Assembly (NCBI RefSeq): GCF_027921745.1
Contig: NC_079238.1
Span: 4,030,001 to 4,094,000 of the forward strand
Reading direction: 5' to 3'
Length of the DNA stretch: 64,000 nucleotides
Origin: Schizosaccharomyces osmophilus
Taxonomy: Eukaryota > Ascomycota > Schizosaccharomycetes > Schizosaccharomycetales > Schizosaccharomycetaceae
The notes under the pieces are model-generated. The model was not told where the DNA came from, did no database searches, and was given only the letters and a program-made list of their open reading frames with translations. Made by a program: the position numbers and the translations under genes. Each line of letters opens with the position of its first letter. Position 1 is the stretch's first letter. Shown here piece after piece: positions 1 through 64,000 of this stretch.

Positions 1-394
1 TGCCCAATGACCTGATCATTCATAGCAGGAATATACTAGAGTAGAGTTAGCACCTGCTCATCAGACAGGAAAAGACACAACAAGTACATAGACGCCATCG
101 TTTTGCTCTCTCTAGTCATGTCTTCTTTGAGTGATTACAAATCGCACTATCGATTTTTCCTGACTCGAATTTCTTTCTACTTACTCTTTTCATTCTTGTA
201 TCCACCAATACAGTGTTTTTGACTCCCTGATGCAAAATACCAGGTCGAGAGACCTTGATTTTATCTTCATGATCGTGTTTTTGATGAACTAAGCCAGGAC
301 CTAGTCGAACAGTTCCTTGCTCTATTACATTAGACAACTTTACATCGTCTCCTGGAAAGTAGTAAGAAGGACTTGATTCTTTAACTTCTGACAT
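1..394 (-). CDS. rrp40: Exosome RNA-binding cap subunit Rrp40 (N-terminal part, cut by window edge)
   Basis: The first 81 or so residues of Rrp40, a cap subunit of the RNA exosome that helps thread RNA into the 3'-5' nuclease core in nucleus and cytoplasm. Exon 1 is 394-185, an intron (GTAAGT donor, GCTAACTC branch, CTAG acceptor) fills 184-36, and exon 2 starts at 35 and runs off the window. Across the splice the reading goes from VDTRMKR to YIPAMNDQVIG, which lines up with the Rrp40 pattern VDSQQKR-YVPVKGDHVIG. An earlier segment with GTVRLGPGL also fits the family N-terminus. The S1 and KH domains lie outside the window. The identity rests on these short matches and on its place beside the other c22A12 genes, where I recall S. 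pombe rrp40. Confidence 0.85.
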
Positions 395-686
395 GTTGTT
401 ATATTCGAAGTTCTTTATTGCAGTGTTTACCTTGGATGAAAATTACCGTTTTGCGCAGCACTAGAACGCTATTTGAATATAGTGGCTTATTTATGCCTTG
501 GTCCTTTGAACGACGGCTTTGTAAAAACAGTTTACTGTATCCCAACACAGTCTTTTATTACGTAAAGTGTATATAACAATACATGCTTCTTGTCGTTAAA
601 TATTCCTAGAGCACTCCCTTTCACAGTGTTATCTGGTAACAATGACCCATCTTTATAGACACAAACCAATATAAACATATGTCTGA

Positions 687-1283
687 ATGGCAGATAATCA
701 GTACTCCTCGCCGTTAGAAAGGCTAGACGGAATTGTAGACGATGAATTCAATGATAACTGCTCGAATACGGTGTTTGATCCACCATTCTATGGGCATCCC
801 ATGTTGATTCCGCCGTCTCCTTCATTGACTACGATGCTGCGAGCAAGGTCTACCACGCCCGAAGGAGACGAAATTGACGTCTCTGAAATGGATCAGCAGG
901 ATTGGGATATCATGGTCAAGGTCCCTACTTATGAATACTATGGATTCGTTCTGTACCTGGTATCGATGGTCGCTTTTGGCCTCTTCATCTTTTGGGCGAT
1001 TCTTCCAGCTTCTGCGTTAAATTATTTGGAAATACATTCCTACCTTTCTCGTTGGTGGGCACTGGCAATTCCAAGTTGGATATTGGTGCTGGTCATTTAT
1101 ATCCACGTTGCTTTGAGTGCATACAACACCGAAGTGCTGACAAGGCCTCTCAGTAGCTTGGAATTTTTAGTAGATCAATATTCCCAAGTAGGCGAAGAGG
1201 ATGGAGCCGCTTGCGGTCGTGTTGTCGACCTTCGCCTGTGCGATGTAAACCGTCAACGATACGAGGTCACAAATGCAAAGTAA
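687..1283 (+). CDS. PIG-P/Gpi19-type subunit of GPI-GlcNAc transferase
   Basis: A 198-residue ER membrane protein of the PIG-P family, an accessory subunit of the complex that adds N-acetylglucosamine to phosphatidylinositol in the first step of GPI-anchor synthesis. Residues 1-80 are polar and poorly conserved. The PIG-P core starts near residue 82 with YEYYGFVLYLVS, followed by two membrane helices (about 84-107 and 124-145) separated by the family-typical WWALAIPSW segment. Then comes NTEVLTRPL and a C-terminal DLRLCDVNRQRY that matches the conserved acidic/EVN tail. It is a single exon. An out-of-frame ATG seven bases upstream opens only a different frame. It is longer at the N-terminus than human PIG-P, as in other fungi. 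Confidence 0.85.
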   Translation: MADNQYSSPLERLDGIVDDEFNDNCSNTVFDPPFYGHPMLIPPSPSLTTMLRARSTTPEGDEIDVSEMDQQDWDIMVKVPTYEYYGFVLYLVSMVAFGLFIFWAILPASALNYLEIHSYLSRWWALAIPSWILVLVIYIHVALSAYNTEVLTRPLSSLEFLVDQYSQVGEEDGAACGRVVDLRLCDVNRQRYEVTNAK

Positions 1284-1607
1284 GGATGGCTCCAGGAAAT
1301 CAGATGACCTTTATGTTGGCTTTTTTTTCTCTTTTACTACTAACCCTTAATGACACAATTCATGATATGTTTACAAAGATGCTGAGCGAATGTGGACTTC
1401 GGTTCTTTCATTCATAGGATAATAGTTATATTTCATCGTAATCTTTCATTAGATTGACAAATAGAGATAAATGATTTTGCTTCATAGATGAGAAGTCTTT
1501 TGACAGGCATTCATTAGTATATGTATAGATAGTCCAAAACATTGGGAATTTAGTATCTCGAAAGTACTGAGAGAAACAAAGATGCACCCGTTCAGCAAAC
1601 AGCAAAT
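1284..1607. other. Convergent 3' flanks
   Basis: 324 bases between two convergent genes. It is AT-rich, with no conserved coding potential or RNA motif that I can see. It probably holds the two 3' UTRs and terminators. Confidence 0.5.
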
Positions 1608-2767
1608 CTATTCCCAATCGTCATCTTCATCATTATCTTTACCTTTATTAGGCTTCGTGTTGTCCTTCTCTGTAGTGGGAGTCTCTGGAGTTACCTTTTC
1701 ATCAGCGTGACTAACAGAAGGAGTTGAAGTAGCGCTCTTCTTTTCGTTTTGTTCCGGGTCAAGCTCGTCCTTAGTATCTTTAGAAACTTCTTCCTTTCTT
1801 TTACTTGTATCCTTATCGGCTTTTTCTTCTTCAACATCGCTTTTTTCATCATCCCAACTAAATATTTCTTCTTCATTGTGTATTGAACTCATAGACTTCG
1901 TTGGTCGAATTCCTTCCTTGTACCAAAAGAAACGTTTCCAAAATGCGTCGTAGGAAACTTGAGAAGGCACCAATTGTTCCATCTGATTACGTAGACTTTC
2001 ATAGGTTTGAAGGAGACCCGAAATTTCATCAGTCTTGCTGTCAATGGAAATCTCCTTTTCCCAATCTTTGTAACCTTCATCAGACACGGGATTTCGAAAC
2101 AGGTCTGAGTTTTCAATCAATCGCAAAATTTGCTTTTCCTGACGGCTCAAACTAAGATGGGTTAGACTCATTCTGTTCAATTAATACGGCAGAATTGTGC
2201 TTCCTTCACATATTGTAAATTGCATGAAGAGTCACTGCTCAACAATTTTATCATCTACTTTACTTACAATAAACTTGCGCGAGAAGATTTGGATCTGCTT
2301 AATCTTGATTCTTCTTCTTCCTTTGGAGTGACCTGCAGCGCTTTATCTAAAAATCCATTGACCGTCGTTCCAAAACTATTCCAATAACGACCTGCTGACT
2401 CTTCCACTTTGCGAATATTCTCCAATGTCGAGCCTGAGGAAGTACCCTCTTCAAATTGTGCTTTCAAATTGCTCACTCCTGTGTTCGCACGCTCTCTTGT
2501 ATCACCTATGAAGCTTTCACCCTTCATACAATGAGTTAACTCATTATCCTCCTTTTATCTCGCATACCTTTTCTTTAAATTTACTCCAGAAGGGACCGAA
2601 TTTTCCTCCAGTTAAGGACTACTCATTGTCAGTTTTAAGCCTTGACGATTTGCACTAAGAAGACATACGTCCAATGCGGATCCCATTTCTTCTTTTAATT
2701 TCTCATATCCTTCTTCGTTTTGCTCTTCTGTTGTAGCATTCGGGCTCATATAATCATAAAGATCCAT
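1608..2767 (-). CDS. BSD-domain protein
   Basis: A four-exon gene: 2767-2669, 2618-2568, 2521-2268 and 2172-1608, giving 322 residues. All junctions keep frame: GTATGT/GAGTAG, then GTATGC/GAAG, then GTAAGT/AACAG. The tiny second exon encodes GGKFGPFWSKFKEK, an aromatic/basic motif common near the N-terminus of this family. The BSD domain lies in exon 4, with the hallmark tandem aromatics in the segment VSYDAFWKRFFWY. The C-terminal 90 residues are acidic, Lys/Glu-rich and probably disordered, ending DNDEDDDWE. BSD domains also occur in TFIIH p62 and synapse-associated proteins, but this architecture is that of the cytoplasmic/DOS2-like BSD group, whose function is not well defined. The third intron's AAG acceptor is the least certain junction. 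Confidence 0.8.
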
Positions 2768-3450
2768 TCTGTCTTCTTTTAAAAATATGTGTAGTTTTCG
2801 TCAGATGTGTCATTAAGGGCGATTGCTGTTTCTCAACTAAAAACACGGCTCACAAGTTGCACGAAGGAAAAGTGTTTAAATAAAAAAGAATTTTAAGACA
2901 ATACGTATTTTTTCCAACTCCATCCCACCTATTGTTCAATGCGGTGTTTCTTTGAATTACAATACTCTGGAAGCTCACTTGTTTATCAAAAATAAAAGAA
3001 TGTAACGTTTTTATTAGAGACTATATACTCTTCATGCTAATAACAAAGGAAAGAGTTGTTATACATTATTTCTGATTTAAAATGGCATTTGAACGACATC
3101 ACACTTTAAAAACCCCGTTAGCTAATATCATGCACTATTTGCAAAGATAACATCAGCACCAGTTAGCTTAGCTAAAGTACATCAACTAACCTAACGGCTT
3201 TTCACAAATGATCGGTCGTTCAGTAAAGGAATAACATGCACTGATATTAATTTCGAAGGGACATCAATTCAGTTATCCAACCTTCGAAGTAACAATGAAA
3301 GCTGCAGCTGAACTCATTAAAATAACTGATTTAATCATAATCATTTTCTCAAGAAACATTAATAAATTATTGGAAACCTTAATATTTTTTAAGATTTATA
3401 TTGTCTTATTAGTGCATGAAAATTTTTGAACGATGGTTCCACATCACACT
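2768..3450. other. BiP 3' flank / BSD-gene 5' flank
   Basis: About 680 bases holding the 3' UTR of bip1 and the promoter of the BSD gene (both minus strand). There is no convincing ORF. It contains one copy of a repeat whose other copy overlaps the bip1 stop codon (listed separately). Several GTTAGCT/AGCTAAC-like short inverted motifs lie at 3115-3200. Confidence 0.5.
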
Positions 3451-3455
3451 TTAAA
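3088..3455. repeat. Two-copy direct repeat flanking the bip1 3' end
   Basis: The 15-mer ACATCACACTTTAAA occurs at 3096-3110 and again at 3441-3455. In both copies it is preceded by TTTGAACG (3088-3095 and 3425-3432). The second copy has eight extra bases between the two blocks. Copy two spans the bip1 stop codon. The copies are about 340 bp apart, in the same orientation, inside the probable bip1 3' UTR. Confidence 0.85.
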
Positions 3456-5442
3456 GTTCATCAGCATCATCAAAGTCCTCATCGTCTTCGTCAGCTCCAG
3501 CTCCAGCTCCTTCGGAGTAAAGCTTTTGAGTAACAGGATGAACGACTTGATCAACCTTTTGACGTTGATCATCAAGTTCTTCCTTAGATGCCTCAGCACC
3601 TTCGACTTCAAGCCATTCGATAACATCCTCTACGGCGTCTAAAACAGCTTGCTTGTCCTCCTCGCTAACTTTACCACCAAGTTGTTCTTTATCAGTGAAT
3701 TGAGTTTTCAAGGCGTAAACGTAGTTCTCAAGACCATTACGAGCTTCAATGCGTTCCTTCAAAATCTTGTCCTCTTCGGAATACTGCTCGGCTTCTTTAA
3801 CCATACGTTCAATGTCTTCCTCGGACAAACGGCCCTTATCATTCTTGATAACAAGTCTTTCAGGCTTGCCCTTACCAGACTTGTCAAGAGCGGAAACGGT
3901 CAATACACCGTTAGCGTCGACTTCAAAAGTAACTTCAATTTGAGGAACACCACGAGGGGCGGGAGGAATGCCACGCAAGTCGAATTTACCAAGTAGGTTG
4001 TTGTCCTTGGTCAAAGTACGTTCACCTTCAAATACTTGAATCAAAACGGTGTTTTGATTGTCACTGGCGGTAGAGAAAACTTGAGACTTACGAGTAGGAA
4101 TGGGTGAGTTACGGCGAATAAGGTGAGTCATGACACCACCGGTAGTTTCAATACCCAAAGTCAAGGGGATGACATCCAATAGTACAATGTTATCACTTCC
4201 TTCTTCACCAGACAGAACACCAGCTTGAACAGCGGCACCATAAGCCACAGCCTCATCGGGGTTAATACCCTTAGAAGACTTCTTACCAAAGAAGTTCTCC
4301 AAGAGTTCTTGAACCTTGGGAATACGAGTGGAACCACCGACAAGTACAATGTCATCAACTTGTGCTTTCTTGAGTCCAGAATCCTTCAAAACTTGCTCAA
4401 CAGGCTTCAAAGTTCTCTTGAAAAGGTCCATGTTCAATTCTTCAAACTTGGCACGAGACAAAGTTTCAGAAAAGTCCTTACCATCGTGGAAAGAATCGAT
4501 TTCAATACGGGCGGACTTTTGTGAAGACAAAGTACGCTTAGCCTTTTCAACTTCACGCTTAAGCTTACCGATGGACTTGGCATCCTTGGTAACGTCGACA
4601 TTGTTCTTACGGTTATACAAACGGGCCAAGTAGTTGATGATCTTGTTGTCGAAGTCTTCACCACCAAGATGAGTGTCACCAGATGTGGCCAAAACTTCAA
4701 ACACACCATTGTCAATGGACAAGAGAGAAACATCAAAAGTACCACCACCCAAATCATAAACGATAATATGCTTTTCGCTGTCAGTCTTATCCAAGCCGTA
4801 AGCAATAGCTGCGGCAGTGGGTTCGTTGACGATACGAATAACATTAAGACCAGCGATAGTACCAGCGTCCTTGGTGGCTTGACGTTGAGCGTCGTTGAAG
4901 TAAGCGGGAACGGTGACAACAGCGTGGGTGACGGGTTGTCCAAGGTAAGTTTCAGCAGTTTGCTTCATCTTACCAAGAATCATGGCAGAAATTTCTTCGG
5001 GTGTGAATTCCTTTGTCTTACCACCGTAGGCAACTTCAACGAGAGGACGGTTCTTCTGGTTGACAATTTTGAAAGGAAGAGACTTGATATCTCTAGTCAT
5101 AGTCTTTTCGTCAAACTTACGGCCAATAAGACGCTTAATGTCGAAAATGGTGTTTTCGGGATTGGCAGGAGCCTGGTTCTTAGCTGCCTCACCAACCAAA
5201 CGTTCTTCGTCGGTGAAACCAACATAAGAAGGAGTGATACGGCTACCTTGGTCATTGGCGATGATTTCAACACGACCATTCTTCATAACAGCCACACAGG
5301 AGTATGTAGTACCAAGATCAATACCGATGACAGTTCCATAGTTTTCAGTTTCGTTTTTCTCCGAATTGGCGAAAACTGAGGGCAAAAGAACAAACAAAGC
5401 TACAAAGTAGCTGAAAATGCTGAAAAGTTGAAACTTCCTCAT
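3451..5442 (-). CDS. bip1: ER lumenal Hsp70 chaperone BiP
   Basis: A complete intronless 663-residue BiP/Kar2, the ATP-driven Hsp70 of the ER lumen. It assists folding and translocation and binds unfolded-protein sensors. A hydrophobic signal peptide (about residues 1-25, ending VFA) precedes the nucleotide-binding domain. Visible Hsp70 signatures are IDLGTTYS (41-48), [14 protein letters not shown] and [12 protein letters not shown]. The [11 protein letters not shown] loop, the [20 protein letters not shown] linker (here [16 protein letters not shown]) and the substrate-binding domain follow. The C-terminus is acidic and ends ADEL, the ER-retrieval tetrapeptide I also recall for S. pombe BiP, rather than HDEL/KDEL. 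The strong bias toward preferred codons suggests high expression. In S. pombe, Ire1 cuts the bip1 3' UTR and stabilises the mRNA; the long 3' flank here is compatible with that but does not prove it. Confidence 0.98.
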
Positions 5443-5582
5443 TTTTATAAAGAATGATTCAGTCTAACCTTGGAATTCTCTATACAATAACAAGACCAAC
5501 AATAAAGACTTGATATTTTTTTTAAAAATATGAACAGGTAATCAATGAAGAATCAATTACTGCACAAATTTTAAAATTAATG

Positions 5583-5600
5583 CTTTATATACTTTTTATA
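5583..5600 (-). promoter_or_regulatory. TATA elements of bip1
   Basis: Read on the minus strand, this stretch gives TATAAAAAG followed by TATATAAAG, about 140-155 bp upstream of the BiP start codon. That is a plausible distance for a fission yeast core promoter. No complete heat-shock element was identified; TTCnnGAA at 5695-5702 is the nearest match. Confidence 0.5.
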
Positions 5601-5742
5601 GGTTAAGTACAGTTTGGTTTGTGGTAAGTGTTTATACATCGCTCGGAATCCCGCTAAGTAACGCGGGGAGCAGTCACATGTCGTTTACTAGTATCTTCCA
5701 GAACACTTTCATTTGAATAAAAATAAGAATGTAGGTGAGAAT

Positions 5743-5805
5743 GTAAACAATTCGCTTCGTAAAGTCTATTTTAGAAATGTAAACAAAGCGATGCTCTGTA
5801 AACAA
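5743..5805 (+). promoter_or_regulatory. Cluster of three forkhead (FLEX-core) motifs
   Basis: GTAAACAA occurs exactly at 5743-5750, 5779-5786 and 5798-5805. This is the core bound by fission yeast forkhead factors (Fkh2, Sep1, Mei4). Three copies in 63 bp is more than expected by chance in 1.1 kb of this base composition, but binding is inferred only. Confidence 0.5.
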
Positions 5806-6583
5806 ATAATATGTGTATAAATAATGGATGGAAGAGGCCCATGGTCGCAATTTCAGTATTTATTGAACTCAATAGTTATTAATCTCTCTTTTTTTTTTTT
5901 TTGGAATACAGGGTTCCAAGGAAGGATGTACATTAGATACATACGTTTGTAGTGATCTTTAGGTTTTGAAAAATCTTTTCTTGCTGTTAAAATATCATCC
6001 AGCACATGTCATGAGGTTTATTCTTGTACACTGTACTTTTTGTCTTTTATTTGAACATTTCATTCCTTGCAATGCTACCATTCAAAGTTTGCATAGGTGA
6101 ATGAAATAAAGGTTCGTTTCTAAAAATATAGCCGGGGAAAATGAAATTTATTGAATCGTAGCAACTTTAACTTATGTAACTTGGTAGAAACGACCGCCAA
6201 AGTCCTTTTTTTTCGATTATCAAATTTGGTGTGAGTATTCAATAAGCAAGCTAGGGTTGTTAACTAGTTTTGTGGAAACGCTGAGTTTTAATTAATTGCT
6301 ATAGTATTAGTTTTAAAAATTAATGCAATACTAATAGGAATTTGGCAATGGAAATGAAGATAAGGAGCATACTTGAACGAAAAGATTTGCCTAAATAAGA
6401 GGCCTCTCTTCTTCATCAAAATTTTTTAGTAAAATTGAAAACAATAAAAACTAAAAAAAGATTGTATTCATTTAATTATTGTACTTGTAATCTTCGGTGA
6501 TATAGCGGAATCAACGAGACGCTGTAGCTATGCCTTTCTGTCTTACATACCCTTGATGCTTCTTACTACTGACCAAATTCATC

Positions 6584-8126
6584 ATGTCGGCAAAATCCAT
6601 TAGAGAGGTAAAGAAAAGCAAAGTTATTTTAATTTGAGGAATTCTGTTCATTTACTAACGAATTTTAGTTTGATGGTAAGGCTGTTTTGGCCTATTGGTT
6701 GAACAAGTCTCCTAGCATTTCTAAAGAAGCATACAAAACTCCTTCTACCAATCCAGATACTCGTCTCGCTCATATTCAATTTCCACTACCTAATAGTGAA
6801 GCTCCCGCTAACTCATCTACTTACAAACAAGTTGTTGAGGATGTCTTTGCTGAAGTAGCTCGTCAACACCCTTGGGTCCTTACATCAAAGCTTGTTGCAA
6901 AGCCAGACCAGCTAATTAAACGTCGTGGTAAAACTGGACTTTTGAAATTAAATGCTACTTGGGATGAAGCTAAAGAGTGGATTCGTGAACGTGCTGGTCA
7001 ACCACAGCAAGTCCAACACGCTGTTGGCCTTTTAATTACTTTTTTGGTAGAGCCTTTTGTCCCTCATTCCTCCGATGCAGAGTATTACATCAACATTAAC
7101 TCTGTACGTGAAGGAGATTGGATATTGTTTTGCAATGAAGGTGGTGTTGACGTTGGTGATGTCGACGCAAAGGCTAAAAAGATTTTGATCCCTGTACGTC
7201 TCGAGAACTTCCCTTCTCGTAGTGAAATTTCCAATACTCTTCTTTCAGACATTCCAGAGAAGCAACATGACTCCCTAGTCGATTTCATCATTCGTCTATA
7301 TTCGGTTTATGTTGACTGTCAATTCACGTACTTGGAGATCAATCCTTTGGTTGTTATTCCTAACGGTTCTGGTGCTGATGTGTACTATTTGGATCTTGCT
7401 GCAAAGCTTGACCAAACTGCCGATTTTGAATGTGGTTCAAAGTGGGCTGTTGCTCGTACTGCTGAAGCTTTGGGCATTAAATCCGAAAATGAAGACGATT
7501 CTAAACCTATTACAGCTGACTATGGTCCACCCATGGCTTTTCCAGCTCCATTTGGTCGCGATTTGAGTAAAGAGGAAGCTTATGTTCAAGAACTCGATGC
7601 CAAGACCGGTGCTTCTCTGAAGTTAACCATAATGAATCCCAATGGCCGTGTTTGGAACCTTGTTGCCGGTGGTGGTGCCTCAGTGGTTTATGCTGATGCC
7701 GTTGCTGTTAATGGTGCTGCAGACGAATTAGCAAATTACGGTGAATACAGTGGTGCTCCTACGGATGGTCAAACTTACGAATATGCCAAGACAGTTTTGG
7801 ATTTGATGACCCGTGGCAAGCCCCGTCCCGACGGTAAAATTCTTTTTATTGGTGGTGGTATTGCAAACTTCACTTCCCCTGCTGTAACATTCCGTGCCAT
7901 TTCTCGTGCTTTGGGAGAATTCAAAGACAAGTTGCTTGAACACAAAGTTTCAGTTTGGGTTCGTCGTGCTGGCCCCAACTACCAAGAAGGTCTCCGCGTC
8001 ATTCGCGAGGCTGGCGAAAAGTACAATCTTTCCTTGAAGGTGTACGGTCCAGAATGCCACATCAGCGGTATTGTCCCAATGGGTTTAGGTAAGGCACCTG
8101 TAGCGCCAGAATGGCAAATGGCCTAA
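6584..8126 (+). CDS. ATP-citrate lyase, ATP-grasp/citrate-binding subunit
   Basis: A two-exon gene, 6584-6607 and 6669-8126 (intron GTAAAG...ACTAACG...TTTTAG), encoding 493 residues. The spliced N-terminus MSAKSIREFDGKAVLAYWL matches the start of animal ATP-citrate lyase (MSAKAI...), which fixes the 8-codon first exon. Fungi split the enzyme: this subunit carries the ATP-grasp domain (about 1-240) and the citrate/CoA-side domain (about 250-493, with GRVWNLVAGGGASVVYAD and ILFIGGGIANFT). The catalytic His subunit is encoded elsewhere. The enzyme makes cytosolic acetyl-CoA and oxaloacetate from citrate, CoA and ATP, so it supplies the acetyl-CoA carboxylase (Cut6) at the other end of the window. 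Confidence 0.95.
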
Positions 8127-8499
8127 GAAGCCTTGAGACGTATGATTTTGCAATGTATGGCTACTATTGAATGTTTTGTTCAGATTATATATGTATGTTT
8201 TGGTAATAAATTTGTTTCTTTTCCTTGAGTGATGCTAAATTTGTAAAACGATAGATATACTTTAATTTGTTGCTACGTTTCAGCTTACAGTATAAATAAT
8301 ATTGGTATATTTGCAATCAAAAAAATTCATAAATAAAGAATTGCTATTACCAAGAAGTGCACTTTCCGAGCACTTTTCTAAAAAAAAAAATAAAAAATTC
8401 ATCATCATCATGGCAAACTCGTCATTTATATGGGAAAAGGATTCAGGGAAAGATGGGCAAGACGTAAAATAAATATCAGGTCCCTCTTTTGGTCCATTC
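8127..8499. other. Convergent 3' flanks
   Basis: 373 bases between the convergent ATP-citrate lyase and dehydrogenase genes. There is an AATAAA-type signal at 8204-8210 for the plus-strand gene, a short A-run near 8381-8390 and a CATCAT microrepeat at 8400-8411. Nothing else was recognised. Confidence 0.5.
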
Positions 8500-9282
8500 T
8501 TAAATAGAAGTGTATCCACCGTCAACCTTAAGGTCCAAACCTGTAACATAACTAGCAGCATCACTAGCCAAATATACGTAGGCACCAACCAATTCTCTGG
8601 GTAAGCCAATACGACGGAAAGGTGTGTAGGGAACCCATTCTTCGTGCATTCCACCAGTCATATCAGTGGAGATGTAACCAGGAGAAACAACGTTAACACG
8701 AGCGAAAGGAGCCCATTCAACAGCCAAGCTCTTACAAAGATGAATTACACCAGCCTTGGAAGCATTGTAAGCAGCTTGCTTCTGAGGAACGTTGACAATG
8801 GCACCTGACATAGAGCCAGTAGCAGTAAGACTACCAAATCCTTGCTTTTCGAAAACAGCACCAGCAACGTGACCAACGTTAAAGATACCGTTGAGGTTGA
8901 TATTAATGTCCTTGTACCACTCTTCAGGAGTCATTTCAATTGCAGATTTACCGGTACAAACACCAGCGTTTGCAACAACAGTGTCGATTTGGCCAAACTG
9001 CTTCAAAGCCTCGTCAAACACACTCTTAACTTGATTACAATCACTAACGTTGCATTTTATTGCAATTGCCTTCACACCATACTTTTGACCAATTTCCTTC
9101 GCTTGACTCTCGGCATTGGTGCTATTGTAGGTAATCACTACATCAGCTCCAGATTGGGCAAAAGCTTTAGCAACATCTAAACCGATACCCTTAGAGCATC
9201 CGTAAAGAAGGGCCTTCTTGCCTTTTAGGCTCAAGAGGTCAGTAATGGATCTTTCGTTAATGTTCTTAGCAGGAGGGCTCAT
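8500..9282 (-). CDS. Short-chain dehydrogenase/reductase
   Basis: A single-exon, 260-residue classical SDR. I place the start at the first ATG (9282); the open frame runs nine codons further only from a TTG. The cofactor motif is present as YGCSKGIG (a Tyr where Thr is usual in TGxxxGxG), followed by NAGVCTG and the catalytic GSMSG serine. YNASKAG supplies the Tyr/Lys pair, and SPGYISTDM follows. An Asn at the ITYN position after the second strand suggests NADP(H). The sequence resembles fungal polyol/sorbose or xylulose reductases, but the substrate cannot be read from the sequence. The strongly preferred codons and the TATA palindrome upstream suggest high or stress-induced expression. Confidence 0.9.
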   Translation of the reverse strand: MSPPAKNINERSITDLLSLKGKKALLYGCSKGIGLDVAKAFAQSGADVVITYNSTNAESQAKEIGQKYGVKAIAIKCNVSDCNQVKSVFDEALKQFGQIDTVVANAGVCTGKSAIEMTPEEWYKDININLNGIFNVGHVAGAVFEKQGFGSLTATGSMSGAIVNVPQKQAAYNASKAGVIHLCKSLAVEWAPFARVNVVSPGYISTDMTGGMHEEWVPYTPFRRIGLPRELVGAYVYLASDAASYVTGLDLKVDGGYTSI

Positions 9283-10791
9283 TTTCGTTTCTAATTGTGA
9301 TTTTATCAAAAGTTGATGAACTATGCTGCTTCAAGAATATATGGGCGACTATATATAGTCTTCCTCTTGGTCAAATTATTCACGATGATGAAGAAGATGA
9401 TGATGTTGAAAATGATGTTATGCCACATTGATCATTTCAGCGATGATTTCACTTTTGGGTTCGCTTTCTTCTTTCACAGCTTCTTTGATGGAATTACCGC
9501 CGGTAAATACTTGTCACGATAATCCCATGCCACAGTCAGGATTCTCAATTTTTTTTTTTTTTTTTTCGGATGTTTTGTAACTTTCCGCATGAGGTAGACA
9601 TGAATAACAAGTCTGTTTCATAGCTTAAATACATTCTGTTAATATTGAAACCCAAATAAATAAATAAATTAGAAATACAAAAGAGAAGAAAAGCTGCAGA
9701 AAACCTTACTAGTGGCGATTTCTAGATACGTTTTTCTTCTCTTGTATTCCTTCCAAAGTTTGCGACTTCAGAGGTAACCGGCTGTTCCTGTCATTGGGAT
9801 TTTGTGGGATTTTTTGATATCGCCGACCTTTCTAGTTTAGAATTAAATTCATAACCTTCCTTAAATATTTAGAAATACCTTAAAGAATTACTTCTCCCGT
9901 ATATCGTATATTAAACAAAAAAGAAATGTGGGTATGATGTAACCTGACACCGTAATAGGAAGATTGATTCAAGTAGCATCTGACTCTGGAACAGTTTTGT
10001 TTCTACTCTAGCTAGTTATTTCTTTTCTGTTTACCGTGAAGTAAGTGCCTCCTGCACTTTCTTGAACAAATACGTAGTTGACAACACAATATTATGGAAG
10101 TGATGGATGCTCTTCTAAAAGACTAACGAGTACAAAGAATTCTACTTTGATTTCTTGATTTCCTAGTATAAATAAAATGTCTGTTTAAATTGTGTATAAT
10201 TTTTTCTTTGAAATATCGCACCGTTCTTTTCTGTACTACATACGCGATAGTATCATGCATGTCGAGTAATAATAAAGATTTAAAAAAAGCATACTATTCA
10301 TTTCTCATGTGTACCAGGACTAAAATCACAGTGTTTATTCATATACTCTTTACGTATATATACCGACACTAATATTACAGAATATTTTTTTATCGGCTCG
10401 TACGGTCAAGCAATTTTTACAGCACTCAGTTGTTATGCTCACAATCTGAAATAGCAAACAGTCCCCGAAAGCAATTTAGTTGTCGTTAACGGTTTAAACG
10501 TCCATTCCGCCAGTAAACGAAAAAGTTTGCTATTGCTTTGGGAGCTTCATTCTTGATTTTGGAAAAAGTCTTCGCATCTTCTTTTCCGGGGTAAGCTCAA
10601 TCGCTTCACGTTTGGAACTCTCTATTGGGACTTTGGAATTGAATCGCACTTTTTCATCCTGTTTATTTTTTGGCACCCTTTTCTATTGCATAATTTTCCT
10701 GTTTATATTTTCTTGTCATAATACTTGACATCTTTTCATTTTTTTTATCACCGTTCCTGTTTTTGTCACAATCGCTGGATTCCAAACAACT
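9283..10791. other. Divergent SDR / HAD-phosphatase intergenic region
   Basis: 1.5 kb with no convincing ORF. It contains a GATGAAGAAGATG-like microrepeat at 9383-9415 and a T-run at 9549-9567. A spliceosome-like pair (GTAAGT at 10041 and GACTAACGAG at 10121-10130) could mark an untranslated intron. I see no tRNA or snoRNA motifs. Confidence 0.4.
9347..9360 (-). promoter_or_regulatory. Palindromic TATA box of the SDR gene
   Basis: GACTATATATAGTC is a perfect 14-bp palindrome centred on TATATA, 65-78 bp upstream of the SDR start codon. It is a plausible TATA box for the minus-strand gene. Confidence 0.5.
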
Positions 10792-11878
10792 ATGTCTCCT
10801 CAAAATCACTTGTATAAAGCCTGCTTGTTTGATATGGATGTATGTTGTCTTGTTCTTAGTTTCTGGTTGAATTCGTTGAATTGTAGCTTGGACCGTAGTT
10901 TGTTTTAATGAGTTAACCATTCTTCTTTGCGTAGGGTCTTCTTGTCGATAGTGAAACCGTCTACACCAAAACTACCAGTATGGATATTGTCAGTGTAATA
11001 CGGTGCCGAAACTAATATTCTCTGCAGATTTGATACTAGAGCGTTATAACAAGGACCCGCTACCTCTTCCCATTAAGGCTCAAATGATGGGTATGTAATT
11101 TCAAGCGATACTTCTCGCTTTCCATAACCATTGGCTCTTCTATTCTTTGCTTACCTTGTTTCAGGTCGTCCTGGTGATAAAGCTGCCGAGGTTGTAATTA
11201 ACTGGTCCCATATCCCCATGACTACACAAGAATTTGTTGACGAACAACAAGTCATTCGCGTATGCATTTTGCTTTCCTTTCTTCCGTTCAAACTAACCCC
11301 CATTCCAGGCAAAATTTTGGTCTTCCATGAGCTTGATGCCAGGAGCTGAAGCTCTTCTCCAATTTCTAAACACTAAAAACGTTGATATGGCAGTAAGTTC
11401 TTTTCCTTTTTCTGTGTGATCAAGGCGACGCTTGTTGCATCTTCCCTAACTGACCTTTTTATTTCCCATATAGTTAGCTACCTCGTCCAACATTGCAAAC
11501 TATCAAATGAAAACCAATCATCTTCGCGACGCATTTGATTTGTTCGGCGACAATGTTATCACTGGTGATGATCCTCGCATTCCTCCTGGCCGTGGAAAGC
11601 CCCATCCTGACATCTGGCTTCAAGCTCTAAATTTAATTAATCAAACCCGCGGAAAGCAAAGTCTTCCTCCATTGTCTCCGAAAGATTGCATTGCTTTTGA
11701 AGACAGCGTTCCTGGCGTTAAGAGTGCAAAGGCCGCTGGCATGCATGTCATTTGGGTTCCCGATGCAGCAATTCTTAATCTCTTTCACGATCAATTAAAA
11801 GAGCTTGTTGATGATCAGTGTGAACTTTTAATGAATTTAGAAGAGTTTCAACCCAAAAAATACCTTTCAGGTGCTTAG
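10792..11878 (+). CDS. HAD-superfamily phosphatase (HDHD1/Gpp-like)
   Basis: A six-exon gene: 10792-10839, 10935-10977, 11028-11090, 11165-11259, 11309-11392 and 11474-11878, together 245 residues in frame. It is a subfamily I HAD hydrolase. Motif I is DMDGLLVDSE (catalytic Asp pair, split by intron 1), motif II is ATSSN, motif III is the Lys in GRGKPHPDIW, and motif IV is FEDSVPGVKSAKAAGM. The cap domain sits between motifs I and II. Relatives include pseudouridine-5'-monophosphatase (HDHD1) and DL-glycerol-3-phosphatase, and the sequence alone does not separate them. Five introns in under 1.1 kb is intron-rich for this neighbourhood. Intron 2 uses a GTATGG donor. Confidence 0.88.
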
Positions 11879-12559
11879 ATATCTGTTCACCGATACTTTA
11901 TAAATGTGCATGCGAGGAAAAGGAAAAACCCAAGACACGGCACACCTAATTTGGTTTTTAGCAGATTGAAGAAAAGTTTTTGCTGTTTACTGTTTCATAG
12001 AGAGAAAATTGGAGTTCATGGTTTATAAAAATATCCTTTTTGATTGTTCATTGTTCATTGAAAATAGAGAATTAGGCAGGTATAAAAGCAGGCAAAAGTA
12101 GAAACGATGTACATAATCATAACATTTCTCTATGTAATGGTACAAAATAAAATACATAGAAATCAAACAGGAAAAAGAAAAAAGGTCCTTTTTTTAAAAG
12201 AATAAAAAAGACTTTGGGATAAAACGAAATTCCAATGGGTTTAAACAATCACAAAAAGCTAAAAGTTTTTCTGAAACACCAATGAAAAGAAACCTAAAGC
12301 AAAAAAAACGAAGGTACTAGACCGGAAATTTGAATTTAGACAAAGATTAGGTTGATGAATATATTTTTAAAAAACCATCAAAGTCATTGAAAAGAAGGCA
12401 AGGTTCCTCATCGTATCGTTCATTAAATATCTTTGCACTGTCAACATTAAATATGCAATATGTAGAAATGTAAACATCCATTAAATACACATTCATAACA
12501 TATTTTGACATATCTTGGGCACAGAGGTGAAAGGGTTCAAAAATTCGCAAACAAGTATC
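11879..12559. other. Convergent 3' flanks of HAD gene and ryh1
   Basis: About 680 bases, AT-rich with many A-runs (12120-12310). No ORF with family resemblance and no RNA gene motif was seen. Confidence 0.5.
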
Positions 12560-13447
<888 letters not shown>

Positions 13448-13997
13448 TTAGAATATCTATGAAACAAATCTGTAAGGGTTTTATAGTTGATCCTCTGGAA
13501 CAAAAGAGTCTTTGTAAAATGAAAAGCAAAGAAGGTGTCCGCTCTGAGTTTTCTTTACTGTAGTGGTTGAGAGCAACTTCAAAATACGGCGGTGCAACGA
13601 TAATGTTTTGGTGAAAGGAAACAAACTTCGGTAGAATATATAGGCTTATAGGAAGCGAAGTTTCGAAGGACTCAAAAGCACTTTTTTTCTGCTATTTATT
13701 AATTATGATTATCATTTGCAATAAAGAGAAAAGAAAAGAAAGAAGATATGAACGAGGTATAGAAATAAAAAGGCTTTGAAGGAATGGATAAACGAATTAT
13801 CTACATATGGAAAAGGAATACCGAATGCAATGAATTTAGTACCCAAGTTTTGTGTTCGTAACACTGGTAAAAGCCTAGGATGACGATTGCTTTGCTGTAC
13901 CGTTTGTAAATGCTTCTTCTAGTAAATAAAATGATCACTGCTTTAAAAAAAATATTGATGAAACCATTATTTTACAGAAAAAAAATAAAAAAGATTT
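13448..13997. other. ryh1 upstream region
   Basis: 550 bases between ryh1 and the tRNA gene. It is A/T-rich, contains no supported coding sequence, and presumably includes the ryh1 promoter. A short T-run precedes 13690. Confidence 0.4.
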
Positions 13998-14069
13998 TGG
14001 ACACACTGGGGATTGAACCCAGGCCAACTCGCATGCAAAGCGAGCATGCTACCACTGCATCATATGCCC
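13998..14069 (-). tRNA. tRNA-Ala (anticodon UGC)
   Basis: A 72-nt intronless cloverleaf. The acceptor GGGCATA pairs with TGTGTCC (two G-U pairs), with discriminator A. The anticodon stem CTCGC/GCGAG encloses the loop TTTGCAT, giving anticodon TGC. The T-arm CTGGG/CCCAG holds loop TTCAATC. The internal promoter A box (TGATGCAGTGGTAGC) and B box (GGTTCAATCCC) are intact. A run of six T's lies a few bases downstream on the minus strand as a Pol III terminator. Confidence 0.96.
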
Positions 14070-14784
14070 GAAACTTAAGGAACTTAATGACAATTACTGT
14101 TATAAACAAAAAATAACATTTGCTAACAATGCAATGCAAGAGGATGAGTGAATACAAAAAAAAATAAAATCAAAACCTCCATACAAATAGACTCGCATAA
14201 GCTCTAAATAAATCCGTTTGTGCGAAAATCAAACGGCCCTGAACGCTGCTGTAAAGCTTCCTTTTCCAGAAAGTACTTCACGTCACGAAGCGACGTCTCC
14301 TTCAAAAGAAAGCAACAACGAATTGAAATGACCATTTGGAGACACCTTGTTTATGCTTGACAAAGAGGCCGTTTGGTGGTTTTCTTTTGTTTATTTACAC
14401 TGAATGACGAATTCATCCACAAAAGGTGATTCCACGCAAAAGCAACCGACTTTTTTTCTTTATATATATATGTAGCAATTTCATTTATTTTTGTTCCTGG
14501 GTCCATTTTCTCAATTCCCTTTGTGAAATTGTACTTCTCGATCCGCATCAAAGTCGCTTAACTGATGACTTAAAGCTTTAGTTTCTTCCCACCACCTTTT
14601 GCCATCCACCAAACGTTACTTGCTTTCTCTTCTTACTTAGGTACAGGTATAAACTTTTCTTTTGTTAAAATTAGTTTCTTTAAATTATAATTCGTGATTA
14701 GAAGCGTCTTGTTGGATTCCTGTATCTGTCTTTCGAAGCTCGTGCCGTAATCTGTTGAATTCGTTAGTCGTGGACTGCATTGTC

Positions 14785-14816
<32 letters not shown>

Positions 14817-14886
14817 AGATTCATTGGAATTGAGAAACCATTGTTTCTTTGTTACTTGTTTTTAGATTGAAAATCACGGATTGATT
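14070..14886. other. Upstream region of the PQ-loop gene
   Basis: About 800 bases without a recognised gene. Features are a TATATATATATG stretch at 14461-14472 and a 24-T run at 14785-14808, about 80 bp before the next start codon. The T-run may act as a nucleosome-excluding promoter element. Confidence 0.45.
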
Positions 14887-15789
14887 ATGCGTGCAATGTC
14901 TTTGAGCACTATACTCAATGATCAAGAGCAACAGTGTCCTTTGGCAACTGTAACGAGCTTTGTATCTGCCATTGTTATTATTATTGGACTTATCCTTTCC
15001 TATTTGCTTCAGGTTTACCGAATTGTAAAACTTGGAACCTCCAAAGGTCTTAGCTTTTCCTACCTGGGCTTGGGCTACATCGGTGTATTGAATGCTCTTG
15101 CCAACGTGATCACTTTACAAGTGATCCCTTTAACAAAGTGCTGCCATGAATTTTACTCTACTCGCCAATGCTTTGCCAACTCCAGCGGTTTGATGCAAGT
15201 CGGTTCTCAAGTAATATCAATGGGTGTCGTTTTGCTTTCCTTTTGGATGTACCTTCCTCGCCCTATTCATTTTATCTCCAACGATGATGAAAGCGGCGAT
15301 CCTATCCCAGAACCTTTAAGCATTACGAAAAGCAAAACCTGGCGCAACACTTCTTATGGCTTGCTAGGCATTTTTGCTTGGGGTCTTTGCATCTGCATCT
15401 TGTCTGCTACTGTTTTAACTTACAATATGGCTTGGGCAACCTTTCTTGGTTTTAGTGCCTCTTTTTGTGCTATTGTCCAATACGTCCCTCAATTTATTTC
15501 TACTGTTCGTCATAAGTCTCATGGCGCTTTGAGCATCCCCATGATGGCCGTACAAACTCCCGGCGGTTTCTTGATCGGTTACTTATTGTCGAGACTCCCC
15601 GGTACAAACTGGACGAGTTACATGATGTATGTTGTCAGCGCCTCTTTGCAAGCGGTTTTGCTTTCTTTATGTTTCTATTATCACTTTCAAAACCAAAAAG
15701 CCAAACAAGAGGAAGAAGCTCTTGCCGTGCAACGCGAAGAAGAGTGTCAACGTGCTGTAAGAGTGTTGGAAGAAGAAACTGGTCCTTAA
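14887..15789 (+). CDS. PQ-loop (CTNS/SWEET-like) membrane protein
   Basis: A single-exon, 300-residue multi-pass membrane protein. I start at the ATG at 14887; a second Met three codons later is possible. Seven hydrophobic segments are visible (roughly 24-44, 57-76, 100-121, 155-174, 183-200, 225-240 and 247-265). The two PQ-loop-type repeats are LQVYRIVKLGTSKGLS (first, Gln without the Pro) and VPQFISTVRHKSHGALS (second, canonical PQ). After the last helix comes a charged Glu/Gln-rich cytosolic tail. The family includes cystinosin-type exporters of vacuolar amino acids, and the cargo here is unknown. It sits next to rad31, as its presumed S. pombe orthologue does in my memory. Confidence 0.85.
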   Translation: MRAMSLSTILNDQEQQCPLATVTSFVSAIVIIIGLILSYLLQVYRIVKLGTSKGLSFSYLGLGYIGVLNALANVITLQVIPLTKCCHEFYSTRQCFANSSGLMQVGSQVISMGVVLLSFWMYLPRPIHFISNDDESGDPIPEPLSITKSKTWRNTSYGLLGIFAWGLCICILSATVLTYNMAWATFLGFSASFCAIVQYVPQFISTVRHKSHGALSIPMMAVQTPGGFLIGYLLSRLPGTNWTSYMMYVVSASLQAVLLSLCFYYHFQNQKAKQEEEALAVQREEECQRAVRVLEEETGP

Positions 15790-16216
15790 ACTATGCCTAT
15801 GATGTTTAAGTTTTCCCATCGATAAATCTAGCTGAACACTTTACACCTCTGAATTTTTAGAGTTTTCAAAATCCGATCACTTCTTTAAAATCCTTCCACG
15901 TTCCTTTACCTCAATTTAATGCGTTCTTATTTATCAATGGTTATGTAGCAATATGATATACTACAATCCTATTGTCATCAGTTAAAATAGCACAAATGTT
16001 ATATAATCGTGAAATTATAAAAGCTTCTAGTAATAATATGTCAAGTCAACTTTTTTTTTTAAATATAAATTGTTCTGTAAAAATATATCGGTATAGAAAC
16101 CTAGCAGTTCCTGGTCCTCATGGTTCCACACAGAGCTTATAACTTGGAAGCCATTGCATAGGGAAGGCAAGAACTTATTGAGACAAAACGTCTCATACGA
16201 ACTGAATCAGGCGAAT
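15790..16216. other. Intergenic spacer before rad31
   Basis: About 430 AT-rich bases holding the 3' flank of the PQ-loop gene and the rad31 promoter. No RNA or coding signal was recognised. Confidence 0.45.
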
Positions 16217-17365
16217 ATGGAAAAGAACGGCATGAATCCTGAAGAAATCGCATTATATGATAGACAAATTAGACTTTGGGGTTTCAATACCCAACAAGCG
16301 TGAGTGATTTGCTGATCTATGAGAACCTCTAACCAGCGTTGTCTAGGTTAAAGCAATCGCGAGTTTTGTTGATTACAGCATCTCCTTTATCAAACGAAAT
16401 TGCAAAAAATTTAGTCTTGGCCGGTGTTGGAGAGTTATGCTTGCAAGACACCCATTCTGTTGAGAAGCAAGATCTGCATGACCAGTTCTTTTTGGAAGAG
16501 TCGGACATAGGAAAGTCAAAGGCATCTTCCCTAATAAATAAACTAAAAGACCTCAATCCACTGGTGAAATTATCCTCTTTGGATACACCGATTGCGGAGC
16601 TGTCTGAAAGTATAATCTCTTCGTTTCAAATGGTTATTGCAACTCAACTTCAGTACAATGAGTGTTGCAAGGTAAATACCTTGTGTCGTTCTAGTCAGCG
16701 TCCTATGTATGCTTCGAGTTGCTACGGACTTTATGGATTCGCTTTCGCTGATTTAATTGACCATGAATTTGTAATGTAAGTGGAAGGTCTATCAAAATTC
16801 ATACGTTTTCAAGTATAAGCTAACTTTTACTAGAGAAAAAACAGTTGAAAATACAAAAGTTGAGCAAGCAATGTCGACCAGACAAAAACCCATGCAAGTA
16901 GCTTTCGATACCGCCCTTGGTTCCATGTTAAGACCTCGTCTGGCAAAAAAAGTTCCAGCCGCTTACCCTGCACTCCTATGTAAGTTCATAGTCAACCAAG
17001 AGGACTATTTTATTTAAGTATAGTGGGCAAGCTAACATCTTGACAGCAATTCTGAAACGCAACAAGTCAGACCCAGAATCCATCAAGAAGATGTGTCACG
17101 AACAACAATTAGATCCCAACGTAATCCTAAACCAAGATTTCTTAAAGTAAGTTATGGGGTTTTTTTTTTTCGTATGGTTTTGCTAATGATTTATTTTAGC
17201 GACTTTTCCCAGAATTCCAATTTTCAATGGATGCCAGTGATCTCCATCATCGGAGGCGTTGTTGCCCAAGATGCTTTAAATTCAATTAGCAAGCGTCAAT
17301 ACCCCATAGATAACTTTTGGATCTTTGATGCTGAAACCAGCTCTGGACCTGTATACAAGCTGTAA
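16217..17365 (+). CDS. rad31: SUMO E1-activating enzyme subunit Rad31 (Aos1)
   Basis: Exons 16217-16299, 16347-16775, 16834-16979, 17047-17146 and 17200-17365 join in frame to exactly 307 residues, the length I recall for S. pombe Rad31. The protein is the Aos1-like half of the heterodimeric SUMO-activating enzyme, which adenylates SUMO with its Uba2/Fub2 partner in the nucleus. The N-terminal YDRQIRLWGFNTQQ motif is diagnostic for E1 N-halves. A Rossmann-type segment follows (SRVLLITASPLSNEIAKNL; the usual GxGxxG is degenerate, as in Aos1). The C-terminal PVISIIGGVVAQDALNSIS helix and the FDAETSSG ending also fit. Intron 1 has a GTGAGT donor and the rest GTAAGT. Confidence 0.95.
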
Positions 17366-17607
17366 TTACGAGTTGGTTATGTATAGAATGAATGCCTTTT
17401 CTACCTTCGATCATTTCCAAATATTTACATCTCTATCGAAGTCGAGATTGCACATACACAATTAAAACATTCTCATGCTACTCTCATTTGGCGAATGTTT
17501 GTTTACACAATAGTGAACTCTGCAACACTACGGTCAAGAACCTCTCTCTAGGTAACCATCTTGTCGAGCATTTTCGCAAGTAGGTAATGGACTACGTAGC
17601 TAAAAAG

Positions 17608-17615
17608 CAGTCACG
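17608..17615 (+). promoter_or_regulatory. HomolD box of the snoRNA host gene
   Basis: CAGTCACG matches the HomolD consensus CAGTCAC(A/G), the TATA-replacing element of fission yeast ribosomal-protein and related genes. About 30 bp downstream is a pyrimidine tract (CTTACTCTCTTTCC, 17641-17654) that looks like a 5'-TOP-type start region. Confidence 0.55.
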
Positions 17616-17730
17616 TAAACAATAAAAGTACGCTGACGCGCTTACTCTCTTTCCAAGCATGTACATTAGTTACTATTGTTTTTTTTAAAGCTTTAGTTCA
17701 TAGTTGGTAAGTACACAATAATACTTAAGG

Positions 17731-17820
17731 ATATAAAGTGATGACAAAACGACATATACAACAGAATAACTTATGTTGAATTTTGTTGTATTTTTTTAAG
17801 TTTCAGCCTTGTCTGATTAG
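17731..17820 (+). ncRNA. Intronic box C/D snoRNA candidate targeting 18S rRNA (snR41-like guide)
   Basis: Box C GTGATGA lies at 17738-17744 and box D CTGA at 17813-17816. Directly upstream of box D, TTTAAGTTTCAGCCTTG (17795-17811) is a perfect 17-nt antisense match to the universally conserved 18S segment CAAGGCTGAAACTTAAA. By the box-D+5 rule it would direct 2'-O-methylation of the first G of AAGG. I recall this site as Gm1126 in S. cerevisiae, guided by snR41. An outer stem, AATACT (17720-17725) with AGTATT (17819-17824), brings the ends together. It lies wholly within intron 17707-17865. No clear C'/D' pair was seen. Confidence 0.85.
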
Positions 17821-17934
17821 TATTCTCTCCTTTTAATCTTTTTTTTGCGAAGCTAACTCTTTTAGAAATGATTATTTATCCAAACTTAAGCCAGTTTACT
17901 TTACTTTTGTAGTATGATGTGTAAGTTTTTTTCT

Positions 17935-18076
17935 CCAACGGTTTGCGTTTATAGGATGAGTTCCAAAGACATAACGGGCGGACTAAATTGGTCACATACC
18001 AAGTCTTCAACTGTACATTGAAGTCGTGATCGCTTTGTTGATTTCGAGTCTTACTGATTTGTCGCAATCCTGTTGG
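17935..18076 (+). ncRNA. Unclassified structured RNA in the second host-gene intron
   Basis: Ends 142 nt apart form a long terminal helix. CCAAC (17935-17939) pairs with GTTGG (18072-18076), GG with CC, and TTGCG (17943-17947) with CGCAA (18063-18067). Just inside is AGGATGA (17953-17959), one mismatch from box C, and CTGA (18054-18057), a perfect box D, so a large C/D RNA is the leading guess. An internal hairpin CTTCAA/TTGAAG lies at 18005-18022. I could not match the segment upstream of box D to an rRNA or snRNA target, so an H/ACA or novel class remains open. Confidence 0.5.
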
Positions 18077-18173
18077 ATTTTATTTCATTCTATGATATGT
18101 TACTAACATCTCTTAGATTTTTGTATTGTAGATTTTGACGTTTCCAGTAAATTGAAGCTCTAAAATGTGACAT

Positions 18174-18240
18174 GTTGCGGTGATGAGCAATTCACACTGT
18201 CTGAAACTGCCCATGATTTCTTTAATATACTCTGAGCAAC
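18174..18240 (+). ncRNA. Box C/D snoRNA candidate with 25S and 18S guides
   Basis: A compact 67-nt RNA. The closing stem is GTTGC (18174-18178) with GCAAC (18236-18240), box C GTGATGA is at 18180-18186, D' CTGA at 18201-18204 and D CTGA at 18232-18235. The D' guide ATTCACACTG (18190-18199) is complementary to CAGTGTGAAT of 25S rRNA. The D guide CTTTAATATAC (18220-18230) is complementary to GTATATTAAAG of 18S rRNA. Both targets are conserved rRNA segments quoted from memory. The 25S site lies in the region methylated with snR66/snR78 guides in budding yeast. Whether it is intronic or exonic in the host transcript is unclear. Confidence 0.82.
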
Positions 18241-18260
18241 TCTTGTCATATTTTTAGTTG

Positions 18261-18895
18261 TTTGTACAGGAAATTGTTCGTAATAGTATAGACGATTGTC
18301 GCTAAAAAATGCTGTGAAATAATTACAAATATTAACCTATCTTTGTTCCTGTAAAATGCAATTTTTCAAGTCTGTTGTAGTACATGTAGGTTTTCATCGC
18401 TTGATTATAAATGGGGAAATCATTTTGTTAGACTAGTCAAAGAATGCTATACAAATTTCCATTGTAACTACGTCTTTTGCAAGTAGATTGTACTCTCAAG
18501 ACTTTATTCTTACTTTGGATACGATGGTTTCATTTCACCCACGTTTTTGGTAATTCAGTCTCTATCGAAATCCAGAGTTTTTGTTCTTGAATAAAAAATT
18601 ATGTTTTCGGAATTCTACAGGATGCTAACCTAAACAAATAAAACATTGTCTTCTTCCAACGCTTAGAGGATTTCAAATTACAAGCTATTCACGGTTACTA
18701 GTGCAGTGTTAAATTAAAATTCCATCCAGATTTCATTTAATATAAATATGAATGTATGTTCCTAAACCACATATACAATTAATTAATAGACACAACAGTT
18801 TTCTAAATTCCAAAATAAGCTTTTACATTTATTGCCTTTTCGTAGGCTTAGCTTTTTTCGTTACAAACGCGTGAACACCTTTCGTGAAATGAAAG
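18261..18895. other. Region between snoRNA locus and sulfite reductase gene
   Basis: About 630 bases. A 7-bp inverted repeat, ACAGGAA (18265-18271) with TTCCTGT (18345-18351), could close another small RNA of about 87 nt, but no box motifs support it. The rest is AT-rich 3' flank of the minus-strand sulfite reductase gene. Confidence 0.35.
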
Positions 18896-21800
18896 TTAAT
18901 ATGCTTCAGCAGAAACACCTTCATGAACAGAACCGTTTGCACCGCCATTAACAACTTCTGTGATAATGCCTGCCCGGATAACCCAATCACCAAAAGGTTC
19001 TCCATCTTCGCGTTCTAAAGCATAACGTTTGATAAGAGGACGCAAAAGATCCAAAATTTCGCGCTCTTGAACTGATGCGCGATATAGCTTGTTGAGTCTT
19101 TGACCATAATGACCACCACCCAACATCAAATTGTAAGTGTCTGGTGCTTTACCCACACAGGCGATTTCGGCCACCCAAGGACGAGAGCAACCATTACCAC
19201 ACCCGGTCATACGCATAACAATACTATCTTTTTGAAGCCCAGCTTCATTAATAATGTCTTCAACCCTGGTGATAAGTTTAGGGAGGTAGCGTTCACTTTC
19301 GGCCAACGCAAGTCCGCAAGTGGGGAAAGCAACACATGCAGCTGAAGAAAGACGTAAGCCAGTAAAGGCAGTGTTGTCAAGCTTATACTTAGCCAACAAT
19401 TCAGAAACCCACTCTAACTCTTCAGAAGAAACATTAGACAGAATAAGATGTTGATTAGCTGTTAAACGGAATTCGGCCTTAGACTTCTTTTCATAAAATT
19501 TTTCAGCAAGCTCGCGCAAACCTGTCTTGAAAAGGAGTTCCCCACTATCTTCAATACGACCGTTTTCAATGAAGATTGTGCGCCAATACTTTCCTTTTTC
19601 GGTTTGGTTCCAGCCATCGAAGTCGTCGGTATTCTTAACGAATGGAGCATGTTCACGAGCAGGTTCGAAAGCAAATCCAGACACTTCCTCAGTTTTCTGC
19701 TTGAACGTCTCAACACTCAATCTATCTACTGTATATTTAAGACGAGCCTGCTTACGGTTTTCACGATCACCATTGTCACGTTGAACTATAAGAACACCTT
19801 TAACAGCATCAACAACTTTATCATTAGGAACGTAACCAAGAACTGTACCAAGACGGGGATACGTTTTCTTGTTGTTGTGAGTGGTTCCCATACCACCACC
19901 AACAGCTAAATTGTAACCAACCACTTTAGTGCCTTCTGTAATAGCAACAAGACCAACATCATTTGTATAAATGTCGACATCGTTGTATGGAGGTGCAACG
20001 ATACCAACCTTAAATTTTCTTGGAAGATAAGTGGGTCCGTACAATGGCTCGACATCTTGGGCAACTTCACCGGCAATCTTTTTCTTTTGTACAGAGTCTG
20101 GATCTTCAATCCAAATTTCATGGTAAGACGAGGTGGTAGGGAGCAAAGAGTTGCTGATTTCCTTAGAAGCTTCATAAAGTTGAGCATGGACTTCCTCATT
20201 TTCGGGAGCGGATGAACAAGTAACGTTACGAGCAACATCACCACAGGCACCCAAAGTGGTCATGAGTACCTTAGATATGGAACGAATAGCATTTCTCAAG
20301 TTTCCTTTAAGAACACCATGCCATTGGAAGGTCTGACGAGTAGTCATTTTCAAAGTCTTATTACTCCACTTCGCGGAAATATCATCCATGGCTAACCATT
20401 GCTCAGGAGTGCAAATACCAGCTGGTAAACGAGCGCGAATCATAAACCCATAAGCAGGCTCAAGTCCTTGTTTTTTACGCTCTTCACGGATATCACGATC
20501 ATCCTGCATATAAATACCATGGAACTTGGTCAATTGGCAATCGTGTTCCGAGAGGGCACCAGTAGAATTGTCAGCTAAACCTTCCATGATAGTACCACGC
20601 AAGAAATTGGAAGCCGTTTTAATATCTTCGTTGGTGATAGGCTTGGGTTCGTCAATGTCGACATCGACCTTGTCCAAGCCCATTGCTGCCCAAAGCTCAG
20701 GTTCCCAAGTACTATAAGCAGTTTCCCAACCATCAGGATCTTGGTCATTACCCAATCCCAAAGGAAGAAGGGGCTTGGCTCCAAATTCTTGGAATTTCGC
20801 ATCCAACTGTTTACCGGGACGATTATAATAAAGCTTGTCTTCCTTACGAGGCCAGTATTCGTAATCACCGAAACCAAACACACCATAATTCAAGTTATTC
20901 AAAGCCAAATCAGCATTCTTAAATGCTTCCCAGAATTCATGACCATTTTGGGGGAAATCACCTTGACCAGCGGTACTGGCCAACAAAACAACATTAGCTT
21001 CCTTTGGTAGCTCTTCAACTGGGTAATCATCCATCACCATAATTTTGCATTTGGAGCCACGGGCGCTTGCTCTATGGTGGAGTCGTTTAGCGACATTTTC
21101 GGCAGTGCCACCGTCTGAGGCATACAAAATTGTTAAAGGAGGGCCAGATAAACCTTCAATTAGCTGGTTAAGAGCATTACGAGCATCAATATTTTGTTTA
21201 TGACGGACATCAGCACCAAAGGACTGGGAAAGAGTTTTGGATAACGTAGGTTTCCGTAAGGTCAATTGTGTCAAATAATTATCCCTTTCAAGGAAAGCTC
21301 GGAGTTCATTACGAATGCGTTCGGAATCCAACTGGAAATCAGAGCGTTCACCATCTTGAAGAGCAGGGGTCCAACGATACAAAGGCCAGTAACCAACGTC
21401 AACCGCCTTCTTGGTTTCTTGTAAAACGGTGATAGCATCATCAGAAGGGGAATGATAAGGAAGATAAGCCAAAACAACCGAAGGACCCTTAAACCTGTCA
21501 GCTTCTAAAATAGAAGATATGACCTGAGTATAAGAGCTGTAAAGAGCCGTAGAAGCGACATAGGCATTGCTAAAGTTCATGGCATACAGACCGATATCCT
21601 TTTTGCGAGAGGAAGCACGGACAATTTCACGAGTGGAATAAGGTTGAGTATCAACAATGAGCAAATTAACATTAGATTCAAGGCAAAGAGCTTGGTGCAA
21701 GGCCGAATTGCCCAAATCGTAAGCCCAAGAGTCGGAACCGATGATCCAATGAGAAACGTTTGTGAAAAAATGAGAACGGTCAAGCAAAGACTTAATGCCA

Positions 21801-23302
21801 GTGGATGAATCCTTTTTGAGTTCTGCAACGACGAGTTCAGGATCAACTGGCGAGTCCATATTATCGACAGAGACAATCCAGTTGGAAAGAACTTGTAAGG
21901 ATTCAGCTGAAATTTCAGAAGATTCGGTCTTTAATAAAGAGGCAACTTCATCACAGAAAGTACGTCGTTGTTTTTCGTATTCCAATACGGTACCCAAAGC
22001 GAACTGAGGAGAGATAATAAGATGAGAAGATACAGCAGGCTTAGCGGTAGTAGGGTCATTTACGACATTAAGACGAGCCTTAAACACACGTTGAAGTAGT
22101 TTGTGATAAACATCCTCAATGGCAGGGGGAGTAGGAACGAAAACCTGCTTGCCGGTCTCCGTGAAATCTGCAACAATAGAGGGTTTGGCAGAACCGCTAA
22201 TATTGTCTATGGCAGCGGAAACAATGTCTGCGACATGCTTCGTGGATTGCAAACCATACTTAACAGCCAGTAATTGAATATTGGCTTTGGCGGAGACAAG
22301 GGCAGCCAAAATATCTAGATACAAAGGGTCCCATTTACGAGGAAGGTTGCCGAGGGGTTCTAGAACGGCAATACGCTTCACGGTGGATGGTAAACCGGAG
22401 AATAGATCGTTGGGCAACCAAGGACGCAAAACGCGGATGACGACAATGCCAACGGATCCTTGTTGAAGGGCATTCTTAGAGAGCAAAGGAGAAGCGCTGC
22501 CAAAAGCCAAAAGGACGTTAGAGGCATCGGAAGGACCATAATATTCGAAAGGCTTGAAAGATTGAGAAAGGAAAGCATACGAAGCGGCATCACGAGCTGG
22601 CTGATCATAAACAGGGGGGACGTAGGACGATGACTTCTCGACTTCTTCTGTCTCTTGGGATTCAGGGAGGAGATCGACCACACGAGCAGCCTCTAAATCT
22701 TCCTTGGAAGGAAGAAAGTCCAAGTCTTCCAAAGCGACTGAAGAATTGTAGATGGGGGTGTAAAAATGCAAAACACCGGTATTCTGTCTAACAGCGAGAT
22801 TGTGTGCAAGAGCAGCCGTTTGAAGGACGTCGTTTAAGGCGTCTTGCTCAGAGCCGTTGGGGCAGTTTCCGGAAAGCAAGATAACGAATCCGGTGTCACG
22901 AACGGAGGCAAAATCAAAAGGCTCCGTAGGATCAAGAGCGATGTGGGCTACAACAGGCTGATGAGAGAGCTTGTAGAGATGGGGTGTAGCAAAGAAGAGA
23001 GAATCAGCAGAAGCTACAGCTGAAACAATATGTTTCGGGGTAGGGACTGGGGACTCTTGCTCAGCGAAGAAGAAATCAGTAAGATGTGCAAAAGGATCGG
23101 CATGTGACTTCAACGAGACGACAGAAGTGGATTTACCAGAAACGTTCAACGCTTTAACTTTTCGTAAATCTTGCACGGCCTCTTGAAATGTTGTATCCAG
23201 GGTTTCATTGGTTGGATGAACAACATAGAGGGAATCTGCGCATCGGAAAGCGACTCGTGTCACAGCTTCCTGCGTATTTGTGATGGAGGCTTTTAAGCTC
23301 AT
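18896..23302 (-). CDS. sir1: Sulfite reductase (NADPH) hemoprotein beta subunit
   Basis: A complete intronless 1468-residue assimilatory sulfite reductase beta subunit (S. cerevisiae Met5 type). It reduces sulfite to sulfide with electrons from the flavoprotein partner, in the sulfate assimilation/methionine-cysteine pathway. Residues 1-700 resemble pyruvate:ferredoxin oxidoreductase-like domains that the fungal enzyme keeps without the full activity. A flavodoxin-like domain follows (LTILYASDGGTAENVAKRL, about 715-860). Two ferredoxin-like half-domains and two siroheme/4Fe-4S segments complete it. The cluster ligands are visible as ACVAFPTC (C-x5-C) and CGNGC (C-x3-C). The symbol sir1 is from memory for the S. 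pombe orthologue. Codon usage is strongly biased, suggesting abundance. Confidence 0.96.
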   Translation of the reverse strand: MSLKASITNTQEAVTRVAFRCADSLYVVHPTNETLDTTFQEAVQDLRKVKALNVSGKSTSVVSLKSHADPFAHLTDFFFAEQESPVPTPKHIVSAVASADSLFFATPHLYKLSHQPVVAHIALDPTEPFDFASVRDTGFVILLSGNCPNGSEQDALNDVLQTAALAHNLAVRQNTGVLHFYTPIYNSSVALEDLDFLPSKEDLEAARVVDLLPESQETEEVEKSSSYVPPVYDQPARDAASYAFLSQSFKPFEYYGPSDASNVLLAFGSASPLLSKNALQQGSVGIVVIRVLRPWLPNDLFSGLPSTVKRIAVLEPLGNLPRKWDPLYLDILAALVSAKANIQLLAVKYGLQSTKHVADIVSAAIDNISGSAKPSIVADFTETGKQVFVPTPPAIEDVYHKLLQRVFKARLNVVNDPTTAKPAVSSHLIISPQFALGTVLEYEKQRRTFCDEVASLLKTESSEISAESLQVLSNWIVSVDNMDSPVDPELVVAELKKDSSTGIKSLLDRSHFFTNVSHWIIGSDSWAYDLGNSALHQALCLESNVNLLIVDTQPYSTREIVRASSRKKDIGLYAMNFSNAYVASTALYSSYTQVISSILEADRFKGPSVVLAYLPYHSPSDDAITVLQETKKAVDVGYWPLYRWTPALQDGERSDFQLDSERIRNELRAFLERDNYLTQLTLRKPTLSKTLSQSFGADVRHKQNIDARNALNQLIEGLSGPPLTILYASDGGTAENVAKRLHHRASARGSKCKIMVMDDYPVEELPKEANVVLLASTAGQGDFPQNGHEFWEAFKNADLALNNLNYGVFGFGDYEYWPRKEDKLYYNRPGKQLDAKFQEFGAKPLLPLGLGNDQDPDGWETAYSTWEPELWAAMGLDKVDVDIDEPKPITNEDIKTASNFLRGTIMEGLADNSTGALSEHDCQLTKFHGIYMQDDRDIREERKKQGLEPAYGFMIRARLPAGICTPEQWLAMDDISAKWSNKTLKMTTRQTFQWHGVLKGNLRNAIRSISKVLMTTLGACGDVARNVTCSSAPENEEVHAQLYEASKEISNSLLPTTSSYHEIWIEDPDSVQKKKIAGEVAQDVEPLYGPTYLPRKFKVGIVAPPYNDVDIYTNDVGLVAITEGTKVVGYNLAVGGGMGTTHNNKKTYPRLGTVLGYVPNDKVVDAVKGVLIVQRDNGDRENRKQARLKYTVDRLSVETFKQKTEEVSGFAFEPAREHAPFVKNTDDFDGWNQTEKGKYWRTIFIENGRIEDSGELLFKTGLRELAEKFYEKKSKAEFRLTANQHLILSNVSSEELEWVSELLAKYKLDNTAFTGLRLSSAACVAFPTCGLALAESERYLPKLITRVEDIINEAGLQKDSIVMRMTGCGNGCSRPWVAEIACVGKAPDTYNLMLGGGHYGQRLNKLYRASVQEREILDLLRPLIKRYALEREDGEPFGDWVIRAGIITEVVNGGANGSVHEGVSAEAY

Positions 23303-24572
23303 AGTGAACAGGTGAAGGTAAAAATCGTGATTTTTGAAATAAAACCGTTTGCTTAAACAAGAAGAAAGGACGTACCAAAATTTTCTCCAAAATTAGAAAA
23401 TCAAACTAAAAACTATTAGGAGATTACAAAAATCAAGACCAAGAGAATTCAACAAATAAAATTATTTCTCATGTAAGAGATAAAAATAAAAGTATATGGC
23501 AAGAGATTCTAGTACAAGACTGCAGAACTAAGGGAATGTGATCTCTATTGCTTTTTCGCTTTCTGTGAACAACTGCAACAGATGTTTGCAATTCCACTAC
23601 TGCGTTCCCTTTGAATCGTTCTTTGCTTTGAAAGCGAGTAAAGAATGCGGTAGAGGGTAAGTTTATATTTCGTTGATTTGGTGTAGCTGTTGAGCAATCG
23701 CACAGTAGATTGCGTGATTAGCGTGCTCGTAGGAACGGGTCAAGTCGCGTAATCAATTTGTTACTCGATCGAACGATCCAAGGCAAGATGATCCCAACCC
23801 ACAAGATACACGAGTAGATTGTTCATTGTTTTTTTTTTTGTTTTTTTTTTTAAGATCAATAAAATTTTTCATTTGTAATGTTCGGTAAACAAACAATATC
23901 CTTTGTCCACGATTGGCTTCTTCATTGAGGATTTCTAGAATTATATCACATTCCCTACTAATCTTTTATGCACCATTGCGCTCGCTATTGTAAGGCCTTT
24001 CATTGAATGTTTGCGACACATTATATAATCTAAATAATGAGGAATAAATAACTATAAGGAGTGGAAGTATTTCCTTATAATGTGGGGGATGCGGTCGAGT
24101 GGGCATTTGTTTATATTTATGTTTTTGAGTTGGTTAAAATAAAATATGTTTTTCGAATGATCTGTTGATTGATAGTATAAGTATTAATTTTAGCTATGGC
24201 TATAAATACAGTTTTAGTTTTTCTTTTACTTCTGTCAAATATTTTGTAAACACTTCTAGTGCAAGTTTCCATCAAGACAAGTGTTGACGAGAAAAAAATA
24301 AAAGAGACAATTCTTTCACTTTTCAAAAAATTTACCTCCTTCATCGTTTCTCTTTTCTTACGAGTTCATCCATACAAATCAATCATCCTTTTTCCACCAG
24401 AAAACCCTTTCTATCATTGTTGTAAAAAAAAAATTCCTATCTACATGCATTGATTCTTGTGCTTTTATAAATACATCGAATTTCAACGAGTTTCAACCCA
24501 TAACCCACGATAACCAGAGAAACATCCCAAAACATCCAATGTTTCATATTTCTTCTACACCTTCTCTTCGAC
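23303..24572. other. Sulfite reductase promoter / prp22 3' flank
   Basis: 1.27 kb without a supported gene. It contains T-runs at 23829-23851, a full FLEX-like forkhead box GTAAACAAACA at 23885-23895, and AT-rich DNA to 24572. I see no CACGTG (Cbf1-type) site. Confidence 0.45.
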
Positions 24573-27500
24573 TTACCTTCCTTTCTTCTGCTTGGATATT
24601 CTCCATTCGTCTGCTTTTTCAAATCGATTGAATAGAGGCACAACTTTCGTTCCCTTCTTCGACTTGGAAATCTGGTTTGGATTCGCAAATTTAAAAAATG
24701 TCGGTGCCACCTCCACCAGCCATCGTGGATGAATCGTGCTTACCGTGTGCATATACTCCTTCGTCGTCTGAATTAATTCATGGTAAATTACCCATTCCGC
24801 AGGTTTTCCGAATAACACACTACTGGGATGCATATACACTTGTGCATTCTCCACCGTCGTTCGATAACATCCTTCATGTGAGTCTCTCTTTGCTACATTC
24901 GTAAAATGTCCAGAACACAATGCACGCAAAATTAATTCCCGGTTTCGACCACATGATATTACGGGCTGGTGATAACGGTCCATTAAACTTAGTAACTGTT
25001 TACGCACATCTTCTACCCTTCGAAGCCCCCGTGCTTGAATATAATGCTCATAACACCAATTGTCAGAACACCTGTTGGTTTTCCATGCCGTATACACATT
25101 CAGTAGGGTCAAATGATCACTTTCTGGATTCGAGAATTGCGCACGGTGCTTATCCGCCTCTTGCTGCTTCTCTCTTGGTCGACTCCAGATGTTGGGAGCA
25201 CTCAACATGGCTATAATCGTCAAAATCTCTTCAGAACATCCAAGTTCAACACTCGTAATCAAAACCTTTGATAATTGTGGCTCCATAGGAAAGTCCGCCA
25301 TCTTCCTTCCCAATGGCGTTAACAATCCTTCGTCGTCCAGTGCCGATAATGCATATAGATTTTGTAATGCGGCAATCATCGTTTGCGCTGGCGGTGGATC
25401 CATAAAGTCAAAGTTCAGCAAATCATTGATTCCCATAGCCTTCAACATAAGGATGGTATAAGAAAGATTTTGACGTTGGATCTCAGGAATCGGACTCGGT
25501 AACATCTCATTCTGGAAGGCATTTTCTGTATACAACCGGTAGCACTTTCCTGGCCCTGTACGGCCTGCACGTCCACTTCTTTGTCTTGCTTGTGCTTGTG
25601 AAATCGGCGTAACGACCAGAGAATCCATACCTAATTTGGGATCAAAACAACTCTGCTTCACAAAACCAGGATCGACTACATAGTAAATTCCATCAATCGT
25701 CAAACTAGTTTCTGCAATATTTGTAGCAATAACTACCTTTCTTCCTCCCGGTGGAGCAGGTTCAAAAATACGACTTTGTACCTCCGAAGGGAGCGCGGAA
25801 TATACTGGCAGAATTACTAAATCAGGTACAGAATCCCCCAGCATCTTTGTCCTTTCATGAAGAATTTCACAACTCGTATCAATTTCCTCTTGTCCTGTCA
25901 AAAATACTAAAATGTCACCTGGACCTTCAGTTAAATGTATTTGCATTATCGTAAGTAATGCTGCATCAAGATAGTCACTTTCTGGTTGCTTGGCATATAA
26001 TACTTCAACAGGATAAGATCGTCCAGGAATTGTAAATATAGGGCATTTATGGAAATACGAGGAAAACCGTTCTGCATCTAACGTGGCAGACGTAACAATT
26101 AATTTCAAATCACTTCTCCTCGTTACTGTATGCTTCAGTAAGCCAAACAAAACGTCAGTAGATACAGTTCTTTCATGTGCTTCATCGAGAATGATAACAG
26201 AATATTTTCTTAAGAGTGGATCAACCAAGCATTCGCGCTGAAGCATACCATCTGTCATGTATTTAATTCGAGTCATCCTACTTGTCTTATCTTCGAAACG
26301 AATGGTATAACCGACTTCTTCTCCAACCCGGCATCCAACTTCTTCAGCAACGCGCTTCGCAACTGACATAGCAGCTACACGTCTTGGCTGAGTACAACCG
26401 ACTATTTTTCTATTATCCGTATAACCTCCTTCGGCTAAATATTGAGTAATTTGCGTGGTTTTACCGGAACCCGTTTCACCTAACAGAACAAGGACTTGAT
26501 TTTTGAAAACAGCTTCTAAAAACGCCTTTCGAAGTTTGAAGACAGGGAGATTCTCTCTCTGCTCTTTCATGCTTAAAGTCGTCTTCCTCCCGTACGATAC
26601 ATCTGGACCCTTTACGGATTGCTGTCGCCAATTGGGCATTTGAGTAGTCATTTGTTGAGTTGCTGAACTGCGTATCTCCTGAGCAAATTTTTTGTCTTCT
26701 GGTCGGGCCATTGTATCATTCCATACTAACGATAGATCCTGTTTTTCTAGCTCTTTTTCGCTTTGCATACGTGCTTCTTTTTGACGCATTTCTCGACGAT
26801 CACTAGCTAGTACTTGTCCTTGCATTGCAGCTCGAGATAAAGACCCATCGGGTGCTTTTACAACTTTTATAGGAGAAAGCTTAAGGGAGAGTTTTGTTTG
26901 ACCAGCAAGGAACCTAGGTTCTTCATCACGTAATTCAATTTCGAAATCTTCATCATCTTCTGGCTTCAATTCAGGGTTATTAAATGTAGTCAGTTCCTCT
27001 TGGAACCCAGGAATACTTGATGATGAAATTGCTCCTGAAGCAGCCAGCTGTTGCAGTTCCCAAATCTCAGGAGAAGTCAGTCTCTTTCTTCCATTATTTT
27101 TACCGACGTCGAAGAAATCAGTTGTCTGAACATTTTTTTCATCTGCGTTCAAACCAACAGAATTAGCACCGGTGCCACGATAAATAACATTGTCTTCTGT
27201 TTTGGGCTTCAAGTCCTCTCCAGTAATCTGATCAACCTCTTTCATCGAGAGACCTATTCTTTTGCTAGCTTCATCTACTCGATTAACCTTAACCAAAACA
27301 GGTTGCCCATATGCAACAACTTCAGAGGGATGCTCAACACGCCGACCACTCATCAGGTTGGATATATGGACCAAACCATCCGTTCTTTGGGAAAAGCCAT
27401 CCAATGTCACAAAGGCACCAAATTCCTTTATACCAGAAACAATACCAGGGTATATTTCATTTAATTGTGGAAACCCATTAAACGCATTAGTTTTTTGACG

Positions 27501-28153
27501 CCGATAAGTAGAACTACTATCGCGCGAACGAGTAGGTACATACCGGTCTGCAGGATGTCTATCACCATTACGAGAAGAACGAGGGGGACTTCTCGACCTC
27601 TCTCTGTAAAAAATATCCCGAGTACTATCCGGCCTTCTTGAACGCGAAGAGCTGGACAACCGATCTAACTCATTCATGGTATCATTCATTAAATCACTGT
27701 CTTGATTAGAATTTTCGAGATTTCTATGATCGGGAATGCTTAAACCAGGAAACAACTCCCGCTTTCGATCCGCATTATCGCTTTCAGGCGTTAGATTAGG
27801 CACCGCGGTTTTGTTTTTACCAACAGAATCCTGATCACCTAGGATTTTCGCTTTCAATTTTGGATGTAATTCGCGAATTAATCTGGCGACATTTTGTAGA
27901 AAGGACTCTGCAAAATCTCCTCCTGATGCTTGAACATTTTCCTTGAATTCATCAAAAGTTTTGGATTGTTCATATAAGTTTATTACAAACTCAGATAGAG
28001 TTTTATCATCAATCCCTAATGATATTAGCAGAATTCTTGTAAAGAACCTAAGCTTTCTTTGGCAATGGCTTAAAACATACCAGTATGATTTTTTATTTCA
28101 GAGGCGACCTTTGAAACGAGGGACAAGTACTCCAATTCCTCTAAATCATCCAT
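24573..28153 (-). CDS. prp22: DEAH-box splicing helicase Prp22
   Basis: Exons 28153-28081 and 28015-24573 give 1171 residues. The spliced start MDDLEELEYLSLVSKVASEI then TGIDDKTLSEFV is typical for Prp22/DHX8. An RS/SR-rich stretch (about 115-160) precedes an S1 RNA-binding domain (YPGIVSGIKEFGAFVTL... about 188-258). The helicase core shows GETGSGKTTQ (I), TQPRRVAAMS (Ia), DEAHER (II), SATLD (III), FLTGQEEID (IV), ATNIAETSLT (V) and QRSGRAGRTG (VI). The HA2/OB-fold C-terminal region follows. It releases spliced mRNA from the spliceosome in the nucleus. The intron has a GTATGT donor, CTAAT branch and TTAG acceptor. Confidence 0.97.
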
Positions 28154-28802
28154 TTGCTCAATTAGTAATATTAAGGTAAAACTTGGAATTAATAAAACGA
28201 AGGAAAATGGTATAACATCTAGGCGTTATAAATGTGTAAATAGAGGAGTCTTCAAATGCATCAATTTCCGTACAGGCGATTCGCTTGCTGGCTCTCGTTA
28301 TACTGATATAATGTAAAGTAGCGAGATTAAAGAGGCAGTCAACTCATGAATTAACATGAAGTGGATTGGAAGAAAGCATTTCGACCGTTTCATTAATGAA
28401 TATTCATTCATGAGCTTAAATTTGTGTAAAATCGAATATTTTAATTATGATACATTTGGGTTGCTCTGATATTGTTACTGAAGTTCTTAAAATGTTTTTC
28501 ATGCAAGGTTATTAATTTGCAAAACACGTCCTTGAATTGAATCTACCAGATCTTACTATTCTGAAATCTTTCAGAACATGCCTTAATTAGTAATAAATAG
28601 TATTGTGTATGTGTCCATTCTATGTGACACAATATTAAACAGTTGAAAGTTGAAATCAAGTGTATTATTAAAACAAACCAAAGTGTTAACCAAGTACCAA
28701 AACCAAAACCTTTAGTAAATTATAAAGTGAGTGACAACATTAATATATGAGCCAATCCATCTCTTTTCTCCGAGAAAAACTGAAGTGTACAATTTAAACT
28801 AC
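28154..28802. other. prp22 promoter / CTP synthase 3' flank
   Basis: 650 AT-rich bases. The palindrome-like TGAATATTCATTCATGA lies at 28396-28412. No gene was recognised. Confidence 0.4.
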
Positions 28803-30811
28803 TTAATCGGTAGAAACAATAGTAGCTTGGTTGGTAATTTCTACAGATTCAGATGAATCAGCAAGAGCCGATTCAGCATTAAAGTGAGAAACATCAGTCC
28901 ATTCCACAGGTTCTCCGGAGCTAATGAACTCATCAAGTAAACCAGCACTCGCGGCAACTAATCCAAAAATGGGAGTGGATGGTCTGAGAGGCTTGGAAAG
29001 ATATTCGGGGTGATATTGCACACCAACGAAGTAAGGATGATCCCGCTTCTCAATAATTTCCATACGTTCAGCCTTCTCATCTTTACCGACAAAAGTAAGA
29101 CCCTTCTGCTCCAATAGTTCAACATACTTGGGGTTAACCTCATAACGATGACGATGACGCTCCAAGACTTCTTTCGAATTGTTGTGAAGCTTACGGAGTT
29201 TACTCCATTCGCTATTGGACTGAAAAATAGTAGGGCGCAAGCCTAATCGCATGGTACCACCCAACTTATCTTTATTGATTTCAGGCATGTAAACGATGAC
29301 ATGTTTGTCAGATTGAGGTTCAAACTCTTCAGAGGTAGCATCTAAAAAAATTGTTAGTTAAAAGAACTCAGGAAAATAAATCCCATTATCTCCCCATTTA
29401 TTGCCTTTTTAACTTTAATATAGCACCTGTCTACAGTTAAAATCAATGGGAAATGATAATAACCTCTAGTAGGTGCATGTTCGCCGAATACAGCTAAAAA
29501 GGCAATAAAACAAAGGAAAATTTGGAATTTAAGTATTTGTAACTTACATTCAACTCCACAAACATGACGAGCAAATTCAATCACGGCAACTTGAAGACCG
29601 AGACAAATACCCAAATAAGGAGTGTTGTTTTCACGTGCCCATTGAGCGGCAGCAATCATTCCTTCTATACCACGGGAACCAAATCCACCGGGAACCAAAA
29701 TACCGTTTGCAGAGCACACCAAGTGCCAAGCTTTGTGATAGCTAAGAGGATCAGTCTCGTTCATACTGGCCTCTAAATGGGAAGCCTCAACCCATTGTAA
29801 ATCAAGCTTGCGACCACAACGCATAGCAGAGTGTTCCAAAGCCTTAATAACGGAAATGTAGGAATCCTTGAGATGTGTGTACTTGCCAACAAGAACAATG
29901 GTAACCTTCTGGAAAAGACGGTCATGACCGGAAGTTAGAAGTTTCCAAGAGTTCCACATCACTGAACCGGCGTTCACATGGTTGGAACCGATAGGAATCT
30001 GATCCAATTTAAAGCGCATCTTAAGAAAATCTAATAACTTGTTTTCGAGGAGTTGAGGAACATGATAAGTACTAGAAACATCATGAACAGCCAAAACTTG
30101 TTCAGGACCAACATGACAGAAAAGAGAAATCTTATCAATAACACTTTCCTCAAGGGGTAGCTTACAGCGACAGGCAATTAAATCAGGCATGATACCTAGA
30201 CTACGAAGATCTCTAATTGCTTGTTGAGTGGGCTTCGTTTTTTGTTCACCATTAATAACGGGAACAAGAGATACGTGGATAGACACAAAATTGTCACGTC
30301 CAACACGGAATTGAAATTGACGCATAGCTTCAACAAAAGCAGCGGATTCAATATCGCCAACCGTACCACCGAGCTCGACAATACAAACATCTGGTTCTTC
30401 ACCGCTTTGATCAACCGGCACACGAGCAACACGTTCAATCCATTCTTGAATTTCGTTCGTGACATGGGGAACAATTTGTACAGTTTTGCCAAGATAATCA
30501 CCACGGCGTTCTTTCTCAATAACTTTTGAGTAAACCTTACCGGTGGTAATGTTATTATCATGAGTTAATGTAACGTTCAAATAACGCTCATAATTTCCCA
30601 AATCCAAATCAACTTCACCACCATCATTCAAAACAAAAACTTCTCCGTGTTCCAGTGGTGACATGGTGCCAGCATCAATGTTCATATAAGGATCGATTTT
30701 AATACTGGTAACTTTTAATCCCAAGGTTTTTAGCAGTAAACCAGTGGAAGAGGCAATCACACCTTTTCCAATACCGCTAATAACACCTCCGGATACTAGT
30801 ACATATTTCAT
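28803..30811 (-). CDS. cts1: CTP synthase
   Basis: Exons 30811-29548 and 29341-28803 join to exactly 600 residues, the length I recall for the S. pombe enzyme. The first ATG (30811) gives [18 protein letters not shown], the family N-terminus; the frame is open a little further only from TTG. The synthase domain (about 1-270) has the P-loop-like SGIGKG and [12 protein letters not shown]-type motif ([15 protein letters not shown]). The glutaminase domain has the nucleophile Cys in [12 protein letters not shown] and the His/Glu pair in [10 protein letters not shown]. It makes CTP from UTP, ATP and glutamine and forms cytoophidium filaments in fission yeast. The 206-nt intron is long for this window and contains an inverted repeat (listed separately). 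Confidence 0.97.
29397..29509. repeat. 15-bp inverted repeat inside the CTP synthase intron
   Basis: TTTATTGCCTTTTTA (29397-29411) and its exact reverse complement TAAAAAGGCAATAAA (29495-29509) lie within the 206-nt intron (29547-29342), separated by 83 nt. In the pre-mRNA they would form a 15-bp stem. One arm covers a potential internal acceptor (CCTTTTTAG on the minus strand). Confidence 0.9.
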
Positions 30812-31089
30812 CTTGATATCCCCTTTTGTTTGCTCCAAAGTTGGTGGTACGTGGAGGAGAGAAAAAGAATGTCAGTCATGGTCCTTATGAAGGCAGGGTG
30901 AAAATTTTTTTATTATGCAAAATCCTAGCAATATTGGTATTATTTTATTCCATTTCCTTTATAAATTTAGAATTTTTTTGTTAAAAAATTAATAGCGTCG
31001 CGCATTTTCTGTAATGACAGTGCTTGGTATAAGAGTCACATCAGCATACCACCAAGAATGGTTAATGAACAGAATAAACAATATTTGCG

Positions 31090-32157
31090 ATGTTATACTC
31101 TCTTGGGTCTAATGGAAGTTATCAACTAGGATTAGAACATGATGAAGACATATCGAAACCAGAAAAGGTGAATTTTCCTGAGCAACCAAAGAAGATTGCA
31201 TGTGGAGGAAACCACACATTAATACTTGATCAACATGGTCAACTCTGGGCTTGTGGAGATAACAGGATGCTACAGTGCTGCCAGAATTTTGATAATATCA
31301 CTTTAGATGGGTCCATCAACCGCTTAAAACCGATTGAATCAAGTTATATTCATGAATTTCACATTGCTAACAGAAAGTATTGGTCCATGGTAGCCGTTGG
31401 ATGGGAGTATAGTGTCTTGGTGGAAAAAGACAGAAGGACTGTTTGGACATGTGGTTCTGGTCCACAGGGAGAGCTTGGTCAGGGAGAAGTTCGAGCATCG
31501 TCTCTAACAAAGATCATGATTCCTTACCTTGATCAAAATGAAATAATCATAGACATCTCTTCAAGTGTAAAACACTGGGTCTGCATCACAAACCAGGGTA
31601 ACGTTTATGGCTGTGGAGATGGACGCAAGGGTCAATTAGGACCAGTCGTTTCAAAGATGACCAACAGAGTTCAGTTTTTGGCTCAGATAGAACATGCTAA
31701 CAAGGTTTGTTGTGGACTTCAGTTTTCTGCATTCCTCCAGGAAACAGGCCGAGTAAGTATATTAGGAGGTGATCGTTGGAAGCTTTCTGAAGAATGCATT
31801 CGATGGCAGAATAACAATCCCAATATTTCATCCCTTATAATAGATATATCTTCAAATTGGTCTACACTGTCTTTGTTAGATTTCAATGGAAGGATATATG
31901 CATTTGGCAGAGGAGATCGTGCCCAAAAAGCACATACTGTACAGAACGATGCACTAGCAATTGCTGGTGGTAGCGAACACAATATTGTGCTAATGAAAAA
32001 CATGGAAGCATATATTTATGGATGGAATGAACACGGAAATGCATTTAATGAAGATCGTCAAGACGTTTACCAAGCTAAAAACCTGGGATTACCAGGAATG
32101 GTTACCTATGTAGCAGCAGGATATGCAACGACATGGATAGTAACAGAAAACAAGTAG
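31090..32157 (+). CDS. RCC1-repeat protein (Ats1-like)
   Basis: A single-exon, 355-residue protein made of RCC1-type blade repeats. Repeat signatures are SLGSNGSYQLGLEHDE (near the N-terminus), ACGGNHTLILDQHGQLWACGDN, CGSGPQGELGQGE and CGDGRKGQLGP. Weaker repeats follow (YAFGRGDRAQK, IAGGSEHNIVL, IYGWNEHGNA), so about six blades are visible, as in S. cerevisiae Ats1. Ats1 relatives act with Kti11 in diphthamide and wobble-uridine (Elongator) modification. That role is an inference from family only. The start codon lies 250 bp from the divergent CTP synthase start, so the two genes share a short promoter region. Confidence 0.8.
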   Translation: MLYSLGSNGSYQLGLEHDEDISKPEKVNFPEQPKKIACGGNHTLILDQHGQLWACGDNRMLQCCQNFDNITLDGSINRLKPIESSYIHEFHIANRKYWSMVAVGWEYSVLVEKDRRTVWTCGSGPQGELGQGEVRASSLTKIMIPYLDQNEIIIDISSSVKHWVCITNQGNVYGCGDGRKGQLGPVVSKMTNRVQFLAQIEHANKVCCGLQFSAFLQETGRVSILGGDRWKLSEECIRWQNNNPNISSLIIDISSNWSTLSLLDFNGRIYAFGRGDRAQKAHTVQNDALAIAGGSEHNIVLMKNMEAYIYGWNEHGNAFNEDRQDVYQAKNLGLPGMVTYVAAGYATTWIVTENK

Positions 32158-32323
32158 AAAACGCGTTGGAATGAAGAAACATTGAGGTGGCACACTAGTA
32201 AAATAAAAAAGTTAGATGAAAGTATAACTGAACAGCATGTGAAATAGAAATGAATCTCCTTATGAATGATATAACGCCTATGGTTTACCAAATTTTTTTA
32301 TACCGTATTGATTTAGATATATG

Positions 32324-32326
<3 letters not shown>

Positions 32327-32369
<43 letters not shown>
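32327..32369 (+). repeat. 43-nt poly(T) tract
   Basis: An uninterrupted run of 43 T's in the 317-bp spacer between the convergent RCC1-repeat gene (stop at 32157) and ubc6 (stop at 32475). It is the longest homopolymer in the window. It is likely length-variable between isolates and nucleosome-poor, and could serve as a transcription-termination or ORC-binding AT stretch. Confidence 0.9.
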
Positions 32370-32373
<4 letters not shown>

Positions 32374-32474
32374 AAAGGGCAAAAAACCAAATCTAATTTA
32401 AATTGAAGGATGGAAAGATAGAATTAGGATAAACAGTAAATGACAATGATAACTCAAACAACGCCAAGAATGGC

Positions 32475-33248
32475 TTAGGCTTCTGATCCAAGAAAGCGAG
32501 CTAATGCTAGTGCAAGGAATACCACGACGACAACACCCCAATGACTTTTGAACCAGTTTCCTTCTTTACTTTTCGATGCATTCGAGTTTTCCTTCGGCGA
32601 ATTGGAATTTGATTTTTGAGCAGCTGCTTCGGCATTTGCCTTTGCATTTGTGGCAGCTTGTTCCATAATGTCTCGCCGATTTTGTTCTAAAAGTTCCGGA
32701 AATACGGCAACAAACTTTGGATTATTCATCAAATTGAAGCGTTTTGTATCCTTTGCATAAGCTTTTCTTGTGGATTCAGGTGTAACAATGCCACCTGTAG
32801 TTATTTCATCAGAGGTCATAAATGAGACGAGGCCAACAAGAATCGTTGAAACCATCCATGCAGGATTCCAAGACTTTGGATGAAAGTCAGAAAATGATAG
32901 ACATAAACGAGTGTTGGTTTGGAACCGGCCACTGGGTGTAATCATCCGTATTGCTGGAGGCTTAAAAGGGTATTCTGAAGGAAATATAAGGGTCCCTGGA
33001 TATAAATGTTAGCGCTAATGAAAAAGAAAGCAATAATTCGAACCATGATATTGGCCACCTTCATATGGCGTATCTGGAGGACCCGTAACGATATAGTGCC
33101 ATTCCAAAATGTTTTCTGGTGCTGGTCTGGCGTCAATATACTCTACAGGATTCCTTTGAAGCGCTAAATATTCTTTCATTAACTAAATTTGTTATTATAA
33201 CTTCTTTCTTATGTCTTATACCCTCTTATAGGCAGCTTTCGATGCCAT
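32475..33248 (-). CDS. ubc6: ER-anchored ubiquitin-conjugating enzyme Ubc6
   Basis: Exons 33248-33222, 33182-33044 and 32995-32475 give 228 residues, close to the 227 I recall for S. pombe. The tail-anchored E2 works in ER-associated degradation with Doa10-type ligases. The N-terminus MASKAAYKRLMKEYLALQ, the core GPPDTPYEGGQYHGTLIFP, the active-site Cys in TRLCLSFSDFHPKSWNP and the C-terminal membrane anchor (GVVVVVFLALALARFLG) are all present. Intron 2 (33043-32996) must begin GTTCGA to keep the conserved GGQYHG block, an unusual 5' splice site. The alternative GTGGCC donor further upstream would delete that block. Its branch GCTAACA and CCAG acceptor are normal. Confidence 0.95.
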
Positions 33249-34085
33249 TTTTTCGTATATGAGTTGGTAATTGGAAGGAAGCCGCCTACAAAACTAATGC
33301 ACTTATGTATACGAGTAGAAAGAATATGTTAGCAATTAGGGAAATAGCTTAAAGTAGAAGCGTTTAGGTGATCTTTTTTATTCTTTTCTTTTGTTTCGTT
33401 TCTTTTTCATTTTATTATTTTATTTCGAATGCTAATGATGGATATTAAACGCTCCTGTCCATCCAAGACCCTGCTGAAAGCCGTCGAACGGTAAGTTTTT
33501 TCTTCTCCTATAAGCCTGTTATGGACTTCGACGTTTGAAGGGTTCATATACTCCAACCTAGCATGCCTTCGCTAATAATCCATCTTATAATCACCCCAAA
33601 TTTCATGAACAAGGGACTTTGTCACGTTGAAGCCATATCAAACATTACACATCTCCTTATGAAGCTTTACTTCTGGAAAATGGACATCTTTTCACCTGAG
33701 TTTCTGTTCATGAAGGGGATTGAAAGTAGCCCAAGTGTTTAGTAGCAGCTTTCTTAAAGCTGCATTCAAAAATCTAAAATAAATAGTCTTTTTAACAATT
33801 ACTAGCAGATTTCTTACCAACTTGCTCCCTAATAACTTCAGCTACCTTTTCATTCACGACTTAATTATTGCTGATTTGTTTACTCAAATCGTATCGTATA
33901 AGCAATTTTATGATACTTGTATGGTACTATACGTTTAAGCATATCACTATACGAAGCGTATGACAAAATGAGCATAGTCAACAGTGATATTCTATTAGTT
34001 AGTTGTCGCTGATGTAATGACTTATATAAAGCCGACCTCATGCACCAACTTCGCCTTTCCCAACTAAGTATTTCAAACAATACCA
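33249..34085. other. Divergent ubc6 / vip1 region
   Basis: About 840 bases. A short open stretch from ATG at 33439 ending at a GTAAGT (33492) could be a first exon encoding MDIKRSCPSKTLLKAVER, but I found no convincing downstream exon. The vip1 TATA box is listed separately. Confidence 0.35.
34023..34030 (+). promoter_or_regulatory. TATA box of vip1
   Basis: TATATAAA lies 56-63 bp upstream of the vip1 start codon on the coding strand. It is a canonical TATA sequence at a plausible distance, implying a very short 5' UTR. Confidence 0.55.
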
Positions 34086-34859
34086 ATGAGTAATCAAGTG
34101 ATTGTCAAGAATATCTCTTTGGAAGTTACCGAGAAGCAAATTTCGGATTTCTTTTCCTTCTGCGGAAAGGTTTCCAGCATCTCGACTTTCAAGGAAGGAG
34201 AGACTCAAACTGCTAAAATCCAGTTCGAACGCCCTAGTGCTACAAAGACTGCTTTACTTTTGCAAGATGCCCTTTTAGGACAGAACAAAATTCAAATCAG
34301 CAGTAGTGATGCTCCAGCTAGCGCTGGTAGCACCCATGACAAAGGTGGTGCTGGTGGAGACCAAGCTGCTAGCCAGGAAGATAAGCCTCGATCTGCAATT
34401 ATTTCTGAACTTTTAGGTCGTGGCTATCATTTAAGCGATGTAACTTTGGAGAAGGGTATACAGCTAGACCAAAGTCTTGGTGTTTCGTCCAAATTCAAAG
34501 GTGTTCTTGAAAGCGCGTTGTCTAGCGTTCATTCCATGAATGAGCGCTACCATGTCACAGAGAAAGCCAATGAAGTTGATAGCAAGCTTTCTATAAGTGA
34601 CACCTATAAACGCACTACTTCTCTCTTCAGTAACTACTTCAACAAGGCTTATGAAACCGCCGCCGGTACGTCAGCTGGCCAAAAGGTTCATAGCGTTTAT
34701 GATTCTGGCAAAAGCCAATTGCGAGGAATTCACAGTGAAGCTCGCAAAGTTGCTGATTCCAAGGTCCATGGGGAAGATGCTACTACTGGACATACCGAAG
34801 CGCCTGCCGCTCCTGTCGCTCCTGCCCAACCCTCTGTCGACACTAAGATTTCCGAGTAA
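34086..34859 (+). CDS. vip1: RNA-recognition-motif protein Vip1
   Basis: A single-exon, 257-residue protein, the length I recall for S. pombe Vip1. An RRM occupies about residues 4-75, with RNP2-like VIVKNIS and a reduced RNP1 (TAKIQFERP). A Gly/Ala-rich linker follows, then a helical region (about 100-225) with GRGYHLSDVTLEKGIQLDQ and a repeated Tyr/Ser pattern. The C-terminus is Ala/Pro-rich. The family (also called protein vip1/actin cytoskeleton-regulatory-like RRM) is poorly understood; S. pombe Vip1 abundance changes under oxidative stress. Heavy use of preferred codons and the TATA box suggest an abundant product. Confidence 0.93.
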   Translation: MSNQVIVKNISLEVTEKQISDFFSFCGKVSSISTFKEGETQTAKIQFERPSATKTALLLQDALLGQNKIQISSSDAPASAGSTHDKGGAGGDQAASQEDKPRSAIISELLGRGYHLSDVTLEKGIQLDQSLGVSSKFKGVLESALSSVHSMNERYHVTEKANEVDSKLSISDTYKRTTSLFSNYFNKAYETAAGTSAGQKVHSVYDSGKSQLRGIHSEARKVADSKVHGEDATTGHTEAPAAPVAPAQPSVDTKISE

Positions 34860-36086
34860 ATAAAAACAAGCTTAAGGTCAAAGCTTTGCCTTTAAGTATT
34901 TCTCGGTTTTTTGGTCTTTATGTGATTGAATCGCTTCTCTATGGGTATGTGGTTTTTCATTTAGGTATACCGTGGATAAATTATTTTCAAAACTTGTTGA
35001 AAGTTTGCAAATTGATTATTTAATGATTGTTAAGTACCTGTGATTATATTGAAAGCTTATTTAATAATATACTCTATGTTCTGTTAGGACAAAGATTTAT
35101 GTTGAATGTTACGATAAATTAGTGGTTAGTCTAAATATAACTTTGAAAATGTGATAACGCTATTACAGAATTTTTTGTGTTATAAGTGAATTATATTGGT
35201 TTTTCAATAAATCAACGATAGCAAAGCTTCTCAGCGACTAGAAAAGTAAACCCTTAAAGTCATCATTTATAAACTCGTCAATAATTAGTAAATTGTTGTT
35301 ATTTACATTTCATAGCATGAAGTACATGAGGTTCACAATTCTTTGTTGTAGAAAACAAAGCTGCCAGGATTCCGGTTCGTAAATATATGCTGTTTATCTT
35401 CGCCAGTAGAAACATATCCATGAAGCATTTACATCAACTTCAGTAACATAGCAGCCATTGGAACATCCTTCGATTACTGTGCAATTATTCAAGCTATTAT
35501 ATCCAACCTATTTACCGCTTCTTTTACATAATTCTACTCTTTCCAAATATTTCACGTTGAAAAGTACATCATCAGCAATTTTAAGACTTACTTATTAGAG
35601 GTTCAATGCCTTAAATAGAAGTCGTTAGTCTAATAATCAACGTTCAAATCAATCAGTTTTCTGAGAAAACAAATTCAGCAAATATTCAAGAATAAGGAAA
35701 ACGGCCCAATAGATATAGTAGCCGAGCGTTCGTTTGTTCACCTGATACTGCCGATATTCATCAAATATTCTCTCACAAAACGGTGCAAGAGTTTTTTATC
35801 TATTTTTTGTAAATTCTAGAGTCTTTCAAAAGTAGGTTCTTTCAATCATTAAGCTTCCGATTGAGTCGTAATTATTGAAGGCATCCACTTGATAGTCTCA
35901 AAAATAAAAAAAAAAAAACCAGGTTTTACGCTCAAAAATATACTCAACAAAAAGGAAATCATTAAAGTAGATATTAAAAGCATATAAAACGAAGTACGGC
36001 CAAATATAACTTCGTACAATATGAAATCATCAGTCAAACACAAAAATCCATATTGCAATCTTTGAATGAATAGAAAATATTAAGAA
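34860..36086. other. vip1 / nht1 convergent spacer
   Basis: 1.2 kb with no ORF, tRNA or box C/D pair that I can defend. The large spacer is AT-rich throughout. A minus-strand CTGATGATGT at 35564-35573 resembles box C, but no guide was matched. An A-run lies at 35908-35919. Confidence 0.4.
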
Positions 36087-37135
36087 TTATTTCTCTACCT
36101 TTGGCGAAGGATTGACAACAGTGAATCCACCGGTACGGACAACTTCTGTTCCGCTCGCCATTTCTGGTGCATCTCTACTTTCTTGATTTTCTTCATCAGG
36201 TGGAATAGTTTCAGGAATAGCGGGATTGTTGGATCTGTTTTCTTCTTTAACTTCTGCCTTTACGGGTGATTTTGTCGTCTTTTTTCGTTTAGGCTCTTTT
36301 TTCGCCTTTGCTTCAGCAGCGCCGTCAAAATATTTTTTCTTGTCTTCATCATTCAAAGCATTCCAAGAATCGTCAAGCATCTTTTTTAATCCTGTTCCCT
36401 TCAGTGTACTACCTTCTTCTTTTAATTTCGCTTTCTCCTGAGAGGAAAAATACATAAAAGCCATATAATGTGTGATTTTTGGAGTCGCAGGATTGGGTTT
36501 TTGATCTGCGTTTTGGGCATCTGCATTAGTTTCTGAAGCTTCTGTCTGCGTGCTATCTCTCAAATCTGCATCAAGTGAAGCAGCGTCTTTCTCAGTGTTT
36601 GTGTCAGCTCCAATGTTGGTTGCTTCCTCTAAATTTCCATCAACGTTTCCTTGGTCTTCTTGGGTTTTAACAACATTTTTTGAACTTTTAGAAGTGTCTG
36701 ACTTAGTAGAAGGTGACTTTCGTTTTTTGTTTTGTGGTTGAGTTCCTTTTGTCGATATTTTGATTTTAATTCCTTCAGGAGGAGGCTACAACAGTTAGTA
36801 AAATTGGTTTTTAAAAAAATATTTAATACCGGCGGAGATTGTCGAGACTGTTGCCCAAGTTGTTCGGCCTTTTCTTGAGATTGTTTTTCCAACTGTTCCA
36901 TTAAAAAAGCTCGCTCTAATCTTGCTCGTCGCACCGTTCGTCTAATATAATCATATTTTTTTAATAGATGCTCATTCCCTGTTTGTACTTGTACTATCCT
37001 AGCCTTGAGATCCTTGCATTTTTGTCTGTACTTAACCTCTAAAATTCGTCAAAAATACCGCCTCTATATTCCCATACGTCTCTTCTTACCTTCAGACTTC
37101 GATACGGCTGTTGTATAGGGACTATTCGCGCTCAT
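36087..37135 (-). CDS. nht1: HMG-box protein Nht1 (Ino80 complex)
   Basis: Exons 37135-37090, 37038-36830 and 36785-36087 give 317 residues. The N-terminal third is a Lys/Arg/Gln-rich coiled coil (about 16-75: KYRQKCKDLKARI..., LEKQSQEKAEQLGQQ), as in Nht1/Ies-type subunits. A Pro-Pro-Pro hinge is created by splicing at intron 2, then comes an acidic low-complexity stretch. An HMG box lies at about 195-258 (PKITHYMAFMYFSS, then ALNDEDKKKYFDGAAEAKAK). The tail is basic then acidic. In S. pombe Nht1 belongs to the Ino80 chromatin remodeller. Its position between vip1 and psm3 matches my memory of the S. pombe order. It is shorter than the S. pombe protein as I recall it, but all junctions close in frame. 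Confidence 0.85.
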
Positions 37136-37565
37136 TAATCCTCAATTCTTGTTTTCCATATACAGAGGGTAAGTCGCTGGCAACCTTAGCTGAGACTGAC
37201 CATTGCCTTTGCCTTTGATAGATTACACACACAAAAGGTGGGTAAAAGAATTGAAATACAATATGTTTAAATGTTAGAAATATAATAATAGTTCAGTGGA
37301 TAATTGAATTAAATTGCAGTTTGAGAATGTTCTAACTTGATGCTTAAAACATTGAAAATCTATACACGTTATATATATTATGAAACCATATTAGCAAAAG
37401 TTGATTATTCCCATACGTATGGGTACGTTGAAGCAAATCTAATATATAAATATTGTAAACAGGAGTCCCAACTCTGAGGACGAAGACTGCTCACGAGTAA
37501 ACATTAGAGCATCATGAGTTTATATGTAAAATAAATTAAGTAAACGGTATACGATAAAAAGGTCT
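37136..37565. other. nht1 promoter / psm3 3' flank
   Basis: 430 AT-rich bases between two minus-strand genes, including an ATATATAT stretch near 37370. No additional gene was seen. Confidence 0.45.
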
Positions 37566-40500
37566 TTACCCTTCAACGAACTTCATAGCTTCATCCTTGG
37601 AAATTGTTTCGACTGTTGATACCTTATGATTGAACATAACACCATAAAACGTATCAGCAGCTTTCACCATTTCAGGTCGAAATGTTGTGCATATGAATTG
37701 GCTTGTTCTGGACATTCCCTTTACCATTGCCGCCAAAGCAGACCGATATTGAGCATCTAAATTTGCATCACATTCGTCGAGAATGTTAAAAGGGGCAGGA
37801 TCACATCGCTGAATCGCAAAAATTAAAGCTAAAGCACATAATGATTTTTGACCTCCACTAAGCTGATGAATGCTTAACTGCTCATCATCCTTACTATTAA
37901 AGGATACACGGATACCAACACCTGTGTAATTATCAATTGAACTTCTCTGAGCTGCTTGGCTGTCAATGTCCATTGAGTTTTCTTGTTCAAGGCTCTGACT
38001 AAGTTCGCTTCGTTTGCTCATAACTAATTCACCTCGTCCAGCAGGAACAAGCTTTTCAAATATTTCCGAGAAATTCTTTGCTACCTGTTTGAAAGTGCGT
38101 TCTATAGCTTCATCTTTACGCTGATCCAACACCATTGTAAGCTCATTAATGGAATCTTGAGACCTTCTTAATTCTTCTCTTCTGGAAATCAAAGAATCAC
38201 GCTGCTTTGTAAAGTTGTTGTATTGCTCGTATGCCTTCTTATTAACGCTTCCATATTCTTTCAAAGCGTCATTGATCTTGTGCAATTTTTTGACTATAGC
38301 GTTTGAACTAGTTGAAACGTATTTAACGAAAGCTTCTTCGGGCAAAACACCAAGGGACTTAATATTTTCGTTACATTCCTTCTTACGAGCAAGCAACAGA
38401 CTTCTTTTGGCAGCATTTCTTTCGCTGACTTTCGATTCGTGTTCAATTTTTGCTGCTGCCTCATGCTGTAATTCTTCGAGTGTTTCTTGTCCCTTCTCCT
38501 TGGTTTGTAAATCATCAGCAAGCTTTTGAATTTGACTATCAAGTTTTTGGGATGCATCTTCAAGTTTATGAAGTTTTGCCTCGTGTTTCTCAATGGTTTT
38601 CTTGATGTTGGAAAGTTCGGATTCATCGACAATATTATCCATACCGAGTTGCATCTTTAGAGGATCACGTCTCAAATAAAGATTCGTATTTAACTGATAT
38701 TCCAGATTAACCTTTTGAGATTCGATTTCGACCAACTTTGCATTCAAATCGTTATAGTCAACTGACAATTGTTCGATTTGTGTTTCCAAATGTTTAAGTC
38801 TTTTCGCATCTCTGGGATCCATCTCCACCATTTCTGATTGAAGTTCTTCTTCAAAGTCTTTCACTTGTTGTTCCGAAGTTTGGAGTTCTAGTTTGGCCAA
38901 ATGCAAATCTTGAACCTTTCTACGATGAGAGCCTTGAACCTCTACTTCTTCCTGTGTTATAGAGACTTGCTCCATATTTAGCGGAGCATGATCACGCTCT
39001 AACTGTTTAAGCTCAAGCTCTGCATTCTGCAACTCATTTAAGCAATTTGTTATTTGCTGATCGACAGAATCGATTTGAATAGCAAGTTTATCGAGATTCA
39101 TTTGAGTTTCAGTAAATCGTTTCTGGTACTTTTTAACATTCTTGAGGGCATCTAAACGAGAATTCTTGTAATCACGATAACCACCAGTTAAGGCACCCTT
39201 CTTGTCAGAACGGTCACCGCTTAAAGTAATACCGTTGAGTTGATGTGATCTAGCATATTGTGATGCAACCTCGATAGAAGGGCATACAATAGTTTTAGAG
39301 AAAACTTGTTGAAATGCAGGTTGATATTTCGTATCATATTCAAGAAAATTCAGCAAAGGTAATGCATCACTGGCGTCAGGATAACCTACTGGCTTTGGAT
39401 GAAGCCTGTTTAAGGGCATAAACGTGACTCTTCCAGCATTCTCTTTATACATTACCTGTAAAATTTGATCGGCCGTCAAGTCGGAATCTACGACGACATG
39501 AAACAAACTATTTCCAGCAGTCGCTTCCACTGCGGTTTTAAACCGATTATCAACAGTGAAAAGGTCGCACAAGGGACCATAACAGCCGGTAAGTTTTAAG
39601 CGTTCTGAAATGCATTTAACAGATTTTAAGCCATTACTTGTGTTTCTATCCATGGTGGTACTCATGTTCTTTTCAGATTGTGAAAGATCATCCTTGATAC
39701 TTTCACTCATGGATTTTAGCTTAGCCTCTTCTCTCCAAAGTTCTTTTCGTTTATCAATAAGGTTCTCTTTCTTTTCATTGATTGAAGAAACCTTAGCCAT
39801 TGCTCCAGCAGTAAGTTCACCTCTAGACGAAAGTGCTGAATGAATTTCTTGTTTACGAGCGGCTTTCGCATTTAATGTCTCAGAAAGATTCTCTATTTCG
39901 GTATTTAAGTCTAGAATCCGTTTATTCTGAATTTTAATGCTTGAAGAAATCTCTTTAATTTGATCTTTAATCCAAACGTCACGCTCTTCTCTGGTAGCAA
40001 ATTGGGATATTCTTGATTGTTTGTCTAGAATGGTTCTTCTCTGATTTTGTAAAGACAGTATCTGCTGATTTAAGAGATCAACTTGGGAAACGACATCATT
40101 ATACTGAGGAATAATGTTTGTCAATTCCGATTCTTTACCATGGACTTCAGATTCCAAGGACTGAAGCATTTCGACTTTTGACGTTTCATCCTCTTTGGAA
40201 AATTCAATCTGACGTAGCAATTGTTGGAGTTGCAAATCCACAGCTGCCTTAGACTTGATAAGATTCGTGTAATCTTCTTCGTTTTGTTGCTTTTCAAGAC
40301 GAAGTAAGTTGACAGAATTCCGTAGTTCAGTAATTTCACCCTTAACCTGTTCAATACGCGTCTCCCTCTCAATAAAAGCCCCAGAATCTAACTCATTTCT
40401 TTGAAGTGTACTTGTGCGGTCTTGTTCTAGGGCATCCAAGACGGTATTGATTTCATCATGTTCACGTGAATAAATTGCATATTCCAAACACCTTCGTTCA

Positions 40501-41195
40501 TTATCTTTCTTATGATAAGCAGCAAGTTCATTTTTTTCTTCCTCAAGTTCACGCAGTCTTTCTTCAATATACTCCAATAATTCATCAATTTTCTCAGACT
40601 TGAGCACCGTTTCTGACATAATCTTGTTGGATTCGGAGCGTCTATTTTCGTAAATTTGAGTCCCTGCAACTTCCTTTAGGAGTTCCAAACGCTCAGAATC
40701 TTTCGCATTTGTAAGAGACGTTACTCGGCCTTGGGGGACAATATAATATGGGTTTGAACGTGAAAATCCTGCAGACTCTAAAAGATTTATTACTTCGCTT
40801 TTGTTCACCGTTTTCCTATCCAAAGAGTATTCATCTTTCTTAAGACCAATGGTTCGACGTAAAACAACTTCACTTTTTCCTGTAGGAAAGCGATTATCTG
40901 AGTTTTCAAAAGTAACTTCAACATAGGCACTCATAACAGTTGAACCAGGACCCTCATGCAAGAGGGCTTGCCTTTCTTCGCGTGATAAATGGGTGTAATC
41001 ATCGCCTAGAACAAAGCGAATAGCAGCAAAAAAGTTACTTTTCCCTGAACCATTCCTTCCAACAATCACATTGTGATGAGGACTAATCGGCTCTATAACG
41101 GTATAATCTTTGTAAGACTTGAATCCTTGAATAATAAGCTTAAAATTCGTTAGTTACAATCAATCCGTTTCAAAACTAACCTTTTTAATATGCAT
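37566..41195 (-). CDS. psm3: Cohesin SMC subunit Psm3 (Smc3)
   Basis: A five-codon first exon (41195-41181: MHIKK), an intron with a GTTAGT donor and TAACTAACG branch, then exon 41138-37566, giving 1195 residues (S. pombe Psm3 is about 1194). The Walker A GRNGSGKS is at 32-39 and [24 protein letters not shown] follows. The acetylatable KKD region is at the Smc3 position ([10 protein letters not shown]). Coiled coils flank a hinge near 520-670 ([15 protein letters not shown]...). The C-terminal head has [18 protein letters not shown] and DECDANLD. It forms the cohesin ring with Psm1 and Rad21 for sister-chromatid cohesion. MluI-type boxes lie just upstream (listed separately). Confidence 0.97.
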
Positions 41196-41711
41196 AGATT
41201 CTGTTGTTGGCTTTGGACAAATGAAGCAGACCGACGCGCGTCGCGCGTATACCAACAAGTAGCAACCAAACAACAAGGGTCACTAACGTCGTTCAATCTG
41301 CTTTCTTTTATTCTAAATTTAAAAAATTACTTTGAAATAAAATAATGAAGGACAATTTTGTTGACAATCTTCACAAGGGACAATTATAAACTGTATAAAA
41401 CATAGAGTAAACTGCAACTAATCGAATTTCATTGAACGCAGCATCCGTGACTCATTTTTCGATTCCATTAGATTATAAATTTATAAGTTGTACAACTTCC
41501 TGCGCGTAACTAAAAGCAGAGTCAAATACATAAAAAGTAAACACTTGATTGTTAGATAAATTAACTTTCGCTTAATATTATACTCCGCTAATTTATTACT
41601 TTACCCTACCTTATCCCATTTAGAGCATTTCATGTTTTCGACAGCAAATTTGTGTAAAATTCTAATACCCTTCTTAATACCCGTATTCTTCTGGTGATTA
41701 ACTGGAAAAAA
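41196..41711. other. Divergent psm3 / rio1 promoter region
   Basis: 515 bases between divergent genes. Apart from the MCB cluster it is AT-rich and unremarkable. The frame before the rio1 ATG is open from a GTG at 41694, which I do not take as the start. Confidence 0.45.
41234..41248. promoter_or_regulatory. MCB (MBF-binding) box cluster upstream of psm3
   Basis: Three MCB cores overlap here: ACGCG at 41234-41238, and CGCGT (its complement) at 41237-41241 and 41244-41248. They lie 39-53 bp upstream of the psm3 ATG. MBF (Cdc10-Res1/2) activates G1/S genes through such cores. This CG-rich island stands out in AT-rich flank, so G1/S expression of psm3 is a reasonable inference. Confidence 0.6.
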
Positions 41712-43369
41712 ATGCTAGAAAAAGGAGAAGAACCCTACCAAGAAGCTGCAAACGGTGAAGAGCATTACGAGGAATTCAGTGAGGATTCGGAGAACGCACA
41801 GTATGAAAATCTCGACGAAATTGACTGGGTATTAGCTTCCTCTGGTATGTATGCTTCAGTCAACCTTGACTCGTAGCTTGCTTTGTCGTTGCCAGAGAGT
41901 ACTTACTAATTCATAGACTATGCTTCTTCAAACGCTGCTGGTTCTGCTTCAGCTGGGGTACAAGCAACAGCACAACCAAATAGTAAAGTAAAAGTAGCGA
42001 AGGGACAGGATCGCGTTTCAACGCTGAGCCGTTATATGGATAATATGGATGTAAAAGACCATTTCGATGGAAGTGGTAAGTTCAGCAGCGTTTAGAATGA
42101 GTTTGAGAACAGTTTTTACTAACACCAAAAAAAGAAAAAGCCAACACAAAGGACAAAAGCGACAGAGCTACATCTGAACAAGTCCTGGATCCTCGAACTC
42201 GAATCATTCTGTTAAAATTGATTAATAATGGAACCATTTCGGAAATGAATGGCTGTATCAGTACCGGTAAAGAGGCAAATGTTTATCATGCTGTAAACGA
42301 GGAAGGGAAACACCTCGCTGTCAAAATCTTCAAAACCTCAATTCTTGTATTCAAAGACAGAGACCGTTATGTATCTGGTGAGTTTCGTTTTCGCCATGGC
42401 TACAATAAGAGAAATCCAAGAAAAATGGTGAGAGTTTGGGCGGAAAAAGAAATCAGAAACTTGAAGCGAGTGTATTCGGCGGGTATTCCTTCTCCCGAAC
42501 CTCTTTTATTAAAGCATCATGTTTTGGTAATGTCCTTTCTAGGTGACAAGAAGGGTTGGCCTTATCCTAAATTAAAGGATGTGGATGTCACAGCCGCGGA
42601 GGCTACAAAGCTCTATGGTATGGTTGCGAGATACATGCGTACAATGTATCAAGTTTGCCATCTTGTCCATGCCGATTTGTCAGAGTACAATATGCTTTAT
42701 CACAAAGGAAAAATATATTTGATTGACGTTTCTCAATCTGTTGAGCACGATCACCCTGGAAGTTTTGAATTTTTGCGGATGGATATTTTAAACGTTACCT
42801 CATTTTTCAAGCGTTTCGACGCAGATTGCTTGTCCTTGCCAAGTCTATTCAAGTTTGTCACAGAAAATGGCAGCGTTGAGAAACAAGATATGAAAAACCG
42901 TTTGGAAGAGCTTAGGGAAGGAGATCCCGATTCCGATGATGATCACGAAGAAGAATTTCTGAAAACATACGTACCACGGACCTTAGAAGAAGTTTACGAT
43001 GTTGATCGTGATACTCAATTGGTAGAGGAGGGACGTGGAGAAAGTTTAGTATATAGACACTTATTGAATACAGGTATAAAGGAAAGCAATGAAAAGGATG
43101 CGAATACTTCCCATCCTAACAATGACCCAACTTCCGCCTCAGAAAGCGAAGCCTCAGATGCATCTGATTCAGATGATGAAAACAATATCAATTCTTTTGA
43201 AGGAGATAAATATGTCAGGAGAGATAACGGTGGTCATGAAAAAGAAAGTGCGGAGGAAAAACGCACTCGCAAACAGAAAGTAAAAGGAGAAAAAGCGGAG
43301 AAAAGGAAAACGAAAATATCAAAGTATGAGAAAAAGCGTAAAGTAAAACAGGGAGGTCGCAAAAAATAA
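41712..43369 (+). CDS. rio1: Atypical protein kinase Rio1
   Basis: Exons 41712-41844, 41917-42075 and 42135-43369 give 508 residues. The RIO1 kinase domain spans about 145-390. Its flexible-loop nucleotide motif is STGKEANVYHA, and the catalytic Lys is in VKIFKTSILVFKDRDRYV. The Rio1-specific insert reads SGEFRFRHGYNKRNPRKMV, the catalytic loop HADLSEYNML, and the metal-binding segment LIDVSQSVEHDHP. The N-terminus is acidic. The C-terminal 90 residues are Ser/Asp/Glu-rich then strongly basic (KAEKRKTKISKYEKKRK), consistent with pre-40S association and nuclear import. Rio1 is needed for late 40S maturation and cell-cycle progression. The last intron ends in an A-rich AAAAAAAG acceptor. Confidence 0.95.
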
Positions 43370-43582
43370 GCTTGATTTTATTTTGTTTCTTCCGGTTTAT
43401 TTTTGGATAGTGGGTAAAGGATTTAATAATACATTGGTATTTATTTTTGGATACTAAAATTTTTTTTTTAAAAAAAAATCATTAATGATTGTAACTTATC
43501 TGTATATAGCATTGACATAAAAAGGAGTCTAAAATGAAAAATCGTAGAAGGCATCGCTATCGTTTCTCGTTTCGCTATTTCC

Positions 43583-44797
43583 TCAATGGTTGTTGCTGGT
43601 TTTGTCTTTTTTTACCTTTTTGTCGGCAGGTATTTTTACATTTGGCAGCTCAGTATACTGATGCTCTATTATTTCGAAATGTAGAGGTGGGTCTGTAACT
43701 GCATTCCATAATGTTTGGGGCAAGTAATCACCGTACTGTGTGCAAAAATCGATGCGTGATTTAGTTTCAGTCTGCTGCTCTTGTTCTAGTTTATACACAA
43801 GATTATCGACTACAGAGCGTACCCGTTTTTCGTAAGCTTGCCGCCTATGTATTTCTTGAAGAAGAAGATGATATGCTTTAGCAAAATGGTTATAGTGCCT
43901 TTCTAGTTGAATCAATTCTTGAGCTAGCTGGGGTATTTCCAAACCAGTGTGAGCACTCATAAGTTCATGTGCTGCTTCATGACGCCGATTAGTTAGCTGG
44001 TTTTTGTTTAATTCTTCTGCAAGCTCCTCAAGTCTTTTCGCACTAGCATCCACTGTGCGCTGATATTCCAAAACAGTCAAATGGTAAGCCTTCGTTTCTT
44101 CAAGGCCAGTTCGAAGATCTTCCAGCACGGCAGGAACATGATTTGAATCGTTTCGTAAAATCTCAGTCAATTCTTTTTTTTCAACATCAGAAAGGCCAAC
44201 ATATATTGTCAAAGCTTCAGAACACTGGTCGAAATGTTGTGCTACCTGAAGAAGCAAATCAGCCAAAGATTCGGCTAAATCATTATTTACTGGAGGTAAA
44301 AAGTCCAAAGGAATGGATCCAAGGCGAACATGGTATTGTTCACATATGTCTTCTTCCAACAATCCAGAGAGCTTTTCATACGCATTCCATACACCATCTG
44401 TGACTCCCCGAAGCCTTGTCTTCAAATCTTCCAGAGAAGTGTCATCGACAAACGAATAGAGATTAGGATATTCACTTCCTAAAGCTGGATCTAAAACACA
44501 TTCTCGAAGTCTTTTCAAGGACTTTTCTAAACGATCATGGAGATCGTTCAATTGCCCAAATGTTGGATGATTCTGTACGAGATTTAAAAGTTGCTTTATC
44601 AAAGAAGTAGAAGAGTCGAGTCTGGCGCACTGCGAGGCTGTTAATTTTGCTAATTCACTTAGTTGTTGATGCTGCTTAGCAGAGATCTTCAGGCAGTTTT
44701 TCGCAGCTTCATTGTATTCATAGGCATCACCACAAAGTTGACGAGCTTCCGTAAGGGCCTCTTTAGCTTGCTCGGTCCATTGCTTCAACAAGTCCAT
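43583..44797 (-). CDS. atg17: Autophagy scaffold Atg17
   Basis: A single-exon, 404-residue protein starting at the first ATG (44797). It is almost entirely helical and predicted coiled coil, with few prolines. The family features are the LTEARQLCGDAYEYNEAA start, an arch of long helices, and a C-terminal segment IDFCTQYGDYLPQTLWNAVTDPP close to the conserved Atg17 FxxxYGdyLP.slcp.l motif. The basic C-terminal tail ends KVKKDKTSNNH. Atg17 forms S-shaped dimers that nucleate the Atg1/Atg101/Atg13 complex at the pre-autophagosomal structure. The identification rests on the C-terminal motif, length and position between rio1 and mam4. Confidence 0.85.
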   Translation of the reverse strand: MDLLKQWTEQAKEALTEARQLCGDAYEYNEAAKNCLKISAKQHQQLSELAKLTASQCARLDSSTSLIKQLLNLVQNHPTFGQLNDLHDRLEKSLKRLRECVLDPALGSEYPNLYSFVDDTSLEDLKTRLRGVTDGVWNAYEKLSGLLEEDICEQYHVRLGSIPLDFLPPVNNDLAESLADLLLQVAQHFDQCSEALTIYVGLSDVEKKELTEILRNDSNHVPAVLEDLRTGLEETKAYHLTVLEYQRTVDASAKRLEELAEELNKNQLTNRRHEAAHELMSAHTGLEIPQLAQELIQLERHYNHFAKAYHLLLQEIHRRQAYEKRVRSVVDNLVYKLEQEQQTETKSRIDFCTQYGDYLPQTLWNAVTDPPLHFEIIEHQYTELPNVKIPADKKVKKDKTSNNH

Positions 44798-45308
44798 CAC
44801 CGCACTTAAGCGGCTTTTTGTATACTTCCTTCTAAGAATTCACTCAATTGTCTGTTTAAACGAAAATAATGATATATGGAATCTTATATAGGAATACTTA
44901 TTGTTTATGAGCTCGCTTTTGGTCAAATACAATAAATTGAAGCACAATGTTTGAGAGTGTGGAATTGGAAGAAAGAATCCATTGTATTATTTATATTACG
45001 ATGACGAATATAAAAGTAGTTTTACGAAAAAAGACAGTATATTTTGCAAATAATAGTTTTTTCATTTTATTACCAAACTAATCTAAAGAAGAGAAAATTA
45101 TAGAGGGAAATACAAAGCATTTAATGCCTTCTTGATGCTTGAGAAATCCCAACCAACTTGAAGGTTAAAAAAGGTAGAAAAAGGCCATTATTAGTTGGTA
45201 AATTAGCCAAAGGAATTCTATACACAAAAACCTTTTTAGCACATGGCATAAGAGCTCACTTACCAAACTCGACAATCTGAAGTGGCGGAATAGAAGGTAA
45301 GATGGGCT
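44798..45308. other. atg17 promoter / mam4 3' flank
   Basis: 510 bases between two minus-strand genes. A/T-rich, no gene recognised. Confidence 0.45.
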
Positions 45309-46019
45309 TTAAGGAATAAAAGGAATCCCAGATGGTGTTTTTCTCCGATAATCTTTATATTCTTCACCAAAAAATTTGACCAAGTACATCTCTTCTCCAG
45401 TAATTCGCTTGCTAAAGAAATCCCAAAGGACGGCACCGAAAGCTACCAAGGAAAAGAAATTCTTCAAAAGGAGTTGCGTTCCTATTGCCCAAACGAAAAA
45501 TCCAACATATGAAGGATGGCGAACATAATGATAAACACCAGACTTAACAAGACTATGCTCCTGTCTTTTTTCACTAGCAATGTGATGAGAGAATGATTTA
45601 CCAGCGTGTACCATAGCGTATGATCGAAGTAATTGTCCCGAAGTAACCAATATAATTGCTAAACTTGTGTATACCCAAGGAATCCACGACAGGGCGCACG
45701 AAGGCAAATGAAGCCAAGACAAGATTTTTGAAATACTCGACCCATTAGTAAAGTAGTATTCTAATACACCAATGGACATAGCAATCCAATATGCTGCCCC
45801 ATTGTTTAAAACAAAAGAATCCCAAGACAACTGAGGGCCCTGAAACTGAGCTGTAATATAGAATTCTAGTTCATGAAAGATTCCCAACACTGCAACAAAA
45901 GCACTGACTCTTGATTTCGTCAGTATACTCAAAATGCACCCAGATCCAATGACCAGTCCTAAAAGGGAACTTGTAGCACTTATTAAGGCTACTTGATCTG
46001 ATGTATGAATGTTTGGCAT
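45309..46019 (-). CDS. mam4: Protein-S-isoprenylcysteine O-methyltransferase Mam4
   Basis: A single-exon, 236-residue ICMT family protein, the same length I recall for S. pombe Mam4. It has several membrane helices in the N-terminal half and the conserved C-terminal catalytic half: HAGKSFSHHIA, SGVYHYVRHPSYVGFFVWAIGTQLLL, then ITGEEMYLVKFFGEEYKDYRRKTPSGIPFIP. It methylates the carboxyl group of farnesylated cysteines at the ER, including the M-factor mating pheromone and Ras-type proteins. A CAGTCACG string lies 30 bp upstream (46049-46056), but in the opposite orientation to the gene. Confidence 0.95.
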   Translation of the reverse strand: MPNIHTSDQVALISATSSLLGLVIGSGCILSILTKSRVSAFVAVLGIFHELEFYITAQFQGPQLSWDSFVLNNGAAYWIAMSIGVLEYYFTNGSSISKILSWLHLPSCALSWIPWVYTSLAIILVTSGQLLRSYAMVHAGKSFSHHIASEKRQEHSLVKSGVYHYVRHPSYVGFFVWAIGTQLLLKNFFSLVAFGAVLWDFFSKRITGEEMYLVKFFGEEYKDYRRKTPSGIPFIP

Positions 46020-46695
46020 TTATTTAAAAAGAAGTATCAAAAAAAATCCAGTCACGCTCGGTCAAAAAGTATAATGCTCAAAAAAATCCTGCTTAAATAG
46101 AAAAGATTCACAGTACGTATTGTAAGTTAAAATCAATCTATGTTAGAAGGTTAAAATCGAACGAAACTTCAAAGGAAAAGCCAAATTCAAATTTAGTACG
46201 TTTTTACAGATTTGGAGGGGTGTGCATCATTAATTATTTCTTTCTGGTTTGATCGTCCATTACAGACAATGGACAAAGAACTTCATTATCCTATGCCAAC
46301 ATATGATTTGGAAAAAGATAGTCGGATTGGAATAAATAACAAAACCAAGATACTCATAAGAAAGGTGCTAAGAGTCTAGTAGCTCATACAAGTCTGCTAC
46401 GTCCACCAAGAACAAGAAATGTAGAGCATATTATTTGAAATAAAGTTGTATATAAGTCTGTTAATTAAGTCTGGAAATTTTTAAAGATCATAAGGAAACA
46501 AAACGATAAATGGGCGTATTTCTCTATAGGTAGGTAGAAGAATTAAAAAGAACAAGGTAAAACAAGATTTCCTTTAAGTCCAATTGCCTGTTATCACGCC
46601 TTTCATTTATTATTGTATTCTTCTGGTCTTCATCTTGCTTTTCTATTTTTTATCATATCATAACTTCAAAAAAAAGAACATGAACAAAATGACGA
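46020..46695. other. mam4 upstream region
   Basis: About 680 bases between two minus-strand genes. A plus-strand ATG-initiated 36-codon frame (46269-46379, starting MDKELHYPMPTYDLEK) is visible but too short to call. Nothing else was recognised. Confidence 0.35.
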
Positions 46696-47925
46696 CTAGT
46701 TGACTGAACGAACTGCGTGATCAAAAGCCTTGGCAACATGGTCAACATTGGAACTGTTGAGACCAGCCATAGAAATACGACCATTGGCACTGAAGTAAAG
46801 GTGATACTTTTCTTGACAGAATTGGACTTGAGCAGGGGTCAACCCAGTAAAGGAAAACATTCCGATTTGATCAGTTATGTGATCCCAAGTACCAGGAGTC
46901 TTCAAAGCTACGAGAGAATCACGTAAATGAGAACGCATTTCATTAATACGCGAAGACATAGTTCGTAAGTCTTCCTTCCATTGTTCGAAAAGTTCGGGGT
47001 TTCCTAAAATTGCAGCGGCGATACGGGCACCATAAGCAGGAGGATTCGAAATAGTGTTGCGTTGAATGAGACAAAGCACAGACTGCATTTTGCGTTTTAC
47101 GGTGCTATTTTTAGCGACGTAGTGAAGGCAACCAGTACGCTCACCATACAAACCCATGTTCTTGGCGAAAGATTGACAGACAAAGAAATCTTTATTGGAT
47201 TTGGCAAACTCATTCAAGGCCCAAGAATCACGGTCCAAATCACCACTAGCAAATCCTTGGTAAGCAATGTCAAACACAACCAAGTGCTTACGGGCAAGAA
47301 GAGCCTCAAACATAGATTTCCACTGTTCCCTAGTGGGGTCAATTCCCGTAGGATTATGAGCACAAGCATGAAGTAAAAAAATGCTGCCTTCAGGAGCAGA
47401 TTTCATTACATCCATAGTTCCTTCGAAATCAAATCTTCGGTTTTTTGCATCCCAATAAGGATAAGTCTCAACCTTTACATTGACACTTTCCCAGAGAGTG
47501 CGATGAACGGGCCAAGTTGGGTTCGAAATGTAAACGGCAGCTCCATTCTTTTGCGCATATTGTTCAGCTATAAATCTAGCAGCCGAAAAATTAGCTCCAG
47601 TACCAGACACAGATTGGATGGAACAAATGCGGTCTTCCTTCAATAAGTGGTCGTTGGGCTTGAACAGGATTTCAGCAGCAGCCTTTGTAAACTGACCAAA
47701 ACCAGCAATAGGCATGTATTCGTGATTGTAGTTGGGGTCTTTTTCAACAATTTCAGAAGCCTTCTTAACAACAGGCAAAATCCATGGCTTTCCGTTATTG
47801 TCACGGTAAGCACCAATACTCATGTTCACCTTTGAAGGGTCTTCATCTTGGTTGTATAAAGCGTTTAATTTGAAAATGGCATCAGGCTGAGCTTCAATCA
47901 ATTCATCAAATCCAAAATCTGACAT
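46696..47925 (-). CDS. Aspartate aminotransferase (cytosolic type)
   Basis: A complete, intronless 409-residue class I aminotransferase, interconverting aspartate + 2-oxoglutarate with oxaloacetate + glutamate. The N-terminus MSDFGFDELIEAQPDAIFKL lacks a mitochondrial presequence. PLP-binding features are SGTGANFSAARF, NPTWPVHR, the Asn/Pro in ACAHNPTGIDPT, the Asp/Tyr pair in VFDIAYQGF, the Schiff-base Lys near residue 255 in QSFAKNMGLYGER (Ala replaces the usual Ser before Lys) and the C-terminal GRISMAGL Arg. Strong codon bias indicates an abundant enzyme. Confidence 0.96.
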   Translation of the reverse strand: MSDFGFDELIEAQPDAIFKLNALYNQDEDPSKVNMSIGAYRDNNGKPWILPVVKKASEIVEKDPNYNHEYMPIAGFGQFTKAAAEILFKPNDHLLKEDRICSIQSVSGTGANFSAARFIAEQYAQKNGAAVYISNPTWPVHRTLWESVNVKVETYPYWDAKNRRFDFEGTMDVMKSAPEGSIFLLHACAHNPTGIDPTREQWKSMFEALLARKHLVVFDIAYQGFASGDLDRDSWALNEFAKSNKDFFVCQSFAKNMGLYGERTGCLHYVAKNSTVKRKMQSVLCLIQRNTISNPPAYGARIAAAILGNPELFEQWKEDLRTMSSRINEMRSHLRDSLVALKTPGTWDHITDQIGMFSFTGLTPAQVQFCQEKYHLYFSANGRISMAGLNSSNVDHVAKAFDHAVRSVN

Positions 47926-48779
47926 TTTACTTATTTCGCGCTGGTAAATTTCAGGTTCAGAACTTGGCTTCCGCTACCGAATAAAGTCTGTTTCCATCTT
48001 GATTTCCCTGATATTAAATCACCTCGTTTGGATAATCATTATCTAACTGTCACAGTGTCACAGGATGAATCTCACTTGTTATGAGAATAAGTATTCAATG
48101 GAAAAATGTGTAATAACCATTCAGTAAATTGTATGTTTTACTTTCAATTAGATGCTTTGGTACTACTTAGATTGAATAGCAATAGCTTCCAAGGATCTGA
48201 TTCACTTAACAAAGTTGTAAGGACAATTTATTTAGCTAGATCAGTCAAATCTCCCAATCTGAATATTTGCCAGGTAATTATCGCATTTGTATAACTTGTA
48301 ACAAAGTCTTTGTCTAAATATTTACTTTGCCTTCTTTCGACTCTTGTTTAAACAGTTTCTTTGTTTATTCATTACATTCATGAATCCTTATTGTTATACA
48401 ATAATAATAACACAACATTAGTAATATCGTATATGGGTTATGACACTAACATGATGAAAGACTTTTTAACAAACGATATCTACGTATTTCAGAAATTCAT
48501 AATAAAGGAAAATAAAAATTTCCAAAGTATTAGGTGTAGCTTAAGTTGTAAATCCCAAAAAGTAAATACAACATGATAAAATTCATACCTTACGCCAATT
48601 TTTGAACGAGCAGGATTGAGATATGCTTTTATTGATAGCTTTCTATGTAAATTCATTTATAGTAGTCATTATCCTATTTTCGACAACTGCAAGCATCAGG
48701 AGGAGAAAGTACTTCTTGGGGCAAGATTTTCTTGATCCCATGCTTACAGATTGTTGATGAACTGTTAAATATGGGTTTC
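47926..48779. other. Aspartate aminotransferase promoter / ABC1-kinase 3' flank
   Basis: 850 bases with no supported gene. A repeated GTCACAGTGTCACAG element lies at 48050-48064, about 130 bp upstream of the aminotransferase start. Confidence 0.4.
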
Positions 48780-50372
48780 TTATTCGGGAATCTCAGGGAC
48801 CCGAAAGTCCCCAGGGAAAAATATGTTTTGGAAAAACCAATATACGGATGAAAATAGCTTCTGGTACCAACGAGGCGAAGGTTTGTTCTCCACATATCGA
48901 CTAGCAACATCTCCCATAATTGCTAGACTATTTACCGGGTACCCAAACATTTGATTGTTCTTTTGAATGAGCATGATACAGCGACCAAGCATCAACAATT
49001 CCTGAGGCAAACGATGACAATCGTTTAAAAAGTTCACAAACCTTGCTCTTCGACTAAGTTGCTCTTCAAACAACTTCTGTTGAGATTTTGGTTCCGAATC
49101 TTCGTTAGAATCACCATCAACGGGAATATTCAACATTCGATTTGCAAAAACATCGGGCTCCGTAACACCCCAGGAATGCATGACTTTCATTACAGCAGCT
49201 CGGTCAAACGCATAAACAGCACTAAATAAGAGAGCAAAACTTTTGCGAAAAGACTCAGATTCATGTACATATAACCCGTGATCTAAAATGACTACCTGAG
49301 GCTGACGGCCTACTTTGCGCACGACTATATTACCTGGATGAGGGTCACAATGCACTTGCTTCGTACAGAACATTTGAAAAGAAAGAAAATAAAACAAGCT
49401 ACCGAGGATTTGCTTTTTACTGAATCCAGCATTGGACAATGCTTCTTGGTTATAAAGGGGAATTCCATCAATCCACTCCGTAACCATAATCTTTTCTCCA
49501 GAGAGTTCGTCATATACTTTTGGGACATAGACATTTCCTTTTAGAAAGTTTGTCTCATTTATTGCTTCGCGGCTTGACCGCGTCGCTTCGGCTTCAACAA
49601 CGAAATTTATCTCCGACCGAAGTCGTTCTGAAACATAGTCCACGGTGAAGTATAAGGGAATGTGAAATATCCATTTGTCATAAACATACATCATACATTT
49701 ATAAACCAATAAGTCCCAGTTCATCTGCTTCGAAACAGATGGTTTTTGCACCTTCACGGCTACTTTTTCTCCAGATCGGAGAGTAGCCTCATGTACTTGA
49801 GCTATGCTAGCACTTGCCGAAGCTGCTTTTTCGATTGTAGCAAAAACTTCTTCTGCGGGTCTGTGGTATTGGGTTTTAATGATTTCAGAAACTTCATCCC
49901 ATCCGATTTGTGGAGCATCGTCAAACATTCCTTTGAAAGCCTGCCCGTAGACAGGAGGAAGATTAGCCGATTGCATGGCAACGATCTGTCCCATTTTGAT
50001 ATAAAGGCCTCCATTTTTGGAAACCATATTGACCAAGCGATGAGCAACTCGCTCATGTAAAGCCTCAATTCGATCAGCTCGTTCCTCATTGAAGTTAAAT
50101 TTGTAATCCGCTGCAATAATTATAGCTGTATACACAGTCCGAATACTCCGAGTCAAAGCGTTGGCATTATAGTAATTGTCCCAAATGTAAACTCCTGTTC
50201 CAAGACTCCCCATCCAAACTAGTCTCTTGGCCCATGTTGAACGTTTGCTGGAGGTTTGTTTAAAAGAAGAAAAATTGCTGTAAAAACAACGAGACGATCC
50301 TTGAGTCAAAGGATTCATCAATTTTACATTTCGTGATGCTAATGATGAACGAATTCCTATCCGAGTAAACAT
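48780..50372 (-). CDS. Mitochondrial ABC1/ADCK (UbiB) family kinase-like protein
   Basis: A single-exon protein of 530 residues from the first ATG (50372). The Arg-rich N-terminus (RIGIRSSLASRNVKL) is a likely mitochondrial presequence, followed by a membrane segment near residues 48-65. Family motifs are GGLYIKMGQIVAMQSANLPP (the KxGQ region), the invariant Lys in KVAVKVQKPS, MVTEWIDG, HCDPHPGNIVV and the metal-binding VILDHGLY. It most resembles the S. cerevisiae Mcp2/YLR253W subgroup, linked to mitochondrial lipid homeostasis, rather than Coq8. The subgroup is inferred from the sequence around KxGQ and the overall length. Confidence 0.9.
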   Translation of the reverse strand: MFTRIGIRSSLASRNVKLMNPLTQGSSRCFYSNFSSFKQTSSKRSTWAKRLVWMGSLGTGVYIWDNYYNANALTRSIRTVYTAIIIAADYKFNFNEERADRIEALHERVAHRLVNMVSKNGGLYIKMGQIVAMQSANLPPVYGQAFKGMFDDAPQIGWDEVSEIIKTQYHRPAEEVFATIEKAASASASIAQVHEATLRSGEKVAVKVQKPSVSKQMNWDLLVYKCMMYVYDKWIFHIPLYFTVDYVSERLRSEINFVVEAEATRSSREAINETNFLKGNVYVPKVYDELSGEKIMVTEWIDGIPLYNQEALSNAGFSKKQILGSLFYFLSFQMFCTKQVHCDPHPGNIVVRKVGRQPQVVILDHGLYVHESESFRKSFALLFSAVYAFDRAAVMKVMHSWGVTEPDVFANRMLNIPVDGDSNEDSEPKSQQKLFEEQLSRRARFVNFLNDCHRLPQELLMLGRCIMLIQKNNQMFGYPVNSLAIMGDVASRYVENKPSPRWYQKLFSSVYWFFQNIFFPGDFRVPEIPE

Positions 50373-51217
50373 TCCCAATTTAAACGACTGTAGCGGGGAC
50401 AGGATCGTTTCGATTTACAGAAATTGGATAAAATTATAATTCCTTTACTTTTCTTTCTGCTGCTAAACAGCCTTTGGACCCAGGTATGCGAATCCGGTAA
50501 TCTTGTTGGGTTAATTAAACTTGTTCACTGGCTTTGTTCTTTTGGATTATTTCTTCTCTCCTTACATTCGTAGTGGAATTTCTCTTGTTCTGAAGTTGTA
50601 TGAAGACGTTTTGTACTTGGCCTTGCTTTCCCCAACGAACATTTCTCAAAAGATGAGAACGTAATAAGTGCGGTAGCATGTTACTGGTATTCGCAAAAAT
50701 TATTGTCAAAGCAAACGCGATTTAGGAAGCCCAATCTCATTTTTCTGTTCAATTGTTTTGTTTCATAAAGAATCAAAGTTGATGACAAACCTTGAGCTTG
50801 TCATTCAAACACCTTGCGTTGACAAGACGAGTCGAGCTTCCTATAGCTTTTCATATGTTTCCAAGTGCTTGAGTCCAAAGTGGGGAGCTTTCAATTTTCA
50901 GCTTTTAACTATAAGCTTTAGTTGTCCTTTGTTTTTATTTTTAATCATCTACACGCAGACTGTTCTTCTATTTCTCATATTACGTTTCCAGAATTGGTTA
51001 GGCAGCATTACCACACAGGAATCGTTTGAGTTTCCCGAAAGAAGCACGAAACGAAAAAAATGGAAAAAATAATATATTAATACATAGTAAAAATATGAAA
51101 ACAAAATCAAAGATTCATATAGAATCGTAATCACCATCAACACTTCTGTCAACTATACTCTTTTCACCACGACTTTTGCATGATATTATTTTTCACACCT
51201 CATTAGTACGATAGGGC
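50373..51217. other. Spacer between ABC1 kinase and RNase MRP RNA genes
   Basis: 850 bases. It contains one possible short mitochondrial-type ORF on the minus strand (listed separately). A plus-strand open frame at 50782-51072 is hydrophobic then basic and looks like chance. The remainder is AT-rich. Confidence 0.4.
50515..50679 (-). CDS. Possible 54-residue basic mitochondrial microprotein
   Basis: From ATG 50679 a 54-codon frame encodes MLPHLLRSHLLRNVRWGKQG and a Gln/Asn/Lys-rich remainder. The first 20 residues are Arg/Leu/His-rich with no acidic residue, like a mitochondrial presequence. No family was recognised. It lies about 140 bp upstream of the mitochondrial ABC1-kinase gene on the same strand. 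It could be a real small protein, an upstream ORF of the kinase mRNA, or chance. Confidence 0.3.
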   Translation of the reverse strand: MLPHLLRSHLLRNVRWGKQGQVQNVFIQLQNKRNSTTNVRREEIIQKNKASEQV

Positions 51218-51270
51218 AGGGTAGGGTAGTGGAGAAATGGATAACGGGCAGTCACGAAAATGTATAAATA
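51218..51270 (+). promoter_or_regulatory. HomolE + HomolD + TATA promoter of the RNase MRP RNA gene
   Basis: AGGGTAGGGT (HomolE, reverse orientation) is at 51218-51227, CAGTCACG (HomolD) at 51249-51256 and TATAAATA at 51263-51270, just before the MRP RNA. HomolE/HomolD pairs are typical of fission yeast ribosomal-protein genes, so ribosome-biogenesis co-regulation is inferred. Confidence 0.75.
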
Positions 51271-51278
51271 ATTGCAGG

Positions 51279-51706
51279 GTATCCATGGGCTAACCTATGC
51301 AAAGACACCTTTGAGCTTGAACGATCGTTGTTGAAGCAATCTAACGAAACTTAAGTTTCTTTCGCAGCTTTAGGGAAAGTCCCCGGACTCTTTCGTCCTG
51401 GTTTCGAAATGATCCAGGATAAGCGGAAACGCGCTGACCTAAAGAACCAGCGGTTACAATAGTGGGCTTACCTCGTGGCAGGCGTTGTCTTTATTTTCTC
51501 GTAGCCTTTTTATATGCGTTTTGTTTCCGGAACGGAGTAGACAAGGATACAAGTCTATGGAGCGTGTATAAGGAAGTGTTTGGGAAATATAAAGGTATAT
51601 GCTTTGCGAGGTTTGCCTTTCCATTGAACTGTGTTTATTCGTCGTAGGCGATAGTTATACGATCACATCTACTAATCGATGTAACTCAATGGGGCTTAGT
51701 CATGGG
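51279..51706 (+). ncRNA. mrp1: RNase MRP RNA
   Basis: A roughly 425-nt RNA (ends approximate) of the endoribonuclease that cuts pre-rRNA at the A3-type site. The conserved core AGGGAAAGTCCCCGGAC at 51372-51388 matches, from memory, human RMRP RNA over GGGAAAGTCCCCGGAC. A CR-V-like TAGTTATACGATCA begins at 51652. The ends pair as P1: CCATG (51283-51287) with CATGG (51701-51705), and CTAA (51290-51293) with TTAG (51696-51699). The 3' GGGGCTTAG also recalls the GGGGCTCA of RMRP. No protein is encoded. RNase P RNA was considered, but GAAAGTCCCC is MRP-like. The length fits the ~400-nt S. pombe MRP RNA. Confidence 0.85.
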
Positions 51707-52509
51707 CTCAGAGGTTTTTTTGCCAATCTTTTTTTTTTGTGAAAGGTTTGAGTGGTTTCTCTTGTTTGAGAGAGCTTGTTCGATTCAAGCCAAACCTACA
51801 TTAAAAGCCACGCTTATAGAAAGATTGAATCCAAAATATGATGATCAAAAAATACAAGAGTCAAGCACTGATGTGCAAAAAGCACTGTGTTGAGTTATTC
51901 GGTCTGATTTTGGTAAAACTTCTCTGTTCTTAGCGCTTCCTAGTAATAGTGTGTATAGATGAATGGTATTTGTTTATTTACTTAAGATTCTTTTGTTCCG
52001 TACGGGACATCAGAAGGGGTTCTAGCGAAGTTGTAAAGTGTTAAACTTTTTATAGTAGTTTGACTTATTGTTTTTATGGTACTGAGAAGCGTTTTGAAAT
52101 TATGAATTGCTGGTTTACATGGTCTGTTTACAGTGTTTGCGTTCGTGGGGGTCAGCTGTGCATTGTTTGTTGACTTTCCTGGAGAGACACCACTAAAAGG
52201 TTCTTGATGTTTATGGAATTCCAGCAGTCGCATCTCTTCCTTTATCAATTTGCTCACTTTAAGTCTGATTTTTTTGTTTTCGTTTTTGTTTTTGCCTTGT
52301 AATATTTTCAAATTTTTGCTCTTCAAAGTATACACAGTTAGAATCAGGCTTAAAGCTTAAATGCCCTCCTTATCACACAGATTTTGTATGTGATTTTCCT
52401 TATTCTTGTGCATTGTCCCACTTTTCCGAGACTTCGTGCTATTTTTTCTGGGTTCTAAAGACTCTTCTTTTCAAGTCTTGTGCAATTTGTTTTGACGGGG
52501 ATTCGAGAA
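51707..52509. other. Spacer between MRP RNA and UPF0300-like gene
   Basis: About 800 bases. T-runs at 51715-51741 follow the MRP RNA. On the minus strand an 82-codon ATG frame (52230-51982, from MRLLEFHKHQEP to the ending DVPYGTKES) is preceded by a CTAAC...AG pair near 52332-52352, so it could be a terminal exon. No family was recognised and no upstream exon was found. Confidence 0.35.
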
Positions 52510-53799
52510 ATGTTAGCCAGCTCTGATCATTCTCAGAAACACACGCAGTCGATTTACCAGAAAATTGTAGACACCTTTTGCAATGTTTTATTCTGTTGTG
52601 TATCCTGTGATAGCTGTGAATTAAGCTGCCAAGAGTGCAATTGTGAAGACCCATCAGTCGAAATTGCGTATGCCGATATTGACATACCAACAGAAACTCG
52701 CTTCCTGCTTCTGAACTCTCTTCCTTGGATTCCTAATATCTGTGAAGTGTTAAGACTAACCGAGTTTGAACTTCCGGATTGTTATGATATTCCAAACCCG
52801 TTTACGCAAGGTTCTCTAAGCAGTGTTTTTCATACGTTCAGTGGTACTTATCTAAAACATAGGTACGAATTGGATGAGCGTGGTTTTTCTATGCCAGACA
52901 AAATATATCACTTTGCACAATATAATAGGTGTGCTGAGGAAAATGTGAAACTGCTACTCAAAAGCCACCGTAGCTTATTTAATCATCTTTGTGAATATCT
53001 TCGTGCTGGCCCCGTTCCCATTTCGGTTTTGATTCACCATGTTATGTTATTTCAATTTTATCCTCCAGCAGTTCAGGAATGTCTTTGGATTGCTGTTGAG
53101 CATTATCTCTCAAATTATGACTACAATCATACCAAACTACTAAAACTTGCTTTACAAAATAGACTTGGCTGTATACGCATGTATCTTGTCAGCCCTAACG
53201 ATATCTACGCGCTTAAAGGAAAGAAGGATTGGGTTGCTGTTGCACGTCCCAATTTTTTGAACTATCTCCAGCTACAATTACCGTTATGCGAGAGCAGTCT
53301 TCCATACGAACTACATGGCTTTGAAACAATGCTGCATTCCGCGTCCTCCGAAGCTGACATTGCCTGGTTATCTATGATGCATTGTGTAGGAAACAACGGT
53401 CATGCTTTTCCCATTCATATGTATATGAACACAAAGGATGCCGTGTTTGAAGGAAATGTCCCAGAATCCGGCCTTTTTCTGTATGATACGGATGCAGTTT
53501 TATTTAAAAAAGATTCTTTTATTCGAGGGTTTTACGACTTTTGTAACCAATTACTCCTGGACATGTGCAAATGTCGGCAATACTACACAGAAAAAGACCT
53601 GGATGATTTTATCTCAATTCGACCGTTGCCCAGCTCAAATCCCAACACGCATCCTGACTCTATTTTCAATGAGTCTAACAGTAGTACTTTAAAACAAAGC
53701 AGGACGCATTTGACTTATTCAGATTCTACCAAGGACTCATCTGAGGATAATATCTCAAAATGTGAATCGTTAAGATATCCTGCTTCTCATAGTAGTTAA
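52510..53799 (+). CDS. UPF0300-like fission-yeast-specific protein
   Basis: A single-exon, 429-residue protein from the first ATG (52510). It is not a family with known function. Position (after the ABC1-kinase gene, before igo1) and general character fit the Schizosaccharomyces UPF0300 proteins, some of which are meiosis-induced; this link is from memory. There is a Cys cluster at residues about 25-45 (CCVSCDSCELSCQECNCED, nine Cys) that could bind metal. A well-folded, aromatic-rich middle (about 60-355) includes DIPNPFTQGSLSSVFHTFSG. The Ser/Thr-rich tail looks disordered. No signal peptide or membrane helix is evident. Confidence 0.7.
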   Translation: MLASSDHSQKHTQSIYQKIVDTFCNVLFCCVSCDSCELSCQECNCEDPSVEIAYADIDIPTETRFLLLNSLPWIPNICEVLRLTEFELPDCYDIPNPFTQGSLSSVFHTFSGTYLKHRYELDERGFSMPDKIYHFAQYNRCAEENVKLLLKSHRSLFNHLCEYLRAGPVPISVLIHHVMLFQFYPPAVQECLWIAVEHYLSNYDYNHTKLLKLALQNRLGCIRMYLVSPNDIYALKGKKDWVAVARPNFLNYLQLQLPLCESSLPYELHGFETMLHSASSEADIAWLSMMHCVGNNGHAFPIHMYMNTKDAVFEGNVPESGLFLYDTDAVLFKKDSFIRGFYDFCNQLLLDMCKCRQYYTEKDLDDFISIRPLPSSNPNTHPDSIFNESNSSTLKQSRTHLTYSDSTKDSSEDNISKCESLRYPASHSS

Positions 53800-54185
53800 A
53801 CTTTTTCATATATAAAACGTGTGTACAACACTTTCTATATGAAATCAATATTAGTACTACAAAATGAATAAAACATCAAAGTAATACGCTAATATGTGAA
53901 TACTGAAAACCTATGAAATAGAGCTAAAAGCATGTTTACTGTTAATTAGAGTTGTTTAAGCAACCGTCTAGCTTTGGAGAAGGTAACTAAAAGAAAAGAA
54001 AATACAAAAGCAATGCTTGATTTGTATTTTTCATATATATGATTTTTAACTCATGCTGTCATAAATAATAATAAGCACTATAAAATTTGATATCATCCTA
54101 GCAAGGATATATTATAATCACAGTTTGTTCGGCCCGATGACATTGAACTCATTATTGTTGGCAACAACCAAATAGCTTTGAAGGT
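53800..54185. other. igo1 upstream region
   Basis: 385 AT-rich bases with the 3' flank of the UPF0300-like gene and the igo1 promoter. Nothing else was recognised. Confidence 0.4.
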
Positions 54186-54701
54186 ATGACATCGGGTAAT
54201 CCAGAGAAAACGGTGGACATAACGGTATGAAAAGCATTTTACAGAACAATAGAATTGACTAGGTAATTTTAGAAGCTCAGCCCTGAGGAACAAAAGCTGT
54301 TCCGGCTTTATGGAAGACTTCCGCAGCGTAAAGACCTTTTAGTTCAGAAATTACAGGTAAGTATGAATAATCGAGAAAAGACGCGTATTTCGAACAGATA
54401 TTAATCTGAAAAACGATAGCAAGGAAGAAAGTATTTCGATTCTGGCGATTATGCATTAAATAAAGCTGGCAAGGCATCCGATGCCGGCATAACCTGTATT
54501 GGAAAAGAAATACCTTCTCCAGAAACAATTCCTCATAGGATTGCGGTTACTGGCTCTCCGTCGAAAGAACCATCAATTCACGTCAAGCGTCCAACGGATT
54601 CGGCACCAAGTGAAGTCAGTAGTCGAAGAGAGTCAATAGTCCGACACTTCGACGATGACAATGATGATAATCTAACTCACGAGAATAAGAGTTCTGAATA
54701 G
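54186..54701 (+). CDS. igo1: Endosulfine Igo1 (PP2A-B55 inhibitor)
   Basis: Three exons, 54186-54224, 54273-54356 and 54420-54701, give 134 residues. The endosulfine/ARPP19 core is unmistakable: KLSPEEQKLFRLYGRLPQRKD then KYFDSGDYALNKAG. FDSGDY is the Greatwall (Ppk18) target; its Ser is residue 49 in this model. Phosphorylated Igo1 inhibits PP2A-Pab1 and links TORC1/nutrient state to cell size, quiescence and mating. The 13-residue first exon (MTSGNPEKTVDIT) is joined by a GTATGA donor. The C-terminal half is hydrophilic and disordered. In S. pombe the gene is also called mug134. Confidence 0.92.
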
Positions 54702-55433
54702 GAACGCTATTTTAACGTTACGTATAGCCATTTACATGTGCTACTTCATGATGAATATTCGCGATTATTAATCATAAAGGCTCAAGGACTTATCTGCCAT
54801 TATTCTTCTTTCTTATTTCATGTTTTATATTCTGACAGATGGTGTCACTAAGCAAATACTGTATAATAGTTTTGTTCATTTGTGATTTGTATTAACATGT
54901 ACACCTGCCGTGCTTACCTATTACTAGATGGTTTATTCTAGTTCCTCCCCTTTTACTACTTATTTCGTTACTTTTTTTTTCGGTCAGGTACTTTTGGCTT
55001 GTTCATTGTGAATTTCTTTTCTTAAAATTATATATGTTTAGTTAAATTGGTTATGTGAATACTTCAAACTGGAATGGCATGTGAGTATAATGACGGGACT
55101 GTAGATATAGTGGCTGTATGACTATATCTTGTCGTGAGACTTTGTTCTTATGTTACACAATAGGAATTTGTCTTTGTGTAAAGTAAAACCATTATCTTGA
55201 TATTTTTGAAATGTTTATATAGAATGAAAATAAATACTTCATGGTGATAATGCAGATAATTTAGGTACCATATCGGTCGTAGAGAAGTAAGCTATTCATA
55301 GTCATAATAAGCGTATACGCACTTGCACAAAAAAAGTATACCTTTTTCGTTTAGTTCTTTTTGCTTGGGTGTTGTTAAATATATGGAGTTGGTTCCTTGC
55401 CCGTAAATCTCAGGTCTTCCTTTCCAACGACAT
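54702..55433. other. igo1 / PP2C convergent spacer
   Basis: 730 AT-rich bases between convergent genes. An ATGATGA (about 54752) and a CTGA (about 54835) pair could mimic a C/D snoRNA, but without a closing stem or rRNA match. No gene called. Confidence 0.4.
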
Positions 55434-56825
55434 TCAAGCCGCTTCATTTTCTTCAAAGAACACCACCGTTACTGTAAGATCGTCTCTATACCTTCTGGAG
55501 AGAGGATAGGTCAAAGTAAGAAGAGCTGAAATTGTTTCATCTTTTCCACCTAACGCGTTGCGGACAAGATGGGTAGCAGCATTTTCATCCACAACTGGTG
55601 ATGCTTTATGGAACCAATTGAATAGGTTCAACGTACTTGACGAAAAGTTCTCAGAGGCAGGCTTTTTTCCAAAGTCTGAATTCATCCATTGGCCGACTAG
55701 CTCGACTGCTCGTTCACTAGACATTGTGTCCCATAGACCATCCGAAGCCATAATAAGGAATTTATGTTTCTTAGAATCGACCCTAACTGTTTCCACCTCA
55801 GGAACAGCTGTTACGTATGGAGGGGATTTTACGGGAATGGGGACAGCTGAAAAGTACTCTTTATGCAAACGTTCACTGACTTGTCGAGACCATTTAAATC
55901 TAGCATCACCAAACTGAAACGTTAGTAAAAATCAATATATGCATGCTCATGCAAAGCAACTTACTGCTCGGGAAGGCATTAAACGCCCAAGTATACGGTT
56001 GTTGCGTAGAACAGTTTCACCAGGATGTTCGACTTCCAAACGCGCAGCTTCGTCTGGATTTGCACCTGTTTGGTCGCGGCTTAATGGAACAGCATTCCAG
56101 CTTCCAGAGGAAGTTTGTTCACCCAATACAGCTCGCGAGTCGCCGGTGCAAGCAACTTGCAGAGTCTTTGACTTTGCAGAATATGCAGTTAAAAGAGCAC
56201 AAGAACCGGAAACTGCTGGTAGCAATAAACGAGCCGCATTTTGTACAGATTTTGGATTTTTGAATACAGTTGAAATGTTTTCATGTACAATATGATTATC
56301 CAAATTCTCAAACGCATTGCACAAAGATCGCTCGTAGCTTAAAGCAGAAGGACATGCATTATTCTTCATCGCTGTCATTGCTGTTTTCCTTAGTTCATCG
56401 ACTACTGCTGGGACTAGATGCTGACGCAAGTACAGAGAAGTATTCCAGCCAGAGTGACCATCAAAAACACCCCAGAAGTACCAATTCCCATCGTCAATCT
56501 CCTTCGAAACCGACTCCACGTGGTCGTCCTCACAAGGATCGTTACTTGCTAATTGATTAAAGTCATATCTGGCGATACCATCTCGATTTACAAAAACGGT
56601 CTTTTCATATTCCCGCAAACGACTGTTAATACTTTCAGGGTCCTTAGGTGGTAATCGAACCTTTGACGGATTTGAATAAGTTGTATTCGGTGGATCTAAT
56701 TGAACAGCATTTTGTTCACGTAGATGATATGCGGCATATCCTATTGAAGAAACAATGGCAGTAGTAATGGAGACTTGCTTGAGATAACTAATGCCCCTAG
56801 CCGACTTTGAGGTGAAATATCCCAT
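55434..56825 (-). CDS. Mitochondrial PP2C-family phosphatase (PDP-like)
   Basis: Exons 56825-55965 and 55913-55434 give 446 residues. The N-terminus has a basic start and a membrane-type segment (about residues 17-33), suggesting mitochondrial inner-membrane targeting. PP2C motifs are FWGVFDGHSGWNTS (metal-binding DGH), VSGSCALLTAY, ACTGDSRAVLG, PSRAFGDARFKW (created by the splice), MASDGLWDTM and the C-terminal RRYRDDLTVTVVFF. The long insert between the last two motifs and the PSRAFGD form are typical for pyruvate dehydrogenase phosphatase-type enzymes. The substrate is inferred, not shown. Confidence 0.92.
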
Positions 56826-56870
56826 TTTAAAACGAAAATAATTCCTTAGTTCAAGTTGTTAAAAGGCTGT

Positions 56871-57062
56871 CTAACTAGCCATATCAGTCAACAATGGATT
56901 GAGATATTTTACGAGGTTTACAAAGGAACACAGTAGTAAACAAAGAGTAAATACGGCTTCATGAAGCATGAAGGACTGACTTGTCTTCTGACAAAGTGAA
57001 TGAAAGAAACGGAGTGCTTCTATGACTCTAATCAACGGTTTCGATCGGTCTTCGGCATACAT
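56871..57062 (-). CDS. Possible small regulatory subunit of serine palmitoyltransferase (Tsc3/ssSPT-like)
   Basis: A 63-residue ORF from ATG 57062. It has an amphipathic N-terminal part (LIRVIEALRFFHSLCQK), then a single membrane helix in FMLHEAVFTLCLLLCSFVNLVKYL and a short tail. The pattern of a Glu just before the helix (LHEAVF) and a Tyr-Leu exit (VKYLNPLL) resembles ssSPT/Tsc3 proteins, which stimulate the first enzyme of sphingolipid synthesis at the ER. The match is by pattern only. The gene sits between the PP2C and alg13 genes, all on the minus strand. It could also be an unrelated small membrane protein. Confidence 0.5.
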   Translation of the reverse strand: MYAEDRSKPLIRVIEALRFFHSLCQKTSQSFMLHEAVFTLCLLLCSFVNLVKYLNPLLTDMAS

Positions 57063-57262
57063 TATTTGGGAATTGAGATCTTTGTGGATGTTTAGTCTTT
57101 GTAGTGAACGTGAAAGCACAGAGCAAAAGTATACAGGATCAAAGAGAGTACTATTTATATTGTAAAATATAATGCAAATCAGTTCTGTGGTATCTAACAG
57201 AGGAATTGGATTTGGAGCACAAACATAGAAACGAAAATAATCAGGATTTCACTATTATAGTC

Positions 57263-57754
57263 TTAGTTAATTAAAACATCACTAAGTACATTTCGGAAAG
57301 CAGAATATTCAGGCTCAGGAAATGGCTTTAGCTTTGTACTGAATAAGGCCTCAACTCCCTGAGCAAGATCTCTATAAGAACATGTTATCAGATAATCCAA
57401 AGAAGCCAGCTTATTTGCAAGCTCAAGCTGATGATTATCCATCAAAGATTCATTTGGTACAACGATGAGAGGCTTCTGAGCGCGCAAGCATTGAAGAATA
57501 CTACCTGCACCGGCATGAGAAATAACAATCGAAGACGAGTCAATGTATGATCCAATTTCGGGTGCATAGTCGAATCCGGATATGGAAATTCCTTTAATAG
57601 GTTTTGGAGTTCCAAAAGCCTCTTTACCGTTTCCAAATTGAACAATTAATTGAGTGATTCCATGCTGTAAGAGCTGGTACTGTGTCTCAGCATGTAAGAC
57701 GCTAGAAACAAGTTCATCAAATCTTGTAGAACCGACGGTAACAAACGCCTTCAT
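57263..57754 (-). CDS. alg13: UDP-GlcNAc transferase catalytic subunit Alg13
   Basis: A single-exon, 163-residue Alg13. It is the cytosolic catalytic half that pairs with membrane-bound Alg14 to add the second GlcNAc in dolichol-linked oligosaccharide synthesis. The N-terminus [16 protein letters not shown] and the UDP-sugar-binding C-terminal motif [35 protein letters not shown] are both diagnostic. Length is near that recalled for S. pombe (162). Alg13 proteins are half-length relatives of bacterial MurG. Confidence 0.95.
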
Positions 57755-59074
57755 TTTTCGTTTCTCATCAACGACAAACCTATCGAACGTTGTACAGTTA
57801 GTAAGACTTGTCGGCTTTTTAGGGTAAGGAACAAATGATGAAAGAAGGAAAAAACGAACTGTAGCACAATGAATATTCTTGGAAGAAGAAAAAAGTTTTA
57901 TCTACATATGGATGTGTGTTGTGTCCGTTCCTTTTTTTTTTTTATGTGGTGAAATGATATTATAATTCTGTTGTTGAGTGAACTGTTCCCAAATCGGCAA
58001 TATTTTAATAAAAGCTCGAAAGATCGAATGAAGAATGGTACATCTATTGATCAGTCCGTTAGAAAAGACTTGCTGTTGACGGTGACTCTCAAGAATGTGA
58101 GCAATTTTAAAAATGCAATTCATGCCTAGCTCTACAGCTACGCTAATTATGGAACCACATATACTCTCTAGCTATCACTAATAATCAGCAAGACAGGCTA
58201 CTTTTTGTTCACAGGTTGGAGACCTTATGAAGACACTTCATTGACGTTTTCGTTTTCGACCAATTTCAGAAAAGGCGAGTGTTGAAATCGATTGAACAAA
58301 AACAGAAAGAATAAAATTGCTTTTCGAAAGTTTCCATGGTCCCCTTCTCTCATTCCTACTTGGCCTGAATCTGTATATGCATATGTAGTGCTTTTCTTGA
58401 AACTCTGAGTCTGAAAAGAACACATAATAAAGTCATAAAATCATTCACTCGAATGCTTCTCGTATAAGGATTTATTGGACGTTCACAGCATTCTTTCGTG
58501 AACTCTTGTCGCATAGTTTGCCTCAATGATGAGCAAAGTGAAATGATAACTTGACTGCGGTTTTCTCCCAGTCGAGCAACAGAATGTTTTACAAAATCAA
58601 CGAAGGTTTTTATTTTACCAAAGTTATCGAATGCGATACCCAGCGACTGCAAATACAAGCAAGAAGTAAATCTTCCATACTGTGTATTTAAGTGAGCGGT
58701 TCCTCGTCCTTGTAGCTGATATTTTTAGAGAAAGCGCAAGGTTCTCAATTCTATGAATTGAAAAGGCTTGACTGTTTAGAGAACACTTCGGTAGCAAAGG
58801 CGAATATTACATATCGAAATATCCATCGGGTTTTTAATTAAACAAAAAAAAAAAAAAAAAAGTTGAATGTATGCTAGCACACTTCTTTCTCACTTGTCAA
58901 TTAGTAAAGAACATCAAAAGTCCGTAGAAATTGCTGTTTATCATGACTACATCTCTTGCGGCTAAGTGTATTACCTTGCACCGAAGTAAAAAATTCTAAC
59001 CATAACCAACATATCAAAGCCGGTGTGAATTGCACTGCATAGAATAAAAGAGACAAAAGAGGAAGATAAAGGCC
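57755..59074. other. alg13 / aminotransferase divergent region with a possible unannotated spliced gene
   Basis: 1.3 kb. On the minus strand there is a run of coding-like sequence at about 58660-58225: a frame containing IKTFVDFVKHSVARLGENRS, a possible 38-nt intron (GTGAAT...TTTTCAG), then TQSFKKSTTYAYTDSGQVG to a stop at 58225. No start is certain (an ATG at 58678 is in another frame). A separate 73-codon minus frame lies at 58123-57902. There is a 20-bp A-run at 58843-58862. No known family was recognised. Confidence 0.35.
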
Positions 59075-60487
59075 ATGTCGGTTCAACCTAAAGATCTATC
59101 TCATCACCTTTCGGTGGAATCCGCTTCTCGTAAACCTTCTCCTTTAAAGGCAATTGCAGGCGCCGTGAGCAAGAAGGGAATCAATGTGATTTCTTTAGCC
59201 GGAGGACTTCCTAATCCTCAATACTTCCCCTTCCGTGAAATGGGTGCAGAAATCCCATCCATCGGTTCTTGGGTTCGTGGTGCTGAGAATGAAGGCAAGT
59301 TATCCAATGTCTCTGTTTCCATGGATTCTGAGAATCAAGATGACTTACCCCTTTCTGTCGCTTTGCAGTACGGAAAAGGTGCTGGTTGTGCTCCATTGTC
59401 AAAATTTTTGAAGGAACATACTCAATTGATTCACTCTCCTCCTTATAAGGACTGGGACATTTTGCTTACTACTGGTAATACCCAAGCTTTGGACATGTGT
59501 TTGCGTATGTTATTGAACAGAGGAGACAGTATCCTTGTGGAGAAATACACCTTTCCCTCCGCTCTTCAAGCTATGCGTCCCATGGACTTGAACATTGTCT
59601 CAGTTGACATGGACCAGAATGGCATGTTGCCCGAATCCTTGGAACAGATTCTAATTAATTGGAAAGATGGAAACAAGCCTCGCGTCTTGTATACCATTCC
59701 TAGCGGACAAAACCCCACTGGTAGTACCTTGTCTGTGGAACGTAAGGAGAAAATCTACGCCCTTGCTCAACAACATGACTTTATCATTATTGAGGACGAA
59801 CCGTACTATTATCTTCAAATGGATGAATACCAACATAAACCTGAAGCCGTTGATCCCAAGTTCACTAATGAAGAGTTCGTTAAGAATTTAATTACCTCTT
59901 TCTTGCACTTCGATGTCGATGGCCGTGTCATTCGCATGGACTCTCTTTCAAAGGTTGTTGCTCCTGGTTCTCGTGTTGGTTGGGTCACTGCTCAACCTAT
60001 GTTCATTGAGCGTAGTCTCCGCTATACCGAAACTGCTTCTCAAAACGCTTCTGGTATCTCTCAGGCCCTTTTGCAAGCCTTGTTCCAAACCTGGGGACAT
60101 GATGGATACCTCGCATGGCTAAAGAACATTCGTTTTTCTTATACAGAACGTCGTAATGCTTTACTTTATGCTATGGAGAAGCACCTTCCCAAGTCTATTT
60201 GTTCTTACATTGCCCCTGAAGCCGGCATGTTCATTTGGTTTGAGGTGGACAAGTCAGCATATAAGTTTGCCGATCAAGGCAAAAGCATTGCTGAAATTGA
60301 ATCAGAGATACATGATGAAGCTATTCAAGATGGTGCCAATGTTGCTTGCGGCAATTGGTTCGTTGTTGATTCTTCAATTAACGACAAGATCTTTTTCCGT
60401 GTTACTTTTGCTTACGCTGAACTTTCTGAGTTTGAAATTGCTATAGAACGTTTTGCTAATGTTTTGAAGAAGTTCTTCAATTTTTAA
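59075..60487 (+). CDS. Aromatic-type aminotransferase (class I/II, PLP)
   Basis: A single-exon, 470-residue fold-type I aminotransferase of the Aro8/kynurenine-aminotransferase group. Visible motifs are NVISLAGGLPNPQYFPF at the N-terminus, LLTTGNTQALDMC, TIPSGQNPTGSTLS (substrate/PLP Asn), EDEPYYYLQ (PLP Asp/Tyr), the Schiff-base Lys in MDSLSKVVAPGSRVGWV and the C-terminal carboxylate-binding Arg in FFRVTFAY. It probably transaminates phenylalanine, tyrosine, tryptophan and/or 2-aminoadipate. No targeting signal is apparent. Codon usage is highly biased. Confidence 0.93.
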   Translation: MSVQPKDLSHHLSVESASRKPSPLKAIAGAVSKKGINVISLAGGLPNPQYFPFREMGAEIPSIGSWVRGAENEGKLSNVSVSMDSENQDDLPLSVALQYGKGAGCAPLSKFLKEHTQLIHSPPYKDWDILLTTGNTQALDMCLRMLLNRGDSILVEKYTFPSALQAMRPMDLNIVSVDMDQNGMLPESLEQILINWKDGNKPRVLYTIPSGQNPTGSTLSVERKEKIYALAQQHDFIIIEDEPYYYLQMDEYQHKPEAVDPKFTNEEFVKNLITSFLHFDVDGRVIRMDSLSKVVAPGSRVGWVTAQPMFIERSLRYTETASQNASGISQALLQALFQTWGHDGYLAWLKNIRFSYTERRNALLYAMEKHLPKSICSYIAPEAGMFIWFEVDKSAYKFADQGKSIAEIESEIHDEAIQDGANVACGNWFVVDSSINDKIFFRVTFAYAELSEFEIAIERFANVLKKFFNF

Positions 60488-61041
60488 ATGTTAGTGGCAA
60501 CTGCTGCACTCTTTACTGAAAGCGATAATCCACTATGATTATGGTATTTCACCACTTTTGTTTTCTTTTTGTGTTCATATGAAACTACACTCTTTAACCC
60601 AAATTAATAAATCATCTTTTATGATCTTGAATACATGTAATTTGTAAACTCTTTACCTACTACACCTTGTACTCTATTTGGAATTATATATTAACGATTG
60701 TTCATGTACAATGTTTAAAACTAGTATAAAAATTCATATTCATCTCATAAGAAGGAAACTATTTTATTGTTAAAAAACGCATTACCTAATTCGAGTGATG
60801 ATTGTTCGTAAACAAACGGCATATATGCAACGAAGTAATTAGAGATATTCGATTGGTACAGAATTTATCAAAAGTAATGAAAGTAAATTCACATCTCCTA
60901 AATTCAGGGTATAAGTACATTATGTAGCTTTACAGGGTATAATTTCCACCAACAGCTTCCAATCCGTATGACAAACAAATGGATGAAGCCTGGACGAAAT
61001 AAATACACAAACATTATCCTCAGAGTTCATAAGCTTAATTC
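60488..61041. other. Convergent 3' flanks
   Basis: 550 bases between the convergent aminotransferase and cut6 genes. AT-rich, with a GTAAACAAAC forkhead-like string at 60811-60820. No gene recognised. Confidence 0.45.
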
Positions 61042-64000
61042 TTAATTCTTAGCAGCAAGTTTTGCAGCTAGTTCCTTTTTCTCTGCTTCATCCAATTCGG
61101 TCAAGACTAAAGCAAGACTATCAATCATGCTTTGCTTATCAGCACGAATTAGTTCAGCGATACGATTGCTATAATACTGACTCTTTAACTCTTGGGTGTG
61201 TTTGGTTAGAGTTTCACTGTTTTCTTCAATCCATGCAATAACGGATCGATCAGCGGTATCCCAATCTTGCTTACCCCGCCATTCTGTATACCACTGTTTA
61301 AGACAATGTTGTGATTCTTCATGGCTTAAGCCAGGAATAAGTTGCATTAGTCTCTGTTGAGAGTAATGTTCATCCAAACGTCTTCTCAGGCGCCAGTAGA
61401 AGAAGCGTCTAGCATTGGTCCATTTCAAGGGTTGACGGATAACCTTCTTAGCAACCATACGATCGACGCGATCATGCAAATCAGCAAAGTGGATACTGAT
61501 TTGTTGATATATAGGCATTAGTTTTTGCTCACGTTCCATTAATTGCACCTTGACTGTAGAAAGTTCATCTGCGTTCAAATCCTTTTGGTTAAGCTTGTCC
61601 TGTAAAGCAGCATATTGATCATCGCATCTGCGCATCAATGAAAGTAACTTCTCACGTCTGAACTTGATACTGACCATTCCTTCAGGTTCCAAAACACCAG
61701 CTCTGCTTTCCTCATCAGCATACATTTCCATTTGCTTTTCATTAATGGTAGGATCTACAACTACCCAAGAGCCACCACGTAACTCACTGTAAGGTGGAAT
61801 GTATACGAATACAGGCTGTTTGTATTGAGAAAGGGCGTCAACAATGTAAGAACCATATTTAAGTACTTCATTGAACATGTCTCGTTGACCACCGGAAAAA
61901 CCACGCCAATTAGCGAGAATAAATAACGGTAATTGTTCACCATGGTTAAAATCATTGATTGCTTGCGCGGTCTTAAAAGCAGAATTAGGATACCAAACTT
62001 GTCCAGCTTCCATCAAATTTTGTTCTGTAGAGCTTGGGTTGGCTGGATCAGCAGGTAAAGTGTTTTCAATAGTACGGGTTTCGACAGCGATAACACCAAT
62101 CGGTATACCACCTAAGCGTGCACGACCAACGACAACTGTCTTAGCCCATCCATCCAAAGTTTCTTGGAATGAACCCTTGTCAAACAAACCGTACAAAAAC
62201 AAATCCTCATCCTCTTTACCATCAATCAACCAGCGAGGATCGTAACCGTTCTGATTGGGATAATACTCAACATCACGATCCCAAGGATCGCTCGATGGCG
62301 ATACAGGAACAGGGTTATTACGCTTATCAGGAATATATGCAAGCCAGTTAACAATTTTGGAAATTCCGTCAAAATCATCTTGGGCGGTTAAGTGAGAGAT
62401 ACCGTTTCTATGCATGATTTGAGTACCACCCAATTGTAAGTTAGAATTATAGACTTCATGTCCCAATACCTTATTAAGGGCAGGAGCACCTGTAAGGATA
62501 ATTGGCTGGCCTTCAACTTGAACCGCTCTCTGTCCGAGGCGAACGAGATATGCACCAATGCCAACCGCACGGCAAGTAACAAGCGTGCAGGTGAAAATCT
62601 CATTATAAGCCCGAGATGTAACACCAGCAATCAAGCCAGAACCTCTCAAACATTCAACACCTAGTCCCTCACCAGAACCAATAATAGCTGTGATCTTGTA
62701 ACGAACTTCGCCGGACTCAGTTTGAATTTTTTCAGTATGAACCGTTTTGATGTTCTGTTTGTCTAAGCGTTCTTGAACTTCAGGTGTCAAATACAAATAC
62801 TCGAATCCTTTTTCGGGTGAGTTGACGTCGTTCCAAGCAATATTAAATAAGGGAATCAACTCATCGGCAACACCAATACGGGCTCCAGAATTGGCAGCCA
62901 AGTATAGTCTGGGAACGCCACGCTGACGAGAAAGTTCTGTCACCTTGAAAAAGAAGTTATCTTCACGAGGTCCAAATGAGCCAATTTGATAAGTAATATC
63001 ATTAGCGACGATGATCAGTTTTCTACCTTTAGGATACTCAGGAGTTTTGACAGTCACCGACCAAGCAACCATACCACAAGAGTTAGTACCCGGTTCACGG
63101 CTAACTTCTTGCAAATCTCCATTTTCATCTTCAACCAACTCCTTGCAATCAAACATGTCTTGGGGAACAGGGTTCTCAGAATGACCTTTATCAACTTTTC
63201 TCCAACTGTCACTAAAAGAACGACGGAACAACTCTGGGAAATCGTATACGAATGTCGTACCCATCAATTGTGCCTTATAGCGACGAGGCTGAAGCCACTC
63301 TTTGTTGGGATAAGGCGTGTTAATACGTCTGAGATGCATAGACCCAGGCTGGCCAATGCTCTTGAAGATCCAGGAATTATTTTCGGTCTTCACTTCTGCG
63401 TAAAGCTCAATATTTACAACAAATCCAGACACGTTGGATATTATTACACGCAATGGAAAAAGAGTATTGGTTGTGGGATCAGTGCAAATAATACGAATTT
63501 CAGCAGCGGTTACACGTAAACGCCATAAACGACGTCCAAAGCGTTCCAAAAATCCACCTAAAGCAGCTTCAACTTGTTTGGGGGCAAGTCCGAATGCAGG
63601 AAGGAAATTAATGAAAATATGATTAAGATCAGTTTGGTCAGGACCAATAACCTCAAGGGCATCAAGAATATCATTTATCAAACGATGAGTTTCAGATATA
63701 AGATATTCAGCAGTTGGTATTTCATCACGAAGTCTTCCAGGACGGACAAGAGCTCTAGTAAAGAAACGTTTATCCGAACTCATATTTTTGGCAGTTGCAC
63801 GGTAAACATGAATGTTATGGTTGTCGATAAAAACAGGCTCGATATTAAAGTTAGAGAGTCTACCTAATTCCAGCTGGAAGGCCAAAGCAGGTTCGATGTG
63901 ACGGATACGCTCATCTTCGACGTAGCGAACGGTGTTATGCTCAAAACTATCCGAGGAGGCACGATAAGTAAAGTAAGAAGGATGGGCTGACTTATTATGT
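61042..64000 (-). CDS. cut6: Acetyl-CoA carboxylase Cut6, C-terminal part (cut by window edge)
   Basis: The last 985 residues of the multifunctional acetyl-CoA carboxylase. The frame is open to the right window edge and continues beyond it, so the biotin carboxylase and biotin-carrier domains are outside. Seen here are the end of the ACC central domain and the complete carboxyltransferase domain: GMVAWSVTVKTPEYPKGRK, LYLAANSGARIGVADEL, GSGEGLGVECLRGSGLIAG, CRAVGIGAYLVRLGQRAVQ and GWAKTVVVGRARLGGIPIGV. FSGGQRDMFNEVLKYGSYIVDAL and VFVYIPPYSELRGGSWVVVDP follow. It transfers CO2 from carboxybiotin to acetyl-CoA to make malonyl-CoA, the committed step of fatty-acid synthesis; loss in S. pombe gives unequal nuclear division (cut). 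Confidence 0.97.
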   Translation of the reverse strand, partial: HNKSAHPSYFTYRASSDSFEHNTVRYVEDERIRHIEPALAFQLELGRLSNFNIEPVFIDNHNIHVYRATAKNMSSDKRFFTRALVRPGRLRDEIPTAEYLISETHRLINDILDALEVIGPDQTDLNHIFINFLPAFGLAPKQVEAALGGFLERFGRRLWRLRVTAAEIRIICTDPTTNTLFPLRVIISNVSGFVVNIELYAEVKTENNSWIFKSIGQPGSMHLRRINTPYPNKEWLQPRRYKAQLMGTTFVYDFPELFRRSFSDSWRKVDKGHSENPVPQDMFDCKELVEDENGDLQEVSREPGTNSCGMVAWSVTVKTPEYPKGRKLIIVANDITYQIGSFGPREDNFFFKVTELSRQRGVPRLYLAANSGARIGVADELIPLFNIAWNDVNSPEKGFEYLYLTPEVQERLDKQNIKTVHTEKIQTESGEVRYKITAIIGSGEGLGVECLRGSGLIAGVTSRAYNEIFTCTLVTCRAVGIGAYLVRLGQRAVQVEGQPIILTGAPALNKVLGHEVYNSNLQLGGTQIMHRNGISHLTAQDDFDGISKIVNWLAYIPDKRNNPVPVSPSSDPWDRDVEYYPNQNGYDPRWLIDGKEDEDLFLYGLFDKGSFQETLDGWAKTVVVGRARLGGIPIGVIAVETRTIENTLPADPANPSSTEQNLMEAGQVWYPNSAFKTAQAINDFNHGEQLPLFILANWRGFSGGQRDMFNEVLKYGSYIVDALSQYKQPVFVYIPPYSELRGGSWVVVDPTINEKQMEMYADEESRAGVLEPEGMVSIKFRREKLLSLMRRCDDQYAALQDKLNQKDLNADELSTVKVQLMEREQKLMPIYQQISIHFADLHDRVDRMVAKKVIRQPLKWTNARRFFYWRLRRRLDEHYSQQRLMQLIPGLSHEESQHCLKQWYTEWRGKQDWDTADRSVIAWIEENSETLTKHTQELKSQYYSNRIAELIRADKQSMIDSLALVLTELDEAEKKELAAKLAAKN

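Follow-up and report, generated by a model that had tools for sequence, protein, structure and literature searches.

Does the plus strand around 17600-18300 of the Schizosaccharomyces osmophilus DNA analysed here (64,000 nucleotides of contig NC_079238.1, below called the window) hold a spliced, non-coding snoRNA host gene with a ribosomal-protein-type promoter, and if so, which snoRNAs does it encode and how would they be released? In animals, hosts such as UHG and GAS5 carry one snoRNA per intron between non-coding spliced exons, and an earlier note on this DNA had proposed a fission-yeast counterpart of these. Its coordinates for the HomolD box, both introns and the C/D RNA at 18174-18240 were all correct on re-check, and the locus does look spliced and is apparently non-coding. 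As a novelty the proposal does not stand, since intronic hosts of the same cluster have been published across fungi. It was right in kind and mostly known, given the published cluster III hosts and the published occurrence of HomolD at snoRNA promoters; the locus is real but largely ordinary, the host-gene idea being already established. What the earlier note missed were the identities of the three RNAs and the fact that an arrangement of intronic plus exonic snoRNAs is of a described kind.

The locus carries guides for three rRNA positions, 18S-G1126, 18S-C1639 and 25S-U2729, arranged as snR41-snR70-snR51, and all three RNAs combine C/D boxes with a guide placed according to the D/D'+5 rule. 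In this order and in its intronic, non-coding form, the locus matches the fungal "snoRNA gene cluster III". In all likelihood it is the host gene of that cluster in S. osmophilus, including the promoter, splicing and processing scheme proposed below. Three snoRNAs and their rRNA sites are thereby named at a locus that Rfam leaves empty at gathering thresholds, at which the whole window gives only two matches, RNase MRP and a tRNA. A literature search, covering the openly available main text of papers, found no published account of this very locus.

Promoter, introns and coding potential

The HomolD box of the earlier note is present as an exact octamer (CAGTCACG, 17608-17615, plus strand) that agrees with the definition CAGTCACA/G, and is the candidate core promoter of the locus. 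The octamer count in the window is within chance, though, with four observed against 2.79 expected and at least four in 32 of 100 shuffles; what favours the box is solely where it lies and on which strand. There is no second HomolD in the locus. Nor was a HomolE found upstream of the host gene, the sole exact HomolE of the window being situated at 51218-51227; this element is present in only some ribosomal-protein genes. In the ribosomal-protein genes of S. pombe, HomolD usually lies 39-52 bp upstream of the start (PMC10253590), a spacing from which the start of the host transcript is predicted at about 17647-17667. This region is in or just past a pyrimidine run (CTCTCTTTCC, 17645-17654, plus strand), i.e. 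the pyrimidine tract that had been pointed out before, which as sequence is indeed there. Promoters of several snoRNAs, including that of U3, have already been described as containing HomolD (preprint PMC12458480), and the present locus would add one more HomolD gene whose RNAs serve ribosome production.

Each of the two canonical introns claimed earlier has a donor, a branch point and an acceptor. Intron 1 (17707-17865, plus strand) is delimited by a GTAAGT donor and a TTTTAG acceptor, with CTAAC at 17853, and intron 2 (17921-18116, plus strand) by a GTAAGT donor and a CTTAG acceptor, with CTAAC at 18103. The distance from the D box to the branch point is 40 nt in the former and 49 nt in the latter. 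As a raw count, strict matches to GTAWGT-CTAAC-YAG number seven on the plus and six on the minus strand of the 64-kb window, some of them within neighbouring genes. The names of the neighbours of the locus we take to be rad31, sir1 and ryh1. Between the introns lies the non-coding exon 2 (17866-17920, plus strand, 55 nt), while exon 3 was taken as 18117-18300 (plus strand, with an assumed 3' end) and has complementary flanks around the exonic snoRNA. No canonical splice donor is found at 18117-18172, between the start of exon 3 and this snoRNA.

The splice product was modelled as 17640-17706 joined to 17866-17920 and 18117-18400, both termini being assumed. Its longest ORFs are 24, 17 and 15 aa, the first of which lies inside the exonic snoRNA, and unspliced ATG ORFs overlapping 17600-18300 reach at most 35 aa, bearing out the claim that the locus has no protein-coding exons. 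With one RNA per intron and predicted spliced exons that lack coding potential, the locus resembles UHG/GAS5, from which it differs in its HomolD-type candidate core promoter and in having one exonic snoRNA.

Identity of the three snoRNAs

Support for snoRNA identity declines from intron 1 over exon 3 to intron 2. The snR41-type C/D snoRNA of intron 1 (core from C to D box 17738-17816, plus strand) has perfect boxes, C reading GTGATGA (17738) and D reading CTGA (17813), and a terminal stem of 3 bp. The 18 bases adjoining the D box form a duplex with yeast 18S 1122-1139 that includes one G-U and puts D+5 at G1126. As a guide control, an anchored pairing test was applied to the 451 CTGA tetramers of the window, on both strands and with two gaps each, i.e. 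902 checks. This 18-bp guide came out at the top of the 451 tetramers, with the next box at 12 bp, and the intron 1 C/D snoRNA is far beyond chance. In yeast, 18S-Gm1126 is a site of snR41 (PMC5199042). The S. pombe homologues given in an N. crassa table are snR41-I, for 18S-Am538, and snR41-II, for 18S-Gm1122, both in N. crassa numbering (PMC2780460), and the intron 1 RNA corresponds to S. pombe snR41-II.

When 17600-18300 was searched permissively against Rfam, 16 matches came up, none of which reached gathering. The strongest were Afu_455 (44.1 bits, E 6.6e-6, gathering 48) and snR41 (33.5 bits, E 6.1e-4, gathering 50), both to the intron 1 RNA. The covariance search suggested in the earlier note, performed here as an Rfam search of the locus, yielded a sub-gathering snR41-type match in intron 1 and nothing up to E 10 in intron 2. 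Between the C and D boxes of the intron 1 RNA, at 17765-17790, an internal hairpin (TACAACA...TGTTGTA) is predicted in place of a second guide.

The exonic RNA (18174-18240, plus strand) had been claimed as a C/D snoRNA, and the claim holds: its C box is at 18180, D' at 18201 and D at 18232, with C and D perfect, and its ends form a 5-bp terminal stem (GTTGC/GCAAC). Terminal stems of at least 5 bp occur in two of the 17 C-to-D pairs of the window, namely in this RNA and in one at 51838. The guide ATTCACACTG (18190-18199), one base before D', has a single copy in the window on either strand and complements fungal 28S CAGTGTGAAT, with D'+5 falling on the U in CAGUGUG. In the LSU rDNA of record L006, the U of CAGU is found 86 nt before what is presumably G2815, fitting U2729. 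L006 is one of six bacterial genome records (L001-L006) with eukaryotic rDNA stretches, recognised by a conserved 18S pattern and most likely due to contamination; the rDNA of L004 we take to be that of Saccharomyces cerevisiae, from its appearance. Two scans of viral contigs for rRNA motifs gave no matches. The fungal 28S sequence CAGTGTGAAT is known from a printed primer (PMC8527467), and 25S-Um2729 is the site of yeast snR51 (PMC5199042), making the exonic RNA a snR51-type snoRNA by its D' guide.

Of the 16 matches listed for 17600-18300, none carries the name snR51 or SNORD41, and such families may not be among those searched. Yeast snR51 also has an Am100 guide; the exonic RNA has none (no match of at least 9 bp), and on its own this RNA folds like shuffles (z 0.10). 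A guide before its D box (11 bp to 18S 597-607, D+5 at U600) was considered as an extra target and rejected because the 902 checks gave four guides of 11 bp, itself included, and another box with 12. A snR47-like identity was likewise dropped, A619 being outside 18S 597-607.

The intron 2 RNA (core 17953-18057, plus strand) is of the snR70 type. Its D box (CTGA) is at 18054, and its C box (AGGATGA at 17953) and D'-like box (CTAA at 17983) are degenerate, with one mismatch each. The guide ACGGGCGG (17974-17981), one base before CTAA, complements 18S 1636-1643, and provided that CTAA is D', D'+5 is C1639. The latter position corresponds to 18S-Cm1639, the yeast snR70 site (PMC5199042). By composition, 0.0004 copies of ACGGGCGG are expected in intron 2; the whole window has two copies, the other being at 4507. 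The permissive Rfam search gave no match in intron 2 up to E 10, the predicted folding of the RNA does not stand out from that of shuffles (z -0.85, 37 of 200), and a distant stem is all that its predicted fold offers as terminal stem. The snR70 identity is thus drawn from the guide and from the position between the two other snoRNAs. Of the earlier statement that each intron encloses one structured RNA, the C/D snoRNA of intron 1 and a guide-bearing RNA in intron 2 remain, while the latter's structure finds no support in the fold.

Relation to published clusters

Cluster III was surveyed in 2013 (PMC3596301), in species including S. pombe, S. japonicus, S. octosporus and S. cryophilus. According to the text of that survey, most members of the three clusters have individual introns in Schizosaccharomyces, fungal hosts of such clusters are poorly conserved and without long ORFs, and cluster III is an unspliced transcript in S. 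cerevisiae and its close relatives. Compared with this text, the S. osmophilus locus agrees in the three rRNA sites and their order, in having intronic snoRNAs and in a host without long ORFs, whereas its last member is exonic. Fungal hosts have also been likened to UHG in a study of N. crassa, whose cluster III (CD9, CD17 and CD6) includes an exonic snR51-type snoRNA, CD6 (PMC2780460). There, too, an intronic 18S-Gm1122 guide and an exonic snR51-type guide share one UHG-like host, but the other intronic member, CD17, is of the U45 type, while the middle RNA of S. osmophilus is of the snR70 type. How common intronic snoRNAs are in fission yeast is a point on which two published statements disagree: "most box C/D genes are intron-encoded" (PMC2780460) versus 81% of all snoRNAs being non-intronic (PMC12508059).

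A polycistronic-mixed case described in fission yeast is mamRNA-snR107-snoU14 of S. pombe, in which Pac1 cuts a hairpin spanning the exon junction (PMC12508059, PMC11971394). The present locus shares with it a spliced-looking non-coding precursor, in which an intronic snoRNA precedes one in the adjacent exon, and differs in its snoRNAs, its two introns and the lack of a cross-junction hairpin. That the locus could be mamRNA itself was rejected, as the exonic RNA has a snR51-type guide and no recognisable U14-type guide, judged by the features that we take to mark the latter. With the present locus, fission yeast has another gene, besides mamRNA, on which mixed intronic and exonic snoRNA processing can be tested.

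Proposed processing and alternative explanations

In the proposed scheme, RNA polymerase II would start from the HomolD core promoter and the transcript would be spliced twice, after which debranching and trimming of each excised intron would leave one box C/D snoRNA. Through the pairings described above, these two would guide 18S-Gm1126 and 18S-Cm1639. The 25S-Um2729 snoRNA of the last exon would be cut from the precursor; the likeliest enzyme for this is Pac1, an RNase III, with a stem of the snoRNA's own flanks as its substrate, and the spliced exons would have no coding role.

The flanks of the exonic snoRNA, 18117-18172 and 18241-18300, pair in a duplex of -27.9 kcal/mol (z -3.75, reached by none of 300 shuffles). 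Whole folds with 15, 20, 30 and 40 flank bases had z-scores of -4.16, -2.63, -1.55 and -2.70, with 0, 5, 23 and 3 of 300 shuffles reaching the energy, respectively, and with full flanks the z-score was -1.52 (25 of 300). With a second folding tool, short flanks gave z -2.03 (8 of 200), as compared to 0.10 when the flanks were removed. The flank stem is hence significant as a duplex and weak in the full fold. These data suggest that the flanks may form a direct RNase III stem, a suggestion that is unproven since several flank lengths were tried.

A very improbable alternative is that the same three snoRNAs are made and the exonic one is freed as in mamRNA-snoU14, by Pac1 acting on an exon-junction hairpin, so that cleavage awaits splicing. 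The mixed layout is alike, with intronic snoRNAs followed by one in an exon, and in the spliced leader exon 1 is predicted to pair with exon 3 over a stretch on the scale of 15 bp. Against this, spliced folds (z +0.57, +1.18 and +0.37, 300 shuffles each) and exon-exon duplexes in the locus (z +0.10, -0.16 and -0.02, 300 each) were no better than shuffles; no mamRNA-like cross-junction hairpin was found among them, and a splice-junction hairpin was rejected on these grounds.

It is about equally improbable that the three RNAs are transcribed separately or, as in the unspliced cluster III of S. cerevisiae and its close relatives (PMC3596301), from one unspliced polycistron, the splice signals then being relics. 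Against this, donor, branch point and acceptor have been kept in both introns, the intron 2 RNA has no C box other than a degenerate one, and the locus has a single HomolD. The least probable alternative gives the spliced exons an independent function, as regulatory RNA or short peptide, with the snoRNAs as passengers. The second role of the mamRNA host (PMC11971394) is a precedent for it, and the longest spliced ORFs, of 24, 17 and 15 aa, speak against it.

The host gene of cluster III could be placed in a wider setting, which we regard as a tentative possibility. Beside mamRNA, it may be a second mixed cluster of fission yeast, in which RNase III would free the exonic snoRNA at a stem of its own flanks and the order of events would thus be set differently. 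HomolD, common to this host, ribosomal-protein genes and the RNase MRP RNA gene, might then provide one Rrn7-type switch for several unrelated ribosome-making RNAs.

The RNase MRP RNA region

The RNase MRP RNA gene (51310-51711, plus strand) was identified by Rfam at the gathering threshold. Upstream of it lie HomolE (AGGGTAGGGT, 51218-51227) and HomolD (CAGTCACG, 51249-51256), so that the promoter of this further ribosome-making RNA appears to be laid out like those of ribosomal-protein genes. Starting about 115 nt downstream of the RNase MRP RNA, we found an unannotated C/D snoRNA candidate (51826-51911, plus strand). It has a terminal stem of 6 bp and contains the snR66-type stretch GAGTCAAGC-A-CTGA. 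Its best Rfam match is snR66 (29.5 bits, E 0.0069), below the gathering threshold of 65. In a gene table of S. cerevisiae, NME1 and SNR66 occupy adjoining rows (PMC9731477). Given this adjacency, the linkage between RNase MRP RNA and snR66 may be old.

Elsewhere in the window, an alignment indicating a Schizosaccharomyces other than S. pombe is given by the ORF at 37566-40934: it encodes a cohesin subunit, all 1122 residues of which align, with many differences, with PDB chain 6yuf_C, presumably Psm3 of S. pombe.
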